A stretch of DNA of 64,000 nucleotides, from positions 3,597,501 to 3,661,500 of the forward strand of contig NZ_JALJWP010000001.1 of the NCBI RefSeq assembly GCF_024169245.1, read 5' to 3'. The stretch comes from Pseudomonas koreensis (GTDB lineage: Bacteria; Pseudomonadota; Gammaproteobacteria; Pseudomonadales; Pseudomonadaceae). This document shows positions 1-64,000 of this stretch, piece after piece. Position numbers and translations under genes: made by a program. The notes below the pieces were generated by a model. It saw only the letters and a program-made list of their open reading frames with translations. It ran no database searches and was not told the DNA's origin. Each line of letters opens with the position of its first letter. Positions within the stretch are counted from its first letter, which is position 1.

Positions 1-87
1 GTAGCGGATGAGATAAAACGGGTGCGCAAAGCGGCGCGGGCGGAGCATGGGTGGATTATGGATACCTATCTGCTGCGCAAGCCTTGA
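1..87 (+). CDS. C-terminal tail of an unidentified protein (partial)
   Basis: Reading from base 1 gives an open frame of 28 codons closed by TGA, ending in ...MDTYLLRKP. The gene starts outside the window, so its start and family cannot be judged. The frame is plausible because it carries normal Pseudomonas codon use and stops just before a REPIN, which in this genome sits between genes. I do not recognise the family. A chance frame cannot be excluded. Confidence 0.45.
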   Translation, partial: VADEIKRVRKAARAEHGWIMDTYLLRKP

Positions 88-105
88 GTGGTTGGCGCCT
101 GAACA

Positions 106-183
106 AGCGCTTTCGCGAGCAGGCTCGCTCCCACAGGGAAATGCGTTGCAGAATGTGGGAGCGAGCCTGCTCGCGAAGGGGCC
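106..183. repeat. REPIN (REP doublet)
   Basis: Two inverted copies of the REP core GGGAGCGAGCCTGCTCGCG flank a short spacer. Here the CCCACAG ends face each other, the opposite arrangement to most REPINs in the window, where the CTCGCGA ends face inward. Intergenic, between the partial gene and the atoB terminator. Confidence 0.85.
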
Positions 184-210
184 AGAACATTCACCACCGA
201 TTGTAGGCAG

Positions 211-256
211 GCAAAAAGAAACCCGGTGCAACGCAAATCGCACCGGGTTTTTTGTT
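211..256 (-). terminator. Bidirectional rho-independent terminator after atoB
   Basis: An ACCCGGTGC / GCACCGGGT hairpin is flanked by an A-rich run on the left and a T-run on the right, so it can act on both strands. It lies about 50 bases past the stop codon of the thiolase gene and would end the CoA-transferase operon. Confidence 0.8.
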
Positions 257-306
257 GCCAGCCAACGGCGGATGTCGTGGATCCGCCGTCAACCTTGAAC
301 TCCGTA

Positions 307-1488
307 TCAGGCGCGTTCCAGCGCCAAAGCCACACCCTGACCGCCGCCAATGCACAAGGTCGCCAGACCTTTTTTCGCATCGCGCTTGAGCATTTCGTGC
401 AGCAAGGTCACCAGCACGCGGCAGCCCGATGCGCCGATCGGGTGACCAAGAGCGATGGCGCCGCCGTTGACGTTGACCTTGTCCAGATCCCATTGCAGGT
501 CCTTGGCCACGGCCAGCGATTGTGCGGCGAACGCTTCGTTGGCTTCGATCAGGTCGAGCTGGTCGATGCTCCAGCCGGCCTTGTCGAGGCAGCGGCGGGT
601 GGCAGATACCGGGCCGATGCCCATGATCGCCGGATCGACGCCCGCGTTGGCGTAGGCAGCGATTCTGGCCAGAACCGGCAGGCCGAGGGCTTTGGCTTTT
701 TCGGCACTCATCAGAATCACGGCGGCGGCACCGTCGTTGAGCGAGGAGGCGTTGCCAGCGGTGACGCTGCCGTCCTTTTTGAACGCCGGGCGCAGCTTCG
801 CCAGGGATTCGGCGGTGGTGTCGCCCCGTGGCTGCTCGTCGACCTTGAACGCGACCGGATCACCCTTGCGCTGGGGAATCAGGATCGGGGTGATTTCATC
901 GACGAAGCGCCCGGCTTCAATCGCGGCGGCAGCTTTCTGCTGGGAAGCCGCAGCAAAGGCGTCCTGCTGTTCGCGGCTGATCTGGTATTTGTCGACCAGA
1001 TTCTCGGCAGTGATGCCCATGTGGTAATCATTGAACGCATCCCACAGGCCATCGCTGATCATGGTGTCGACGATTTGCGCGTGGCCCATGCGCAGGCCGG
1101 TGCGGGCGCCCGGCATGATGTAGTTGGACAGGCTCATGTTCTCCTGACCGCCGGCAATGATCACCTCGGCGTCGCCGCAGCGGATTGCCTGCGCACCCAG
1201 ATGCAGAGCCTTGAGGCCGGAACCGCAGACCTTGTTCAGAGTCATCGCCGGTACCGCGTGAGGCAGGCCGGCCTTGATCGCGGCCTGACGTGCCGGGTTC
1301 TGCCCGGCGCCGGCTGTCAGCACCTGGCCCATGATCACTTCATCGACCTGCGCACCGTCCAGGCCGGTCTGCTCAAGCAACTGGCGGATCACCGCCGCGC
1401 CTAGATCTACCGCGGATACATTGGCCAGGGAGCCCTGAAAACTGCCGATCGCGGTACGCGTGGCGGCAACAATGACGACGTCTTGCAT
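307..1488 (-). CDS. atoB: Acetyl-CoA C-acetyltransferase (thiolase)
   Basis: A 393-aa degradative/biosynthetic thiolase that interconverts two acetyl-CoA and acetoacetyl-CoA in the cytoplasm. The whole family signature is present: nucleophile Cys88 in NKVCGSG, His349 in GHPIGASG and Cys379 in CIGGGQG. I chose the ATG at 1488, since GAGG lies about 10 bases upstream. An in-frame start at 1503 would overlap the preceding gene and lacks a better ribosome site. It is the last gene of a three-gene operon, 11 bases after the CoA-transferase B subunit. The order CoA-transferase A, B, thiolase fits the cleavage of 3-ketoacids such as acetoacetate or dehydrocarnitine into acetyl-CoA. The family is certain; the in vivo substrate is inferred. 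Confidence 0.95.
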
Positions 1489-1499
1489 TTTCGAATTCC

Positions 1500-2165
1500 T
1501 CACTGGGCAGCGAACTGCATTTCCGGTACGTGATCCGGGACGATCAGTTTACCAGCGGTTTTGGCGACGATTTCTTCAACGCTGACGCCAGGTGCGCGTT
1601 CCTTGAGGACAAAAGCGCCATTTTCGATTTCCAGATAGGCGAGGTCGGTCAGCACGCGCTTGATGCAGCCGGCGCCGGTCAGCGGCAGGCTGCATTTGGC
1701 CAGCAGCTTGGATTCACCGTCCTTGGACGCGTGGGTCATGATGACAATGATGTTGTCGGCACCGGCCACCAGGTCCATGGCGCCGCCCATGCCCTTGACC
1801 AGTTTGCCGGGGATCATCCACGAAGCGATGTTGCCTTCGACGTCGACTTCGAACGCGCCGAGTACGGTCAGGTCGACATGGCCGCCGCGGATCATCGCGA
1901 AGGATTCGGCGGAATTGAAGATCGACGCGCCGATCCGCGCCGTCACCGTTTGTTTGCCGGCGTTGATCATGTCGGCATCGATGGTTTCTTCGGTCGGGAA
2001 CGGACCCATGCCGAGCAAACCGTTTTCCGATTGCAGCATGACTTCCATGCCTTCGGGGATGTAGTTGGCGACCAGGGTCGGAATGCCGATGCCGAGATTG
2101 ACGTAGTAGCCGTCCTGCATTTCGCGGGCGACGCGTTGAGCCATTTGTTCGCGGGTAAGTGCCAT
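1500..2165 (-). CDS. dhcB: 3-oxoacid CoA-transferase, subunit B
   Basis: A 221-aa beta subunit of a family I CoA-transferase, which moves CoA from a donor such as succinyl-CoA to a 3-ketoacid. The catalytic glutamate of this family lies in the SENGLLG motif, here Glu47. The N-terminal [11 protein letters not shown] segment is also typical. It starts 24 bases after subunit A and is followed 11 bases later by the thiolase, so the three are almost surely one transcript. In P. aeruginosa the same order (PA1998-PA2001, from memory) is the dhcR-dhcA-dhcB-atoB region for dehydrocarnitine. An acetoacetate transferase (AtoA/ScoB) is an equally good label from sequence alone. Confidence 0.92.
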
Positions 2166-2189
2166 GTTGTTGTTCTCCGTAGGCCTGAA

Positions 2190-2888
2190 TTATTTGCGGA
2201 TGGTGCGTTGTTCGATGCGTTTTTCGAACGTGCCGCAAATGACCCGGTCGACGTAGATGCCCGGGGTGTGGATCTGCGTCGGGTCGAGTTCGCCGGGTTC
2301 GACGATTTCTTCGACTTCGACCACGGTGATCTTGCCGGCGGTCGCGGCCAGCGGATTGAAGTTCTGCGCAGTATGGCGGTAAACGACGTTACCGAAATGG
2401 TCGGCCTTCCAGCCTTTGACGATGGCGAAGTCGCCAGTGATGGATTCTTCCATCAGGTACTTGCGACCCTTGAATTCGCGCACTTCCTTGCCTTCGGCGA
2501 CCGGAGTGCCGACGCCGGTGGCGGTGAAGAACGCCGGAATGCCGGCGCCGCCCGCGCGCATCTTCTCGGCGAGGGTGCCTTGCGGGGTGAGGATGACTTC
2601 GATCTCGCCCTTGAGCAGTTGCTCTTCGAACAGTTTGTTTTCGCCAACGTACGAGGCGATGACTTTGCTGATCTGCCGGTCGGTGAGCAGCACGCCAAGG
2701 CCGAAACCGTCGACGCCGCAGTTGTTGGAAACGACAGTGAGGTCGCGGGTGCCCTTGCGCTTGATCTCGGCGATCAGGTTTTCCGGAATGCCGCACAGAC
2801 CGAAGCCGCCGGCAATGACGGTCATGCCGTCTTCCAGCCCGGCCATCGCTTCCTCGTAGGAACTCACACGCTTGTCGAAACCTGCCAT
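2190..2888 (-). CDS. dhcA: 3-oxoacid CoA-transferase, subunit A
   Basis: A 232-aa alpha subunit of the same CoA-transferase. The N-terminal glycine-rich CoA-binding signature [12 protein letters not shown] is clear. The ATG at 2888 is preceded by AAGAGG at ideal distance; a GTG two codons upstream is less likely. It is the first gene of the operon dhcA-dhcB-atoB and is divergent from a LysR gene that begins about 250 bases away. That arrangement usually means the LysR protein controls the operon. DhcA (dehydrocarnitine) or AtoD/ScoA (acetoacetate) cannot be separated from sequence alone. Confidence 0.92.
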
Positions 2889-3017
2889 AGGCACCTCTTT
2901 TATTATTTGCGGGCGGCTGGCTAGCCGAATGATCGGAGTGTCTCTCCGTGGGATATATTTGTTAAGTTGATTTTTGCGGTGGATTGATTGATAAAGCTCA
3001 ATAGTTCAACGCCTCGA

Positions 3018-3122
3018 TGATCGTTCCCACGCTCCTGCGTGGGAATGCAGACCGTGACGCTCCGCGTCACTGGACGCGGAGCGTCCCTAGAGGCATTCCC
3101 ACGCGGAGCATGGGAACGATCA
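3018..3122. repeat. Compound inverted repeat, GATCGTTCCCACGC type
   Basis: The outer arms GATCGTTCCCACGC and its reverse complement enclose a second inverted pair (GACGCTCCGCGTC / GACGCGGAGCGTC). A second copy lies between pepN and katG at 53278-53387. This copy sits in the divergent promoter region of dhcA and the LysR gene, ending 16 bases before the LysR start codon, so it lies in that gene's leader. Confidence 0.8.
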
Positions 3123-3138
3123 CTGGAGCAACGCGACC

Positions 3139-4074
3139 ATGACAATCAAACAGATCCGTGCGTTTCTCGCCGTGGCCCACAGCTTGAGTTTCGCCGTCGC
3201 TTGCGAGCGCCTGCACCTGTCCCAGTCGGCGTTGAGCCTGACCATCAAAGCGCTGGAGGAGGGCTTGGGCGGGCGATTGTTCAGCCGCAATACGCGCAAC
3301 GTCGCGCTGACCCCGGAAGGCGAATCCCTGCTGCCGCTGGCGCGCCGGTTGATCGCCGACTGGGACAACGCTGAAGACGAGATGCGTCAGCGTTTCAGCC
3401 TGCAACGCGGGCGCGTGACGCTGGCGGCGATGCCGTCGTTTGCCGGCAATCTGCTGCCGCCGATCCTCAAGAGCTTTCGCGCGCGTTATCCGAACGTCAA
3501 CGTGACGGTCAACGACGTGATCAATGAACAAGTCCTGGAAATGGTCCGCGACCGGCAGGTCGAACTCGGCGTCGCGTTCGCGCCGATGCAGAGCACGTCG
3601 ATGATGTTCACTCCGTTGTATGTCGACCGCTTTGTCGCGGTGGTGCCAGCGGATTCAGCGCTGGCCGATCGCGTCGACATCGATTGGCAGACCTTGTTGC
3701 AGGAACCGTTCATCACCCTGCAGCGGCCATCGACCGTGCGAGTCATGCTTGAAGAGCATTTGCAGGCACGCGGAATGAAGTTGCCGGTGGAGTTCGAGAG
3801 TCATCAATTGGCGACGGTCGGCCGCATGGTCGCCAGCGGGCTCGGGGTCAGCGCGGTGCCGGCATTGTGTGCGGGCCAGATGCGCGAGCTTGGCGCGCAC
3901 TGCCTGACCCTGGTTGATTCGGTGGAGCGGGCGATTGGTGTGTTGACCGAGCCGGGCAATGAATTGTCGGCGGCGGCGCAGGCGTTGTTCGAGATTCTCA
4001 AGGCTGAAGATCTGCAGCGCCAGTTCGATCTCCCCCTCACCCCGGGAGCGCGGAAACAGAGCGCCGAACGCTGA
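3139..4074 (+). CDS. LysR-family transcriptional regulator (DhcR-like)
   Basis: A 311-aa LysR-type regulator. Residues 1-60 form the winged helix-turn-helix (MTIKQIRAFLAVA, then SQSALSLTIKALEEGLGG) and the rest the two-lobed inducer-binding domain. It is transcribed away from the CoA-transferase operon and most likely activates it in response to a ketoacid or CoA intermediate. A GGAG precedes the ATG by about 11 bases. The C-terminal end runs into an SPxTPGARKQ sequence whose DNA resembles the CCCCTCACCCC repeat seen at 36320, so the last few codons may be repeat-derived. Confidence 0.9.
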   Translation: MTIKQIRAFLAVAHSLSFAVACERLHLSQSALSLTIKALEEGLGGRLFSRNTRNVALTPEGESLLPLARRLIADWDNAEDEMRQRFSLQRGRVTLAAMPSFAGNLLPPILKSFRARYPNVNVTVNDVINEQVLEMVRDRQVELGVAFAPMQSTSMMFTPLYVDRFVAVVPADSALADRVDIDWQTLLQEPFITLQRPSTVRVMLEEHLQARGMKLPVEFESHQLATVGRMVASGLGVSAVPALCAGQMRELGAHCLTLVDSVERAIGVLTEPGNELSAAAQALFEILKAEDLQRQFDLPLTPGARKQSAER

Positions 4075-4079
4075 TTCAG

Positions 4080-4104
4080 TGTGGGAGCGAGCTTGCTCGC
4101 GAAG
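4080..4104. repeat. Single REP core
   Basis: One copy of the GTGGGAGCGAGCTTGCTCGCGA core sits between the convergent LysR gene and the alkA-like gene. No inverted partner is present nearby. Confidence 0.7.
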
Positions 4105-4118
4105 AACGATAACGCGGC

Positions 4119-4736
4119 CTAACCCTTGGCCACCCGCCACAGATACCAGGCCGCCACCGTCCGATACGGGCTCCACGCCCGTCCAATCTCGATTATCTGT
4201 TTGCGCGTCGGCTGCACGTCCAGCCCCTTCAAACGCCGGTAACCCTCACGCACACCGAAGTCATCAGCCGGCAGGATGTCCATGCGTTCCAGGCTGTAGA
4301 TCAGCAGCATCTCCACGGTCCAGCGGCCGACGCCGCGCAGACTGGTCAGACGTTCGATCAGGGTTTCATCGTCCATGACCCGCGCCGTCGGGTAATCCGG
4401 CACCACGCCGTCCAGCGTCGCCTGGGCAATCCCTTGAATCGTCGCAATCTTGCTCGCCGAAAAACCACAAGCACGCAGTTGCTCGACCTCACTCGACAGA
4501 ATCTGCTCCGGACGCGGAAATGCCTGTCCGGGAAACAACCCCACCAGACGCCCGAGAATCGCATCGCCAGCCTTGGCGTGCAGTTGCTGATAGGCAATCG
4601 CGCGCAACAGCGACTCATACGGATCCCGCGCCGGGTGCGGCTGATGCAGGCACGGGCCCACGGCACGGATATGGCGCTGCCAGTCAGTGTCTATTGCGGC
4701 GAGAAAGGCGCTGGCCGCGTCGTACGCGTCAGTCAT
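4119..4736 (-). CDS. DNA-3-methyladenine glycosylase II (HhH-GPD)
   Basis: A 205-aa DNA glycosylase of the AlkA/HhH-GPD superfamily that cuts alkylated purines from DNA to start base excision repair. The hairpin-helix-hairpin reads LTSLRGVGRWTVEMLL at about residues 130-145. It is followed by LPADDFGVREG, in which Asp159 matches the catalytic Asp of AlkA. It lacks the N-terminal extra domain of E. coli AlkA and is the short form common in Pseudomonas. It lies 58 bases after ada on the same strand, so the two probably form an alkylation-response operon. Confidence 0.9.
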   Translation of the reverse strand: MTDAYDAASAFLAAIDTDWQRHIRAVGPCLHQPHPARDPYESLLRAIAYQQLHAKAGDAILGRLVGLFPGQAFPRPEQILSSEVEQLRACGFSASKIATIQGIAQATLDGVVPDYPTARVMDDETLIERLTSLRGVGRWTVEMLLIYSLERMDILPADDFGVREGYRRLKGLDVQPTRKQIIEIGRAWSPYRTVAAWYLWRVAKG

Positions 4737-4794
4737 GCTGCCGTGGGTCGAGCGTAATCATTGAAATCCCTTGTCGCTTGATCAATCGAATGCT

Positions 4795-5877
4795 TCAGAA
4801 AGCCAGTTGCTGAGTCATTTGCAGCGCAGCGTTTTCCAGCCTGAGCAAAAACGCCTTGCGCGGCTGTCCGCCACCATAGCCGGTCAGCGAACCGTCCGCG
4901 CCGATCACTCGATGACAGGGCACCACGATCGACAGGCGATTGTGCCCGTTGGCCAGGCCTACCGCACGGCTGGCGCCGGGTTTGCCCAGCGCGGCGGCGA
5001 TAGCGCCGTAAGTGCTGGTGTGGCCGTAGGGGATTTGCAGCAGCGCCGCCCACACCTCGCGGGCAAAAGCGCTGCCGGGCAGGTGCAACGGCACGCTGAA
5101 TTGCGTGAGTTTGCCGGCAAAATAATCCGCCAGTTGCACCTCGATCTGCTGCAAGTGGACGTTGTGCCCCGGCGCGACCGCGTAGCCATAACGGTTCTGC
5201 AGCGCTTCGACTTCACGGGTCAGCGCCGGACGATCAAGAAACTCCAGCAGCACCAGCCCACGGCGCTCGGCCATGGCGATCATCGGCCCCAGCGGCGTGG
5301 TCAGGCGGGTGAACAGCAACGGCTCACTGTTGGCGGCGCGGCCCGGGGTGATGTGGAAGGATTTCTGAAACGCGTCGCGAAAACCGCTGAGCGATTCATA
5401 GCCGGAGTCGAATGCGGCATGATCGATCGACGTGCCTTGCCTGATTCCGCCCAGGGCCCTGCCGAGGCGGCGGGTACGCAGCCAAGCGTGGAAGGTCATG
5501 CCGAAGTGCTGCTTGAACCAGCGCCGCAGCTTCAGCGGCTCGATGCCTTCGGCGAGCAATTGTGCATCGCTCCAGCGCCGTTCGGGATCCGCGTCTACCG
5601 CGTTGAGCAGGCGCTGCACCCAGTCCGGCGCGATGGCCGCGGCGTCCAGCGGTTTGCAGCGCAGGCAGGCGCGGTAACCGGCGCACAGGCATTCGTCGGC
5701 GTGGGCGAAGAATTCGACATTTTCCGGTTTCGGCTTGCGTGCCGTGCAGCTGGGGCGGCAGAAAATCCCGGTGGTTTTCACCGCCGTGAAGAATACGCCT
5801 TCGTAGGCAGAGTCGCGTTCGAGCATGGCGCGAACCATTTCGGCGTGGGGTGGCAGGACAGCGGCTGGTATGTTCAT
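4795..5877 (-). CDS. ada: Bifunctional Ada: methyl-DNA repair and transcription activator
   Basis: A 360-aa Ada protein with three parts. The N-terminal zinc domain holds four cysteines (Cys40, Cys44, Cys71, Cys74), with Cys40 the acceptor of methyl from phosphotriesters. An AraC-type HTH follows at about 85-180. The C-terminal O6-methylguanine methyltransferase has acceptor Cys321 in PCHRV. Self-methylation turns the protein into an activator of its own gene and of alkA. The start at 5877 (MNIPAAVL) fits the family length; an upstream start would add 12 residues. The next gene on the strand is the AlkA-like glycosylase. Confidence 0.95.
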   Translation of the reverse strand: MNIPAAVLPPHAEMVRAMLERDSAYEGVFFTAVKTTGIFCRPSCTARKPKPENVEFFAHADECLCAGYRACLRCKPLDAAAIAPDWVQRLLNAVDADPERRWSDAQLLAEGIEPLKLRRWFKQHFGMTFHAWLRTRRLGRALGGIRQGTSIDHAAFDSGYESLSGFRDAFQKSFHITPGRAANSEPLLFTRLTTPLGPMIAMAERRGLVLLEFLDRPALTREVEALQNRYGYAVAPGHNVHLQQIEVQLADYFAGKLTQFSVPLHLPGSAFAREVWAALLQIPYGHTSTYGAIAAALGKPGASRAVGLANGHNRLSIVVPCHRVIGADGSLTGYGGGQPRKAFLLRLENAALQMTQQLAF

Positions 5878-5986
5878 GGCCTGAGAGTAAATCCGCTTTG
5901 TCGATGGCTCCACCGAAAAATCGACAGTGAATTTTTTCGCTGGTGCAGCACAATGAGCGGGTCGCCGCTTTCAAGGAAGCCAACCC

Positions 5987-6418
5987 ATGCATCCGTTTTC
6001 CATTCAGCGCATCGATCACATCGTCCTGCGCGTCGCCGACCTGCAACGCAGCATCGATTTCTACGCCAGGGTATTTGGCGCCGAGGTGGTCAGGCATAAC
6101 CAGCCGCTGGGGCTGGTGCACTTGCGGGCCGGCACGTCGATGATCGATCTGGTCGACCTGGCGGGCGAACTCGGGCGCAAGGGCGGCGGCGCGGCTGAGG
6201 CGCAGAAACGCAATGTTGATCACTTCTGCCTGCGCATCGAGCCGTTCGACGAAGCCGCGCTCATCGCTCACCTGCAGTCGTTCGGGTTGACCGTGGAGCG
6301 AGCCGCCAGACGTTTCGGTGCTGAGGGTTACGGCCTGTCGCTGTACTGTTTCGACCCGGACGGCAATCAGGTCGAACTCAAAGGCCCGTCCGAGACCGCT
6401 CAGCCAGCCGTTTCCTGA
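5987..6418 (+). CDS. VOC-family protein (glyoxalase/dioxygenase fold)
   Basis: A 143-aa single VOC module. It has the usual two beta-alpha-beta-beta-beta halves: RIDHIVLRVADLQRSIDFYARVFG at the start and NVDHFCLRIEPFDEAALIAHL in the middle, ending YCFDPDGNQVELKG. His and Glu residues in HIVLR, DHFCLR and QVELKG are at the metal-ligand positions of this fold. The substrate is not readable from sequence; the family includes lactoylglutathione lyases, fosfomycin-type thiol transferases and ring-cleaving enzymes. It is divergent from ada and its end overlaps the 3' end of the ybdK-like gene by 19 bases. Confidence 0.85.
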   Translation: MHPFSIQRIDHIVLRVADLQRSIDFYARVFGAEVVRHNQPLGLVHLRAGTSMIDLVDLAGELGRKGGGAAEAQKRNVDHFCLRIEPFDEAALIAHLQSFGLTVERAARRFGAEGYGLSLYCFDPDGNQVELKGPSETAQPAVS

Positions 6419-7518
6419 AGCAACAGTTCGGTCACTTGCGCCAGGGCCGAGCGGCCGTTTTGCGGCTGTTCAGACGCCAGGTTGAACAGCGCCAGTTGCC
6501 GATCGGCGCTGTTGCCGCTGTCAATGATCGCCCGCGCACGTTCGAACAATTGCGCCGCGCCCAATGCCTGCGCGGTCTCGGCAAAACGCTGCTCGGCCAG
6601 TTCCAGCCACTGCGCGGTCGAACAGTCACCGTCGATGCCTTCGACCAGAAAGCGCGCATGAATGCCCAAGCGTTTGGCCCGCCAGCGGTTCTCTTCCAGC
6701 ATCGAACGCGCGGTCTGGTCGTACAGCAGACCGGGGCGCCGCTGTGCACTGGCATGAGCCACCACTACGCGAAAAAACGCCGCGAGCGTCAGCGCGACAT
6801 CGACCCGCGGGCAAGCGTCGGTCATGCGCAGTTCGAGAGTCGGAAAGCGCGCGGCCGGACGAACACCCCACCAACACTCGCTCGGCTGAGTGATCGCGCC
6901 GATGCGCGTGAGAAACGCCAGGTGCTCGTCGTAATGGCGCTGATCGGCAAACAGCGGCGGGATGCCCATGCGGGGCCATTCGTCGCAGGCCGTCTGCCGG
7001 TAGCTCATGAAACCGCTGGCGGCGCCATCCCAGATTGGTGACGAACAGCTCAGCGCCAACAGGAGCGGCGTCCACGGCAGTACTTCGTTCATCACCGCAA
7101 TGCGATCCAGCGGCTCGACCACCTCGACGTGCACATGCAGTCCCGACAACACGCTGCGCCGGGCAACATGGCCGTAGCGCTCGAACAGATATTGGAAATG
7201 TTCCTCGTCGGTCGGCACCTGCTCGCGCCAATCGGCCAGCGGATGACTGCCGGCGCTGAGCACGCCCAGGCCAAACGGTTCGAGGACTGCTCCCAAGGCC
7301 TGACGGCTGCCACGGAGAAAGTCGCCGGCATGCAGAAAGTCGCTGAACACCGGCGAGGCCACCTCGATCTGCCCCTGAAACATCTCCGTGGCAAACCACA
7401 CACCCAGCGCCCCCCGGCAAGCCTCGATCGCCTGTGGTGGCGGGCTGCCGACCATGCGCAGGGTCTGCAGATCAGTGAGGAAATACTCTTCCTCGATACC
7501 GAATCGCGGATGGCTCAT
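6400..7518 (-). CDS. Carboxylate-amine ligase, YbdK/GCS2 family
   Basis: A 372-aa member of glutamate-cysteine ligase family 2. It begins MSHPRFGIEEEYFL, whose GIEEEYF is the signature of the ATP-grasp-like glutamine synthetase fold, and continues with GLHVHVEV and LELRMTDACP, both typical. YbdK proteins show weak gamma-glutamylcysteine ligase activity in vitro, but their true role is unsettled; classic GshA is a different gene. The start at 7518 was preferred because the family begins at this motif; a longer frame to 7689 has no family-like sequence. It is monocistronic and convergent with the VOC gene. Confidence 0.88.
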   Translation of the reverse strand: MSHPRFGIEEEYFLTDLQTLRMVGSPPPQAIEACRGALGVWFATEMFQGQIEVASPVFSDFLHAGDFLRGSRQALGAVLEPFGLGVLSAGSHPLADWREQVPTDEEHFQYLFERYGHVARRSVLSGLHVHVEVVEPLDRIAVMNEVLPWTPLLLALSCSSPIWDGAASGFMSYRQTACDEWPRMGIPPLFADQRHYDEHLAFLTRIGAITQPSECWWGVRPAARFPTLELRMTDACPRVDVALTLAAFFRVVVAHASAQRRPGLLYDQTARSMLEENRWRAKRLGIHARFLVEGIDGDCSTAQWLELAEQRFAETAQALGAAQLFERARAIIDSGNSADRQLALFNLASEQPQNGRSALAQVTELLLQETAG

Positions 7519-7676
7519 GGCGGTGCTCGAGTGAGTGTTTCTGTTGAGAACAGTCCGCAGTAGTGGTGGTTCAAGCCAGGCGACCAGTGCCGCGAATGCA
7601 CCGTTGGTCTTGTACATTGCACTTGAGCGGCCAGGGCGTTTCCAAAAAGTCCGATCAACGTTTTCTGGAGGCATAT

Positions 7677-7955
7677 ATGAACCACCCATCCAGCAACGAC
7701 AAAACCCTCGATGACACCGGCAATCCCAACGACGACGGCTTTGCCATCGGTACGGCCGGGCGTGATGAAGATCCCAACGCCACCACCGACTGGGACGTCA
7801 GCCGGGACAGCGAAGATGTCATGACACCGGACGATACTCGCGGTTTGCCCGGTTACCCTGGCGCCGAGCACAGTAACCCGTCAAAACGCAATCCCGACAC
7901 CAGCGTGCCAGCCAACGGTGATCCAGCCGTGCAGAACGACAGCGCCGCTGACTGA
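7677..7955 (+). CDS. Small acidic, probably disordered protein
   Basis: A 92-aa protein with a strong TGGAGG ribosome site seven bases before the ATG. It is rich in Asp, Asn, Pro, Gly, Ser and Thr with almost no large hydrophobics (MNHPSSNDKTLDD... ending AVQNDSAAD), so it is probably unfolded and soluble. No signal peptide, membrane segment or known domain is visible. It stands alone between the ybdK-like gene (divergent) and bphO. Small proteins of this make-up in Pseudomonas are sometimes stress induced, but nothing here shows that. Confidence 0.7.
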   Translation: MNHPSSNDKTLDDTGNPNDDGFAIGTAGRDEDPNATTDWDVSRDSEDVMTPDDTRGLPGYPGAEHSNPSKRNPDTSVPANGDPAVQNDSAAD

Positions 7956-8151
7956 GGCGGTGGAGGGTGGCAGGATAATGGCGTCGGTCGAACTTTTTCG
8001 ATCCGGCGCCACTCTCAACCTGTCATAGGGGCGCGGCTCGACAGAAAAAACGCTTCTGCAGGCTGAAAAAGCCTCGTAGCGTGATAAATTCCCACCCCAC
8101 GTCGTGCCCACCCAGAATGGCCCCTGCCGGGTCCCACCAAGAGCGATCTAC

Positions 8152-8757
8152 ATGCAAGCAAAGGCCCGTGAGGTTTATGTGCCACCGGTGCTGCAGGATC
8201 TGCGGGCCGGCACAGCCGAACTGCACATCGCACTGGAAAAACGCCTTCCTTTTTTCTCCGACACCCTCGATACCCCCGCTTTCGAACGCTTGATGGCGGC
8301 CTATTACGGTTTCTATCAGCCGCTGGAACGGGCGTTGCTGGCCAGCGGGGCGGTGCCGGACGATTTCAACCTGACGCCTCGTCTGAAGGCCGAAACCTTG
8401 CACGCCGACCTGCGCGCGCTGGGCGCGACGGCCAATGACTTGCCGCTGTGCGAAGACTTGCCGGTGATCGACTCCAGCGCCGCCAGCCTTGGGGTTTTGT
8501 ACGTGCTCGAAGGCGCCACTCTCGGCGGGCAGATCCTGCGTCGGGAAATCGCTGCTCGACTGAACCTGGATGCCGACAATGGCGCCGCGTTTCTGGATGT
8601 CTACGGAGCGGCCACCGGGCGGCGCTGGCGCGAGTTCATCGAATACCTGAGCAACCGGCCCATGGATGCCAGCGAACGCGCGGCCGTGGTCAGCGCAGCA
8701 CAAACCACATTCAGCTGTTTCGAGCAGTGGCTCGAGCGCCAGGAGGTACTGGCATGA
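8152..8757 (+). CDS. bphO: Biliverdin-producing heme oxygenase (BphO)
   Basis: A 201-aa heme oxygenase that opens heme to biliverdin, the chromophore of the phytochrome encoded next. TAELHIALEKRLPFF near the N-terminus carries the proximal heme-ligand His, and the distal helix glycine motif appears as SLGVLYVLEGATLGGQIL. The start at 8152 gives the usual family length; an upstream in-frame ATG at 8104 is possible. Its stop overlaps the bphP start by four bases (ATGA), so the two are translationally coupled and made together. Confidence 0.9.
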   Translation: MQAKAREVYVPPVLQDLRAGTAELHIALEKRLPFFSDTLDTPAFERLMAAYYGFYQPLERALLASGAVPDDFNLTPRLKAETLHADLRALGATANDLPLCEDLPVIDSSAASLGVLYVLEGATLGGQILRREIAARLNLDADNGAAFLDVYGAATGRRWREFIEYLSNRPMDASERAAVVSAAQTTFSCFEQWLERQEVLA

Positions 8758-10988
8758 ACCTGCAAGACCAACAAGCCTTTGAAGAACTGCTGGCCAACTG
8801 TGCCGACGAGCCGATCCGCTTTCCCGGCGCGATTCAGCCCCATGGTTTGCTGCTGACCCTGAGCGAGCCTGCGCTGCAGATCATTCAGGTCAGCGCCAAC
8901 GTCGAAACGCTGCTGGCCCGCGCGCCGGAATCGTTGATCGGCCAGCCGCTGTACAGCCTGATCGGCGCCGAGCACACCGGGCAAGTGCTTGAAGCCTTGC
9001 AAACAGCGTTTTCCGAAGCGGCGCCGCTGCGCCTGGAGCTTAACGGCACCGCGTTCGAAGGTTTGCTGCATCGGCACCAGGGCGTACTGATTCTCGAGCT
9101 CGAGATCCACGTAAAGAATTTCCAGGCGCGTAACGTCGCCGGGGTCAACACCCATCTGGGGCGGATGCTCCAGCGTCTGCAAGCGGCGACCACGCTGCAG
9201 GCCTTGTACGACATCAGCGTCAAGGAAATCCAGGCAATGACCGGCTACGACCGGGTGCTGATCTATCGCTTCGAGGAAGAGGGCCACGGTCAGGTCATCG
9301 CCGAAGCGTCCGATCCGTCGATGGAAGTCTTCAACGGTCTGTTCTTCCCGGCCTCGGACATCCCCGAGCAGGCACGCGAGCTGTATCGCACCAACTGGCT
9401 GCGGATCATCCCCAATGCCGATTATCAGCCGGTGCCGCTGGTGCCGAAGTTGCGTCCCGATACCCATACACCGCTGGACCTGAGTTTCGCCACGTTGCGC
9501 AGCGTCTCGCCGATTCACTGCCAATACATGAAGAACATGGGCGTGTTGTCGTCGATGAGCATTTCCCTGCTCAAGGGCGACAAGCTCTGGGGCCTGATCA
9601 GCTGCGGCAACCGCCAGCCGCTGCACGTGCCGCATGAGTTGCGCATGGCCTGCCAGACCATCGGCCAGGTTCTGTCGTTGCAGATCAGTGCCATGGAAAC
9701 CCTGGAGCTGACTCGCCAGCGCGAAGAAAAGGTCGAAGCGCTGGCGCGGCTCAATCAAGCGATGATCGATTCGCCGCAGAACGTGTTCGACGGCCTCGCT
9801 CAGCAGCCGGCGACGCTGATGGCGCTGGCCAACGCCGGTGGCATCGCGATCATCGAAGACAAACAATTGCACCGTTACGGCAACTGCCCGGCGCCGGAAG
9901 AGATTCGTACGTTGCACAGGTGGTTGCAGGAGCGCGGCGAGCCGGTGTTTGCCAGTCATCATCTGTCCAGCGTTTACCCGCCAGCGGCGCAGTATCAGTC
10001 AGTGGCCAGCGGCGTACTTGCCATGAGCCTGCCCAAACCCGTGGACAACGGGGTGCTGTGGTTCCGTCCGGAAGTGAAGGAAAACATCAACTGGAGCGGC
10101 GACCCGCGCAAACCGCTGGACCTGGAAAACTCCGACGCCGGTCTGCGCCTGCGTCCGCGTACCTCGTTCGAGATCTGGAAAGTCGAGATGGCCGGGATCT
10201 CCACCAAGTGGAGCCACGGTGATCGGTTCGCCGCCAACGATCTGCGCCGCTCGGCGCTGGAAAACGATCTGGCCCGCCAGGTGCGGCGCGAGCAGGAGGC
10301 CGTGCAGGCGCGCGATGATCTGGTGGCGGTGGTTTCCCATGACCTGCGCAACCCGATGACGGTGATTTCCATGCTCTGCGGCATGATGCAAAAAGCCTTC
10401 AGCTCGGAAGGCGCGCACACTTCGCGGCGCATCTCCACGGCCATCGACACCATGCAACAGGCCACGGCGCGGATGAACACGCTGCTGGAAGACCTTCTCG
10501 ATACCTCGAAAATCGACGCCGGGCGCTACTCCATCACCCCGCAGCCGCTGGACGTCGGGCATATTTTCGAAGAGGCGCAGGCCTTGCTTTTGCCGCTGGC
10601 GCAGGTCAAGGACATCAACATTTCCTTCCAGTCCGATCCCGATCTGCGCATCCATGCCGATCCTGAGCGGCTGTTTCAGGTGTTGTCGAATCTGGTCGGC
10701 AACGCGATCAAATTCACCCCGCGCATGGGTACGGTGGGTGTGCATGCCAGATCGGTCGGCGATGAGATCGTCTTCACTGTGCGTGACAGCGGCGAGGGCA
10801 TTCCCAAAGAGCACTTGCCGCATGTATTTGATCGCTACTGGACGGTGAAAGAAGGCAACCCGACCGGTACCGGCCTTGGTTTGTATATCACCCAGGGCAT
10901 CGTTGAAGCTCACGGCGGGCAGATCGTCGCCGAGAGTGAGCCGGGGCAGGGCAGCGAGTTCCGTTTCACCGTGCCGCGTCTGGCCTGA
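8754..10988 (+). CDS. bphP: Bacteriophytochrome sensor histidine kinase (BphP)
   Basis: A 744-aa red/far-red photoreceptor kinase. The N-terminal PAS domain has the biliverdin-attachment Cys16 (ELLANC). The GAF domain carries the lineage signature PASDIP near residue 200. It then has SPIHCQYMKNMGV near 255, a PHY domain, a HisKA domain with phosphoacceptor His529 in VVSHDLRNPM, and a HATPase with DSGEGI and GTGLGLY near 685-708. An AGGAGG lies nine bases before the ATG. No response regulator follows; the next gene is a LysE exporter on the far side of two REPINs. The phosphate target is therefore elsewhere in the genome. Confidence 0.96.
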   Translation: MNLQDQQAFEELLANCADEPIRFPGAIQPHGLLLTLSEPALQIIQVSANVETLLARAPESLIGQPLYSLIGAEHTGQVLEALQTAFSEAAPLRLELNGTAFEGLLHRHQGVLILELEIHVKNFQARNVAGVNTHLGRMLQRLQAATTLQALYDISVKEIQAMTGYDRVLIYRFEEEGHGQVIAEASDPSMEVFNGLFFPASDIPEQARELYRTNWLRIIPNADYQPVPLVPKLRPDTHTPLDLSFATLRSVSPIHCQYMKNMGVLSSMSISLLKGDKLWGLISCGNRQPLHVPHELRMACQTIGQVLSLQISAMETLELTRQREEKVEALARLNQAMIDSPQNVFDGLAQQPATLMALANAGGIAIIEDKQLHRYGNCPAPEEIRTLHRWLQERGEPVFASHHLSSVYPPAAQYQSVASGVLAMSLPKPVDNGVLWFRPEVKENINWSGDPRKPLDLENSDAGLRLRPRTSFEIWKVEMAGISTKWSHGDRFAANDLRRSALENDLARQVRREQEAVQARDDLVAVVSHDLRNPMTVISMLCGMMQKAFSSEGAHTSRRISTAIDTMQQATARMNTLLEDLLDTSKIDAGRYSITPQPLDVGHIFEEAQALLLPLAQVKDINISFQSDPDLRIHADPERLFQVLSNLVGNAIKFTPRMGTVGVHARSVGDEIVFTVRDSGEGIPKEHLPHVFDRYWTVKEGNPTGTGLGLYITQGIVEAHGGQIVAESEPGQGSEFRFTVPRLA

Positions 10989-10993
10989 GCGCC

Positions 10994-11085
10994 CTGTAGG
11001 AGTGAGCCTGCTCGCGATGGCGTCCGTCCCGTCAGAGCTGTTCTGACTGATCCACCGTTATCGCGAGCAGGCTCACTCCTACAGG
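10994..11085. repeat. REPIN, first of two after bphP
   Basis: Inverted GTAGGAGTGAGCCTGCTCGCG arms with inward-facing CGCGA ends and a ~45-base spacer. It follows the bphP stop by five bases. Confidence 0.85.
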
Positions 11086-11123
11086 TCTTGTGGGGTGTGC
11101 GAGATTTGAGCCTCACACAAAAC

Positions 11124-11216
11124 CCTGTGGGAGCGAGCCTGCTCGCGAAGACGTCAGCCCAGTCAACACTGGGCTGACTGACCCACCGCTTTCGCGAGCA
11201 AGCTCGCTCCCACAGG
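11124..11216. repeat. REPIN, second of two after bphP
   Basis: Inverted GTGGGAGCGAGCCTGCTCGCG arms around a spacer that itself holds a CAGCCCAGT / ACTGGGCTG hairpin. The sequence class differs from the adjacent REPIN (GTGGGAGCG against GTAGGAGTG). Confidence 0.85.
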
Positions 11217-11308
11217 TGACTCGCATCCTCAGGGGCATTTTCTTCAATACCGCCACTCCCGCGCTGGCTACCCTTGCCATCTCGTTCCTCGTTTGAAGCA
11301 GGTGTGCA

Positions 11309-11896
11309 ATGAGTCTGATTCTTTCCATGGCGGCATTTGCCCTGGCCGCTTCCATCACGCCCGGGCCGGTCAATATCGTTGCGCTGAGCTCAGGGGCACA
11401 ATACGGTTTTCGTGCCAGTCAGCGCCATGTGGCGGGGGCGACGCTGGGTTTTGTGCTGTTGCTGGTGCTGATGGGCCTGGGCCTGCATGAAGTGCTGCAG
11501 TTGTGGCCGTTCATGACCCGCGTGGTGCAATGGGCCGGGGTGGCGTTTCTGCTGTTCATGGCCTGGAAACTCGCCAGCGACGACGGCCGGTTGAATGCCA
11601 GCGATTCTGGCCGCGCGCCTTCGATGCTCTATGGCGCAGTCATGCAATGGCTCAACCCCAAGGCCTGGCTGGCCTGCGTGGCCGGCATGGGCGCGTTTGT
11701 CGCCGACGGCGAGGCGCGACTGGTCTGGCAGTTCGCGGCGGTGTATCTGGTGATTTGCTATCTGTCGGTGGGCTGCTGGGTGTATGCCGGGACGTTCCTG
11801 CGCGGCTATCTGAGCAATGCGGCGGGGATGCGCTGGTTCAATCGGTTGATGGCGGTGTTGTTGGTGGCGAGCGCTATTTATCTGCTGTTCACTTGA
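11309..11896 (+). CDS. LysE/RhtB-family amino-acid exporter
   Basis: A 195-aa inner-membrane exporter with about six membrane helices. The family hallmark TPGP is present in ASITPGPVNIVALSSGAQYGF near residue 17. Members export lysine, arginine, homoserine, threonine or cysteine derivatives; the substrate cannot be named here. The ATG is preceded by GCAGG. It is convergent with an AraC-family regulator, with a long perfect hairpin between them. It has no visible partner gene, and the AraC gene is a possible but unproven regulator. Confidence 0.88.
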   Translation: MSLILSMAAFALAASITPGPVNIVALSSGAQYGFRASQRHVAGATLGFVLLLVLMGLGLHEVLQLWPFMTRVVQWAGVAFLLFMAWKLASDDGRLNASDSGRAPSMLYGAVMQWLNPKAWLACVAGMGAFVADGEARLVWQFAAVYLVICYLSVGCWVYAGTFLRGYLSNAAGMRWFNRLMAVLLVASAIYLLFT

Positions 11897-11916
11897 TTTC
11901 CTGACCGCATTCCCTC

Positions 11917-12012
11917 TGTAGGAGCTGACGAGTGCAACGAGGCTGCGATCTTTTGATTTTGCTTTTAACGATCAAAAGATCGCAGCCTCGTTGCACTCGT
12001 CAGCTCCTACAG
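11917..12012. repeat. Perfect 41-bp-armed inverted repeat between convergent genes
   Basis: Two arms of 41 bases are exact reverse complements around a 13-base loop. They start TGTAGGAGCTG and include the GCTGCGATCTTTTGAT block found at several places in the window. It lies in the 144-base gap between lysE and araC, where its RNA would form a very stable hairpin on either strand. It could act as a two-way transcription stop, though no T-run follows. Confidence 0.85.
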
Positions 12013-12040
12013 GGGATTGGTGTGTGCTCGGAGATAGGGT

Positions 12041-12874
12041 TCAGCCGCGATACTGCCCCGGCGTCGCCGCGAGATGTTGTTTGAACGCTCGCTGAAAATG
12101 CGCCTGATCGGCAAATCCGGCCTCAAGCGCCACGTCAGCAATCAATTGCCCGCTGCGTAAGCGCTCGCGGGCGAACTGGATGCGCTGGTTGACCACGAAG
12201 GCATGCGGCGTCATCCCGTAACGCTGCTTGAATGCGCGAATCAGGTACGACGGCGACAGCTGCGCCGCCGCGCAAATCGCGTCAAGGCTCAACACCTCAG
12301 TGCAATGTTCGCGGATGAACCCGGCGGCGCGTTCAAGTTTGAAATTCGGCTCACGTACTGACTGATCAGCCGGGTTCAGGCGCAGCTGCAAATCACTGAA
12401 AAACTCCACTGCCGCGCTCTGCTTCGCCAGCGCTTCCAATTGATCGTCAACCAAAACCTCATACAACGCCATCAACTTGCCGAACAGTTCGGCATCGCTC
12501 AGGTGCGTGTCTGAAAAACGGCGAAATTCCAGCTCCGCCGCAAACCCCAACTGATGCTGCAAATCCGTCAGCCACGGCGTCTCGACATACAACATCACGT
12601 ACGACCACGGCTGATCTTCGATCGGGTTGCAGGCGTGGACATCGCCGGGATTCATCAGCACTACGGTGCCCGCCGCAACCTCGTACTGTGCTTGCTCATG
12701 CACATAGGTACTGCGCCCGGCGGTGATCGCGCCGATGGAAAAGTGCCCGTGGGAATGCCGCGCGTAGCACACCTCACGGCCATCGGCGATGGCGCGCGCC
12801 TCGATGAAGGGCAGGGCGTCGTCGCGCCAGAAAAGCGGGGCTTTCTCGGGGTTTTTCGCAGCGGCGTGTTTCAT
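12041..12874 (-). CDS. AraC-family transcriptional regulator with cupin domain
   Basis: A 277-aa regulator. The N-terminal part (about 20-150) is a cupin-like AraC effector domain with SHGHFSIGAI and GTVVLMNPGDVHACNP. The C-terminal two HTH motifs occupy about 180-275 (SLDAICAAAQLSPSYLIRAF and ADVALEAGFADQAHFQRAF). The start at 12874 is supported by GGAAGA about eight bases upstream; the open frame extends further but the extra residues are not family-like. This subclass is often found beside LysE exporters in Pseudomonas, and its lysE neighbour is the natural candidate target. Confidence 0.9.
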   Translation of the reverse strand: MKHAAAKNPEKAPLFWRDDALPFIEARAIADGREVCYARHSHGHFSIGAITAGRSTYVHEQAQYEVAAGTVVLMNPGDVHACNPIEDQPWSYVMLYVETPWLTDLQHQLGFAAELEFRRFSDTHLSDAELFGKLMALYEVLVDDQLEALAKQSAAVEFFSDLQLRLNPADQSVREPNFKLERAAGFIREHCTEVLSLDAICAAAQLSPSYLIRAFKQRYGMTPHAFVVNQRIQFARERLRSGQLIADVALEAGFADQAHFQRAFKQHLAATPGQYRG

Positions 12875-12908
12875 CGTGGTCTTCCCGGCAAGTCTGCGCC
12901 CGAGTGTA

Positions 12909-13412
12909 TTAGCTCTGGCCGTCGAATGCCCGTTGCAGTGCGGCAACATCGAGCTTTTTCATCTGGAACATCGCCTGCATCGCCCGCTGTGACTTGCGCG
13001 TGTCCGGGTCTTGCAGCATCTGCAGAAACCCCACGTGGACGATCTGCCACGACACGCCGAACTTGTCCTTGAGCCAGCCGCATTGCTGCGCTTCCACCGG
13101 CCCGCCAGCGGACAGATTGCCCCAGAAATGGTCGATTTCTTCTTGATCCTGGCAGTTGACCTGAAATGAAATCGCCTCATTGAAGGTGAACACCGGCCCG
13201 CCGTTGAGCGCGGTAAACGTCTGGCCGTCGAGCTCGAAGCTGACGGTCATCACCGCGCCCTCCGGCTGCCCGTGAAATTCCTGGCCGACTTTGCTGTAGT
13301 GGGTCAGCGCGGTGATTTTCGAATGATCGAAGATCGAACAATAAAACGCCGCAGCGGCCTCGGCCTGATCATCGAACCACAAGCACGGCGTGAGTTTCTG
13401 AACGCGTTGCAT
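12909..13412 (-). CDS. PhnB-like VOC protein (3-demethylubiquinone methyltransferase-like fold)
   Basis: A 167-aa VOC protein of the PhnB/YjdN type. It opens MQRVQKLTPCLWFDDQAEAAAAFYCSIF and contains QTFTALNGGP and ISFQVNCQDQEEIDHFW, all typical. Many are annotated as 3-demethylubiquinone-9 3-methyltransferase, but the fold is VOC and no methyltransferase motif exists, so that name should not be used. The start at 13412 matches the family; the open frame extends to 13604 without a better site. It ends 34 bases before the araC start and may share its transcript. Confidence 0.85.
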   Translation of the reverse strand: MQRVQKLTPCLWFDDQAEAAAAFYCSIFDHSKITALTHYSKVGQEFHGQPEGAVMTVSFELDGQTFTALNGGPVFTFNEAISFQVNCQDQEEIDHFWGNLSAGGPVEAQQCGWLKDKFGVSWQIVHVGFLQMLQDPDTRKSQRAMQAMFQMKKLDVAALQRAFDGQS

Positions 13413-13602
13413 GGCAGTCACCCTTGGCTGATTACAGGCTGGACTATCAGCGTAGTCAGTTCTTCGGCAGATTGCGGTGCCGTAGATCGGCGCGTGCCGG
13501 GCGCATAGGCACCGACTGTTATAGGCTGGGTGGAGTTTCGCCGCAGGTCTTTTGAACGGCACCTGGCGATTGTGTTTATCAAGGGCGCAATGGAGATGAA
13601 CC

Positions 13603-13995
13603 ATGAATACATTTACCGGCGGATGCCTGTGCGGCGACGTGCGTTTTCAAGCCACTGGCGAGCCTTACCGGGTCGGGCTGTGCCATTGCCTCGACTGTCG
13701 CAAAGTCCACGGCGCGCTGTTTCATGCCTCGGCGATTTTTCCTGAGGACGCTGTGACCGTCAGCGGTGAAACCCATGATTACCAAGGGCGGCATTTTTGT
13801 CCGCGCTGTGGTTCGTCGGTGTTCAATCGCAGTGGTGATGAGGTCGAGGTCAATCTAGGCGCGCTGGATGCGTCGGATCAGTTGAAGCCGACCTATGAGA
13901 GCTGGATTGTGCGACGTGAATCGTGGCTGCCGGATTTTCCGCTTGCCGAGCATTACCGCGGTGATCGGGAAGGCACGGGGCGCGGAGAGGGGTAG
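13603..13995 (+). CDS. GFA/CENP-V-family zinc protein
   Basis: A 130-aa protein of the glutathione-dependent formaldehyde-activating (GFA) fold. Its zinc cysteines are in order: Cys8 and Cys10 (GGCLCGDV), Cys27, Cys29, Cys32 (CHCLDC) and Cys66, Cys69 (CPRCGSSVF). That is the full pattern of the structural and catalytic zinc sites. Most members bind glutathione adducts, but the reaction is known for very few. The last residues (DREGTGRGEG) are low complexity and may be repeat-derived, as the array of repeats begins about 40 bases later. Confidence 0.88.
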   Translation: MNTFTGGCLCGDVRFQATGEPYRVGLCHCLDCRKVHGALFHASAIFPEDAVTVSGETHDYQGRHFCPRCGSSVFNRSGDEVEVNLGALDASDQLKPTYESWIVRRESWLPDFPLAEHYRGDREGTGRGEG

Positions 13996-14230
13996 AGGAT
14001 TTATCGCAATCTCGCGCACACACCGACGATCCACTGTGGGAGCGAGCCTGCTCGCGAAGGCTTTTTTTGGGGCGGTGGGGTATTTTTTGAGTGAGTACAT
14101 ATCCGTTGCTGCGGTAACGGCTGCTTAGGGTTCCGCCCTTACGGCGGGTCACCTTTTTCAAACGCCAAAAAGGTAACCCAAAAGGCTTGCTCCTACGTTC
14201 GGCCCTCGCAGGCTCGGGTTCCTTCGCTGC

Positions 14231-14334
14231 GGGATCGATCCGGGCGCAGCGTCTCCGGTTTGCTTCGCTGCACCTCCTCTCGCTGTGTACGACTGCGTCG
14301 TACGGTCGCTGCGCTCCCACGCCCGGATCAATCC
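14231..14334. ncRNA. Predicted structured core, copy 1 (strand unknown)
   Basis: The arms GGGATCGATCCGGGCG (14231-14246) and CGCCCGGATCAATCCC (about 14319-14334) pair with one mismatch. Inside, GCGCAGCG pairs with CGCTGCGC. At the tip, GTACGAC (14287-14293) pairs with GTCGTAC (14297-14303). Copies 2 and 3 replace the tip by GTCTGGC / GCCAGAC, keeping all pairs. This is direct evidence that pairing is kept, either in RNA or as extruded DNA. Transcription is not shown. Confidence 0.5.
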
Positions 14335-14447
14335 CTCCGCTCAGCCTTCCGACGTCGCCGGTGGATCAAGATCAAAAGCAGGCGAGCTGACACTCGGCCT
14401 AGAGGTGGACGCGGAGACTGTAGGAGCTGCCGAAGGCTGCGATCTTT

Positions 14448-14479
14448 TGCTCTTGCTCTTGCTCTTGCTCTTGCTCTTG
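14448..14479. repeat. (TTGCTC)n hexamer run, copy 1
   Basis: About five TTGCTC units follow GCTGCGATCTTTTGCTC. The matching site in copy 2 (about 15031-15066) is degenerate (TGATCATGCTTTTGC) with fewer perfect units, and copy 3 (about 15617-15651) again has about five. It replaces the right arm of the GATCTTTTGATC palindrome seen elsewhere. Confidence 0.8.
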
Positions 14480-15792
14480 TAGGAGTGAGTCTGCTCGCGA
14501 TAGCTATATCAAAGATACGAATGAATAGCGGATCTACCCTGATCCCTCTGGGAGCTGGCTTGCCAGCGATGGCGGCCTGATAGCCGACCAGTCTCTGGCG
14601 CATATATACCCGGTCCCGACTGTGAGCGAGCCTGCTGGCGAAGGCTTTTTTTGGGGCGGTGGGGTATTTTTTGAGTGAGTACATATCCGTTGCTGCGGTA
14701 ACGGCTGCTTAGGGTTCCGCCCTTACGGCGGGTCACCTTTTCCAAACGCCGAAAAGGTAACCCAAAAGGCTTGCTCCTACGTTCGGCCCTCGCAGGCTCG
14801 GGTTCCTTCGCTGCGGGATCGATCCGGGCGCAGCGCCTCCGGTTTGCTTCGCTGCACCTCCTTCCGCTGTGTCTGGCTGCGCCAGACGGTCGCTGCGCTC
14901 CCACGCCCGGATCAATCCCTCCGCTCAGCCTTCCGACGTCGCCGGTGGATCAAGATCAAAAGCCGCAGGCGAGCTGACACTCGGCCTAGAGGTGGACGCG
15001 GAGACTGTAGGAGCTGCCGAAGGCTGCGATCTTTTGATCATGCTTTTGCTTTTGCTCTTGCTCTTGTAGGAGTGAGCCTGCTCGCGATAGCTATATCAAA
15101 GATACGAATGAACAGCGGACCTGCCCTGATCCCTGTGGGAACCGGCTTGCCAGCGATGGCGGCCTGATAGCCGACCAGTCTCTGGCGGATATATACCCGG
15201 TCCCGACTGTGAACGAGCCTGCTGGCGAAGGCTTTTTTTGGGGCGGTGGGGTATTTTTTGAGTGAGTACATATCCATTGCTGCGGTAACGGCTGCTTAGG
15301 GTTCCGCCCTTACGGCGGGTCACCTTTTCCAAACGCCGAAAAGGTAACCGAAAAGGCTTGCTCCGACGTTCGGCCCCTCGCGGGCTCGGGGTTCCTTCGC
15401 TGCGGGATCGATCCGGGCGCAGCGGCTCCGGTTTGCTTCGCTGCACCTCCTTCCGCTGTGTCTGGCTGCGCCAGACGGTCGCTGCGCTCCCACGCCCGGA
15501 TCAATCCCTTCAGTCAGCCTTCCGACGTCGCTGGTGGATCAAGATCAAAAGCAGGCGAGCTGACACTCGGCCTAGAGGTGGACGCGGAAACTGCAGGAGC
15601 TGCCGAAGGCTGCGATCTTTTGCTCTTGCTCTTGCTCTTGCTCTTGCTCTTGTAGGAGTGAGCCTGCTCGCGATAGCTATCTCAAGGATACGAATGAATG
15701 GCGGATCTACCCTGATTCCTCTGGGAACCGGCTTGCCAGCGATGGCGGCCTGATAGCCGACCAGTCTCTGGCGGATATATACCCAATGCCAA

Positions 15793-15884
15793 CTGTGGGA
15801 GCGAGCCTGCTCGCGATAGCGGTGGGTCGGTCACTATTGAATTGACTGACCCACCGCTATCGCGAGCAGGCTCATTCCTACAGG
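15793..15884. repeat. REPIN at the end of the tandem array
   Basis: GTGGGAGCGAGCCTGCTCGCGATAG pairs with CTATCGCGAGCAGGCTCATTCCTAC around a short spacer. Its left half replaces the REP half-site that begins a new unit in the array, so the array stops by turning into a normal REPIN. Confidence 0.85.
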
Positions 15885-15905
15885 GGATCGCGTAGGTCCG
15901 TGATG

Positions 15906-16737
15906 TCACCCGCGAATAAACGCCAACAAATCCGCATTGATCGTCTCCGCCTGCGTCGTCGGCATGCCATGCGGAAACCCCGGATACGATTTCAGCGTGC
16001 CATTGGGCAACAGTTTCGCCGACAACGGTCCGGAGTTGGCGTACGGCACAATCTGGTCGTCCTCGCCATGCATCACCAGCACCGGCACGCTGACTTTTTT
16101 CAGATCTTCGGTGAAGTCAGTCTGCGAAAACGCGACGATGCCGTCGTAGTGCGCCTTGGCGCCGCCGATCATGCCTTGCCGCCACCAGTTGGCGATGATC
16201 CCTTCCGACGCCTCGGCGCCAGGACGGTTGTAGCCGTAGAAAGGTCCGCTCGGCACATCGCGATAAAACTGCGCCCGGTTCGCTGCCAATTGCGCCTGAA
16301 AGCCATCGAACACCGATTTCGGCAAACCGCCCCGGGTTGCTTTCGGTCTGCACCATCAACGGTGGCACCGCACTGATCAAGACCGCTTTGCTGACCTTGT
16401 CCTGACCATGCCGGGCAATGTAATGGATGACCTCGCCGCCGCCGGTGGAATGGCCGACGTGGACAACGTTGCTCGTACCCAGATGATTGACCACGGCCAG
16501 CACATCGTCGGCGTAGTGGTCCATGTCGTGGCCGTCCCAGACCTGGCTTGAGCGCCCGTGCCCGCGCCGATCATGGGCAATCACCCGAAAGCCCTGCGCG
16601 AGAAAAAACAGCATCTGCGCGTCCCAGTCATCCGAACTGAGCGGCCAGCCGTGGTGGAAATGGATCACCGGAGCGTCGCGCGGGCCCCAGTCCTTGTAGA
16701 AGATGTCGACGCCGTCTCGAGTGGTGACAAAACCCAT
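15906..16737 (-). pseudogene. Alpha/beta hydrolase (non-heme chloroperoxidase/arylesterase type), frameshifted
   Basis: The N-terminal part is read from 16737 down to about 16335 in one frame: [19 protein letters not shown], the oxyanion HGWP, then the nucleophile elbow GHSTGG. The rest ([13 protein letters not shown] to the catalytic His in GFPHGMP) is in the next frame and ends at 15906. The two parts join at a run of four C (16330-16333 on the plus strand). Removing one C restores NPGGLPKSV and a 276-aa protein, the usual family length, so an extra base has been gained. A homopolymer sequencing error or a true recent mutation would look the same. If intact, it would be a cytoplasmic serine hydrolase of unknown substrate. 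Confidence 0.85.
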
Positions 16738-16984
16738 ATTCGTTACTCCTGACCTGTGATGGACAACCGCGAGTTTCGCGGACCGGTTGCGCAGAGATAC
16801 GACGACTCAGTGCGAGCCGTTATCAACTGTAGGATCAATGTCGGCCTCTGCATGACCGCTGGTCACAACGTCTGGCTTGGTGCGCAAATTAGGCTTTGCT
16901 GAAAGGGATAAGCGCGGGCGTCCGTAGGTTTTGCAGCCACAGCGACGCCCCTTCGCAACCCCGTGAGTCTGAGGAAACCCGCCG

Positions 16985-17440
16985 ATGCTGACTCTGAATA
17001 TCAATGGCAAGGATCAGGAACTCGATGTCCCCGCCGACATGCCGTTGCTCTGGGTTCTGCGTGATGTCGCGCACCTGACCGGCACCAAGTTCGGCTGTGG
17101 CATGGCCCAGTGCGGCGCGTGCACCGTGCACGTCGACGGTGCGCCATTACGCTCCTGCATTACCCCGGCTACTGCCGTCGCCCACGGGCAGAAAATCCTC
17201 ACCATCGAAGGCCTGTCCACCGATGGTGCGCACCCGGTGCAGCAGGCGTGGGCGGAACTCGACGTGGTCCAGTGCGGTTACTGCCAGTCCGGGCAGATCA
17301 TGTCCGCCGCCGCGTTGCTGGCGAAAATTCCCAACCCCACCGACAGCGATATCGATCAGGCGCTCTCCGGCAATATCTGCCGCTGCGGCACCTATCCGCG
17401 CATTCGCGCAGCGGTCAAACGCGCCGCCGAAATCGGCTGA
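16985..17440 (+). CDS. 2Fe-2S subunit of an isoquinoline/aldehyde oxidoreductase
   Basis: A 151-aa two-cluster iron-sulfur subunit of the xanthine oxidase family. The plant-type cluster is held by Cys38, Cys43, Cys46 and Cys58 ([10 protein letters not shown]). The second by Cys97, Cys100, Cys132 and Cys134 (QCGYCQSGQ and ICRCGTYPR). It passes electrons from the Mo site in the next gene. The closest described types are IorA and the small subunit of periplasmic aldehyde dehydrogenases. It has no signal peptide of its own, so it would be exported bound to the Tat-tagged partner. The large subunit begins 22 bases later. Confidence 0.92.
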
Positions 17441-17462
17441 TTCATTCTGTGGGAGATAGACG

Positions 17463-19625
17463 ATGAACAGTCCGGTATCGCGTCGAGGTTTTCTCAAGGG
17501 CAGTGCCGTGTTGGGTGGCGGTCTGATGGTGGCGTTTGTGGTGCCCGGGGCCAATCGCTTTGCCCGCGCGGCAGAGGATCAGAACAAGACGTTCGCGCCG
17601 AATGCGTTCCTGCGTATCGCGGCGGACAACAGCGTTACCGTGCTGCTCGGCCATTCGGAAATGGGCCAGGGCATCTGGACCGGCCTGACCATGCTGATTG
17701 CCGAAGAGCTCGACGCCGACTGGTCGAAAATCAGCGTCCAACACTCGCCAGCCTCGGCGGCGGATTACGGTTTGCCAGCGTTCGGCGGCATGCAGATCAC
17801 CGGAGGCTCGACTTCGACCTGGATGGAATTTGACCGCTATCGCCTGGCCGGGGCGACGGCGCGGCAGATGCTGGTGGAAGCGGCGGCGAAACGCTTCGAC
17901 GTTGCGCCTTCGACGATTCGCACTGAGTCCGGCGTGGTGATCGCCGGGGACAAACGCACGACCTACGGCGAACTGGCCGATGCCGCCGGGCAACTGCCGG
18001 TGCCGGACCCGAAAACCATCACGTTCAAGGAAGCCAAGGACTGGAAAGTCATCGGCAAACCGACCAAACGTCTGGACACCCCGGAAAAGATCACCGGCCG
18101 CGCCATATTCGGCATAGACGTGCAGTTCGAGGGCCTGATGACCGCCATGGTCGCTCGCGCGCCGGTGTTCGGCGCCACGGTCAAATCTTTCGAAGGCGCC
18201 GCAGCGCTGGCGATTCCCGGCGTGCACAAAGTGCTGCAGGTGCCCAGCGGAGTAGCGGTGGTGGCCGAGCATTTCTGGGCGGCAAAACTGGGCCGCGATG
18301 CCCTGACGGTCGATTGGGATCTCGGGCCGCTGGCCGACATGAGCAGCGAAAAGCTGCTGGACAGTTTCCGCAAACTCGCGGCGACGCCGGGTACGTCCGC
18401 CACTCAGGCCGGGGACGCCAAGGCCCATTTCGACAAGGCTGCGAAGAAAATCGATGTCGAATACAGCGTGCCGTATCTGGCCCATGCGCCGATGGAGCCG
18501 CTCAATTGCACGGTAAAGATCAGCACCGGCAAATGCGAAATCTGGACCGGCACGCAATTTCAGACCCTCGACCAGATGGTCGCCAGCAAGATCACCGGGC
18601 TCAAGCCTGAGCAGGTCGAGATTCACACCGAATTTCTCGGCGGTGGTTTCGGTCGCCGTGCCAACCCGACCTCGGATTTTGTCGCCGAAGCCGTGCAAGT
18701 CGCGAAAGCGGCAGGCCTGCCGGTGAAAACCGTGTGGGCGCGCGAAGATGACATTCGCGGCGGCTATTACCGCTCGATGTACTTGCATCAGGCCCGTGTC
18801 GGGCTGGGCGGCGATGGCCTGCCGATAAGTTGGCAGCATGTGCTGGTCGGACAATCGATCATGACCGGAACGATGCTTGAGGCGGCAATGGTCAAGAATG
18901 GCATCGATGCGACCTCGGTCGAGGGTGTGGCTGACAGTCCGTACATCAAGGACCTGCCTGATCATCAGGTCGATCTGCATTCGCCGCAGACCGGCATCAA
19001 CGTGCTGTGGCTGCGTTCGGTGGGCCACACCCACACCGGGTTCGTCATGGAGTCGCTGATCGATGAACTGGCGACGGCGGCAGGCAAGGATCCGGTCGAG
19101 TACCGACGAACGCTGCTCAAGGCGCATCCGCGGCATCTTGGCGTACTCAATCTGGCGGTGGAGAAGGCCAACTGGGGCGCGCCGCTACCCGACGGCCATG
19201 CTCTCGGCGTAGCGGTGCACGAGTCGTTCGGCAGCTACGTGGCGCAAGTGGCGCAGGTGTCGCAGGACAATCTGGCGATTCGCGTGCATCGGGTGGTCTG
19301 CGCGGTGGACTGCGGCATTGCGGTGAACCCGCAGAGCATCACCGCGCAGATGGAATCGTGCATCACCTTCGGTCTCGGCATGGCGCTGCATAGCAAACTC
19401 ACCGTCAAGGACGGCGGCGTCGTGCAATCCAACTATCACGATTACCAGGTGCTGCGGCTCAACGAAATGCCGGTGGTCGAAGTGCACATTGTCCCCAGCA
19501 GTGAGAAACCCGGCGGCATCGGCGAACCCGGCGTGCCACCGACCGCGCCGGCCGTGGCCAACGCGGTGTTCGCCCTGACCGGGCAACGCCTGCGCGAACT
19601 GCCACTGCAATTGTCGGGGGTGTGA
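17463..19625 (+). CDS. Molybdopterin-binding subunit, isoquinoline 1-oxidoreductase type
   Basis: A 720-aa molybdenum hydroxylase large subunit (IorB-like). The N-terminus is a Tat signal ([15 protein letters not shown]), so the folded enzyme goes to the periplasm. It has the internally repeated layout of this single-subunit branch and the Mo-site motif GGGFGRR. Near the end the catalytic base is Glu688 in [10 protein letters not shown]. The substrate is an aldehyde or N-heterocycle, not determinable here. It lies between the 2Fe-2S gene and a di-heme cytochrome c gene, which gives a complete route from Mo through Fe-S to heme and the respiratory chain. Confidence 0.93.
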
Positions 19626-19626
19626 G

Positions 19627-20205
19627 ATGAAACGACATCTGGTGCTGGGCACCGTCGTGTTGCTGGGCCTAGGTGGCTACGCCTCGGACCTGTTTGCCGA
19701 GGATCAGCAGGCGTTGCAAGCCTTCGGCACGGTGCAGAAAGTTTTCCAGAGCCCGCGCTGCCAGAACTGTCACATTCCCGGCGATTCGCCGTTGCAGTTC
19801 GATGCCGGCATTCCCCATGCGATGAACGTGGTGCGCGGCCTGGACGGCAAGGGCGCCGCCGGTTTGCCTTGCGCCACCTGCCACGCTGAAAGCAATCCAC
19901 CGGCCAGTTACGGCCCCCATGCACCTCCGGGCGCGCCGCACTGGAGCCTGCCACCAGCGGCGCACAAAATGGCCTGGATCGGCCTGCCTTCGGACAAGCT
20001 CTGCGCGATGATCAAGGACCGCGCGAGCAACGGCGATCGCGATTTCGCCGCGCTGTTAAAACACGTCAGCGAAGACAAACTGGTGCTCTGGGGCTGGAAT
20101 CCCGGGGCAGGGCGCGCGCCGGTGCCGGTACCGCACGATATTTTCGTCGCGCAATTCAAACTCTGGGCCGATGCCGGCGGGCCGTGTCCGGTGGCGGGCG
20201 GCTGA
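19627..20205 (+). CDS. Periplasmic di-heme cytochrome c, electron acceptor of the Mo oxidase
   Basis: A 192-aa exported protein: signal peptide at 1-24 ([20 protein letters not shown]), then two CXXCH heme sites, Cys45-Cys48-His49 (CQNCH) and Cys82-Cys85-His86 (CATCH). It starts one base after the stop of the Mo subunit gene (GTGTGAGATG), so the two are coupled. It should take electrons from the 2Fe-2S subunit in the periplasm. The second half ([19 protein letters not shown]) is not a standard cytochrome domain and may dock with the enzyme. Confidence 0.85.
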
Positions 20206-20354
20206 TGCGGAGCCCTTTCGTCCGGCGCTGAGTTATGCAACCTGCGAGCTTAGCCCCGCAACCATTCGTCCGCACCTGTCAGATCTGACAGGTGGCAACG
20301 CGCAATTTTTCCTGTTTCATGGCTTCTCCGTCCCCTCAGACCCGGAGCCTGCCC

Positions 20355-23264
20355 ATGAACACCCCCGTGACAACAGACGAAACGCAATCGCAACCCGTCG
20401 AACCGCTGGTGCTGCGGCCACCGATTTTTTCCAGCATCAGGACGCCCGTCGAGGGCTACGACGGCGGCTTCGGTGTAGGAGCGGTCGAAGGTGGCCTGCG
20501 TTTTGTGATCAATCCCTGGGGCATCATGACGGCGGGGGACGAAGTCAGGGTTTACTGGGGCAATATCATTGACGATGTGTGGAGCCACACGCTGTTGGCC
20601 GGCGAGGAAAACAAGCCGCTGCACGGCCGCATTCCCTCCGGGCATGTGGTGCGGGGTGACGTTCATCCGTTGTTCTATTCGGTCAAGCGCTTGAATCAGG
20701 CGTGGGAAAATTCCACCCCGGAACTCAAGGTGCTGGTCAAGCTCGACCGCCCCGGCGGGTTTGATGATGATTACAACCAGGACGGTCATTCACACCTGCT
20801 GTACTCGATTCCGCAAGCCATCATCGACCATGGTATCGGTCCGGTCGAAGCGGAGGCGGGGGTGAAAGTCACCATCCTGCCGTATCCGTTCATGCGGGAG
20901 AACGACGTCATCCACCTTATCTTTGGCTCCAAGCGCCTTACCGAGCGCGTTACGCGCGAGCACGTTGAGGATCCGGTCAAACATCCACTGATCGTAAACA
21001 TTGACGAGGCCAGCATTGTCGAGGTCGGCGATGGCACGCGGATCAGCGTGCACTATCAGGTGATCGACGAGGTCGGCAATTACCCGGACGAGCGCTCGCC
21101 CTGGTCGGCGCCCACCTATTTGCTGGTTGATCTCAAACAGAACCGGCTAAGCGCGCCCATCGTGCTGGAAGCTGACCCGGTGACGGGTGAAATCAAACTG
21201 GAAACACTGGGAGAAAAGGACGTCACCGTGCTGGTCAACACGTCGGAAGACCATTTCAGGGCCGGTGATATCGTCGTGATGACCTGGACGGGGACCCCGT
21301 CCGAAGGATCGCAAGTGGTCCACGGGCCGATCGAATTGCCCGTCGTTCGTGTCGGCCTGCAAGTTGTCTTCCCGATTCCCAACGCCAAGGTCAAGGCCAT
21401 TGCCATGGGTTCGGCACTGGTGGCGTATACCTTGAAACGTGAGGGCGTCCCTGACCGTCCCTCGAAAAACGCCAGTGCCAGCGTCAAGGGCGAGATCAGC
21501 AATTTGCAGGCGCCGCAGGTGCTCGAAGCGTCCGGCGGCCACCTGCCGGCAGACGCGCCGCGCGCCACGGTGGCGGTGCTGTATTACCAAGGGCGCCGCA
21601 AGGGCGATCTGATCACGGTGCACTGGGAAGGTAAGCGTCCCGGCGGCGGCGATACGTATTACCCGATCCGCATCATCGTCGCTGACGAGCCGGAAGGCAC
21701 GGCCATCGTCCGCGAGGTGCCGGCGAAGGAAATCCTGCTGCTGGACGGTGGTTCGGTGAAAGTCTGGTACTCCGTGGCCAATGACGACGTGATGCTCAAC
21801 AGCGTGCGCAACTCGCTGCCGCTGAACCTCACTGTTGGCGACGCCCTGCCTGATCTGCAAAAACCGGAGGTGGCTCAGGCGGACGACAACGACGTCCTGC
21901 CGCCGGAGAACGCGCCGAATGGCGCTGATGTGACTGCACCGTTTGTCGATACAGTGAAAGACGACATTGTCGGCCTGCGCTGGGTGGGCTCGATCAGCGG
22001 CCCGCATCCAAAATATGAAATTCCCCTGAGCACACACACCGCGGGTTACCCCGTGCCGTTTCACGTGCACCTCGCGCACATCGAGGCCAATCGCAATGGC
22101 CAGGTGGACGTGAGCTACTACGTCATATTTGCCTCGGGCGAGCCGACACGCTACTCGCAAGTCCGCACCCTGAGCATCGGCGAGCCGCAACCGCAATGGG
22201 ACGCGCCCAGCGTACTGGAAGCCCCCGGCGGACAGCTCGACCCCAATGTCCATCAGGAAGGGTTCACGGTACGCGTCGACACCACCGCGCTGCAGCAGGA
22301 CGATGGTATCGATCTGATCATCGAGGGGCGTGCAGGGGAGGGTTCGGCTCGGCCGGAGCGGCGGTATGTCACGGGAACAACGCCTATCGATTTTCCGATT
22401 GCGGCCTTGATTACCGCGGCCAATCTCGGGAGAGAAGTGAGTGTGCGTTATGAGGTGATACGCGACAGCGGGCCGACGCCTTCCAAAACCTTGCCGTTAC
22501 GCATCGGCTTGTTGCAGAACTTGCCGATGCCACAACTGGAAGGAATTGAGGGCGACGCGTTCGATCCTGCATCCATACGCGACACCACCCGGGTGTTGTG
22601 CAACCAATGGTCGTTTCAGTTGTATGGCGCGCCTGTGTGGGTGAGTTACATCGAACAGCTGAGCGATGGGACCACACGGCAATCGATACCCCCTGCGGGC
22701 ATACCGAACAATCAGTCCGATGGACTGGCCATGGCGGCTGAAGTGCAGTGGTTGCGCGAGTGCAAGGAAGGTTCAACCCTGAGAGTCGAGCTGAAAGTTG
22801 GATTGTTCAAGGCGGCGACGCTGGCGGATGCGGTGGCTTGTCCGGTGCGGGTATATGCGGTGAAAACTTTGTTTGATGATTTGACGACGTTTACTGGATC
22901 GGAACGGAATGGTTGGCGTGACAATTATCCAGAAGAATATCCAAGTAGAATCTTCGAAGAAGGTGGTGAGTACTTTTTGGAATACGGTGGTGTATTTAAT
23001 ACGCTCTATATTACAAAGGGTTTCGTTGGTCTTGCTGTTGGTCAGACTTTTGAAATAAGTTTTGATTATCTTGTAAGTGATTCAGCCATTATAAGAATAG
23101 TTAGGCCTGAGTATCCTGTTTACAGTAGGGCGGTTGACCCAACAGGTAGTTGGGCTGGTTTTAAGTTTGAATATGTAAATAATGCGCCCTCCCCAAGTAT
23201 TACAATAAAGATTGAACAAGGATATCCAAAGCTGGATAATATTCGGATAAGACAAGTTTCATGA
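20355..23264 (+). CDS. Large modular Ig-like repeat protein with AT-rich C-terminal domain
   Basis: A 969-aa protein. The ATG at 20355 has GGAG eight bases upstream. From about residue 280 it has repeated modules of about 110 residues opening with a motif like LQAPQVLEASGGHLPADAP or WDAPSVLEAPGGQLDPNVH. Each continues with beta strands (GDLITVHWEG, QVDVSYYVIF), as in bacterial Ig-like domains. The last about 130 residues (FDDLTTFTGSERNGW...) are different: the DNA from about 22870 turns AT-rich with rare codons (AGA, ATA, TTA). That suggests a swapped-in jelly-roll or lectin-like tip. There is no signal peptide, so export is unclear. I do not know its function; a surface or secreted binding protein is a guess. 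Confidence 0.8.
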   Translation: MNTPVTTDETQSQPVEPLVLRPPIFSSIRTPVEGYDGGFGVGAVEGGLRFVINPWGIMTAGDEVRVYWGNIIDDVWSHTLLAGEENKPLHGRIPSGHVVRGDVHPLFYSVKRLNQAWENSTPELKVLVKLDRPGGFDDDYNQDGHSHLLYSIPQAIIDHGIGPVEAEAGVKVTILPYPFMRENDVIHLIFGSKRLTERVTREHVEDPVKHPLIVNIDEASIVEVGDGTRISVHYQVIDEVGNYPDERSPWSAPTYLLVDLKQNRLSAPIVLEADPVTGEIKLETLGEKDVTVLVNTSEDHFRAGDIVVMTWTGTPSEGSQVVHGPIELPVVRVGLQVVFPIPNAKVKAIAMGSALVAYTLKREGVPDRPSKNASASVKGEISNLQAPQVLEASGGHLPADAPRATVAVLYYQGRRKGDLITVHWEGKRPGGGDTYYPIRIIVADEPEGTAIVREVPAKEILLLDGGSVKVWYSVANDDVMLNSVRNSLPLNLTVGDALPDLQKPEVAQADDNDVLPPENAPNGADVTAPFVDTVKDDIVGLRWVGSISGPHPKYEIPLSTHTAGYPVPFHVHLAHIEANRNGQVDVSYYVIFASGEPTRYSQVRTLSIGEPQPQWDAPSVLEAPGGQLDPNVHQEGFTVRVDTTALQQDDGIDLIIEGRAGEGSARPERRYVTGTTPIDFPIAALITAANLGREVSVRYEVIRDSGPTPSKTLPLRIGLLQNLPMPQLEGIEGDAFDPASIRDTTRVLCNQWSFQLYGAPVWVSYIEQLSDGTTRQSIPPAGIPNNQSDGLAMAAEVQWLRECKEGSTLRVELKVGLFKAATLADAVACPVRVYAVKTLFDDLTTFTGSERNGWRDNYPEEYPSRIFEEGGEYFLEYGGVFNTLYITKGFVGLAVGQTFEISFDYLVSDSAIIRIVRPEYPVYSRAVDPTGSWAGFKFEYVNNAPSPSITIKIEQGYPKLDNIRIRQVS

Positions 23265-23308
23265 AGAAATTCTATGGGTTAGCGCTCGGGTTGATTGCTA
23301 AAGTATAG
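23261..23308 (+). pseudogene. 15-codon stub of a signal-peptide gene
   Basis: An ATG overlaps the stop of the 969-aa gene by four bases (ATGA) and opens MKKFYGLALGLIAKV, then TAG. It has the charged start and hydrophobic run of a signal peptide but ends there. It lies in the AT-rich patch, so it may be the remains of a coupled downstream gene cut by recombination. It could also be chance. Confidence 0.35.
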
Positions 23309-23598
23309 AGCCCAAAAACGCCGTTATCAAAAGTCCAGCTCGATTTAATTCGCGAGGATATATCTAAAAAAGTAAACAAAGGGGCCTTGTGGCCCCTTCG
23401 CCAGTTCGCGGCATTACAACATCTGTCACTAAAGGAAAACCCAGGTTTTCCAGCACTGTTTTGATGAAGATTTTGCTATCCACAGCCCCAAAACATCCAA
23501 TTAACAACTCAACCTATGCCCGCGGTTAGCTGCGAATAGGATGAGCCATCGCACATTTAGCGCTACTCTAAAGTCCATCAACGCTGATGGAGTATGTG
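23309..23598. other. AT-rich intergenic stretch with one hairpin
   Basis: No convincing gene. The sequence stays AT-rich like the 3' end of the preceding gene. A hairpin AGGGGCC-TTGT-GGCCCCT lies at 23380-23397, with a T-rich tail only on the minus strand. It may be a transcription stop for the 969-aa gene or act on minus-strand transcripts. Confidence 0.5.
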
Positions 23599-24561
23599 AT
23601 GTTGGCTCCCGGAAAACCTGCCAATGAAGCTGCACGAATTGACGCGCTGCATGGCCTTAACCTCGACTCGGCTCCCGAGGAGCGCTTCGATCGCCTGACG
23701 CGCCTGGCCAAGCGCTTGTTCAATGTGCCGATCGCGTTGGTCACGCTCGTGGACAAGGATCGTCAGTGGTTCAAGTCCTGTGTGGGGCTTGATGTCAGCG
23801 AGACGTCGCGCGATGTCTCGTTCTGCGGCCATGCGATTTTGCAGGACGAACTGATGCTGGTGCCCGATGCGCTGGAAGATCTGCGTTTTCATGACAATCC
23901 GCTGGTCACCGGCGCGCCGAATATTCGCTTTTACGCCGGTTATCCGCTGACCGTGCCCGACGGCAACAAGATGGGCACCTTGTGCCTGATCGATACCAAA
24001 CCCCGCAACCTTGATGACGAAGAGCGGGCCCTGCTGCGTGACCTTGCGCAGATGGCCGAGCAAGAGCTGACGGCGGTGCAGTTGGCGAGCATGGATGAAC
24101 TGACGCTGTTGTCCAATCGTCGCGGTTTCAAACAACTGGCCCAGCACGCGCTGGACGCCTGCGCGCGCCTGAACCGACCGGCGACGCTGCTGTTTTTCGA
24201 TCTCAACGACTTCAAGCAGATCAACGATCTGTACGGCCATGCCGAAGGCGACAGCGCGCTGAAGACCTTCGCCGATGTGTTGCGCATTGCCTTTCGCGAG
24301 AGTGATGTGGTCGGGCGCCTGGGTGGCGATGAGTTTGTCGCGTTGCTGACCGGCTCCAGTCACGTCGAAACCACACGGATCATGGCGCGGCTCAAGGAAA
24401 TCCTCGAAGAGCGCAACGCCACGCTGCACCGGGGTTACGCGATTCGCTTCAGCGTTGGCCAGATCGAATACGATCCCGCGCGCCATGACACCGTGGATCG
24501 CCTGCTGGCCGATGCGGATAGCGCAATGTATGCGCACAAACAGACTCTGAAAGGCTGCTAG
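23599..24561 (+). CDS. GAF-GGDEF diguanylate cyclase
   Basis: A 320-aa cytoplasmic c-di-GMP synthase. An N-terminal GAF domain covers about residues 10-155 (with SFCGHAILQDELMLVPDA), followed by a GGDEF domain. Its active site is the intact GGDEF at about 242-246 (GRLGGDEFVALL), with the FFDLNDFKQINDLYGHAEGD metal and substrate region upstream. The start at 23599 has GGAG six bases upstream; an ATG four codons earlier has no ribosome site. It makes the biofilm messenger c-di-GMP in response to whatever the GAF domain senses. No phosphodiesterase or partner is adjacent. Confidence 0.93.
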   Translation: MLAPGKPANEAARIDALHGLNLDSAPEERFDRLTRLAKRLFNVPIALVTLVDKDRQWFKSCVGLDVSETSRDVSFCGHAILQDELMLVPDALEDLRFHDNPLVTGAPNIRFYAGYPLTVPDGNKMGTLCLIDTKPRNLDDEERALLRDLAQMAEQELTAVQLASMDELTLLSNRRGFKQLAQHALDACARLNRPATLLFFDLNDFKQINDLYGHAEGDSALKTFADVLRIAFRESDVVGRLGGDEFVALLTGSSHVETTRIMARLKEILEERNATLHRGYAIRFSVGQIEYDPARHDTVDRLLADADSAMYAHKQTLKGC

Positions 24562-24580
24562 TTCAGCCGCAAATCAAAGG

Positions 24581-24667
24581 CAGGAGTGAGCCTGCTCGCG
24601 ATAGTGGTGTGTCAGGCGGTCCTGAAGTCACAGATAAAATGCTATCGCGAGCAGGCTCACTCCTACA
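24581..24667. repeat. REPIN after the GGDEF gene
   Basis: Inverted AGGAGTGAGCCTGCTCGCGATAG arms with inward-facing CGCGA ends. A separate single REP core (GTGGGAGCGAGCCTGCTCGCG) follows at 24710-24735. Confidence 0.85.
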
Positions 24668-24767
24668 GGTTTGGCGGTGTTGTTGATTTTTTGTTTGGCC
24701 GCCTACCCCTGTGGGAGCGAGCCTGCTCGCGAAGGCGTCAGCTCATTCAATGCAATCTCGCCAGGGC

Positions 24768-27700
24768 TCAGACTTTGGGCGGACTCAGCTTGCGGTAAAA
24801 CGCCAGCCATTTCTCATGACTGGCAGCAGCATCCTTGAGGTCGGGCACTCGCAGCGCCTCTTGCAAGGCTTGCGCCTCATAGGCGTCGAACAGGTGCCGG
24901 ACGGCGGTGCTGGCGATGGCGTTGACCTTCCTCGAGGCAAAGGTGTCAGGCACGGCGGGGCGTGCTTGTTGCTCCAGGGGGGCGCCTTCAATGTCGAGTC
25001 GGCTGATGAACGCGTTGCAGGTGGCGTTTGAGCGGGGAAGGGTGCCGTGCCGGTAGGCTTCGGCATCCAGGGGCAGCGATTTCGGCGCTTCTTTCGCCAC
25101 CGATGGCGTGAGCAAGGTGATATCGATATCACGACGCACGACCACTTCATTCCTGCAGGTGAAAATTTCGCACACCCGGGTTGTCTCCCCATGCAGCAGT
25201 GCAAGGATGCCGAAGGGCGCTGCGGCGTCGGAAATTGACTTGTTCGCGGTCGTTGATGTGGGCCGCAGGGCCAGCAATTCCAGCCTGTAGTCTTCGATGT
25301 CGAGCCGTTGCGCCAGCGGCAAACTACAAAACGCTTCCTTGAGAAACGCGGTATGCGCGTCCTTCATCTGCTTGAGGCGTGCAGCCAGTGCCGCATGGAA
25401 AGAGGTTGCCACGCTTTGCAGTCTGGGCAGCGACGCCTTCATGGATGCCAGTTGCAGCTGTGGATTGCTCGATTGCCAACCCTGCAGGTCGCCTGCCAGC
25501 TTGCCGGCCATATGCAGTTCGCCCAGAGAGTAATGCGGCGCATCGGACTCGGCATTCGAGGCTGGGATAAACAGCACCTTCTCCGTCAGGTGTGGGTTAT
25601 CGGAGAAGACCTGGCGCAGATCCGTCAGGGCAACCGTGGAAGGAGTGGGCGGTGTCGTCAGAAACGCCTGCCGGTCTAAATCGTCCAGCAAACGAGTGTG
25701 ACCGCGAAAGAGCAGGTCGGCCTGCTTCATCGTCGTGGCGTCATAAATCGTGACCTGAAATTCGGCGTTGCGCTGAATCAACCCTCTGGCAACCGCCCAG
25801 TCTACGACAATCGAGGCACAGGCCTCCCCGCGCAGGAATTGGTAGAAGTCCGTCGGAGCCGGGCCTTTGGTCAGTTGGCTCAGTTGTGGGTAGCTCATCA
25901 AGCGCGCCACGCCCGGCAGGCGGCTTTCGATATACAGCACGACTTGCTTGAACCACACCCAGTGCAGGCAACTCATGTAGGAGAGTGATGCAGGAATGTC
26001 GCGGGTGAGAAACTCCGGCGCTATGCCGGACAACAACAGGTGGGTCGCCAATGTCTTGTTGGTGACCCTCGTGAGCTGCGGCTGCCGGTCGATGAACCGG
26101 CGTACCTCATCATAGTTGTCGCCCCAGAAATCGTGGCCCTCCAGACGCTGGTCGACGATTCGGTTCAAATCCTCACCGGCGCTCGGTTCCAGGCTGAGAA
26201 TCAATGCAGCGAGCAACAGGCGATCGCGATTGGTGGCCAAAAGACGTTTTTTCCCGACCGGCGCCCCCAGGTTCTTCACCAACTGATTGCCCAGCGTCCG
26301 GGCGCGTGGCGTGATCAGGATACAGCTGATCAGGTAATCGGCTTTTGCCTTGAGCGTATTGAGCGGCAGGTCGGTATCGACGCCTTCACTGAGGTAGTCG
26401 ATCAAGGGCGGCGAGTCTTCGGGCAAAAACCTTTGGATGGTGTCGATGATGCTCTGACGTTGTGACGTCGTGAACCCTTCGGTTTGTGTCCAGGGCTGAC
26501 CTAACAGATACCAGTGGTTCATGTGTCCGGGACGCGTGTTCAGATCGACCCTGTACCATTTCGCCATGGCGAGTGCGTGCTCGACAGTTTTCGGCAAAGG
26601 CAGGTTGTAGAAGCGCAACATCTGCCCAAGCGTGACTTTACCGCTCGAACGCAGGGCTCCGCCGGCTTTGCGTGCCTTGGCTGTGAGCCGATCGCGATGA
26701 AGTTTCAGATCAGTGTTCTTTTCTACCTGAGTCGTCAAGGTTACCCAGCCTTTGGCACTGGCGGTACCGACATGACCGGTGTCGCTCACCAGCAATTGAC
26801 TGTCGGCAGGCAACCCGAGCTGCTGCAGAATGGCTTGAAAATCCGCATTGGAGCTGAATATCTGCAATTGACGCTGGCCGAGCGTCATCCACTCCGCCAG
26901 CGCGGAATCCGGATGGGGCTCGCTGAATTCCTCGTAATCGATTTTGGCGTCGGGTGCCTTGTTCCAGCTCAGTGCCTCAAGGCGCCGGACAATATGCCGA
27001 CCGTCTTCGAGGTCGGCGAAGCTTTCGCGATAGCTGCGGATGGGGTCGGCGGTCTGCACGTAGTCACTGACGTAGGGCAGTTCCGGCCAGCGGCGTTGCC
27101 GCAGGCGTTGTGCAAGCGCTTCAGCTTGCGCGGCATCTTCCGGCAATCGAAACCCGTAGCGACCCAGAAGCTCGCCCAGTTTGAGGCGCGGCCCTCTGAC
27201 AGGAGCGGAAACAGAGGCTGAAGTGAGCGTCACCGCAGTGTCGAGAAAGCTGCGCTGCTCGAAGGGATCCCTCGTCAGCAACACTTCATCGATGCGCTCG
27301 GCGATAGCCTTGAAATCCTTCAGTTGCTCGATGCGTTCCTTGACTACGGCTGAAGTGGTGTGGCCGTCTTCATCAATGGGGGCAAAGCCAGTGTTTTTCA
27401 GTTCGGTCACAATGACCCCGGCCTGCACCGCGTTTTGCGGTTCCGGATAACCGTAGAACGCCAATACCACTTGCCGTGGAAAGCGGTACAGCGGGTTGGC
27501 CGACTTGCCGCCGATATAAGGCAAACCCAAGCCGGCAGGATCTATGCGCTGGGAAATCGACAGCAACATGGGCGCCATCTGCCACCAGCCAGAATCATCT
27601 TCCAGAGTGAAAGTGCGAACACCGCTTGAGCCATTGGCTGGCGTTTGTGCGTGCAGGGTGTCGCCTTTGATCTGCAGGGTGTCCAGGTCGATATGGAAGC

Positions 27701-27890
27701 GGCTGGCCCAGTCGAGAAACTCGGGGCGTTCGAGGGCGTTCCAGTAAAGCTCCATCCACTCGCGCAGCAGGCACGGACGGGGCACGTCCAGCGTACGCGC
27801 CGGCGTGGCGGCGGTGACCACCGGAACGGCAGTCAATTCCGTGATGAGATTCTGGAGCAGCGTCTGTTCATGTACCGGTGTGTCGTTCAT
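24768..27890 (-). CDS. Very large protein of unknown function (1040 aa)
   Basis: The ATG at 27890 follows an excellent GGGAGG site, so this is a real gene. The 1040-aa product has no signal peptide, no clear membrane segment and no catalytic motif I recognise. Two internal segments resemble each other: LGELLGRYGFRLPEDAAQ near residue 230 and LGQMLRFYNLPLPKTVEH near 430. That suggests duplicated domains. The C-terminal part has RNEVVVRRDIDITLL. Such large cytoplasmic proteins are common in Pseudomonas, and some belong to toxin-like families (DUF6543/dermonecrotic-toxin-like), but I cannot show this here. It is monocistronic, divergent from nothing and separated from fabI by a shared terminator region. 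Confidence 0.8.
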   Translation of the reverse strand: MNDTPVHEQTLLQNLITELTAVPVVTAATPARTLDVPRPCLLREWMELYWNALERPEFLDWASRFHIDLDTLQIKGDTLHAQTPANGSSGVRTFTLEDDSGWWQMAPMLLSISQRIDPAGLGLPYIGGKSANPLYRFPRQVVLAFYGYPEPQNAVQAGVIVTELKNTGFAPIDEDGHTTSAVVKERIEQLKDFKAIAERIDEVLLTRDPFEQRSFLDTAVTLTSASVSAPVRGPRLKLGELLGRYGFRLPEDAAQAEALAQRLRQRRWPELPYVSDYVQTADPIRSYRESFADLEDGRHIVRRLEALSWNKAPDAKIDYEEFSEPHPDSALAEWMTLGQRQLQIFSSNADFQAILQQLGLPADSQLLVSDTGHVGTASAKGWVTLTTQVEKNTDLKLHRDRLTAKARKAGGALRSSGKVTLGQMLRFYNLPLPKTVEHALAMAKWYRVDLNTRPGHMNHWYLLGQPWTQTEGFTTSQRQSIIDTIQRFLPEDSPPLIDYLSEGVDTDLPLNTLKAKADYLISCILITPRARTLGNQLVKNLGAPVGKKRLLATNRDRLLLAALILSLEPSAGEDLNRIVDQRLEGHDFWGDNYDEVRRFIDRQPQLTRVTNKTLATHLLLSGIAPEFLTRDIPASLSYMSCLHWVWFKQVVLYIESRLPGVARLMSYPQLSQLTKGPAPTDFYQFLRGEACASIVVDWAVARGLIQRNAEFQVTIYDATTMKQADLLFRGHTRLLDDLDRQAFLTTPPTPSTVALTDLRQVFSDNPHLTEKVLFIPASNAESDAPHYSLGELHMAGKLAGDLQGWQSSNPQLQLASMKASLPRLQSVATSFHAALAARLKQMKDAHTAFLKEAFCSLPLAQRLDIEDYRLELLALRPTSTTANKSISDAAAPFGILALLHGETTRVCEIFTCRNEVVVRRDIDITLLTPSVAKEAPKSLPLDAEAYRHGTLPRSNATCNAFISRLDIEGAPLEQQARPAVPDTFASRKVNAIASTAVRHLFDAYEAQALQEALRVPDLKDAAASHEKWLAFYRKLSPPKV

Positions 27891-27993
27891 TTGTGCCTCC
27901 CTGGCGGCTGACAAGCATTGAGAGCCGAGTATCGAAGGCAGAGCGCGGTGGTTGGCGGTACATATGTAGTGCGGCGACCTTTTCTCCAGGCGT

Positions 27994-28026
27994 AAAAAAA
28001 CCCGCCGGATTCGGCGGGTTTTTTAT
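27994..28026 (-). terminator. Rho-independent terminator after fabI
   Basis: AAAAAAACCCGCCG-GATT-CGGCGGGTTTTTT is a perfect hairpin with a T-run on both strands. It lies 15 bases past the fabI stop and ends the yej-fabI transcript. Confidence 0.9.
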
Positions 28027-28040
28027 TGGCTAACCGAAGA

Positions 28041-28835
28041 TCACTCTTCGATGTTGCCCATGGCGGTGGTGTTGAAGCCGCCGTCGACGTACATGATTTC
28101 ACCGCTGATGCCCGACGCCAGGTCGGAGCACAGGAAGGCGCCGGCGTTGCCGACTTCTTCGATGGTGACGTTGCGGCGCAGCGGCGTCTGCGCTTCGTTG
28201 GCGGCCAGCATCTTGCGGAAGTTCTTGATGCCGGAAGCGGCCAGGGTGCGGATCGGACCAGCCGACACGCAGTTGACGCGGGTGCCGTCCGGGCCGAGGG
28301 AACCGGCCAGGTAACGGACGCCGGCTTCCAGCGAAGCCTTGGCCATGCCCATCACGTTGTAGTTCGGCATGGTGCGCTCGGCGCCCAGGTACGACAGGGT
28401 CAGCAGGCTGCCGTTGCGGCCTTTCATCATTTCACGACCGGCCTTGGCCAGGGCCACGAAGCTGTAGGCGCTGATGTCGTGAGCGATGCGGAAACCTTCA
28501 CGGGTGGTGGCTTCGGTGAAGTCGCCGTCCAGTTGGTCGCCCGGCGCGAACCCTACGGAGTGCACGATGCAGTCCAGGCCGTCCCACTTTTTGCTCAGTT
28601 CTTCGAAGACCTTGGCGATTTCTTCATCGCTGGCCACGTCGCACGGGAAGCACAGCTCAGGGCTCGAACCCCAGCCTTGTGCGAACTCTTCGACGCGACC
28701 CTTGAGTTTGTCGTTCTGATAAGTGAAGGCAAGCTCAGCGCCCTCGCGATGCATGGCGGCAGCGATGCCGGATGCGATGGACAGCTTGCTGGCGACACCG
28801 ACGATCAGTACGCGCTTACCGGCGAGAAAACCCAT
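28041..28835 (-). CDS. fabI: Enoyl-[acyl-carrier-protein] reductase FabI
   Basis: A 264-aa NADH-dependent enoyl-ACP reductase that does the last reduction in each fatty-acid chain extension. It starts [25 protein letters not shown] (cofactor-binding Rossmann region). It has the FabI-specific active-site pattern Tyr-x6-Tyr...MGMAKAS ([21 protein letters not shown]), with Tyr, Tyr and Lys in place. AAGAGGAGCAACACATG gives a strong start. It is the last gene of the minus-strand run beginning at the yejA-like gene, 19 bases after the ABC ATPase, an order also seen in P. aeruginosa (fabI next to a peptide transporter). FabI is the triclosan target. Confidence 0.97.
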
Positions 28836-28854
28836 GTGTTGCTCCTCTTTCAGG

Positions 28855-30465
28855 TTATTGCGCAGTGGCTGGTGCCAGAAAAGCGGCTTCCAGCAACTGC
28901 TGTGTATACGGATGTTGGGGGGCGGCAAAGATACTTTGCGCGTCTCCCTGTTCGACCACTTGGCCATGCTTGACCACCATCAGCTGGTGGCTCAGCGCTT
29001 TGACGACAGCCAGGTCATGGCTGATGAACAAATACGTCAGGTTGTACTTGGCTTGCAGTGAACGCAACAGCTCCACTACTTGCCGCTGCACCGTCCGGTC
29101 GAGCGCCGATGTCGGCTCGTCCAGCAGGATCAGCGCCGGTTTCAGCACCAGGGCCCGGGCAATGGCGATTCGCTGCCGCTGCCCACCGGAAAATTCGTGG
29201 GGGTAGCGGTGCCGGGTTTCCGGATCCAGACCTACCTCCTTCAATGCCGCGATGATCGCCGCTTCCTGTTCGGCGGCGGTGCCCATCTTGTGTATCCGCA
29301 GGCCTTCGCCAACGATGTCATTGACGCACATGCGTGGGCTCAGGCTGCCAAACGGGTCCTGAAACACCACCTGCATCTCCCGCCGCAGCGGACGAACCTC
29401 GCTTTGCGTCAGGCAGTCTAGCTGCTTGCCTTCAAAGCGGATCGCGCCCTGGCTGCCGATCAGGCGCAAAATTGCCAGACCGAGGGTGGATTTGCCGGAA
29501 CCGCTTTCGCCAACGATCCCCAGGGTCTGGCCCTGAGGCAGGCTGAAATTGATGCCGTCCACTGCCTTGACGTAATCCACCGTGCGCTTGAGCAGGCCTT
29601 TTTTGATCGGGAACCAGACTTTCAGGTCCTCGACTTCGAGCAGCGGCGCACCGATTTCATTGCTCGCCGGGCCGCCGCTGGGCTCCGCGCCGAGCAGTTC
29701 CCGAGTGTACGGATGCTGCGGCGAACGGAACAGCTCTGCGCACGATGCCTGTTCGACGATGCAACCGCGCTGCATGACACATACGCGATGCGCAATTCTT
29801 CGCACCAGGTTCAAATCGTGACTGATCAGTAGCAGCGACATGCCCAATCGAGCCTGAAGCTCCTTGAGCAAATCGAGGATTTTCAGCTGAACGGTCACGT
29901 CCAGCGCGGTGGTCGGTTCGTCGGCAATCAGCAATTCCGGCTCATTGGCCAAGGCCATGGCGATCATCACCCGCTGCCGCTGGCCGCCGGACAATTCATG
30001 GGGCAGGGCCTTGAGGCGCTTGTGCGGCTCGGGTATGCCGACCATTTCCAGCAGCTCCAAAGTCCGCCTGGTCGCGACTTTGCCGCTCAAGCCCTTGTGG
30101 ATGCCGAGAATTTCGTTGATCTGCTTCTCGATCGAGTGCAGCGGATTCAGCGAGGTCATCGGTTCCTGAAAAATCATCGCAATGCGGTTGCCACGAATGT
30201 GACGAATGGTTTTTTCGCTCAGGCCCAGCAGATTCTGCCCGGCATAATTGATGCTGCCGGCCGGATGCCGCGCCATGGGGTAGGGCAACAGGCGCAGGAT
30301 CGAATGCGCCGTCACCGATTTGCCCGAGCCCGATTCGCCGACCAGCGCCAGGGTTTCGCCGCGCTTGATGTCGAAGCTCACGCCCTCGACCACACGATGC
30401 ACCCGCTCGCCGAAACCGAATTCGACGGCGAGGTCGCGCACTTCGATCAGATTGTCCTGATTCAT
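28855..30465 (-). CDS. yejF: Fused ABC ATPase for oligopeptide/microcin-C-type uptake (YejF)
   Basis: A 536-aa ATPase with two complete nucleotide-binding domains. Domain 1 has Walker A GESGSGKS at 43-50, signature LSGGQRQRV and Walker B LLIADEP. Domain 2 repeats GESGSGKST near 325, FSGGQRQRI and LILLDEP. Each ends with the oligopeptide-type C-terminal extension ([19 protein letters not shown]). The start at 30465 has GAGGAAGTG upstream. It starts one base before the stop of yejE, so the operon is coupled. It powers uptake of oligopeptides bound by the YejA-like proteins. Confidence 0.95.
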
Positions 30466-30466
30466 T

Positions 30467-31486
30467 TCACTTCCTCGGGTCGAAGGCATCGCGAGCGGAC
30501 TCGCCGATAAACACCAGCAAACTCAACATCAGGGCCAGCACGGCAAACGCGCTCATCCCCAGCCACGGCGCCTGCAGGTTGGATTTGCCCTGGGCGACCA
30601 GTTCTCCCAGCGACGGGCTGCCCGCCGGCAAGCCGAAACCGAGGAAGTCCAGCGCGGTGAGGGTGCCGATGGCGCCGGTGAGGATGAACGGCATGAAGGT
30701 CATGGTCGAGACCATGGCGTTGGGCAGGATGTGGCGGAACATGATCGCGCCGTTCTGCATGCCCAGCGCCCGCGCGGCGCGTACGTATTCGAGGTTGCGC
30801 CCGCGCAGGAACTCGGCGCGCACCACGTCGACCAGACTCATCCACGAGAACAGCAGCATGATCCCCAGCAGCCACCAGAAATTCGGCTGGACGAAACTGG
30901 CGAGGATGATCAGCAGGTACAGCACCGGCAGGCCCGACCAGATTTCCAGAAAACGCTGCCCGGCCAGATCGACCCAGCCGCCGTAGAAACCCTGTAGCGC
31001 CCCGGCAATCACGCCGATGATCGAACTCAATACGGTCAACGTCAGGGCAAACAGCACGGAAATGCGGAAACCGTAGATCACCCGGGCCAACACGTCGCGG
31101 CCCTGATCGTCGGTGCCCAGCAGGTTGTCCGCCGAGGGCGGCGCCGGGGCCGGGACTTTCAGGTCGTAGTTGATGCTCTGGTAGCTGTACGGAATCGGCG
31201 CCCACAGAATCCACGCGTCCTTGGCCTTGAGCAGTTCGCGGATGTACGGGCTCTTGTAGTTGGCTTCCAGCGGGAATTCGCCGCCGAAGGCAGTTTCCGG
31301 GTAGCGCTTGATCGCCGGGAAATACCAGTTGTCGTCGTAATGCACGACCAGCGGTTTGTCGTTGGCGATCAGCTCGGCACCCAGACTCAGGCCGAACAGG
31401 ATCAGAAACAGCCACAGCGACCACCAGCCACGCTTGTTGGCCTTGAACAGTTCGAAGCGCCGGCGGTTGAGAGGGGACAGGTTCAT
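30467..31486 (-). CDS. yejE: ABC permease YejE
   Basis: A 339-aa inner-membrane permease with about six helices. It carries the binding-protein-dependent transport motif (EYVRAARALGMQNGAIMFRHILPN) that docks with the ATPase, and an N-terminal OppC-like extension with a large periplasmic loop. The ATG at 31486 follows GGGAGCATTGAG and is one base after the yejB stop, so translation is coupled. It pairs with YejB as the channel for oligopeptides. Confidence 0.94.
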   Translation of the reverse strand: MNLSPLNRRRFELFKANKRGWWSLWLFLILFGLSLGAELIANDKPLVVHYDDNWYFPAIKRYPETAFGGEFPLEANYKSPYIRELLKAKDAWILWAPIPYSYQSINYDLKVPAPAPPSADNLLGTDDQGRDVLARVIYGFRISVLFALTLTVLSSIIGVIAGALQGFYGGWVDLAGQRFLEIWSGLPVLYLLIILASFVQPNFWWLLGIMLLFSWMSLVDVVRAEFLRGRNLEYVRAARALGMQNGAIMFRHILPNAMVSTMTFMPFILTGAIGTLTALDFLGFGLPAGSPSLGELVAQGKSNLQAPWLGMSAFAVLALMLSLLVFIGESARDAFDPRK

Positions 31487-31487
31487 C

Positions 31488-32561
31488 TCAATGCTCCCGG
31501 CTGGCAAAGTCGATGCGCGGATCGACAAAGGTGTAGGTGAGGTCGCCAATCAGTTTCACCACCAGCCCGAGCAGGGTGAAGATGAACAGCGTGCCGAACA
31601 CCACCGGGTAATCGCGGTTGATCGCCGCTTCGAAACTCATCAGACCGAGGCCGTCGAGGGAGAAAATCACTTCCACCAGCAACGAGCCGGTGAAGAAAAT
31701 ACCGATGAACGCCGAAGGAAAACCAGCAATCACCAACAGCATGGCGTTGCGGAACACGTGGCCGTAGAGCACTCGATGGCGGGTCAGGCCTTTGGCCTTG
31801 GCGGTGACCACGTACTGTTTGTTGATTTCATCGAGGAAGCTGTTTTTGGTCAGCAGGGTCATGGTCGCGAAGTTGCCGATCACCAGCGCGGTAACCGGCA
31901 ATGCCAGGTGCCAGAAGTAATCGAGGATCTTGCCGCCCAGGCTCAGCTCATCGAAGTTGTTCGAGGTCAGGCCGCGCAGGGGGAACCAGTCGAGATAACT
32001 GCCGCCGGCAAACACCACGATCAGCAGGATCGCGAACAGAAACGCCGGAATCGCATAGCCGACGATGATCGCCGAACTGGTCCAGACGTCGAAGTGGCTG
32101 CCGTGTCGCGTGGCCTTGGCGATGCCCAGCGGGATCGACACCAGATACATGATCAGCGTGCTCCACAGCCCCAGCGAGATCGACACCGGCATCTTTTCCT
32201 TGATCAGGTCGATGACCTTGGCGTCGCGGAAGAAACTGTCGCCGAAATCCAGCTGCGCGTAGTTCTTGACCATGATCCACAGGCGTTCCGGGGCCGATTT
32301 GTCGAACCCGTACATGTGCTCGATTTCCTTGATCAGCGCCGGGTCCAGCCCCTGCGCACCACGGTAGGACGAACCGGCCACCGCGACCTCGGCACCGCCG
32401 CCGGCAATCCGGCTGGTGGCGCCTTCGAAACCTTCGAGCTTGGCGATCATCTGCTCGACCGGCCCGCCGGGTGCGGCCTGGATGATCACGAAGTTGATCA
32501 GCAGAATGCCGAACAGGGTCGGGATGATCAGCAGCAGTCGCCGAAAGATATACGCCAGCAT
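31488..32561 (-). CDS. yejB: ABC permease YejB
   Basis: A 357-aa inner-membrane permease. It opens [34 protein letters not shown], the standard OppB start, followed by a YejB-specific insert (about 40-110) and the docking motif ([23 protein letters not shown]). GGAGTAATCAG precedes the ATG. It lies between the second binding protein and YejE in the operon. The whole set resembles E. coli YejABEF, known for microcin C uptake. Confidence 0.94.
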
Positions 32562-32565
32562 CTGA

Positions 32566-34407
32566 TTACTCCGTGCCCGCAGGGTCGGCTTGCAGTTGGG
32601 TTTCGACTTCTACGGCAGGCTTGGCGTCAGGCTTGACCCACCAGGTGTTGATGCCGATGTCGTACTTGGGCGAGGTTTTCGGGTGACCGATGTGGTTCCA
32701 GTAGGCCACGCGCCAGCTCTTGATATGCCAGTTGGGCACCACGTAGTAGCCCCATTGCAGTACGCGATCCAGCGCGCGGGCGTGGGCCACCAGACTTTTG
32801 CGCGAGTCGGCGTTGATCAGGCTTTCCACCAGTTGGTCAACGGTCGGGTCTTTGAGGCCCATGCTGTTGCGGCTGCTCGGTTTGTCGGCGGCGGCGCTCA
32901 TCCAGTATTCGCGCTGCTCGTTGCCCGGCGAGTTGGATTGCGGAAAGCTGCCGACCATCATGTCGAAGTCCCGCGAACGCACGCGGTTGATGTACTGCGA
33001 GACGTCGACGCGGCGGATCACCAGATCGATGCCGAGGTCGCTGAGGTTGCGCTTGAACGGCAGCAGCACCCGTTCGAATTCGGTCTGGGCGAGGAGGAAT
33101 TCGATCACCACCGGTTTGCCGGCGGCGTCGACCATTTTGTCATCGACGATTTTCCAGCCGGCCTCTTGCAACAGTTGATACGCCTCGCGCTGCTGGGTGC
33201 GGATCATGCCGCTGGCGTCGGTCTTCGGGTTTTCGAAGGCTTCGCTGAACACCTGGGCCGGCAGTTTGCTGCGGAATGGCTCAAGGATTGTCCGCTGATC
33301 GGCGTCCGGCAGGCCGGTGGCGGCCATTTCCGAGTTCTCGAAGTAACTGCGGGTGCGCACGTAAGCGCCATTGAACAATTGCTTGTTGGTCCATTCGAAA
33401 TCGAACAACAGCCCAAGCGCCTGGCGCACGCGGACATCCTGGAACAGCGGACGGCGCAGGTTGAAGACGAAACCCTGCATGCCGGTCGGGTTGCTGTTGG
33501 GGATCAGTTCCTTGATCAAACGGCCCTCGGTGACCGCCGGAACGTTATAGGCGCTGGCCCAGTTCTTCGCGGTCATCTCCAGCCAGTAATCGAACTGCCC
33601 GGCCTTCAGCGCTTCGAGGGCGACGGTGTTGTCGCGGTAGTAGTCGGTGGTCATCGTGTCGAAGTTGTAGAAACCACGGTTGACCGGCAAGTCCTTGCCC
33701 CAGTAATCCTTGACCCGTTCGTAACGTACCGAACGGCCAGCCTTCACTTCGGTGACCTTGTACGGGCCGCTGCCCAGCGGAATTTCCAGATTGCCCTTGT
33801 TGAAATCGCGACTGGCCCACCAGTGTTTCGGCAGGACCGGCAACTGGCCGAGGATCAGCGGCAGCTCGCGGTTGTTGCTGTGCTTGAACTTGAACAGCAC
33901 TTTCAACGGGTCTTCGACGATGGCTTCGGCGACGTCGTTGTAGTAGCCGCGAAACATCGGCGAGCCTTCCTTGGTCAGCGTCTCGAAGCTGAACACCACG
34001 TCTTCGGCGCGCACCGGGTGGCCGTCATGGAAACGTGCTTCCGGGCGCAGGTAGAAGCGCACCCAGCTGTTGTCGTCGGCTTTCTCGATCTTGCTGGCGA
34101 TCAGGCCGTATTCGGTGAACGGCTCGTCGAGGCTGTGTTTGGTCAGGGTGTCGTAGATCTGGCCGATGTCATCGGCGGGCACGCCTTTGTTGATGAACGG
34201 GTTGAGGCTGTCGAAGCCGCCGAAACCGGCCTGACGGAACACGCCGCCCTTGGGCGCATCGGGGTTCACGTAATCGAAGTGCTTGAAGTCGGCCGGGTAT
34301 TTCGGCGGCTCGTTGTACAGGGTCACGGCGTGTTGCGGGGCAGCAAAGGCCAGCCCGGCGAACAGCAAGCCGCTGGCCTGCACGAGCAGGATGCGAACAG
34401 GGTTCAT
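32566..34407 (-). CDS. Periplasmic oligopeptide-binding protein, YejA-like (second copy)
   Basis: A 613-aa family 5 solute-binding protein. An N-terminal signal peptide ([22 protein letters not shown]) leads into [28 protein letters not shown], typical of YejA. The start at 34407 has GGAGAAAGATCG and overlaps the stop of the upstream paralog by four bases (ATGA), so the two are co-translated. The paralogs share motifs throughout, including [13 protein letters not shown], and are clearly a duplication with divergence. Two binding proteins for one transporter would broaden the peptide range. Confidence 0.93.
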
Positions 34408-36236
34408 CGATCTTTCTCCGAAGACTTCAGCCACCACGCGCTCAGGCCTAGGGTGTAGGGCGGCGTGGTGACAAAGGCCAACCGGTTGCGGTAGGCCAGA
34501 CGGTGATAATTGAGGTACCAGTTGGGAATGCTGTAGTGCTGCCAGAGCAGCACGCGGTCGAGCGCCTTGCCGGCGGCGACCTGCTCGTCGCGGGTGCGCG
34601 CGGCGAGCAGTTGTTCGAGCAGGTGATCGACCACCGGATTGGCGATGCCCGCGTAATTCTTGCTGCCCTTGACGGTCACCTGGCTGGAGTGAAAGTACTG
34701 CCACTGCTCAAGACCGGGGCTCAAGGTCTGGCCGAGGGTCATCGAAATCATGTCGAAATCAAATTGATCGAGGCGCTGTTTGTATTGCGCACGATCAACG
34801 GTACGCAGGCGCGCGTCGATGCCGATGCTGTTGAGGTTCTCGATATACGGCTGGTAGAGACGCTCCAGGCTCGGATTGACCAGCAGCAGTTCGAAGCGCA
34901 GCGGTTGGCCATCAGCGTTTTGCAGACGCTGACCGTTGAGTTTCCAGCCGGCTTCGGCGAGCAGGGCCAGCGCCTTGCGCATGGTTTCCCGGGGAATGCC
35001 TCGGCCGTCGGTTTTCGGCAGGGTAAACGGCTCGGTGAACAGTCGGGCTGGCAGCTGCTCCTTGTAAGGCTTGAGCATCAGCCATTCATGGCCGACCGGC
35101 AGGCCGGACGCAGTGAATTCGCTGTTGGGGTAGTAGCTGGTGGCGCGTTTGTAGGCATCGCTGAACAGCGCGCGGTTGGTCCACTCGAAGTCGAACATCA
35201 GCCCCAGCGCTTCGCGGGTCTTGACGTCGGCGAAGGTCGCGCGGCGGGTGTTCATGAACAGGCCTTGGGTCTGGGTCGGGATCCGATGCGGGATCTGCGC
35301 CTTGATCACCTCGCCACGACGCACGGCAGGGAAGTTGTAGCCGTTGACCCAGTTCTTCGCCTGATGCTCGATGTAGATGTCGAACTCACCGGCCTTGAAC
35401 GCTTCGAACGCCACATCGCTGTCGCGGTAGAACTCGACTTCCATGCGATCGAAATTGTACTTGCCGCGATTGACCGGCAGGTCCTTGCCCCAGTAATCCT
35501 TGACCCGTTCGAAGATCAACTGCCGCCCCGGCGTGACTGAGGTGATGCGGTACGGCCCGCTGCCCAGTGGCGGCTCAAAGGTGGTGGCCTTGAAATCGCG
35601 ATCCTTCCAGTAATGCTGCGGCAGCACCGGTAACTCGCCCAGGCGCAGGATGAGCAATGGATTGCCCGAGCGCTTGAACACGAAACGAATGCGCTGCTTG
35701 TGGAGAATGTCGACCCGCAGCACTTCCTGCAGCGCGGTGCGATACAGCGGATGGCCGTCCTTGAGCAGCGTTCGATAGGAGAACGCGACGTCGTAGGCGG
35801 TGATGGGGGAGCCGTCATGGAAGCGCGCCTCGGGGCGCAGATTGAACACCACCCAGCTGCGATCTTCGCCGTACTCCACCGATTGTGCGATCAAACCGTA
35901 GCTCGACGCCGGCTCGTCGCCGGACGGCGAATACTGCCCGGTGCCGACCATCAGCGGCTCGTTCAGCTCGTTGATGCCGTACTGCAGGAAGTTCGCTGTG
36001 GTGACCGGGCTGGTGCCCTTGAAGGTGTACGGATTGACCGTATCGAAGGTGCCGAACGCCATCACCCGCAACGTGCCGCCCTTGGGCGCTTGCGGGTTGA
36101 CCCAGTCGAAGTGGGTAAATCTGGCCGGGTACTTGAGCGTGCCGAACTGCGCATAACCATGACTTTCGGTAATCGTCGCGCTTGCGGGTGAGCTCAAGGC
36201 CAGGCTGATCAGGAGCAGGAGGAGGGCACGCTTCAA
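34404..36236 (-). CDS. Periplasmic oligopeptide-binding protein, YejA-like (first copy)
   Basis: A 610-aa family 5 solute-binding protein and first gene of the yej-fabI run. The signal peptide is MKRALLLLLISLALSSPASA. The mature part starts with the YejA pattern YPARFTHFDWVNPQAPKGGTL. It shares [14 protein letters not shown] and REALGLMFDFEWTN with its neighbour but differs in many loops. It would deliver peptides to YejBE. The upstream side holds a repeat block at 36320 and then mltD, so its promoter lies in about 300 bases between 36237 and 36548. Confidence 0.93.
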   Translation of the reverse strand: MKRALLLLLISLALSSPASATITESHGYAQFGTLKYPARFTHFDWVNPQAPKGGTLRVMAFGTFDTVNPYTFKGTSPVTTANFLQYGINELNEPLMVGTGQYSPSGDEPASSYGLIAQSVEYGEDRSWVVFNLRPEARFHDGSPITAYDVAFSYRTLLKDGHPLYRTALQEVLRVDILHKQRIRFVFKRSGNPLLILRLGELPVLPQHYWKDRDFKATTFEPPLGSGPYRITSVTPGRQLIFERVKDYWGKDLPVNRGKYNFDRMEVEFYRDSDVAFEAFKAGEFDIYIEHQAKNWVNGYNFPAVRRGEVIKAQIPHRIPTQTQGLFMNTRRATFADVKTREALGLMFDFEWTNRALFSDAYKRATSYYPNSEFTASGLPVGHEWLMLKPYKEQLPARLFTEPFTLPKTDGRGIPRETMRKALALLAEAGWKLNGQRLQNADGQPLRFELLLVNPSLERLYQPYIENLNSIGIDARLRTVDRAQYKQRLDQFDFDMISMTLGQTLSPGLEQWQYFHSSQVTVKGSKNYAGIANPVVDHLLEQLLAARTRDEQVAAGKALDRVLLWQHYSIPNWYLNYHRLAYRNRLAFVTTPPYTLGLSAWWLKSSEKDR

Positions 36237-36319
36237 GTCAGATCCGATCCAGCGGCTTGGGCTTTGTGGGCCGTACAGTAACAGCTTGTCTGGACAGGAA
36301 AAAGATGCGGGTTAAAGAG

Positions 36320-36481
36320 CCCCTCACCCTAACCCTCTCCCGGAGGGAGAGGGGACTGATCGTGGTGTCTGGGCGAATTGCACCGACGTGCGATACCGAG
36401 TCGAACTCAGATTTTGAAAAGCCTGGAGATCGGCTCCCTTTCCCCCTCGCCCCCTTGGGGGAGAGGGCTGGGGTGAGGGGG
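36320..36481. repeat. Large CCCTCACCCT-type inverted repeat
   Basis: Left arm CCCCTCACCCTAACCCTCTCC and right arm GGAGAGGGCTGGGGTGAGGGG enclose about 120 bases, and each arm contains its own hairpin around CCGGAGGG or CCTTGGGGG. It is gene-free and sits upstream of the yejA-like gene. Related sequence appears at the 3' end of the LysR gene near 4030. Confidence 0.75.
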
Positions 36482-36513
36482 ATGGTTCTAAAGCACACCA
36501 CAAAAACTTCATC

Positions 36514-36546
36514 CAAAAAAAGCCCCCGAAATCTCAGGGGCTCTTC
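36514..36546 (-). terminator. Rho-independent terminator after mltD
   Basis: On the minus strand an AGCCCC/GGGGCT hairpin is followed by a T-run of seven. It begins a few bases after the mltD stop. Confidence 0.75.
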
Positions 36547-36548
36547 TG

Positions 36549-38012
36549 TCAGTGCGGCTGATAAACCGTGAGCATCTGCCCCGGCTTCAACGCCTTGCCA
36601 GCACCCGGATTCCAGCGCTTGAGATGTTGCATCTCGACGTTGAAGCGCTTCGCCACCACGTACAGGGTGTCGCCGCGCTTGACCTTGTACTGGGTCTGCT
36701 GCTTGCTCTCGTCCTTGCCTTTGGTCTTGGTATTCGCCGCGACCACGGTGTTGACCCGACCGGACTTGCGCGCCGGAGCACGCTTGGTGTTGTCCTGCAT
36801 GACCAGGGTCTGGCCAACCTTGAGATTCTTGCCGGTCAGCTTGTTCCAGCGCTGCAGATCCTTCACTTCGACCTTGTTGGCCTTGGCGATGGAGCCGAGG
36901 TTGTCGCCCCGCTTGACCCGATAAGCGCGTTTGAGCTGCGCGACTTCAGACGGATCGGCACCTTCGAATACCGGTTTCAGCGAGCGCGGGCTTATCAGCT
37001 CGTCCGGACGCATGGTCTGCAGACTGGCGGTCAGCAGTTGTGCCTTGGACGTCGGCACCAGCAAATGCTGCGGACCGTCGATGGTGGTGCGCTGTTTGAA
37101 GGCCGGGTTGAGCTGGAACAGTTCGTCTTCGTCGATGTTGGCCACCGCAGCGACCTTGGACAGGTCCATGCGCTGGTTGATTTCGACAACCTGGAAGTAC
37201 GGTTCGTTGGCGATCGGGTTGAGGTTGACGCCGTAGGCTTCCGGCGCCAGTACCACTTGCGACAGTGCCAGCAGTTTCGGCACATACGCCTGGGTTTCCG
37301 CCGGCAGCGGCAGGTTCCAGTAGTCCGTAGGCAGGCCGAGCTTTTCGTTGCGCTCGATCGCCCGGCTCACGGTGCCTTCACCGGCGTTGTAGGCCGCCAG
37401 AGCCAGCAGCCAGTCACCGTTGAACATGTCATGCAGACGAGTCAGGTAGTCCATCGCCGCTGTGGTTGAAGCGGTAATGTCGCGACGGCCATCGTAGAAA
37501 CGCGTCTGGCGCAGATTGAAGTAACGCCCGGTGGACGGAATGAATTGCCACAGGCCCACGGCATCGGCACGGGAATAGGCCATGGGGTTGTAGGCGCTCT
37601 CGATCACTGGCAGCAGGGCCAGTTCCAGCGGCATGTTGCGTTCTTCGAGGCGTTCGACGATGTAATGAATGTAGAGGCTGCCGCGTTCGCCGGCATTCTC
37701 GAGGAAAGAGGGGTTGCTGGCGAACCACAGGCGTTGCTGCTCGATGCGCGGATTGACGCCAAGGCCTTCCTGCAACTGGAAGCCCTGGCGCATGCGTTCC
37801 CAGATGTCCTGGGGCGCCACGGGGGTGGGCTTCTCGGTCAGCCAGATCGGCTTCTGCTTGGCTCGCGCAGCAATGTTCGGCGTGTGCGTCGCTTCAGTCT
37901 GCGGAGCGTGGCTGGAGCAACCCGCCAGCGTGGCGGACACAGCCACCGCGATGGCTTGCGCCAGGCGGGTCAAAGCATCTGAATTGACGGACTTACGTAT
38001 GGATGACGACAT
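36549..38012 (-). CDS. mltD: Membrane-bound lytic murein transglycosylase D
   Basis: A 487-aa lipoprotein that cuts peptidoglycan glycan strands to 1,6-anhydro ends. The lipobox LAGC puts the lipid on Cys32, so it sits in the outer membrane facing the periplasm. The SLT domain covers about 115-235, with catalytic Glu138 in PVIESAYNP, then GLWQFIPSTGRYFNL and AYNAGEGTV. Two LysM domains at the C-terminus (YRVKRGDNL and YKVKRGDTL) bind peptidoglycan. The ATG at 38012 is preferred to a TTG eight codons earlier. It is monocistronic. Confidence 0.95.
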   Translation of the reverse strand: MSSSIRKSVNSDALTRLAQAIAVAVSATLAGCSSHAPQTEATHTPNIAARAKQKPIWLTEKPTPVAPQDIWERMRQGFQLQEGLGVNPRIEQQRLWFASNPSFLENAGERGSLYIHYIVERLEERNMPLELALLPVIESAYNPMAYSRADAVGLWQFIPSTGRYFNLRQTRFYDGRRDITASTTAAMDYLTRLHDMFNGDWLLALAAYNAGEGTVSRAIERNEKLGLPTDYWNLPLPAETQAYVPKLLALSQVVLAPEAYGVNLNPIANEPYFQVVEINQRMDLSKVAAVANIDEDELFQLNPAFKQRTTIDGPQHLLVPTSKAQLLTASLQTMRPDELISPRSLKPVFEGADPSEVAQLKRAYRVKRGDNLGSIAKANKVEVKDLQRWNKLTGKNLKVGQTLVMQDNTKRAPARKSGRVNTVVAANTKTKGKDESKQQTQYKVKRGDTLYVVAKRFNVEMQHLKRWNPGAGKALKPGQMLTVYQPH

Positions 38013-38111
38013 TGGCTGGAAGTAAGTTCCGGGCAAAAATGTCGGGCGATTCTAGAAAGCGCACCCCCCGCGGTCAACCATTGAGAATTTCCGTGCCCGC
38101 CAGCCGCTTGC

Positions 38112-38879
38112 TCAGAACGTGTCTTTCCACGCTCGCAACGCCGCAAACACCTCACTCGGCGCCCGGTTTTGAGCGCCTTCCCGTTCGTCCACTTTTTGTG
38201 TAACCAATGTTTCAGAAGTGCGTAAAAACGGATTGGTGAGCTTTTCCAGCGCCAGCGTCGACGGCAGCGTCATTACGCCGTTCTGCCGTTGCTGAATGAC
38301 CTTTTCCAGACGAGCGGCAGTGTGCGGATTGCCTGGCTCGACGGCGGCGGCAAACTTGAGATTGCTCAAGGTGTATTCATGGGTGCAATAGACCAGCGTA
38401 TCTTCCGGTAGGCCCGCGAGACGGCTGAGCGAGTGATACATCTGCTCGGGCGTGCCTTCGAACAGTCGGCCGCAACCGGCGGCGAACAGCGTGTCGCCGC
38501 AGAACAACAGGCCATGGTGGTAATAGGCGATGTGCCCCAAAGTGTGACCGGGCACTGCATAGACGTCGAAGTCCCAGCCAAGCACGCTGACGCTGTCATT
38601 GTCCTTGAGCGCTACGTCGCGCGCCGGGATGCTTTCGCTGGCCGGGCCGTAGACTTTGGCGCCGGTCGCCGCTTTCAGGCGCTCGACACCGCCGACGTGG
38701 TCGTGGTGATGGTGGGTGATCAGAATATCGCTGAGCACCCAGCCCGGGTGCGCATCGAGCCACGCCTGCACCGGGGCGGCGTCGCCCGGATCGACCACCG
38801 CACAGCGCTGGGTCTGATGATCCTGTAACAACCAGATGTAGTTGTCGGTGAACGCGGGCAGGGCACTGATCTGTATCAT
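38112..38879 (-). CDS. gloB: Hydroxyacylglutathione hydrolase (glyoxalase II)
   Basis: A 255-aa metallo-beta-lactamase-fold hydrolase that splits S-lactoylglutathione to lactate and glutathione, second step of methylglyoxal removal. The binuclear metal motif THHHHDH (residues 55-61) is complete, followed by [21 protein letters not shown] and [12 protein letters not shown], all GloB-specific. The start [16 protein letters not shown] at 38879 is the family start. It is divergent from a methyltransferase gene with about 66 bases between, the classic gloB-methyltransferase-rnhA-dnaQ order. Confidence 0.96.
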
Positions 38880-38945
38880 CGTCGGAATTCGCCAAGCAGA
38901 AAACATTGGCGCATCTTAGTAGTTCCTGGCGCGTTGGAGAATGAC

Positions 38946-39704
38946 ATGACCGATAAAGCGTTCGCTCAGGCCGATCCCGACTGGCTGGCATTGATCAGCG
39001 CTGCCCGCGAATGGCTGTCGGGGCCGCTCGGGCAATTTCTGCTGGATGAAGAACGGCGCATGCTCGATGACGAGCTCGGCCGCTTCTTCGGCGGTTATCT
39101 GGTGCATTACGGCCCGTCCGCCGAAACCCCGCCGGCGGCGCCGCAAGTGCAGCGCAACGTACGTCTCGGCGCGCCGTTGCCCGGGGTCGAGATCGTTTGC
39201 GAAGAACAGGCCTGGCCATTGAGCGAGCATGCCGCCGACGTGGTGGTGATGCAGCATGGCCTGGATTTCTGCCTGTCGCCCCACGGTTTGCTGCGTGAAG
39301 CGGCCAGCAGCGTGCGTCCGGGCGGGCATCTGCTGATCATCGGCATCAACCCCTGGAGCACGTGGGGCCTGCGGCATTTCTTCGCCAACGATGCCCTGCG
39401 CAAGGCGCGCTGCATATCACCGTCGCGGGTTGCCGACTGGCTCAATCTGCTGGGCTTCGCGCTGGAGAAACGCCGCTTCGGGTGCTATCGTCCGCCGCTC
39501 GCGTCGCCCAAGTGGCAGAACCGCCTGGCCGGCTGGGAACGCAAGGCCGGGGACTGGCAGTTGTCCGGCGGCGGCTTCTATTTGCTGGTGGCGCGCAAGA
39601 TCGTGGTGGGGCTCAGGCCATTGCGCCAGGAGCGCCGCGAGCCGATGGGCAAGCTGATTCCGCTGCCGATGGCCAAGGTCAACCGCCGCCGCATCGAACC
39701 GTAA
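38946..39704 (+). CDS. Class I SAM-dependent methyltransferase
   Basis: A 252-aa methyltransferase, the one regularly found between gloB and rnhA in proteobacteria. The expected motif region reads ADVVVMQHGLDFCLSPHGLLREAASSVRPGGHLLIIGINPW. This covers the acidic strand after the SAM site and the RPGG loop. The substrate is unknown. The ATG at 38946 has GGAG eight bases upstream; a TTG four codons before is less likely. The C-terminal end is basic (PLPMAKVNRRRIEP). Confidence 0.88.
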   Translation: MTDKAFAQADPDWLALISAAREWLSGPLGQFLLDEERRMLDDELGRFFGGYLVHYGPSAETPPAAPQVQRNVRLGAPLPGVEIVCEEQAWPLSEHAADVVVMQHGLDFCLSPHGLLREAASSVRPGGHLLIIGINPWSTWGLRHFFANDALRKARCISPSRVADWLNLLGFALEKRRFGCYRPPLASPKWQNRLAGWERKAGDWQLSGGGFYLLVARKIVVGLRPLRQERREPMGKLIPLPMAKVNRRRIEP

Positions 39705-39794
39705 ATCTTCTTTTATTTGTGGCCGGGCTTGTCCCGGCCGCGGTCATTGTCGATCCGTGATTGGCAGGACAGGCATTTTTCTGGAAAGACTGGC

Positions 39795-40265
39795 ATGAGC
39801 GAAAGCGTGGAAAGCGTCGACACCGTAGAACTGTTCACCGACGGCGCCTGCAAGGGCAACCCCGGCCCCGGTGGCTGGGGTGCTCTGCTGGTGTGCAAGG
39901 GCGTCGAAAAGGAACTATGGGGCGGCGAGGCCAACACCACCAACAACCGCATGGAACTGCTCGGCGCGATCCGCGGCCTCGAAGCACTCAAGCGTCCCTG
40001 CGAAGTGCTGCTGGTGACTGACTCGCAGTATGTGATGAAAGGCATCAACGAGTGGATGGCCAACTGGAAGAAGCGCGGCTGGAAAACTGCCGCGAAAGAA
40101 CCGGTGAAGAACGCCGATCTGTGGAAAGAACTGGACGAACAGGTCAACCGCCACAAAGTCACCTGGAAATGGGTGCGTGGGCATATTGGTCATCACGGTA
40201 ACGAGCGGGCGGACCAGTTGGCCAATCGTGGCGTTGACGAAGTGCGCGGTTACAAGCAGACCTGA
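39795..40265 (+). CDS. rnhA: Ribonuclease HI
   Basis: A 156-aa RNase H that removes RNA from RNA:DNA hybrids. The acid residues of the active site are all present: Asp16 in [15 protein letters not shown], Glu in [10 protein letters not shown], Asp in VTDSQYV and Asp in [11 protein letters not shown]. The start at 39795 follows GGAAAGACTGGC. It lies 90 bases after the methyltransferase gene and upstream of dnaQ on the same strand; a REP and a long hairpin separate rnhA and dnaQ. Confidence 0.97.
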
Positions 40266-40291
40266 TTCCCTCCGTTGCACCGTGGTGCCCC

Positions 40292-40420
40292 AATCGCGAG
40301 CAGGCTCACTCCTACAATTGGAATGCATTTCCCTGTAGGAGCTGCGGGACGCTGCGATCTTTTGATCTTGCTGTAAAAAAAATCAAAAGATCGCAGCCTT
40401 CGGCAGCTCCTACAGGCTTC
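40292..40420. repeat. REP core plus long imperfect hairpin
   Basis: A single ATCGCGAGCAGGCTCACTCC core at 40292-40316 is followed at about 40335-40418 by a hairpin with arms TGTAGGAGCTGC and GCAGCTCCTACA around GATCTTTTGATC. The hairpin is the same class as 11917-12012 but its arms are imperfect. It may stop rnhA transcription before dnaQ. Confidence 0.8.
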
Positions 40421-40482
40421 ATCCCCAGCGTGTTAACATCCGCGTTTTTTTGCAAGATCGACCCATTGAGAGCTGAGCACTG

Positions 40483-41241
40483 ATGGCCACCAGATCCGTT
40501 GTACTCGATACCGAAACCACCGGCATGCCGGTGACCGATGGTCACCGGATCATTGAAATCGGTTGCGTCGAACTGATCGGTCGGCGCCTGACTGGCCGGC
40601 ACTTTCACGTTTATCTGCAACCGGATCGCGAAAGCGACGAAGGTGCGATCGGTGTGCACGGCATCACCAACGAATTCCTCGTCGGCAAGCCGCGCTTTGC
40701 CGAAGTTGCCGACGAGTTCTTTGAATTCATCAAAGGCGCGCAGCTGATCATCCACAACGCGGCGTTCGACGTTGGCTTCATCAACAATGAATTCGCGTTG
40801 ATGGGCCAGCACGATCGCGCCGACATCACCCAGCATTGCACAATCCTCGACACCCTGATGATGGCCCGGGAACGTCACCCGGGGCAGCGCAACAGCCTCG
40901 ACGCGTTGTGCAAACGTTATGGCGTCGACAACTCCGGCCGTGAACTGCACGGCGCCTTGCTCGACTCGGAGATTCTCGCCGACGTCTACCTGACCATGAC
41001 CGGCGGCCAGACCAGCCTGTCGCTGGCCGGCAATGCGTCTGACGGCAATGGCACGGGCGAGGGCGCGGACAATTCGGCTACGGAAATCCGCCGCCTGCCG
41101 GTTGATCGTCAACCCGCGCGCATCATCCGCGCCACCGAAGAAGAGCTGGCTGCGCATCTGGTGCGGCTGGAAATCATCGCCAAATCGGCGGGAGCGCCGG
41201 CGTTGTGGACGCAGATTGCCGAGGCTGATGCGCAGGCCTGA
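40483..41241 (+). CDS. dnaQ: DNA polymerase III epsilon subunit (3'-5' proofreading)
   Basis: A 252-aa proofreading exonuclease of the replicase. ExoI is VLDTETTG (Asp9, Glu11). ExoII is IHNAAFDVGFINNE. ExoIII is HGALLDSEILADVYL with the catalytic His and Asp. The C-terminal tail (about 185-252) includes the alpha-binding region. It is the last gene of the gloB-side cluster. The ATG follows GAGAGCTGAGCACTG. Confidence 0.96.
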   Translation: MATRSVVLDTETTGMPVTDGHRIIEIGCVELIGRRLTGRHFHVYLQPDRESDEGAIGVHGITNEFLVGKPRFAEVADEFFEFIKGAQLIIHNAAFDVGFINNEFALMGQHDRADITQHCTILDTLMMARERHPGQRNSLDALCKRYGVDNSGRELHGALLDSEILADVYLTMTGGQTSLSLAGNASDGNGTGEGADNSATEIRRLPVDRQPARIIRATEEELAAHLVRLEIIAKSAGAPALWTQIAEADAQA

Positions 41242-41261
41242 AAGATCGAAAAATCAGAAGA

Positions 41262-41302
41262 TCAGAAGATCAGAAGATCGCAGCCTTCGGCAGCTCCTAC
41301 GG
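41262..41302. repeat. Half of the GATCGCAGCCTTCGG repeat with AGATCAGA runs
   Basis: Three AGAAGATC units lead into GATCGCAGCCTTCGGCAGCTCCTAC, the right arm of the hairpin class found at 11917, 40335 and 55844. No left arm is present. Confidence 0.7.
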
Positions 41303-41454
41303 GGATTGCATTCCACAGTAAGGGACGAGGAAGGCGGCGGTTTTTTGCTTTTGGCGACATGAAGCCAAGTTGCCACCCTCGCCACATCCGCTGCAACCCT
41401 CTACCCTGAGTGCATTGGCGGGTGCAGATCTGCCGCCTCAGGACACTGAGTCTC

Positions 41455-41535
41455 ATGTACGAAGATTTGAAATTTGCGCTGGCGATCTTCCATCGCGACA
41501 TCAAGGTCGACTACGTCGGCTGCGTCAAGGAATGA
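41455..41535 (+). CDS. 26-codon ORF overlapping the GNAT gene start
   Basis: ATG at 41455 opens MYEDLKFALAIFHRDIKVDY and ends in VGCVKE, then TGA. Its last bases ATGA form the first possible start of the downstream acetyltransferase, a four-base overlap typical of translational coupling. The ribosome site is weak (CTGAG). The amphipathic sequence with regular codons looks more like a real small protein or leader than noise, but no homolog is known to me. Confidence 0.45.
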   Translation: MYEDLKFALAIFHRDIKVDYVGCVKE

Positions 41536-42164
41536 GGGCTTTTCCCAGTATGCGACCGGTCATGAATCCGAAATACCCAGGGTTGTCGGTGCGTGTAGCC
41601 GACGAAGGTTTTGCGCCGTATATCTGGGGCAGTGACTTCAGTTTCGAGGTCGCCGCCTATGGCGCCGCCGTGATCGGCAAACCGGTCGAGCAATGGCCGG
41701 TGACGCCGATCGTGCCCTATCGCAAGTGCTACGGCATCGATCCGGAGGAGTTCAGCGCCTTTCACAACGCGCCCGACAGCGCAATTTTCATGGCCTACCT
41801 GGACGACGAACCGGTCGGCCACCTGGTGATCAGCACCAACTGGAACGGCTTCGCCCACATCGATGAACTGGCGGTGCACGCCCCGGCCCGGCGCCACGGG
41901 GTGGCCAAGGCGCTGCTCGATGTAGCGCAGTTCTGGAGTCGCAAGAAAAAGCTGCCGGGCATCATGCTCGAAACCCAGAACAACAACCTTGGCGCCTGCC
42001 GTCTGTATGAACGCTGCGGTTACGTGATTGGCGGTATCGACCAGTTGCGCTATCGCGGCATCGATCCGCATACCGCCGAAGTCGCATTGTTCTGGTATCG
42101 GCTGTTCGATAATCCGCTGGAAAACCCACTCAGATCGACAGCATCGCCTCGGCTTGTTCCGTGA
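41532..42164 (+). CDS. GNAT-family N-acetyltransferase
   Basis: A 210-aa acetyltransferase (shorter starts at 41550 and 41562 are possible and the last matches the most family-like N-terminus). The GNAT acetyl-CoA loop reads ARRHGVAKALLDVA, after HIDELAVHA and followed by ETQNNNLGACRLYERCGY. This layout resembles SatA-type antibiotic/amine acetyltransferases, but the substrate is unknown. It ends inside the 3' end of the convergent LysR gene (overlap of about 35 bases). Confidence 0.85.
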   Translation: MRAFPSMRPVMNPKYPGLSVRVADEGFAPYIWGSDFSFEVAAYGAAVIGKPVEQWPVTPIVPYRKCYGIDPEEFSAFHNAPDSAIFMAYLDDEPVGHLVISTNWNGFAHIDELAVHAPARRHGVAKALLDVAQFWSRKKKLPGIMLETQNNNLGACRLYERCGYVIGGIDQLRYRGIDPHTAEVALFWYRLFDNPLENPLRSTASPRLVP

Positions 42165-43023
42165 TGATCGCCAGCAGGGTCTGAGTTGCCGGTGCTGGCG
42201 CTGCGTGTTTGAAGGTCAGCGCGTAGAGGCTGACCGGCACCGCCGGTGACAGCGGGCAGACGTCCAGCCCGCCGGCGCGAGCACCCAAAGCGGTGAACGG
42301 ATCGACGATGGCCAGGCCTTCGCCGGCCTCGACCATGCTGCGCATCATCTGATGGGTCTGCACGCGGGTCTGAATGCTCGGTGCCGGGCGCAAGGCCTGC
42401 AGTTTGTTTTCCAATGCCGGGCTCAGCGGATCCTGCCCTTCGAGACCGACCATGGCCTGACCGGCCAGGTCTGCCAGAGAAATATATTTCTGTTTCGGCT
42501 GCAGCCAGCCGTGCGGAGCGAGCAATTGCAGTTTGCCCTGGGCGAGCGGTTGGCAGTCGATATCGGGGTGTTCGGGGTCGTGCAGGCTCAGGCCCAGATC
42601 GCTCTCGCGCAGTAACAGGCTGCGGACGATGTCCCGGGTCGGCGCGCTGAGCAGGCTGCAAGGTGCATCCGGCAAACGTCGGCGCAGGGCTGCCAGGCTT
42701 TGCGGTAACAGCTGTTGAGCCAGCGGCGGGGTGCCGATGATGCGCAGGGGCGGGGCGAGGTATTGCTTGAGGCTGCTGGCCAGACGCTGCACCGGCTCCA
42801 GCGCTGCATAGACGTGCGCGATTTCCACCTGCAAGGCGCGCGCTTCGGGGGTCGATTGCAGGCGCCCGCGAACGCTGGCAAACAGCATGAACCCCAACTG
42901 GCCTTCGGCTTCGCGCAAACGCTCTTCGACCTCGGTCACCGGCAATTGCAGCCATTCGGCGGCGGTGCCCAGGTGACCGGTCTGCAAGAGCGCCTGAATC
43001 ACTTCGATGTGGCGTAAACGCAT
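42130..43023 (-). CDS. LysR-family transcriptional regulator
   Basis: A 297-aa LysR-type regulator. The N-terminal HTH is MRLRHIEVIQALLQTGHLGTAAEWL, then TEVEERLREAEGQLGFMLF. The effector domain follows, with MRSMVEAGEGLAIVDPFTA near 240. HTH residues differ from canonical SQ(P/S)A(V/L)S, having VTEVEER, a variant seen in a subset of Pseudomonas LysR proteins. Its end overlaps the convergent GNAT gene. A direct target cannot be named. Confidence 0.87.
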   Translation of the reverse strand: MRLRHIEVIQALLQTGHLGTAAEWLQLPVTEVEERLREAEGQLGFMLFASVRGRLQSTPEARALQVEIAHVYAALEPVQRLASSLKQYLAPPLRIIGTPPLAQQLLPQSLAALRRRLPDAPCSLLSAPTRDIVRSLLLRESDLGLSLHDPEHPDIDCQPLAQGKLQLLAPHGWLQPKQKYISLADLAGQAMVGLEGQDPLSPALENKLQALRPAPSIQTRVQTHQMMRSMVEAGEGLAIVDPFTALGARAGGLDVCPLSPAVPVSLYALTFKHAAPAPATQTLLAIITEQAEAMLSI

Positions 43024-43108
43024 GCGTGAAGTCCATGTTCAGCAAATGGGGTCAGGCGCTGAATCCTACCCCAAGTCTGCACGCATGACTTCTGCTCATA
43101 ACGATCAG

Positions 43109-43345
43109 TTATGACGCGACGCTGGTCTCGGGTTCACGGGTAAGGGTTACGCCCGACTGAACCAGCACGAACTCGTTGTCATCGAGCTTATTGACCCGAT
43201 CGCCAATGGCCAGTTTGTAGGTGGTAACGGGCTCCGAGCCAGTGGATCCGTCTGCAGACGGGTTCGATTCCTGGAATTCATGCACGGAATAAACACGGCC
43301 TTCCGCGTCTCTTGCATGAAACTGACCGACGAGTACTGCTGCCAT
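43109..43345 (-). CDS. Small conserved-looking protein of unknown function
   Basis: A 78-aa protein opening MAAVLVGQFHARDAEGRVYSV with beta-strand-like alternation (VTTYKLAIGDRVNKLDDNEF, then VQSGVTLTRE). No signal peptide or membrane segment is seen. AGAGG lies about eight bases before the ATG, which supports expression. I do not recognise the family. It is alone between the LysR gene and an FMN reductase, separated from the latter by an AT-rich gap with likely promoters. Confidence 0.7.
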   Translation of the reverse strand: MAAVLVGQFHARDAEGRVYSVHEFQESNPSADGSTGSEPVTTYKLAIGDRVNKLDDNEFVLVQSGVTLTREPETSVAS

Positions 43346-43528
43346 CTGCTTAGAACCTCTGGAGATAAAACGCTTGATTTGCGGCTTTGTAGACCGTCAC
43401 CAAGCTCGGTAAGTTTTCTTACAGGAAAAAAATATTCCTCGCGCAGGAAAAACCAATGATCACTGGTGAAAGCGTCACTGGATCATCTATAACTAGCGAC
43501 TCTTCCCACAGACCATCGAGAGTCTTCC

Positions 43529-44086
43529 ATGAGCAATGTCTACAACGTCGCTGTAGTGGTCGGTAGCCTGCGCAAAGCATCGATCAATCGCAAAGTCGCA
43601 CTGGCCCTTGCCGAACTGGCACCGGCCAATCTCAAGCTCGAGATTGTCGAAATCGGTGAACTGCCGCTGTACAACGAGGACATCGACGGCGATTCTCCGC
43701 CCGCAGCCTACAGCACTTTCCGTCAGAAAGTGGCGTCATCCGACGCGGTGCTGTTTGTCACCCCCGAGTACAACCGCTCGATTCCGGCACCGTTGAAGAA
43801 CGCCATCGACGTCGGCTCCCGCCCTTATGGCCGGAGCGCGTGGAGCGGCAAACCCGGCGCGGTGATCAGCGTATCGCCAGGCGCCATCGGCGGTTTCGGC
43901 GCCAACCAGCACCTGCGCCAGACCTTTGTTTTCCTCGATATCCATTGCCTGCAACAGCCGGAAGCGTATCTGGGAGGCGCGGGCAATGCGTTTGATGAAG
44001 CGGGCAAGCTGAGCGAATCGGTGAAGCCATTCCTGCAGAAATTCATTGATGCTTACGGCCAGTTCGTAGAGCAACACAAAAAATAA
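43529..44086 (+). CDS. NADPH-dependent FMN reductase (ChrR/YieF type)
   Basis: A 185-aa flavodoxin-like reductase. The FMN phosphate loop reads GSLRKASINRKVA at residue 12 and TPEYNRSIPAPLKNAIDVGSRP at about 80-100 is the family signature. Members reduce quinones, chromate and azo dyes. The start follows a GAGAG site. It is followed by a REPIN and then arsB; it is not the larger ArsH, so no arsenic role should be assumed. Confidence 0.9.
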   Translation: MSNVYNVAVVVGSLRKASINRKVALALAELAPANLKLEIVEIGELPLYNEDIDGDSPPAAYSTFRQKVASSDAVLFVTPEYNRSIPAPLKNAIDVGSRPYGRSAWSGKPGAVISVSPGAIGGFGANQHLRQTFVFLDIHCLQQPEAYLGGAGNAFDEAGKLSESVKPFLQKFIDAYGQFVEQHKK

Positions 44087-44115
44087 TCTCACCGAGATTT
44101 TGGCTGCTTACAGAA

Positions 44116-44212
44116 CCTGTGGGAGCGAGCTTGCTCGCGAAGGCGTCGTCAGCCGGTGCAAAATTGCTGACTGGACCAGCGCTTTCGCGAGCAAGCTCGC
44201 TCCCACAGGGGT
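44116..44212. repeat. REPIN between the FMN reductase and arsB
   Basis: Inverted CTGTGGGAGCGAGCTTGCTCGC arms with inward-facing CGCGAA ends. Confidence 0.85.
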
Positions 44213-44270
44213 ATTTATTCACCTTGGCATTTGTCATCGTTCCACATCATCTCTTTGAAGGCTCCTGCGA

Positions 44271-45554
44271 ATGCTCGCTGCGTCACTGATTTTCCTGCTG
44301 ACCATTACCCTCGTCATCTGGCAACCCAAAGGCCTCGGCGTCGGCTGGAGTGCGACGCTGGGCGCCGTGCTGGCTTTGATCTTCGGCGTCGTTCATCTCA
44401 CGGATATTCCGCTGGTCTGGCAGATCATCTGGAACGCCACCGGCACCTTCGTTGCGCTGATCATCATCAGCCTGTTGCTCGACGAGGCTGGCTTCTTCAA
44501 TTGGGCAGCGCTGCATGTGGCGCGTTGGGGGCGGGGCAGTGGGCGCAAGCTGTTTGCCTTCATGGTGCTGCTCGGCGCGCTGGTGTCGGCGCTGTTCGCC
44601 AATGACGGCGCGGCGCTGATTCTTACGCCGATCGTGATTTCGATGCTGCTGGCGCTGCGCTTTTCCCCGGCGGCAACGCTGGCCTTCGTTATGGGCGCCG
44701 GGTTTATCGCCGATACGGCGAGCCTGCCGCTGGTGGTGTCGAACCTGGTCAACATCGTTTCCGCAGACTTCTTCCACATCGGCTTCAACCGCTATGCCGC
44801 GGTGATGGTGCCGGTCAACTTCGTCAGCGTTGCGGCGACGTTGGGCATGTTGCTGTGGTTCTTTCGCCGCGACATTCCTGCGTCTTACGACCCTGAACAA
44901 CTGGAAAACCCGAGCACTGCGATCCACGACAAGGCGACGTTCCAAGCCGGTTGGGCGGTGCTGGTGATCCTGTTGATCGGCTGCTTCGCCCTCGAACCGC
45001 TGGGCATTCCGATCAGCGCAATTTCGGCGGTGTGCGCCGCGCTGCTGCTGGGTATCGCCGCGCGCGGCCACAAGATCTCCACGCGCAAAGTGATGAAAGA
45101 AGCGCCGTGGCAGATCGTGATTTTCTCGCTGGGCATGTACCTGGTGGTGTACGGCCTGCGCAACGCCGGGCTCACCAGTTACCTCGCCGGGTGGCTGGAC
45201 GTATTCGCCGGGCACGGCGTGTGGGGTGCGGCCATGGGCACCGGGGTTTTGACGGCGCTGCTGTCGTCGATCATGAATAATTTGCCGACGGTTCTGATCG
45301 GATTGCTGTCGATCGACGCGAGTCAGGCCAGCGGGGTGATCAAGGAGGCGATGATCTACGCCAACGTGATTGGCAGTGATCTGGGGCCGAAGATCACCCC
45401 GATCGGCAGTCTGGCGACCTTGTTGTGGCTGCACGTGCTGGAGCGCAAGGGCATCCATATTGGCTGGGGTTATTACTTCCGCGTCGGGATTGTGTTGACC
45501 GTGCCGGTGTTGCTGGTGACGTTGGCGGCGCTGGCGGTGCGGTTATCCATATAG
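44271..45554 (+). CDS. arsB: Arsenite efflux pump ArsB
   Basis: A 427-aa inner-membrane protein with about twelve helices. It matches ArsB in length and motifs: [15 protein letters not shown] at the start, [41 protein letters not shown] and [11 protein letters not shown]. It exports arsenite or antimonite by itself or with ArsA. There is no arsR, arsC or arsH beside it in this window, which is unusual because ArsB is normally part of an ars operon. Confidence 0.9.
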
Positions 45555-45566
45555 ACCGAGTTGTCC

Positions 45567-45651
45567 TTTTCGCGAGCAGGCTCGCTCCCACAGAGAATGC
45601 ATTTCAAATCTGGAATGCGGTCCCTGTGGGAGCGAGCCTGCTCGCGAATTC
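45567..45651. repeat. REPIN, outward arrangement
   Basis: CGCGAGCAGGCTCGCTCCCACAG is followed 30 bases later by CTGTGGGAGCGAGCCTGCTCGCG. The CCCACAG ends face inward as at 106-183, opposite to most others. Confidence 0.85.
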
Positions 45652-45669
45652 GGTCAGGCACCAAAAATC

Positions 45670-46620
45670 TCAGGCTTGGCCAGGGACATTCGGCCAAAGA
45701 TCTGCCACCAGAAACAACCGCTCCGCCTCTTCCCATTCGCCCTGGGCATTCTCGGTCAGGCGCACCATCAGCTGCGCCGGGGCCAGCGCTGGCAGATCCT
45801 CCAGCCACAAACGCAAATGCTCATCCGCCCAGACCTGATCCGCCGGGTAATGCGCTGGGGCGAGCCAGGCGTGGCGGGGCAGGGGTTGCCAGCGTCCCGG
45901 CGGACGTTGCGCGACGAACGCCGGCCAGTCCCTCTGATGCAGCCAGCTGCCGCGCAGATGTTGCGGATGGGCGCCGTTCGGTGGGTCAGCCTGCCCGGGC
46001 CACGGATACAGCAGATAACCGCCCAGCCACAGCTGCGCGCTGAAGGTTTCGATGTCCAGCGCCGCGAGTACTTCGCGGCTTTCCGGACGCGCCGAGATCG
46101 GTAACTGATGCTCGGCCAGATGCGCCAGTTTGCGATCCAGCCGATCATGGCACCCCGGCCCCAGCCACTGCGCGGGATCGCGGCCGTCGCCAGCCTGCGG
46201 GCCGAGGTAGAGCTTGATCGCCAGTTCCAGATGGTGCACGCCGTCGCGGTCACGCAGCAGCATGTCGAGTTCGCCGAGGGTGTGCCCGGCGCGGCGGATC
46301 GGCAGGTTGGCGGCGATCAGGTCGATGCCCGGTGCGTGCTCCACGGCGAACTGCCACAGGCGTTCGTAATACAGGCCCAGACGCCGGGTGCGCGCCTGGG
46401 ACAGCCATTGCAGCAGGCCGTAACTGTCGCGGTCGAGCTGACGCAGCCAGTGTTCGAGACGCTGTGGGTCGTGCACCCAGTCGCTGCCGGCCAGCGGATG
46501 ACGCTGCGGCCACGGCGTGTCGGCGAGCATCGGCGGCGCGAGGATCACCCACGCCAGGTCCCGCACTTCGGGATGGCGTAATTGATGGGGCAGTTGAAGC
46601 AAATCGGGAAACAGGATCAT
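45670..46620 (-). CDS. DUF1853-family protein
   Basis: A 316-aa protein of the DUF1853 family. Typical features are [32 protein letters not shown] and the [21 protein letters not shown] core, whose GELDMLLRD and [11 protein letters not shown] resemble a PD-(D/E)xK nuclease-fold site. No experimental role is known to me. It is divergent from nadK, with about 110 bases between, and has no signal peptide. Confidence 0.85.
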
Positions 46621-46733
46621 CTTGCGAGCATAGCCTTAAACCGAGCCCACCCTTGAGGCTGAAAGGATTTTGTCTATCTGGCGCTTTCGCCCATAATCGG
46701 GTTTTCGCGTTTTCGATTGTCCGCAGAGGTCCC

Positions 46734-47624
46734 ATGGAGCAATTTCGTAATATCGGCATCATCGGTCGCCTGGGCAGCTCCCAGGTGCTGGATACCGTCC
46801 GCCGACTGAAACGCTTTCTGCTCGACCGTCACCTGCATGTGATCCTCGAAGACACCATCGCTGAAGTCCTGCCCGGCCACGGCCTGCAAACCTCGTCGCG
46901 CAAGATGCTCGGCGAAGTCTGCGACATGGTCATCGTCGTCGGCGGTGACGGCAGCCTGCTCGGCGCCGCGCGGGCGCTGGCCAGACACAATATTCCGGTG
47001 CTGGGCATCAACCGTGGCAGCCTTGGCTTCCTCACCGATATTCGCCCGGACGAGCTGGAAATCAAGGTCGCCGAAGTGCTCGACGGCCACTATCTGGTGG
47101 AAAACCGCTTCCTGCTGCAAGCCGAAGTGCGTCGCCATGGCGAGGCCATCGGCCAGGGCGATGCGCTCAACGATGTGGTGCTGCACCCGGGCAAATCGAC
47201 GCGGATGATCGAATTCGAGCTGTACATCGACGGCCAGTTCGTCTGCAGCCAGAAGGCCGACGGCCTGATCGTCGCCACGCCCACCGGGTCCACTGCCTAC
47301 GCATTGTCCGCCGGTGGGCCGATCATGCATCCCAAGCTCGACGCTATTGTGATTGTGCCGATGTACCCCCATACCTTGTCGGGACGGCCAATCGTGGTCG
47401 ATGGCAACAGTGAGCTGAAAATCGTCGTGTCCAAAGATATGCAGATCTACCCGCAGGTCTCCTGCGACGGCCAGAACCACTTCACCTGTGCACCGGGCGA
47501 CACCATCACCGTGAGCAAGAAAGCGCAGAAACTGCGCCTGATTCATCCGCTCGATCACAACTACTACGAGGTGTGCCGGACCAAGCTTGGCTGGGGCAGC
47601 AAGCTGGGGGGCGGAGGCGACTGA
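46734..47624 (+). CDS. nadK: NAD kinase
   Basis: A 296-aa ATP-dependent NAD kinase, the only route to NADP in most bacteria. The catalytic GGDG motif is at 70-73 (VVGGDGSLLGAARAL). NE/D-type substrate residues and TGSTAYALSAGGPI follow. Start at 46734 has AGAGGT upstream. Its TGA overlaps the ATG of the phosphoesterase gene by one base (TGATG). First gene of the co-oriented cluster that ends with pepN. Confidence 0.97.
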   Translation: MEQFRNIGIIGRLGSSQVLDTVRRLKRFLLDRHLHVILEDTIAEVLPGHGLQTSSRKMLGEVCDMVIVVGGDGSLLGAARALARHNIPVLGINRGSLGFLTDIRPDELEIKVAEVLDGHYLVENRFLLQAEVRRHGEAIGQGDALNDVVLHPGKSTRMIEFELYIDGQFVCSQKADGLIVATPTGSTAYALSAGGPIMHPKLDAIVIVPMYPHTLSGRPIVVDGNSELKIVVSKDMQIYPQVSCDGQNHFTCAPGDTITVSKKAQKLRLIHPLDHNYYEVCRTKLGWGSKLGGGGD

Positions 47625-48595
47625 TGCTCGATCCCGCGCGCAGTTACGACCTGATCGGTGACGTGCACGGATGCGCTCTGACCCTCGAACACTTGCTGGA
47701 CCGTCTCGGTTATCACAAGCAGGGCGGGGTCTGGCGCCATCCTTCGCGCATGGCGGTGTTCGTCGGCGACATTATCGACCGCGGCCCGCGGATTCGCGAG
47801 GCGCTGCACATCGTCCACGACATGGTCGAGGCGGGGCAGGCGCTGTGCATCATGGGCAACCATGAATTCAACGCCCTCGGCTGGGTGACCCCGGCGCCAC
47901 CGGGCAGCGGCAAGCAGTTCGTGCGCGAACACACCAAGCGCCATGCGCGCCTGCTGCAGGAAACGCTGACGCAATTCGAAAACCATCCGGGCGACTGGCA
48001 TGACTTCCAGCAGTGGTTCTACGAGCTGCCGCTGTTCGTCGATGCCGGACGCTTCCGCGTCGTCCACGCCTGCTGGGATGCCGGATTGATCGAGCCGCTG
48101 CGGGCGTTGTTCCCCAACGGCCGCGTCGATGAGCATTTCCTCCAGGCTTCAGCCGTTCCCGGCAGCTTCGCCTGCACCGTGTTCGACCGCTTGCTGCGTG
48201 GCACCGACATGCGCCTGCCGGGCGGCCTGACCATGACCAGCGGCGATGGTCTGGTGCGTTCGTTCTTCCGCACCAAATTCTGGGAAGACGACCCGAAAAC
48301 CTACGGCGATATCGTCTTTCAGCCCGATGCGTTGCCGGAACCTGTCGCGCAGACGCCGCTGACTTCAACCGAAAAAAACTCACTGCTGCGCTATGGCGTC
48401 GACGAACCGTTGCTGTTCGTTGGCCACTACTGGCGCAGCGGCAAACCGGCGCCGATCCGCCCGAACCTCGCGTGCCTGGATTACAGCGCCGTGCTCTACG
48501 GCAAACTGGTGGCCTATCGTCTGGATCAGGAAACGCGCCTGGATCCGCAAAAATTCGTCTGGGTCGATGTCGAGCGGCCGGAGGTGCTGCAATGA
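47624..48595 (+). CDS. Calcineurin-like metallophosphoesterase
   Basis: A 323-aa metallophosphoesterase with the full metal-site set: GDVHGC (Asp13, His15), VGDIIDRGP, MGNHEFN and the later FVGHYW. The substrate is unknown; the family includes serine/threonine phosphatases and diadenosine tetraphosphatases. GCGGAGGCG lies seven bases before the ATG. Its stop overlaps the rhomboid start by four bases (ATGA). Confidence 0.9.
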   Translation: MLDPARSYDLIGDVHGCALTLEHLLDRLGYHKQGGVWRHPSRMAVFVGDIIDRGPRIREALHIVHDMVEAGQALCIMGNHEFNALGWVTPAPPGSGKQFVREHTKRHARLLQETLTQFENHPGDWHDFQQWFYELPLFVDAGRFRVVHACWDAGLIEPLRALFPNGRVDEHFLQASAVPGSFACTVFDRLLRGTDMRLPGGLTMTSGDGLVRSFFRTKFWEDDPKTYGDIVFQPDALPEPVAQTPLTSTEKNSLLRYGVDEPLLFVGHYWRSGKPAPIRPNLACLDYSAVLYGKLVAYRLDQETRLDPQKFVWVDVERPEVLQ

Positions 48596-49461
48596 GCGCG
48601 GTAGCGGTATTGCGCCTGCCGTTGGCGGTGGATTTGAGCGGCTTCGTCAAGCTGCTGCAACGTATGCAAGTGCCCCATCGGGTCAGCGAAGAAGCGGGCG
48701 AGCAGGTGCTGTGGGCGCCGGAGGAAATCAGCGAGGACGTGCGTTCGCTGTACGAGCGCTTTCCGGCCGGCGACCCGGATCAGCAACTGGACATGCCCGT
48801 GGGCCAGACCTTCAAAAGGCCGGGTTTTGCCGAACAGCTGAAACACGCCAGGGCCACCGGATTCGTTCTGCTGCTGAGCCTGATCGTCGGCGGTCTGACC
48901 TTCCTCGGTGAAAACCTCGAGACGCTGCGCTGGCTGACCTTCCTCGATTTCCGCGTGATCGGCGAGTACATCCACTTCACGCCGCTGGCCGACAGTCTGG
49001 CGGCAGGGCAGTGGTGGCGGCTGATCACGCCGATGCTGATCCACTTCGGCATCCTCCATCTGGCCATGAACGGCATGTGGTATTGGGAGCTGGGGCGGCG
49101 CATCGAATCGCGTCAGGGCAGCATCAACCTAATCGGCCTGACGCTCTTGTTCAGTCTGGTGTCCAACTACGCGCAGTTCGTCTGGAGCGGCCCGAGCCTG
49201 TTTGGTGGGCTGTCCGGCGTGCTTTACGGCTTGCTCGGGCATTGCTGGATCTTCCAGTTGCTGGCGCCGAACCCGGCCTATCGTTTGCCGCGCGGCGTGC
49301 TGGTGATGATGCTGGTGTGGCTGGTGGTGTGCATGTCCGGGCTGATTTCGCTGATCGGTTTCGGTCAGATCGCCAACGCCGCGCACCTGAGCGGGTTACT
49401 CATCGGATGCTTCACCGGTTTGTTGGGCGGTTTGTATAACCGCCGTAAACTCGCCGTCTAA
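48592..49461 (+). CDS. Rhomboid intramembrane serine protease (GlpG-like)
   Basis: A 289-aa intramembrane protease. Residues 1-60 form a GlpG-type cytosolic domain. Six membrane helices follow from about 88. The catalytic pair is Ser208 in GGLSGVLYG and His265 in AAHLSGLLIG; HFGILHLAMNGMWYWELGRR (about 151-170) is the L1/H2 signature. Substrate unknown. Its start overlaps the stop of the phosphoesterase gene, so the genes are coupled. Confidence 0.93.
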   Translation: MSAVAVLRLPLAVDLSGFVKLLQRMQVPHRVSEEAGEQVLWAPEEISEDVRSLYERFPAGDPDQQLDMPVGQTFKRPGFAEQLKHARATGFVLLLSLIVGGLTFLGENLETLRWLTFLDFRVIGEYIHFTPLADSLAAGQWWRLITPMLIHFGILHLAMNGMWYWELGRRIESRQGSINLIGLTLLFSLVSNYAQFVWSGPSLFGGLSGVLYGLLGHCWIFQLLAPNPAYRLPRGVLVMMLVWLVVCMSGLISLIGFGQIANAAHLSGLLIGCFTGLLGGLYNRRKLAV

Positions 49462-49495
49462 CATTTTTGTTTCAGCAAAGAGCACGGAGACCCTG

Positions 49496-49756
49496 ATGTC
49501 CTCTTTCAACGACATGATCAGCAACATCACCCCGGACATCTACGAGAGCCTGAAACTGGCCGTGGAAATCGGCAAATGGTCCGACGGCAACAAACTCACT
49601 GCCGAACAGCGCGAGCTGTCGTTGCAGGCGATGATTGCCTGGGAAATCCAGAACCTGCCGGAAGACCAGCGCACCGGTTACATGGGCCCGCAAGAGTGTG
49701 CGTCGAAGTCGATCGAAGTGCCGAACATCCTGTTCAAGTCGGATGCCATCCATTGA
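49496..49756 (+). CDS. YeaC-like DUF1315 protein
   Basis: An 86-aa protein of DUF1315. Hallmarks are ITPDIYESLKLAVEIGKWSDG and TAEQRELSLQAMIAWEIQN. It is soluble and of unknown function. GGAGACCCTG precedes the ATG. Its stop overlaps the first codon of the DUF2797 gene. Confidence 0.88.
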   Translation: MSSFNDMISNITPDIYESLKLAVEIGKWSDGNKLTAEQRELSLQAMIAWEIQNLPEDQRTGYMGPQECASKSIEVPNILFKSDAIH

Positions 49757-50583
49757 TCGAGATTGGCCGCGGTGCAATCAGCAAAATGTCGGCGCGCCTG
49801 GACGGGCCGAACGTGCAGTACGCGTTTCGTCTGGATGACGTCGAGGTGCCGGTCAATCCGTTGATCGGCAGCACCCTGCGTCTGGAGTTTTTGGGGGCGA
49901 TCCATTGCAGCCATTGCGGGCGCAGGACCAAAACCAGTTTCAGTCAGGGTTATTGCTACCCGTGCATGACCAAACTGGCGCAATGCGACCTGTGCATCAT
50001 GAGCCCGGAACGTTGCCACTTCGACGCCGGCACCTGCCGCGATCCGGAGTGGGGCGAGAAATTCTGCATGACCGACCATGTGGTTTACCTGGCCAATTCG
50101 TCAGGCATCAAGGTTGGCATCACCCGTGCCACGCAGTTACCGACCCGCTGGCTCGATCAGGGCGCGAGTCAGGCGCTGCCGATCATGCGCGTGTCGACAC
50201 GCCAGCAATCGGGGTTTGTCGAAGACCTGTTCCGCAGCCAGGTGGCGGACAAGACCAACTGGCGCGCACTGCTCAAGGGCGATGCGGCGGCGGTGGATCT
50301 GGCGCAGGTGCGCGATCAGTTGTTCGAAAGCTGCGCCGAAGGTCTGCAAGGCTTGCAGGAGCGATTCGGCCTACAGGCAATTCAGACGATTGCCGATGTC
50401 GAACCGCTGGAAATCCGCTATCCCGTCGAGCAATACCCGGCGAAAATCGTCAGCTTCAACCTGGACAAGAACCCGATTGCCGAAGGCACGCTGCTGGGGA
50501 TCAAGGGCCAGTACCTGATCTTCGACACCGGCGTGATCAACATTCGTAAATACACGGCTTACCAGCTCGCCGTGCATCAATAA
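49753..50583 (+). CDS. DUF2797-family zinc-ribbon protein (TTG start)
   Basis: A 276-aa protein of DUF2797. A zinc ribbon is seen in CSHCGRRTKTSFSQGYCYPC, followed by CDLCIMSPERCHF and the family core VYLANSSGIKVGITRATQLPTRWLDQGA, which resembles a GIY-YIG nuclease start. The family N-terminus (IEIGRGAISKMSARLDG) extends upstream to a TTG at 49753, overlapping the stop of the previous gene (TTGA). An internal ATG at 49786 would drop those residues. Function unknown. Confidence 0.85.
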   Translation: MIEIGRGAISKMSARLDGPNVQYAFRLDDVEVPVNPLIGSTLRLEFLGAIHCSHCGRRTKTSFSQGYCYPCMTKLAQCDLCIMSPERCHFDAGTCRDPEWGEKFCMTDHVVYLANSSGIKVGITRATQLPTRWLDQGASQALPIMRVSTRQQSGFVEDLFRSQVADKTNWRALLKGDAAAVDLAQVRDQLFESCAEGLQGLQERFGLQAIQTIADVEPLEIRYPVEQYPAKIVSFNLDKNPIAEGTLLGIKGQYLIFDTGVINIRKYTAYQLAVHQ

Positions 50584-50593
50584 GGATTCCAGC

Positions 50594-53251
50594 ATGCGCA
50601 CCGAACAACCGAAGATGATTTACCTCAAGGACTATCAGGCGCCCGAGTACCTGATCGACGAAACGCACCTGACCTTCGAGTTGTTCGAGGACCACAGCCT
50701 GGTTCACGCGCAACTGGTGATGCGCCGCAACCCGGAGCGCGGCGCAGGCCTGCCGCCGCTGGTGCTCGATGGCCAGCAACTGGAGCTGCTCTCGGTGACG
50801 CTGGCGGACCAGGAGTTGAGCGCCGCTGACTATCAAGTGTCCGACAGCCACCTGACCCTGCAGCCAACCAGTGAAACTTTTACCCTCGACACCAGCGTGC
50901 GCATCCACCCGGAAACCAATACCGCGCTGGAAGGCCTGTACAAGTCCGGCACCATGTTCTGCACTCAGTGCGAGGCCGAAGGCTTCCGCAAGATCACCTA
51001 TTACCTCGACCGCCCGGACGTGATGAGCAAGTTCACCACCACCGTCGTGGCCGAACAGCACAGCTACCCGGTGCTGCTCTCCAACGGTAACCCGATCGCT
51101 TCCGGCCCCGGCGAAGACGGCCGGCACTGGGCGACCTGGGAAGATCCGTTCAAGAAACCGGCGTACCTGTTTGCGCTGGTCGCCGGTGATCTGTGGTGCG
51201 TCGAAGACACCTTCACCACCATGGGCCAGCGCAATGTCGCGCTGCGCATTTACGTCGAGCCGGAAAACATCGACAAGTGCCAGCACGCGATGAACAGCCT
51301 GAAGAAATCCATGCGCTGGGATGAAGAGGTCTACGGTCGCGAGTACGATCTGGACATCTTCATGATCGTCGCGGTCAACGATTTCAACATGGGTGCGATG
51401 GAGAACAAGGGCCTCAACATCTTCAACTCCAGCGCCGTGCTGGCCCGCGCCGAAACCGCCACCGACGCCGCGCACCAGCGGGTCGAAGCGATCGTCGCCC
51501 ATGAATATTTCCACAACTGGTCGGGCAACCGCGTCACCTGCCGCGACTGGTTCCAGCTGTCGCTCAAGGAAGGCTTCACGGTGTTCCGCGACGCCGGTTT
51601 CTCCTCGGACATGAACTCTGCGACGGTCAAGCGCATTCAGGACGTGGCCTATCTGCGCACCCACCAGTTCGCCGAAGATGCCGGCCCCATGGCCCACGCC
51701 GTGCGCCCGGACAGCTTCATCGAGATTTCCAACTTCTACACCCTGACCGTGTACGAAAAGGGCTCGGAAGTGGTCGGCATGATCCACACCCTGCTGGGCG
51801 CCGAAGGCTTCCGTAAGGGCAGCGATCTGTATTTCGAACGCCACGATGGTCAGGCCGTGACCTGTGACGATTTCGTCAAGGCCATGGAAGACGCCAATGG
51901 CGTCGACCTCAGTCAGTTCAAGCGCTGGTACAGCCAGGCCGGCACCCCACGTCTGACAGTGACCGAGTCCTATGACGCCGCGGCGAAAACCTACAGCCTG
52001 ACCTTCCGCCAGAGCTGCCCGCCGACCCCGGACAAGGTAGAAAAACTGCCGTTCGTAATTCCGGTCGAGCTCGGGCTGCTTGATAGCCAGGGCAACGAAA
52101 TTGCCCTGCGTCTGGCTGGTGAAGCCTCGGCACAGGGCACCACTCGGGTGATCTCGGTCACCGAAGCCGAGCAGACCTTCACCTTCGTCGACATCAACGA
52201 ACAGCCGCTGCCATCGCTGCTGCGCGGCTTCTCGGCGCCGGTGAAACTGAGCTTCCCGTATAACCGCGATCAACTGATGTTCCTGATGCAGCACGACAGC
52301 GATGGCTTCAACCGCTGGGATGCCGGTCAGCAACTGTCGGTGCAAGTGCTGCAGGAATTGATCGCTCAGCATCAGAAGGGCGAGGGCCTGACGCTCGACC
52401 CACGTCTGGTGTCGGCGCTGCGCACGGTGCTCTCCGACGAGTCGCTGGATCAGGCGATGGTTGCCGAAATGCTCTCGTTGCCGGGTGAGGCGTATCTCAC
52501 CGAGATCAGCGAAGTGGCCGACGTCGAGGCGATTCATGTCGCGCGCGAATTCGCCCGCAAGCAACTTGCCGAAGGCTTGTTCGAAGCGCTGTGGCTGCGT
52601 TATCAGGCCAACCGCGACCTGTCGAAAAAGACCCCGTACGTGGCCGAGGCCGAGCACTTCGCCCGTCGCGCATTGCAGAACATTGCCCTGTCGTACCTGA
52701 TGCTCAGCGGCAAGCCGGAAGTGCTGGCGGCGGCGCTGGAGCAATTCGAGACGGCCGACAACATGACCGAGCGCCTGACTGCGCTGGCGGTGCTGGTCAA
52801 CTCGCCGTTCGAAGAGCAGAAGGCCCTGGCTTTGGCCAGCTTCGCCGAGCACTTCAAGGACAATCCGCTGGTCATGGATCAGTGGTTCAGCGTGCAGGCC
52901 GGCAGCACCTTGCCGGGCGGTCTGGAGCGAGTGAAGGCGTTGATGCAGCACCCGGCGTTCAACATCAAGAACCCGAACAAGGTGCGTGCACTGATCGGCG
53001 CGTTTGCCGGGCAGAACCTGATCAACTTCCACGCGGCGGACGGTTCCGGGTATCGCTTCCTCGCCGATCTGGTGATCGAGCTGAACGGCTTCAACCCACA
53101 GATCGCCTCACGCCAACTCGCCCCGCTGACCCGCTGGCGCAAATACGACAGCGCGCGTCAGGCACTGATGAAGGCTGAGCTGGAGCGGATTCTGGCGTCC
53201 GGAGCGTTGTCCAGCGACGTGTATGAAGTGGTAAGCAAAAGCCTGGCGTAA
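50594..53251 (+). CDS. pepN: Aminopeptidase N
   Basis: An 885-aa M1 zinc aminopeptidase that trims N-terminal residues from peptides in the cytoplasm. The exopeptidase motif GAMENKG lies near residue 270. The zinc site is His303-Glu304-His307 in HEYFHNW with Glu326 in SLKEG. Length and the C-terminal helical domain match E. coli PepN. It starts 10 bases after the DUF2797 stop and ends the nadK-to-pepN cluster. Confidence 0.97.
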   Translation: MRTEQPKMIYLKDYQAPEYLIDETHLTFELFEDHSLVHAQLVMRRNPERGAGLPPLVLDGQQLELLSVTLADQELSAADYQVSDSHLTLQPTSETFTLDTSVRIHPETNTALEGLYKSGTMFCTQCEAEGFRKITYYLDRPDVMSKFTTTVVAEQHSYPVLLSNGNPIASGPGEDGRHWATWEDPFKKPAYLFALVAGDLWCVEDTFTTMGQRNVALRIYVEPENIDKCQHAMNSLKKSMRWDEEVYGREYDLDIFMIVAVNDFNMGAMENKGLNIFNSSAVLARAETATDAAHQRVEAIVAHEYFHNWSGNRVTCRDWFQLSLKEGFTVFRDAGFSSDMNSATVKRIQDVAYLRTHQFAEDAGPMAHAVRPDSFIEISNFYTLTVYEKGSEVVGMIHTLLGAEGFRKGSDLYFERHDGQAVTCDDFVKAMEDANGVDLSQFKRWYSQAGTPRLTVTESYDAAAKTYSLTFRQSCPPTPDKVEKLPFVIPVELGLLDSQGNEIALRLAGEASAQGTTRVISVTEAEQTFTFVDINEQPLPSLLRGFSAPVKLSFPYNRDQLMFLMQHDSDGFNRWDAGQQLSVQVLQELIAQHQKGEGLTLDPRLVSALRTVLSDESLDQAMVAEMLSLPGEAYLTEISEVADVEAIHVAREFARKQLAEGLFEALWLRYQANRDLSKKTPYVAEAEHFARRALQNIALSYLMLSGKPEVLAAALEQFETADNMTERLTALAVLVNSPFEEQKALALASFAEHFKDNPLVMDQWFSVQAGSTLPGGLERVKALMQHPAFNIKNPNKVRALIGAFAGQNLINFHAADGSGYRFLADLVIELNGFNPQIASRQLAPLTRWRKYDSARQALMKAELERILASGALSSDVYEVVSKSLA

Positions 53252-53277
53252 CGCTGATTAAATGTTGGGGCGTTTCA

Positions 53278-53387
53278 TTGATCGTTCCCATGCTCTGCGT
53301 GGGAATGCCTTTCTCGACGCTCTGCGTCGGCTTTGGGACGCAGAGCGTCCCTTGCTGCATTCCCACGCGGAGCGTGGGAACGATCAA
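53278..53387. repeat. Compound inverted repeat, second copy
   Basis: Outer arms TTGATCGTTCCC and GGGAACGATCAA, inner arms GACGCTCTGCGTC and GACGCAGAGCGTC. The outer arms match those at 3018-3122; the inner stem differs (CTCTGCG against CTCCGCG) but remains paired. Confidence 0.8.
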
Positions 53388-53438
53388 GACACAAAAATGG
53401 CGCTCAACGAGCGGCATTTTCATTGGCACAACAACCAG

Positions 53439-55793
<2,355 letters not shown>

Positions 55794-55796
55794 CTA

Positions 55797-55833
55797 ATAG
55801 CCCGACTATTGGATACCGATAGGCAAACTCTTT
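55797..55833 (-). promoter_or_regulatory. Possible OxyR-type site upstream of katG
   Basis: ATAG at 55797 and ATAG at 55819 are 22 bases apart, and the second is followed after seven bases by CTTT (one change from CTAT), as in the OxyR consensus ATAG-N7-CTAT repeated with 11-base spacing. The first half lacks a correctly placed CTAT. The site is about 85-120 bases before katG, a suitable place. Confidence 0.3.
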
Positions 55834-55843
55834 CACCGTCCCA

Positions 55844-55935
55844 TGCAGGAGCCGCCGAAGGCTGCGATCTTTTGATCTTGCTGTTCGATGAAAAATCAAA
55901 AAGCAAAAGATTGCTGCCTTCGACAGCTCCTGCAC
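55844..55935. repeat. Imperfect hairpin of the GATCTTTTGATC class
   Basis: CAGGAGCCGCCGAAGGCTGCGATCTTTTGATC pairs imperfectly with AAAGATTGCTGCCTTCGACAGCTCCTG. It lies between katG (upstream side) and the 3' end of the sulfatase-like gene and may end that transcript. Confidence 0.75.
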
Positions 55936-55939
55936 GGGG

Positions 55940-58165
55940 TTAGCTCGATTGCGCGGTATCGTCCTCGGGCACTTCATCAAGTATGTCATCCTGCCCCGGC
56001 AGTTCAGTGATCACGCTGAAGTCCGAGACCTCGACCGCGCCATTGCCATACCCCAACAGATGAAACGAGAAGGCCTTGCGCGGCTGCGGGTTTTCAAAGC
56101 TGAAATCCATCTCCAGCGGCTGATCCGCCGTCGCCACCATTTCTGCCGGCAATCCCAGTTGCACGTCCTGTTCGAATTCCTTGGCCTTGAGCTGAATGTA
56201 CGCCGCCTGCTGCGGATCGACCGAGCGCACGGTCAGGCGCACGCGGGTGTGCGAGCCTTTGGGCATTTCCAGGTATTGCGCGCCGATCAGGTTGTCGGCC
56301 CAGTCGTCCTTGACCTGCGCCTGCAGGGGGATGATGTTGTTGCTGCCGAACTGGTAGCGATGGTTGAGTGGCGTGCGCAGCAGGGACAGGTCCAGCGCAT
56401 CGGCGCGGGCGGCGATCTGCCGGGCCGGGTGTCCGCTGTAGGTGCCTTTGTAGGTGGCGCTTTCGGCGATGAAGCCGGTGCTTTGGTAATAGCGGCAGCG
56501 GCGCGGCAGGTCGCACTCGGAGAAAATGCCCTGACCGTTGTGGTAGCGCAGTTTGCCGTTGGTGAACGACATGATTTCGCGCCCGGAATCGTAGTCGCGA
56601 AACAGCGACCGGCCGCTCAGCGCCGTCGGCACCGGCAGGTCGAAATAGTCGAGGATCGAAGTGCTCAGATCGACGTGGCCGTACACCCCGGCATTCAGGC
56701 GCGGCAGTTGCGCCTGCTCCGGCGCCAGCGTCAGGTTGAAACCCCATGAAGAGGCCAGCCGCACGCCGTCGATGCCGTGGGATTCATCCGAGGTGATCAC
56801 CACCAGCGTGTCTTTCAGAATGCCCTGGCGTTCCAGCCCCGAAAGAAACTGGTCCAGCGCATCGTCGAGGTAACCGACGGCGGCCTGCTTCGGCGTCTCA
56901 TAGCGCTGCAGATAATCGTCAGGTGCGGAGTAGGGCTGGTGGGTGCCGACTGTCAGCAAGGTCAGCATCCACGGCTGTTTGTGCTTTTTCAGTTGGCCGA
57001 CGTAATCCAGCGCACCTTCGAAAAACGCCTTGTCATCCTTGCCCCACGGGAACTCCAGATAATTGCTGTTGCTGAACCATTCCAGGCCGTGGGTCGCATC
57101 GAAACCGATGTGCGGCATGATTTTGTCTTTGGCCATGAAGCGCAGGCCGGCACCTTGCAGATAGTGGGTGCTGAAACCGTGAGCGCGCAGCTGCGCTGGC
57201 AGGCAGGCCTGATTGCGCTCGTTCAGGGTGAGCATTTCCACGCCTTTGGGCGTGCCGTTGTTGAGCTTGTCGTAGTCACCGCAAAGCATGGCGTACAGAC
57301 CGCGAATGGTCTGATGGCTGTGCAGCACGTAGTCCGGGGTGTTCATGCCGCGCTCGGCCCAGCGGCTGAGATTCGGCATCAGGTCTTCCTGATAATGACT
57401 GCCGATCGCCTCGCGGTTGGCACGGATGTAGGCGCCGGGAATGCCTTCCAGGGCGATGATCAACACGTTGCGCGCCTGACCCGGCGCGGTCAGCAGCTTC
57501 TGGCCATTGAGGTCGACGTCGGTGAGCCCCGCCATTGCGGGCGTCGGTTCTTCGAGGTCACCGTCCAGCCATTCCTCGGCCTGGATCTGCAGGTCGGCGA
57601 CTTCACTGGCGAGCAGTTGATGCGGCAGGTTGTACAAGCGCCACGCGTCGCCGTCGTTCGGCCACAGGTTTTGCGCACCCCAGTGCGCGGCGAACAACAC
57701 GATTGGCGCGACCCAGACCACGCGCGGTAGTGCCGGACGAGACAGACCACGTCCGGCCACTTGAGTCAGCAGCCAGAAACTCAATGCCCCCAACAAAGCG
57801 ATCGCCAGGGCAGGGTGCGCAAGCCCGCCGCCGGTGGAATTCTCGACGAACTGCGGATCGATCAAATAGTGGATATCCGAAGGCGTCGGCAGGCGGCCGA
57901 CGGCGCTGACCAGTTCTACCGTGGCGATCGCCAGCAACGCCCAGAACAACAGCACCGGCAAGGCCAGCCACCATGCGCGACGATGCAGTGCTACCACCAG
58001 CAGACTGCCGACGGCGAGATCCGAGAGAAAGCCCAGCGGTGTCGACCAGCCCAGGGCCGCGCGCAGACACACCGGCACGATCAATACCAAAACGATGAGG
58101 GAGAGGAGACGGGCATTCGGCTGCCGCAGCCAGTTGAAAAGAGCGCTCACAAAAAAGGCCTGCAT
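55940..58165 (-). CDS. LTA-synthase/phosphoglycerol-transferase-like membrane protein
   Basis: A 741-aa inner-membrane enzyme of the alkaline-phosphatase superfamily. About five N-terminal helices (1-170) precede a large periplasmic sulfatase-like domain. NVLIIALEG, VLHSHQTIRGLYAMLCGD (probable nucleophile Thr) and VVITSDESHG (metal site) are in order. Members move phosphoglycerol or phosphoethanolamine to glycans. An extra ~130 residues follow the catalytic domain and end in a very acidic tail (EVPEDDTAQSS). It is monocistronic. The substrate, for example periplasmic glucans, is inferred. Confidence 0.85.
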   Translation of the reverse strand: MQAFFVSALFNWLRQPNARLLSLIVLVLIVPVCLRAALGWSTPLGFLSDLAVGSLLVVALHRRAWWLALPVLLFWALLAIATVELVSAVGRLPTPSDIHYLIDPQFVENSTGGGLAHPALAIALLGALSFWLLTQVAGRGLSRPALPRVVWVAPIVLFAAHWGAQNLWPNDGDAWRLYNLPHQLLASEVADLQIQAEEWLDGDLEEPTPAMAGLTDVDLNGQKLLTAPGQARNVLIIALEGIPGAYIRANREAIGSHYQEDLMPNLSRWAERGMNTPDYVLHSHQTIRGLYAMLCGDYDKLNNGTPKGVEMLTLNERNQACLPAQLRAHGFSTHYLQGAGLRFMAKDKIMPHIGFDATHGLEWFSNSNYLEFPWGKDDKAFFEGALDYVGQLKKHKQPWMLTLLTVGTHQPYSAPDDYLQRYETPKQAAVGYLDDALDQFLSGLERQGILKDTLVVITSDESHGIDGVRLASSWGFNLTLAPEQAQLPRLNAGVYGHVDLSTSILDYFDLPVPTALSGRSLFRDYDSGREIMSFTNGKLRYHNGQGIFSECDLPRRCRYYQSTGFIAESATYKGTYSGHPARQIAARADALDLSLLRTPLNHRYQFGSNNIIPLQAQVKDDWADNLIGAQYLEMPKGSHTRVRLTVRSVDPQQAAYIQLKAKEFEQDVQLGLPAEMVATADQPLEMDFSFENPQPRKAFSFHLLGYGNGAVEVSDFSVITELPGQDDILDEVPEDDTAQSS

Positions 58166-58390
58166 GTCATCAAAGGGTCAAAAAAGTGTGGGTGATGATA
58201 ACAAGGACAGGAATCCTGATCGGCTTTTTAAACTGGCGGCTGGCGCTCTCTGAAGAGGCGGACACCCAGCGCTGGCGGGCGTTTCGCACCAGCTGTAGCT
58301 TTTCAGTCAGGACACTTTTTTGTTTCAGACTGTTGTAGGTCCGGCCACCGCTGGTGATATTCACGCAGCAGACGTCAAATCCCCCAGTGC
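58166..58390. other. Gene-free gap
   Basis: Divergent region between the LTA-synthase-like gene and the binding-protein gene. No gene or repeat recognised. The minus-strand promoter of the former must lie here. The remaining bases 58391-58477 hold the AT-rich control region listed separately. Confidence 0.6.
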
Positions 58391-58438
58391 TATCGATATG
58401 CGATAAAGGTATTTAATTTCTATTTTTTATAGCTATAA
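58391..58438 (+). promoter_or_regulatory. AT-rich control region with two dyads before the binding-protein gene
   Basis: TATCG-ATATG-CGATA (58391-58405) and the perfect TTATAGCTATAA (58427-58438) lie 40-90 bases before the start codon, in AT-rich sequence unlike its surroundings. The layout fits a LysR-type (for example CysB) operator and promoter, but no consensus is matched strictly. Confidence 0.3.
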
Positions 58439-58477
58439 AGTCAGTCCTTTCAGCCCACCCTATGCTGCGAGGTTGTC

Positions 58478-59494
58478 ATGGCTACACCGTTCAAACGTTC
58501 TGCGCTGACTCTGTTGGCCGCAACTCTGGCAGCGGGCGCGCTGTTCAGCAGCGGCGCCCGGGCCGAGGGCAAAATCAGCATCGCCCAGCAATTCGGCATC
58601 GGTTACCTGATTCTCGACGTCGTGCGCGATCAACAACTGATCGAGAAACACGGCAAGGCCCAGGGCCTGGAGATCAAGGTCGACTGGAACAGCATTTCCG
58701 GCGCGACGGCCATGAACGAGGCGCTGCTGACCGGGGCGCTGGACGTGGTCTCCGCCGGCGTGCCGCCGATGCTCACCGTGTGGGACCGCACCAAGGGCAA
58801 ACAGAACGTCAAAGCCATCGCCGCGCTGGGTTCGATGCCCAATTATCTGCTGACCAACAACCCGAACATCAAAACCCTCAAGGACTTCAGCGACAAGGAT
58901 CGCATCGCCGTGCCGGCCGCGGGCGTAGGCTTCCAGTCGCGCACGCTGCAGATCGAAACCGCCAGGGAATTCGGCGACGATCAGTTCAAGAAGTTCGACA
59001 ACATTTCGGTCAGCCTGCCGCACCCGGACGCCACCGCTGCACTGATCGCCGGCGGCTCGGAAATCAACTCTCATTTCTCCAGCCCACCGTTTCAGTACCA
59101 GGCTCTGCAAAACCCTAACGTGCACAAAGTGCTGAGTTCCTACGACATCCTCGGCGGTCCGGCGACGTTCAACGTGCTCTACACCACAGAAAAATTCCAC
59201 AACGAAAACCCGAAAACCTACAAGGCGTTCTACGACGCACTGGCCGAAGCCGAGAAAATCATCAAAGCCGACAAGCCTGCCGCTGCCCAGGCCTACATCC
59301 GTGTAGAGCAATCGAAACTGCCGCTGGCGCTGGTCGAGCAAATCGTCAAAGACCCGGAAATCGACTTCACCGTGGTGCCGCAACGCACATTTATCTATGC
59401 GGAGAAATTGCAGGGACTGGGCGTGCTGAAAAACAAAGCGGCAAGCTGGAAGGATTACTTTTTTGAAGAGGCGCATGGTGGTGCGGGGAGTTGA
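58478..59494 (+). CDS. Periplasmic ABC substrate-binding protein, nitrate/sulfonate/taurine type
   Basis: A 338-aa NMT1/SsuA-like binding protein. The signal peptide is about residues 1-29 (ending SSGARAEG). The mature part has GYLILDVVRDQQLIEKHGK, EALLTGALDVVSAGVPPMLTVWD and GVGFQSRTLQIE, typical of sulfonate binders. No permease or ATPase gene follows; repeats come next. It is therefore an orphan that must use a transporter elsewhere. Confidence 0.88.
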   Translation: MATPFKRSALTLLAATLAAGALFSSGARAEGKISIAQQFGIGYLILDVVRDQQLIEKHGKAQGLEIKVDWNSISGATAMNEALLTGALDVVSAGVPPMLTVWDRTKGKQNVKAIAALGSMPNYLLTNNPNIKTLKDFSDKDRIAVPAAGVGFQSRTLQIETAREFGDDQFKKFDNISVSLPHPDATAALIAGGSEINSHFSSPPFQYQALQNPNVHKVLSSYDILGGPATFNVLYTTEKFHNENPKTYKAFYDALAEAEKIIKADKPAAAQAYIRVEQSKLPLALVEQIVKDPEIDFTVVPQRTFIYAEKLQGLGVLKNKAASWKDYFFEEAHGGAGS

Positions 59495-59518
59495 AGGATC
59501 CGGCATCACCCGGCACTA

Positions 59519-60008
59519 CTGTAGGAGTGAGCCTCTCGCGATGGCGTCAGGTCATTCGACATTTTCGTGACTGACACACCGTGATCGCGAGCAGGCTCAC
59601 TCCTACAGGGGATTTGTGGCGGATGCGAAATGGGGCATCACCCGGAACTACCGTGGGAGCGAGCCTGCTCGCGAAAGCGGAGTTCAGCCACAGATGATTT
59701 GACTGACCTGACGCGATCGCGAGCAAGCTCGCTCCCACAGGTTTTTTCGGCGGTTGCAGAGTGGGGCATCACCCGGCACTACTGTAGGAGCGAGCTTGCT
59801 CGCGATGGCGTCAGGTCATTCGACATTTTTCGTGACTGACACACCGTGATCGCGAGCAGGCTCACTCCTAAAGGGGATTTGTGGCAGATGCGAAATGGGG
59901 CATCACCCGGCACTACTGTGGGAGTGAGCCTGCTCGCGAAAGCGGAGTTTCAGCCACAGGTGATTTGACTGACCTGACGCCTTCGCGAGCAAGCTCGCTC
60001 CCACAGGT
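59519..60008. repeat. Array of four REPINs in tandem
   Basis: REPINs at about 59521-59606, 59653-59740, 59784-59870 and 59918-60006, spaced by about 131-134 bases. The spacer CGAAATGGGGCATCACCCGG repeats. Types alternate: GTAGGAGTGAGCC-like with GGCGTCAGGTCATTCGAC inside, and GTGGGAGCGAGCC-like with GGAGTTCAGCCACAG inside. The whole is a two-fold tandem copy with period 263 bases. Confidence 0.9.
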
Positions 60009-60037
60009 TTTCTGGCGAACAGTATTTCCGTCAGCGA

Positions 60038-60517
60038 TCAATGCATCTTGCTGTGATCGTGGCCGCCCATCTCGGTCAGCGCGCGAACCGGCGCTTTAAC
60101 CTCGATGGCTTCTTTCTCGCCCTTGGCGTTTTCCACGGTCAGGGTCAGCGGCACGCTTTCGCCTTCTTTCAATCGACCGGTCAGGCCCATCAGCATGATG
60201 TGGTAGCCGTTCGGGTCGAAGCTCACGGCTTTGCCGGCGGGCAGCTCAACTGATTTCACCGGGCCCATGCTCATGACGTCGTTCTTCATGCTCATCTCAT
60301 GAATCTGCACGTCCTTTGCCGCTGGCGAGGCAACGCTGAGCAGCTTGCTGTCGCTGTCGGCAGTGACGGTCATGAACGCGCCGCTGGCGGACTGGGTCGG
60401 CACGGTGGCGCGGACCCAGGCGTCGTCGACTTTGGTCTGCGCCGAAACCTGGAACGCCAGGCCGAGCAGGGACAGCACGCACACGGTGCGTTTGAAGTGA
60501 TTCAGAACGGGATGCAT
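60038..60517 (-). CDS. Periplasmic copper chaperone PCu(A)C
   Basis: A 159-aa copper chaperone. Signal peptide about 1-26 (ending VSAQ). The copper motif is exact: His73-x10-Met84-x21-His106-x-Met108. It hands Cu(I) to the CuA centre of cytochrome oxidase together with Sco. The C-terminus has a further His-rich end (GGHDHSKMH). Its ATG overlaps the Sco stop by one base (TGATG) and follows GGAGGT. Confidence 0.94.
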   Translation of the reverse strand: MHPVLNHFKRTVCVLSLLGLAFQVSAQTKVDDAWVRATVPTQSASGAFMTVTADSDSKLLSVASPAAKDVQIHEMSMKNDVMSMGPVKSVELPAGKAVSFDPNGYHIMLMGLTGRLKEGESVPLTLTVENAKGEKEAIEVKAPVRALTEMGGHDHSKMH

Positions 60518-61122
60518 CAGCAGACCTCCATAACAGTAAGCAAATCTTCCGTGCACTCTTGGGCTGTCAGCGAAGTGGACAGGCCCAGGCGCAACTCACC
60601 ACGCGAGTCGTAGACGTAGCTGGTGGACGTGTGGGAGATGGTGTAGGTGTCGCCGGCCGGGACTTTTTCGTAGAACACGTCGAATTCCTTGGCGGTGGCC
60701 TTGGTTTCCTCAAGTGTGCCGTACAGCGCGACGAAGCTCGGGTCGAAGGCTTTGACGTAGGCGTCGAGGATCTGCGGCGTGTCGCGTTCGGGATCGAGGG
60801 TGATGAACACCACTTGCAGGCGGTCGCCGTCGCGGCCCATGAGCTTCTTGATCTGCGCGGCGCGGGCCAGGGTGGTGGGGCAAACGGCCGGGCACTGGGT
60901 GAAGCCGAAGAAGATCATCGGCATCATCCCGCGAAAGCTCGACAGCGACATGGTTTCGCCTTCGGGGTTCTTCAGCTTGAAGGTGCGTCCGAGGATCTTG
61001 TCGCTCAGATCCTTGCCGTACTTGTACGACAGTTGGCCACGGGTATCGCAACCGGCGAGCAGGCCGAGCCCGAGCACGCCCATTCCCGCAAGTACCTTGC
61101 GGCGAGTCAACAAAGCCGTCAT
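60517..61122 (-). CDS. Sco1/SenC copper protein
   Basis: A 201-aa thioredoxin-fold lipoprotein. Lipobox LLAGC puts lipid on Cys25. Copper ligands are Cys77 and Cys81 in CPAVCP and His164 in TISHTS. Sco proteins help load the CuA site of cytochrome c oxidase. The N-terminus also has RRKVLAGMG resembling a Tat motif. It is first in the pair with PCu(A)C; translation is coupled. Confidence 0.94.
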   Translation of the reverse strand: MTALLTRRKVLAGMGVLGLGLLAGCDTRGQLSYKYGKDLSDKILGRTFKLKNPEGETMSLSSFRGMMPMIFFGFTQCPAVCPTTLARAAQIKKLMGRDGDRLQVVFITLDPERDTPQILDAYVKAFDPSFVALYGTLEETKATAKEFDVFYEKVPAGDTYTISHTSTSYVYDSRGELRLGLSTSLTAQECTEDLLTVMEVC

Positions 61123-61278
61123 CTAATACCGCCTTTTGCAGCCCGCAAGTCGGCAGGACTGGCGGGGGGTTAACCGTAAAAGCGCCGCATGATAGCAAAC
61201 TGAGCCCGTTCGCCGGCCGCCGATCGCCGCGTGGTGCCGGATCGGGCGACAAAAGGTGTAAGAAGAAATGACCGGAGG

Positions 61279-62733
61279 TCAGCGCAGCGCTGGCTCCTCC
61301 GTCTGCCAGCCACCGCCCAGCGCGGTGTACAGATTGACCTCGGCCACCAGTTGCGCGAGGCGGTCGCTGATCAAGGCTTGTTGCGCAGTGAACAGCGAAC
61401 GTTGCGCATCGAGAAAGGTCAGGCTGCTGTCGACGCCGTTGCGATAACGGTTCTGCGCCAGGTTGTAGTAGTCCTGCGTGGCTTGCACCAGATCGCGCTG
61501 GGCCTGCAGTTGCTGCGCATAGGTGCTGCGCGCCGCCAGTCCGTCGGCGACTTCCTGAAACGCCGTCTGGATCGATTTTTCGTATTCAGCCACCGCCACA
61601 TCTTTCTGCAATTTCGAATAATCCAGACTCGCCCGCAGGCTCCCGGCATTGAAGATCGGCAGGCTGATCTGCGGCTGGAACGTCCACGCGCCGGAGCCTG
61701 CGCTGAACAACCCGGAGAGATCTCGACTGGCGGTGCCGGCATTGGCGGTCAGGCTCACGCTGGGATAGAAGGCTGCGCGCGCCGCGCCGATATTGGCGTT
61801 GGCGGCTTTGAGCCGGTATTCGGCCTGCAGGATGTCCGGGCGCCGTTGCAGCAGATCCGACGGCAGCCCCGCCAGCAGCGGCGATACCAGTTCACTGGCC
61901 AAGGGAAGCGCCGGCAATTGCTCGGATACCGGCGCACCCACCAGTAGCGTAAGGCTGTTCAGATCCTGGGCGACCAGTCGTTGATAGCGCGCAAGATTGA
62001 CTCGCGAGCTGTCGACGCTGGTCCGCGCTTGCGCCTGTTCCAGCGCCGAAGATTTGCCAGCCTCGCGGTTACGCGTGGTCAGGTGCAGGCTCTGTTCGTC
62101 GGCGGTAAGCGTGTCACGGCTCAGCTCCAGCAACTGCTGATCGGCCCGCCACGTCAGGTAGGCATTGGCCACGTTGGCCACCAGACTCAGTTCGGCACTG
62201 CGCCGCGCCTGCTCAGTCGCGAGCCAGCTCTGCAACGCTTGTTCGCTGAGGCTGCGCACCCGACCGAACAGATCCAGCTCATAAGCACTGATGCCCAGAT
62301 TGACCGTGTACGTCGAGGTGATTTGCGCCCGGCCGCCGGTGACGCTGGACGGCATCCGCTGGCGTAACTCGTTGGCGTTGGCCGACACCGCCGGCAGCAG
62401 GTCGGCGCGCTGGATCCGGTATTGCGCCTGAAACGCTTGAACATTCAGCGCCGCCACGCGCAGGTCACGGTTATTGGCCAGCGCTGTTGCAATAAGTTGC
62501 TTGAGAGCCGGATCGTTGAATAGCGTGCGCCAGTCTTCGCGGTTCGTCGCCGGCTGCGTCGCCACCGGGTACTGCGCGGCGCTCGGCGACGGCGGTCGCT
62601 CATAATCAGGGATCAGCGAACACCCGGCCATGAGTAGAGCCGTGCACAGTAGGGGAAGGCGTAAGCTCGAACAGCTGCGGTTCGGCTGAACATGCGGTAA
62701 AGGTCGAGAAGGGTTCAAGCGCCGGCCATCCAT
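61279..62733 (-). CDS. RND-type outer-membrane efflux lipoprotein (NodT family)
   Basis: A 484-aa TolC-like channel with lipobox LMAGC (Cys38), then PDYERPPSP and the two repeated halves typical of OprM/NodT proteins (e.g. [15 protein letters not shown] and [17 protein letters not shown]). No inner-membrane pump or membrane-fusion protein is in the window. The ATG lies inside the 3' end of the LuxR gene (19-base overlap), so the two are likely one transcript. Drug or metabolite exported is unknown. Confidence 0.93.
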
Positions 62734-63509
62734 TTCGCCAGACCATGTCGCCCGCTGACACCCAGTTTGGCGGCGGCTCGCTTGAGATACGTCTCGATCG
62801 AGCTGTTCTTGACCCGCAGTTTTTCCGCCATTTGCGGCACGGTGGCGCCGGTCAGCAGACCCAGACAGACTTCCTTCTCGCGCGCTGACAAGACGACGTC
62901 GCTCAGGGCCAGACGTTCATCGAAGACCTGCGCCAGCGGCGCCTGCTCCAACTCGGCCAGGGCCGGACGTGGCTGCCGGGCAAGGCTTTGCCGGGTCATC
63001 TGCGCGTGACGTTCGATCAGCGGCAGCAAGGTGTCGGACAGGCTTTTCAGAAACGCCAGTTCCGGCAGGGAGAACACCCGCTGGGTGTGCGGCCGGTACA
63101 CCGAGATCACACACCGGCGATTGGACGTGCGCGACACCAGATTGCATTGATGCACGCCGTGTTGCGGATGGCGTGGCAGCAAGGAGGCTTTCAACTGGAT
63201 CAGCAGTGAGTCGTTCATCTCGATCATTTTCTGCAACAGCGGATGATCGTCCGGTCGTTCGATTGCTGCCTGGCATTCGCCGGCCTGCGGCAGACCCGCG
63301 CTGCCCAGCGGTTTGATCTCGACCACGCTGGCCTGGCGCTCATCCAGCGTCCATTCAGTGAGATCGAGGCGGTTGACCGGCACCAGCGTGTCGACCAACT
63401 GGAACATGTTGCTGGCGAAATGATCGTCGCCGGTGCTGGCTATCAGCTCTCCAAGTTGCCAGTAGAAGTGCGGGTTTTCCATGTTGCGAATACTGCCGGT
63501 CAGATTCAT
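62715..63509 (-). CDS. LuxR-family transcriptional regulator
   Basis: A 264-aa regulator with a C-terminal LuxR HTH ([45 protein letters not shown] at about 205-250; HTH is standard). The N-terminal 190 residues do not match the acyl-homoserine-lactone domain or a receiver by eye. GAAGGAT precedes the ATG. Its 3' end overlaps the efflux gene, which it probably controls. Confidence 0.9.
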
Positions 63510-63983
63510 ATCCTTCTCATCCCTGGTTCAGAGTCATCACCGCTTCGTCTACCGTTCATGCACACGTCACCGCGCAATCATTTCTCCTTGAACTGAGCTG
63601 CAGCGGAATTTAATCCTATGCATTTGTCCTGCGTCTGTAGGGGAAAACAGGGACACAAAGTGCCACTATTTGCGCTGAGATGCTGATGGCAGGCGCCTGC
63701 GCTCAATCGACATGCGTGACTGACGGGTCATGCCGAACGCCCGGATTATCGGCAGATGAAGTCTTCCCGGCGTCGACTGCCCAGCGAAAAGCGCTACCGC
63801 GGAATGGTGTTTTTCCTACAGATTTTTCAGTCGTTGCTTCAGCAAACAGGGCGCGGCGCGCCTGAGTTCGGGGGGTTCAGGGCGAGTGGGGCAGGGAAGC
63901 GTTGCGCTTGTCCGGGTTTCAGGTGTCATCCCGTAAACGGGGCCGATGCTTGAATATCCGGCAAATCACATGAGATGGATCTT
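63510..63983. other. Gene-free stretch
   Basis: No convincing gene, REP or terminator. It must hold the promoter of the LuxR gene. Short frames here have no ribosome site or family-like sequence. Confidence 0.55.
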
Positions 63984-64000
63984 ATGCAGCCTACTTCTGC
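63984..64000 (+). CDS. Possible start of the next gene (partial)
   Basis: ATG at 63984 with GGAT six bases before opens MQPTS at the window edge. Too short to judge. Confidence 0.3.

Follow-up and report, generated by a model that had tools for sequence, protein, structure and literature searches.

A hairpin-rich intergenic repeat of Pseudomonas largely oriented with the replication fork, and its tandem array in Pseudomonas koreensis

The window analysed here, a stretch of 64,000 nucleotides of Pseudomonas koreensis (contig NZ_JALJWP010000001.1, positions 3,597,501 to 3,661,500), contains a gap between genes that is filled by three near-identical tandem units. A preliminary description had seen in each unit the same series of hairpins, a hexamer run and REP half-sites at the ends, and had suggested that the unit of about 585 bp could be either a non-autonomous mobile element using REP half-sites or a member of an RNA gene family. 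This locus raises the question of which part of the unit is an element in its own right, whether it moves, and whether it acts as DNA or as RNA.

The tandem array and the repeat it contains

The three units (584, 587 and about 588 bp), whose starts lie 584 and 587 bp apart as first described, display pairwise identities of 95.2, 94.1 and 95.0%, and the hairpins, the hexamer run and the REP half-sites were all located where they had been reported (Table 1). The gap indeed appears free of genes, since none of the four ORFs tested inside it had a Pfam match and the copies differ by single-base indels, which rules out a coding gene. To the right of the array, a hydrolase-like gene (window positions 15906-16737) spans two overlapping frames (ORFs 15906-16325 and 16117-16737), possibly as the result of a frameshift.

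Table 1. Features of the array, in window coordinates
Feature	Position	Strand	Remarks
Tandem unit 1	14034..14617	+	REP half-site, core and short repeats
Tandem unit 2	14618..15204	+	
Tandem unit 3	15205..15792	+	right end approximate
Core copy 1	14089..14413	+	strand running with the replication fork; BLAST, alignments
Core copy 2	14673..15000	+	BLAST; genome 3612173-3612500
Core copy 3	15260..15586	+	BLAST; genome 3612760-3613086
Cloverleaf domain, copy 1	14219..14346	-	16-bp stem, three hairpins
Cloverleaf domain, copy 2	14803..14930	-	motif position
Cloverleaf domain, copy 3	15392..15519	-	motif position
Short hairpin repeat GTAGGAGCTGCCGAAGGCTGCGATC	14420..14444, 15007-15031, 15593-15617	+	
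TTGCTC hexamer run	14447..14476, 15046-15063, 15620-15649	+	TTGCTC/TTGCTT
REP-type palindrome	14478..14504, 15065-15091, 15651-15677	+	
REP/REPIN-type segment	14550..14600, 15723-15773	+	unit 2 copy starts near 15133
REPIN-like inverted pair closing the array	15793..15883	.	41-nt arms, 90% complementary

The length of 585 bp is the tandem period and not, as had been supposed, that of the element. When unit 1 was compared by BLAST with the window's own complete genome (G000, 5.97 Mb), the 134 matches were of two sorts: 40 were taken to be copies of a central block no longer than 325 bp, hereafter the core, mostly single and scattered, and many others were short matches to the REP-like and GTAGGAGCTGCCGAAGGC parts of the unit. 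The unit is a composite of the 325-bp core with REP-type palindromes, a further hairpin repeat and the TTGCTC run, since the core alone recurs as a block genome-wide, the remainder being a mosaic of shorter repeats; the hairpin repeat GTAGGAGCTGCCGAAGGCTGCGATC is also present elsewhere in the genome without the core. In two further tandem arrays of the same genome the periods are 439 and 444, which would fit a difference in the repeats that separate the cores. The tandem array probably arose later, via recombination between flanking REP-type repeats. No orthologous site of the window locus was recovered, its two left genes lying apart in the relatives matched.

A BLAST search in which 12 candidates were scored in each genome detected the core in 46 of 59 Pseudomonas genomes, the window's own included. 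A pattern scan of named genomes gave at least 120 stretches, and all 80 of those bearing a title belong to Pseudomonas (P. fluorescens, P. mandelii, P. koreensis, P. brassicacearum, P. chlororaphis and P. viridiflava among them); the centre of the core was found in none of 273 other gammaproteobacterial genomes with a covariance model under strict filters. A covariance model also gave eight copies, at 62-74 bits, in the genome G015, very different in sequence and with, by eye, the same order of several hairpins. A phage element was ruled out by the absence of any phage match at blastn sensitivity, and a plasmid element by megablast, which gave one partial match, an 85-base core piece of 88.5% identity on a Pseudomonas antarctica plasmid (NZ_CP015601.1:56786-56872).

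From 182 distinct near-full copies, 88 representatives were drawn, with a mean length of 325 bp and a G+C content of 60.5%. In alignments, the core forms one block whose flanks differ between copies, and hairpin alleles are swapped among copies. By eye, neither a terminal repeat nor a clean target duplication, of the kind that marks a MITE, was made out in single copies, the ends not being resolved at the empty site considered below, and the core is not REP-ended, though REPs adjoin many copies.

Single copies at different places and an empty site, both anticipated for a mobile element, were found. At one locus, the element lies behind the same gene in three of 19 genomes (G000, G011 and G016), and comparison of the occupied site of G016 with G005, in which the terminator and the downstream sequence are only some 30 bp apart, shows that the core is present or absent at one orthologous site. 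The first proposal thus stands as regards an apparently mobile, structured element with independent copies, but finds no support as regards movement by REP half-sites: besides the appearance of the core's ends, G015 holds its eight copies with no hit for a Y1 transposase.

The core lies between genes, in most cases behind the stop codon of a same-strand gene. Among 189 distinct copies with a neighbour called by a rough ORF caller (12 copies without a call and nine following another copy stand outside this number), the upstream gene is on the same strand in 133 and on the opposite strand in 56; some of the latter calls are errors, as the caller missed the same-strand GFA gene at the window locus. 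The distance from the stop codon to the element, for same-strand genes, has a median of 71 nt and is 40-120 nt in 85 of the 133. Several copies were seen by eye directly behind terminator-like hairpins.

Some copies are interrupted. Seven cores of G035 (L098-L103 and L108) are split at the same internal site, with a 4-bp overlap, by an insertion sequence homing into the core repeat; it carries a 402-codon frame, IS481-like by Pfam (rve, LZ_Tnp_IS481) in L103, the one tested. Two cores of G019 (L104 and L105) are interrupted at reference positions 66-74 by an insert of about 1.6 kb that contains a 372-codon rve transposase frame. Three other cores (L106, L107 and L109) terminate next to IS-like frames. 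An autonomous version of the core with a gene inside it was ruled out, the interrupted copies of G035 and G019 holding IS-type transposase frames. The tandem core at L284 (G045:5157800-5161600) is disrupted at reference position 65-66 by an insert of about 1.8 kb with a reverse-transcriptase frame that has one internal stop; this insert is probably a group II intron, situated immediately after the first hairpin of the core. At L061 (G000:3946000-3951000), REP units lie behind the core, seven of which are spaced 206 bp apart, resembling the polar tandem REP arrays described for strain SBW25 in the available part of PMC3116915.

Fold of the core and the strand that keeps it

Folding of the centre of unit 1 and of the core is beyond chance (minus strand, z = -5.7 for the centre as RNA and -2.9 for the whole core as DNA). 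For the 88 representatives, the consensus energy is -58.7 for the minus strand and -43.6 for the plus strand; when the plus-strand columns were shuffled ten times, it was -2 to -11. In the central 128 nt, whose alignment takes 46 of the 88 representatives, these 46 sequences support 41 pairs with 98.8% of cells paired, and cells with changes on both sides number 157, versus 49.8 +/- 6.2 in shuffled alignments (0 of 500 shuffles as high). This central domain has the shape of a cloverleaf, with a long stem enclosing three hairpins.

The imperfect pairs differ sharply between strands. Read on the minus strand, the central domain has 70 G-U (G-T) cells versus three A-C cells, and 16 pair positions lean to G-T and two to A-C; for the whole element, the minus-strand structure has 139 G-U versus two A-C cells and the plus-strand structure five versus 34, these cells not being independent as the copies are related. 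This asymmetry points to conservation of the minus-strand fold; C-to-T drift on the leading strand would be expected to produce the opposite sign. With DNA parameters, the minus strand is also the more stable in 80 of 88 representatives, at a mean difference of 3.4 of 67.6 kcal/mol, and with RNA parameters in 76 of 88.

Covariation of this kind is compatible with a folded DNA strand as well as with an RNA, and to that extent the first suggestion of an RNA gene family finds support. Transcribed from the minus strand, the element could represent a family of RNA genes or a 3'-region element whose cloverleaf would act as RNA, for instance as an insulator or antisense RNA behind leading-strand genes, in line with the strong covariation and the strand-specific wobble asymmetry (70 G-U versus three A-C cells). 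However, G-T pairs are also tolerated in DNA, Rfam 15 gave no match at gathering thresholds, and tens of copies, swapped hairpin alleles and presence or absence at a site look like a mobile repeat, so that we regard an RNA function as unlikely. A known RNA family was ruled out, two weak Rfam matches sitting in the REPIN at 15802-15874, far below threshold. A promoter scan gave no sigma-70-like site, which weighs little because 0.5 were expected by chance.

Orientation relative to replication and how it may be set

Orientation was determined with the position of dnaA as origin mark, for the 40 core rows of G000 (shorter, fragmented matches, such as those near 2441400 and 2994376, were left out) and, in the other genomes, for the matches listed with E of about 2e-47 or better. 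Solitary copies run with the fork in 30 cases and against it in none in G000 and, among the matches listed, in 11/0 in G005, 21/0 in G019, 23/0 in G035, 6/0 in G045 and 9/0 in G048. In these six complete genomes, all 100 copies counted as solitary, or 93 loci once tandem neighbours are merged, are thus oriented with the fork. Together with the diverged G015 (8/0), this makes 108 of 108 counted solitary copies in seven genomes, with the reservation that three G035 copies and one G005 copy have a weaker opposite partner below the E cut, and that the genomes are not independent, as copies may be orthologous across them.

G029 is the one genome among the eight counted in which orientation does not follow replication, with one copy with the fork and 13 against it by dnaA position among the matches listed. 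In this genome, a second DnaA-domain gene, presumably hda, lies 0.22 Mb from dnaA and head-on, versus 1.4-2.1 Mb and co-directional in ten other genomes, and the sampled GC skew is negative in eight of 11 samples on the side expected positive and positive in five of nine on the side expected negative. A possible moved or misassembled origin block (G029:C1 around 5.4-5.9 Mb) would explain the reversal. Short relatives that keep only the left part are mixed, with 11 solitary ones with the fork and seven against it (one in G010 and two each in G045, G017 and G048) by our reading of the matches listed; the weaker listed matches also include two opposite-strand pairs.

Gene direction alone does not explain the polarity, since five solitary G000 copies (L019, L028, L063, L074 and L077) are fork-oriented although the gene called upstream is on the opposite strand. 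Known motifs were ruled out as its cause: KOPS, DnaA-box and matS were each found in 0 of 88 representatives and Chi in one. A dif pattern search gave no match. The octamer GCTGGCGG is present on the plus strand in 25 of 88 representatives and on the minus strand in none.

Copies facing the other way occur as partners in convergent pairs, which have long inverted arms. The fetched loci contain 47 convergent pairs distinct by sequence (53 entries) and no divergent pair within 4 kb. The arm retaining the right end is fork-oriented in all 17 pairs counted, as judged by the right-end hairpin in 11 (G000, G035 and G048) and by match extent in the six of G019. At L068, L070 and other loci, pairs of about 0.8 kb consist of an arm with the right end, REPs and an arm without it, and the pairs at two loci share near-identical middles; these pairs look like a second, larger mobile unit containing the core. 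Three clear cases of a sizeable ORF at a pair centre (L099, L112 and L163) look by eye like transposases.

We propose, with a probability of roughly four in ten, that the core is a non-autonomous mobile repeat that inserts in connection with discontinuous-strand replication and that is present here in a tandem array of three composite units. Copies would spread by inserting in step with discontinuous-strand synthesis at the fork, the moving form being a folded single strand recognised by machinery encoded elsewhere, and fork direction would then fix orientation at insertion rather than by later loss. In the observed orientation, the folding minus strand corresponds to the nascent lagging strand, that is, to the leading-strand template, and a folded single-stranded copy annealing into lagging-strand gaps would yield the observed polarity. 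A fork-fixed orientation is, in the accessible part of PMC5371812, a mark of elements using discontinuous-strand replication. Several points argue against this reading: no mobilising enzyme was found (G015 gave no Y1 hit and three of eight copy-bearing genomes no reverse-transcriptase hit), the better-folding strand is opposite to the acting strand of IS200/IS605, G029 is reversed by its dnaA position, the short left-part relatives are mixed and no clean ends were made out for single copies.

Orientation might instead be set by loss, insertion occurring both ways and fork-facing copies being deleted or selected against, whether because the better-folding strand would lie single-stranded in the lagging template or because head-on reading is harmful. 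Orientation-dependent deletion of hairpins is known in E. coli, and the more stable minus strand (80/88 and 76/88 representatives) is indeed the one kept out of the lagging template. Nevertheless, a difference of 3.4 of 67.6 kcal/mol is small and sits badly with 108 of 108, and the opposite orientation is tolerated by the arm of convergent pairs that lacks the right end (all 17 counted); we find selective loss somewhat doubtful.

Counted copies keep clear of dnaA: in the six fully agreeing genomes the smallest distance is 0.16-0.32 of the half-chromosome, and none is nearer than 0.24 in G000, G019 and G035. REPs are said to be likewise scarce near the origin in the part of PMC3390384 at hand, and tandem REP arrays of SBW25 are also polar (PMC3116915, in part). 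These parallels, together with the REPs that flank many copies and link the tandem units, would suit a passive mosaic, namely a degenerate REP/BIME-type array spread solely by recombination and gene conversion between REPs, the orientation of which would go back to a few old copies and be maintained by symmetric inversions. Such a history is very unlikely in view of the recurrence of the core as one block with differing flanks and of site occupancy that differs between relatives.

The core could even represent a new class of replication-coupled, non-autonomous element, a cloverleaf folded on the strand equivalent to the nascent lagging strand and spreading via lagging-strand gaps behind terminators, hence fork-oriented, its carriers sharing no Y1 or reverse transcriptase; we consider this reading rather doubtful. 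The 108/108 polarity and the one-strand fold turn a vague class, the large intergenic repeats of Pseudomonas, into a testable one, since the place of action of single-stranded DNA or RNA can be predicted from orientation, strand and site. Polarity would also account for the expected products of recombination between such repeats, namely duplications when both lie in one replichore and inversions that preserve fork orientation when they lie in different ones. It further provides an easy internal compass with which assemblies can be checked, G029 being a candidate case.

Relation to known repeats and replication-coupled elements

The preliminary description had stated that a match to a named element would refute its reading, and this probably applies in part. 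Silby et al. (2009, PMC2718517), as far as the accessible text goes, list among the intergenic repeat families of P. fluorescens R200, with 320 bp, 60.25% G+C and 47 copies in SBW25, and R26, with 352 bp and 60.76% G+C. The core, with 325 bp, 60.5% G+C and about 40 copies in G000, falls within the same range of length (about 320-352 bp) and G+C (about 60%), and is likewise intergenic and, in the P. fluorescens group, present in tens of copies in each genome. As its length and G+C equal those of R200 and nearly those of R26, the core is probably an R200/R26 repeat, an assignment by size, G+C and copy number. While the family itself is thus probably known, the fold model and the fork orientation appear to be new here: the available part of PMC2718517 gives no replication orientation, fold model or IS guests for R200, and neither a literature search nor the parts seen of PMC2718517, PMC3116915, PMC3390384, PMC2817692, PMC6006769 and PMC7661048 gave a report of the core's fold or orientation. 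The nearest published precedent for its polarity, within this material, is that of the SBW25 tandem REP arrays, five forward near 2 Mb and six reverse near 4 Mb (PMC3116915).

Like REPINs and BIMEs with RAYT (Y1) transposases, as portrayed in the sections available (PMC3116915, PMC2817692, PMC6006769), the core is intergenic, hairpin-rich and found in Pseudomonas, often adjoining or mixed with them. Unlike REPINs, in which two short inverted REP palindromes make up the whole element, it is a 325-nt, cloverleaf-bearing sequence. Presence of the core shows no clear correlation with Y1 or reverse-transcriptase genes: a Y1 hit was obtained in seven of eight copy-bearing genomes, G015 having none, and also in four of six genomes with no, weak or partial core matches; PF00078, which would be needed for spread driven by a group II intron or reverse transcriptase, gave no hit in G000, G048 and G029. 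With Rfam structured RNAs, the core shares a multi-helix fold supported by strong covariation, and wobble pairs.

In IS200/IS605 and Tn7-TnsE, orientation is fixed by replication direction, and the transposed strand of IS200/IS605 acts in the lagging-strand template (PMC5371812, from the part available). Orientation of the core likewise follows replication, with the exceptions of G029 and the short left-part relatives, but unlike these elements it has no gene of its own, and the wobble asymmetry places its fold on the other strand. Since the fold-keeping strand is the nascent lagging strand and not, as in IS608, the lagging-strand template, filing the core under IS200/IS605 is unwarranted; it may nevertheless work by a coupling to replication similar to theirs.
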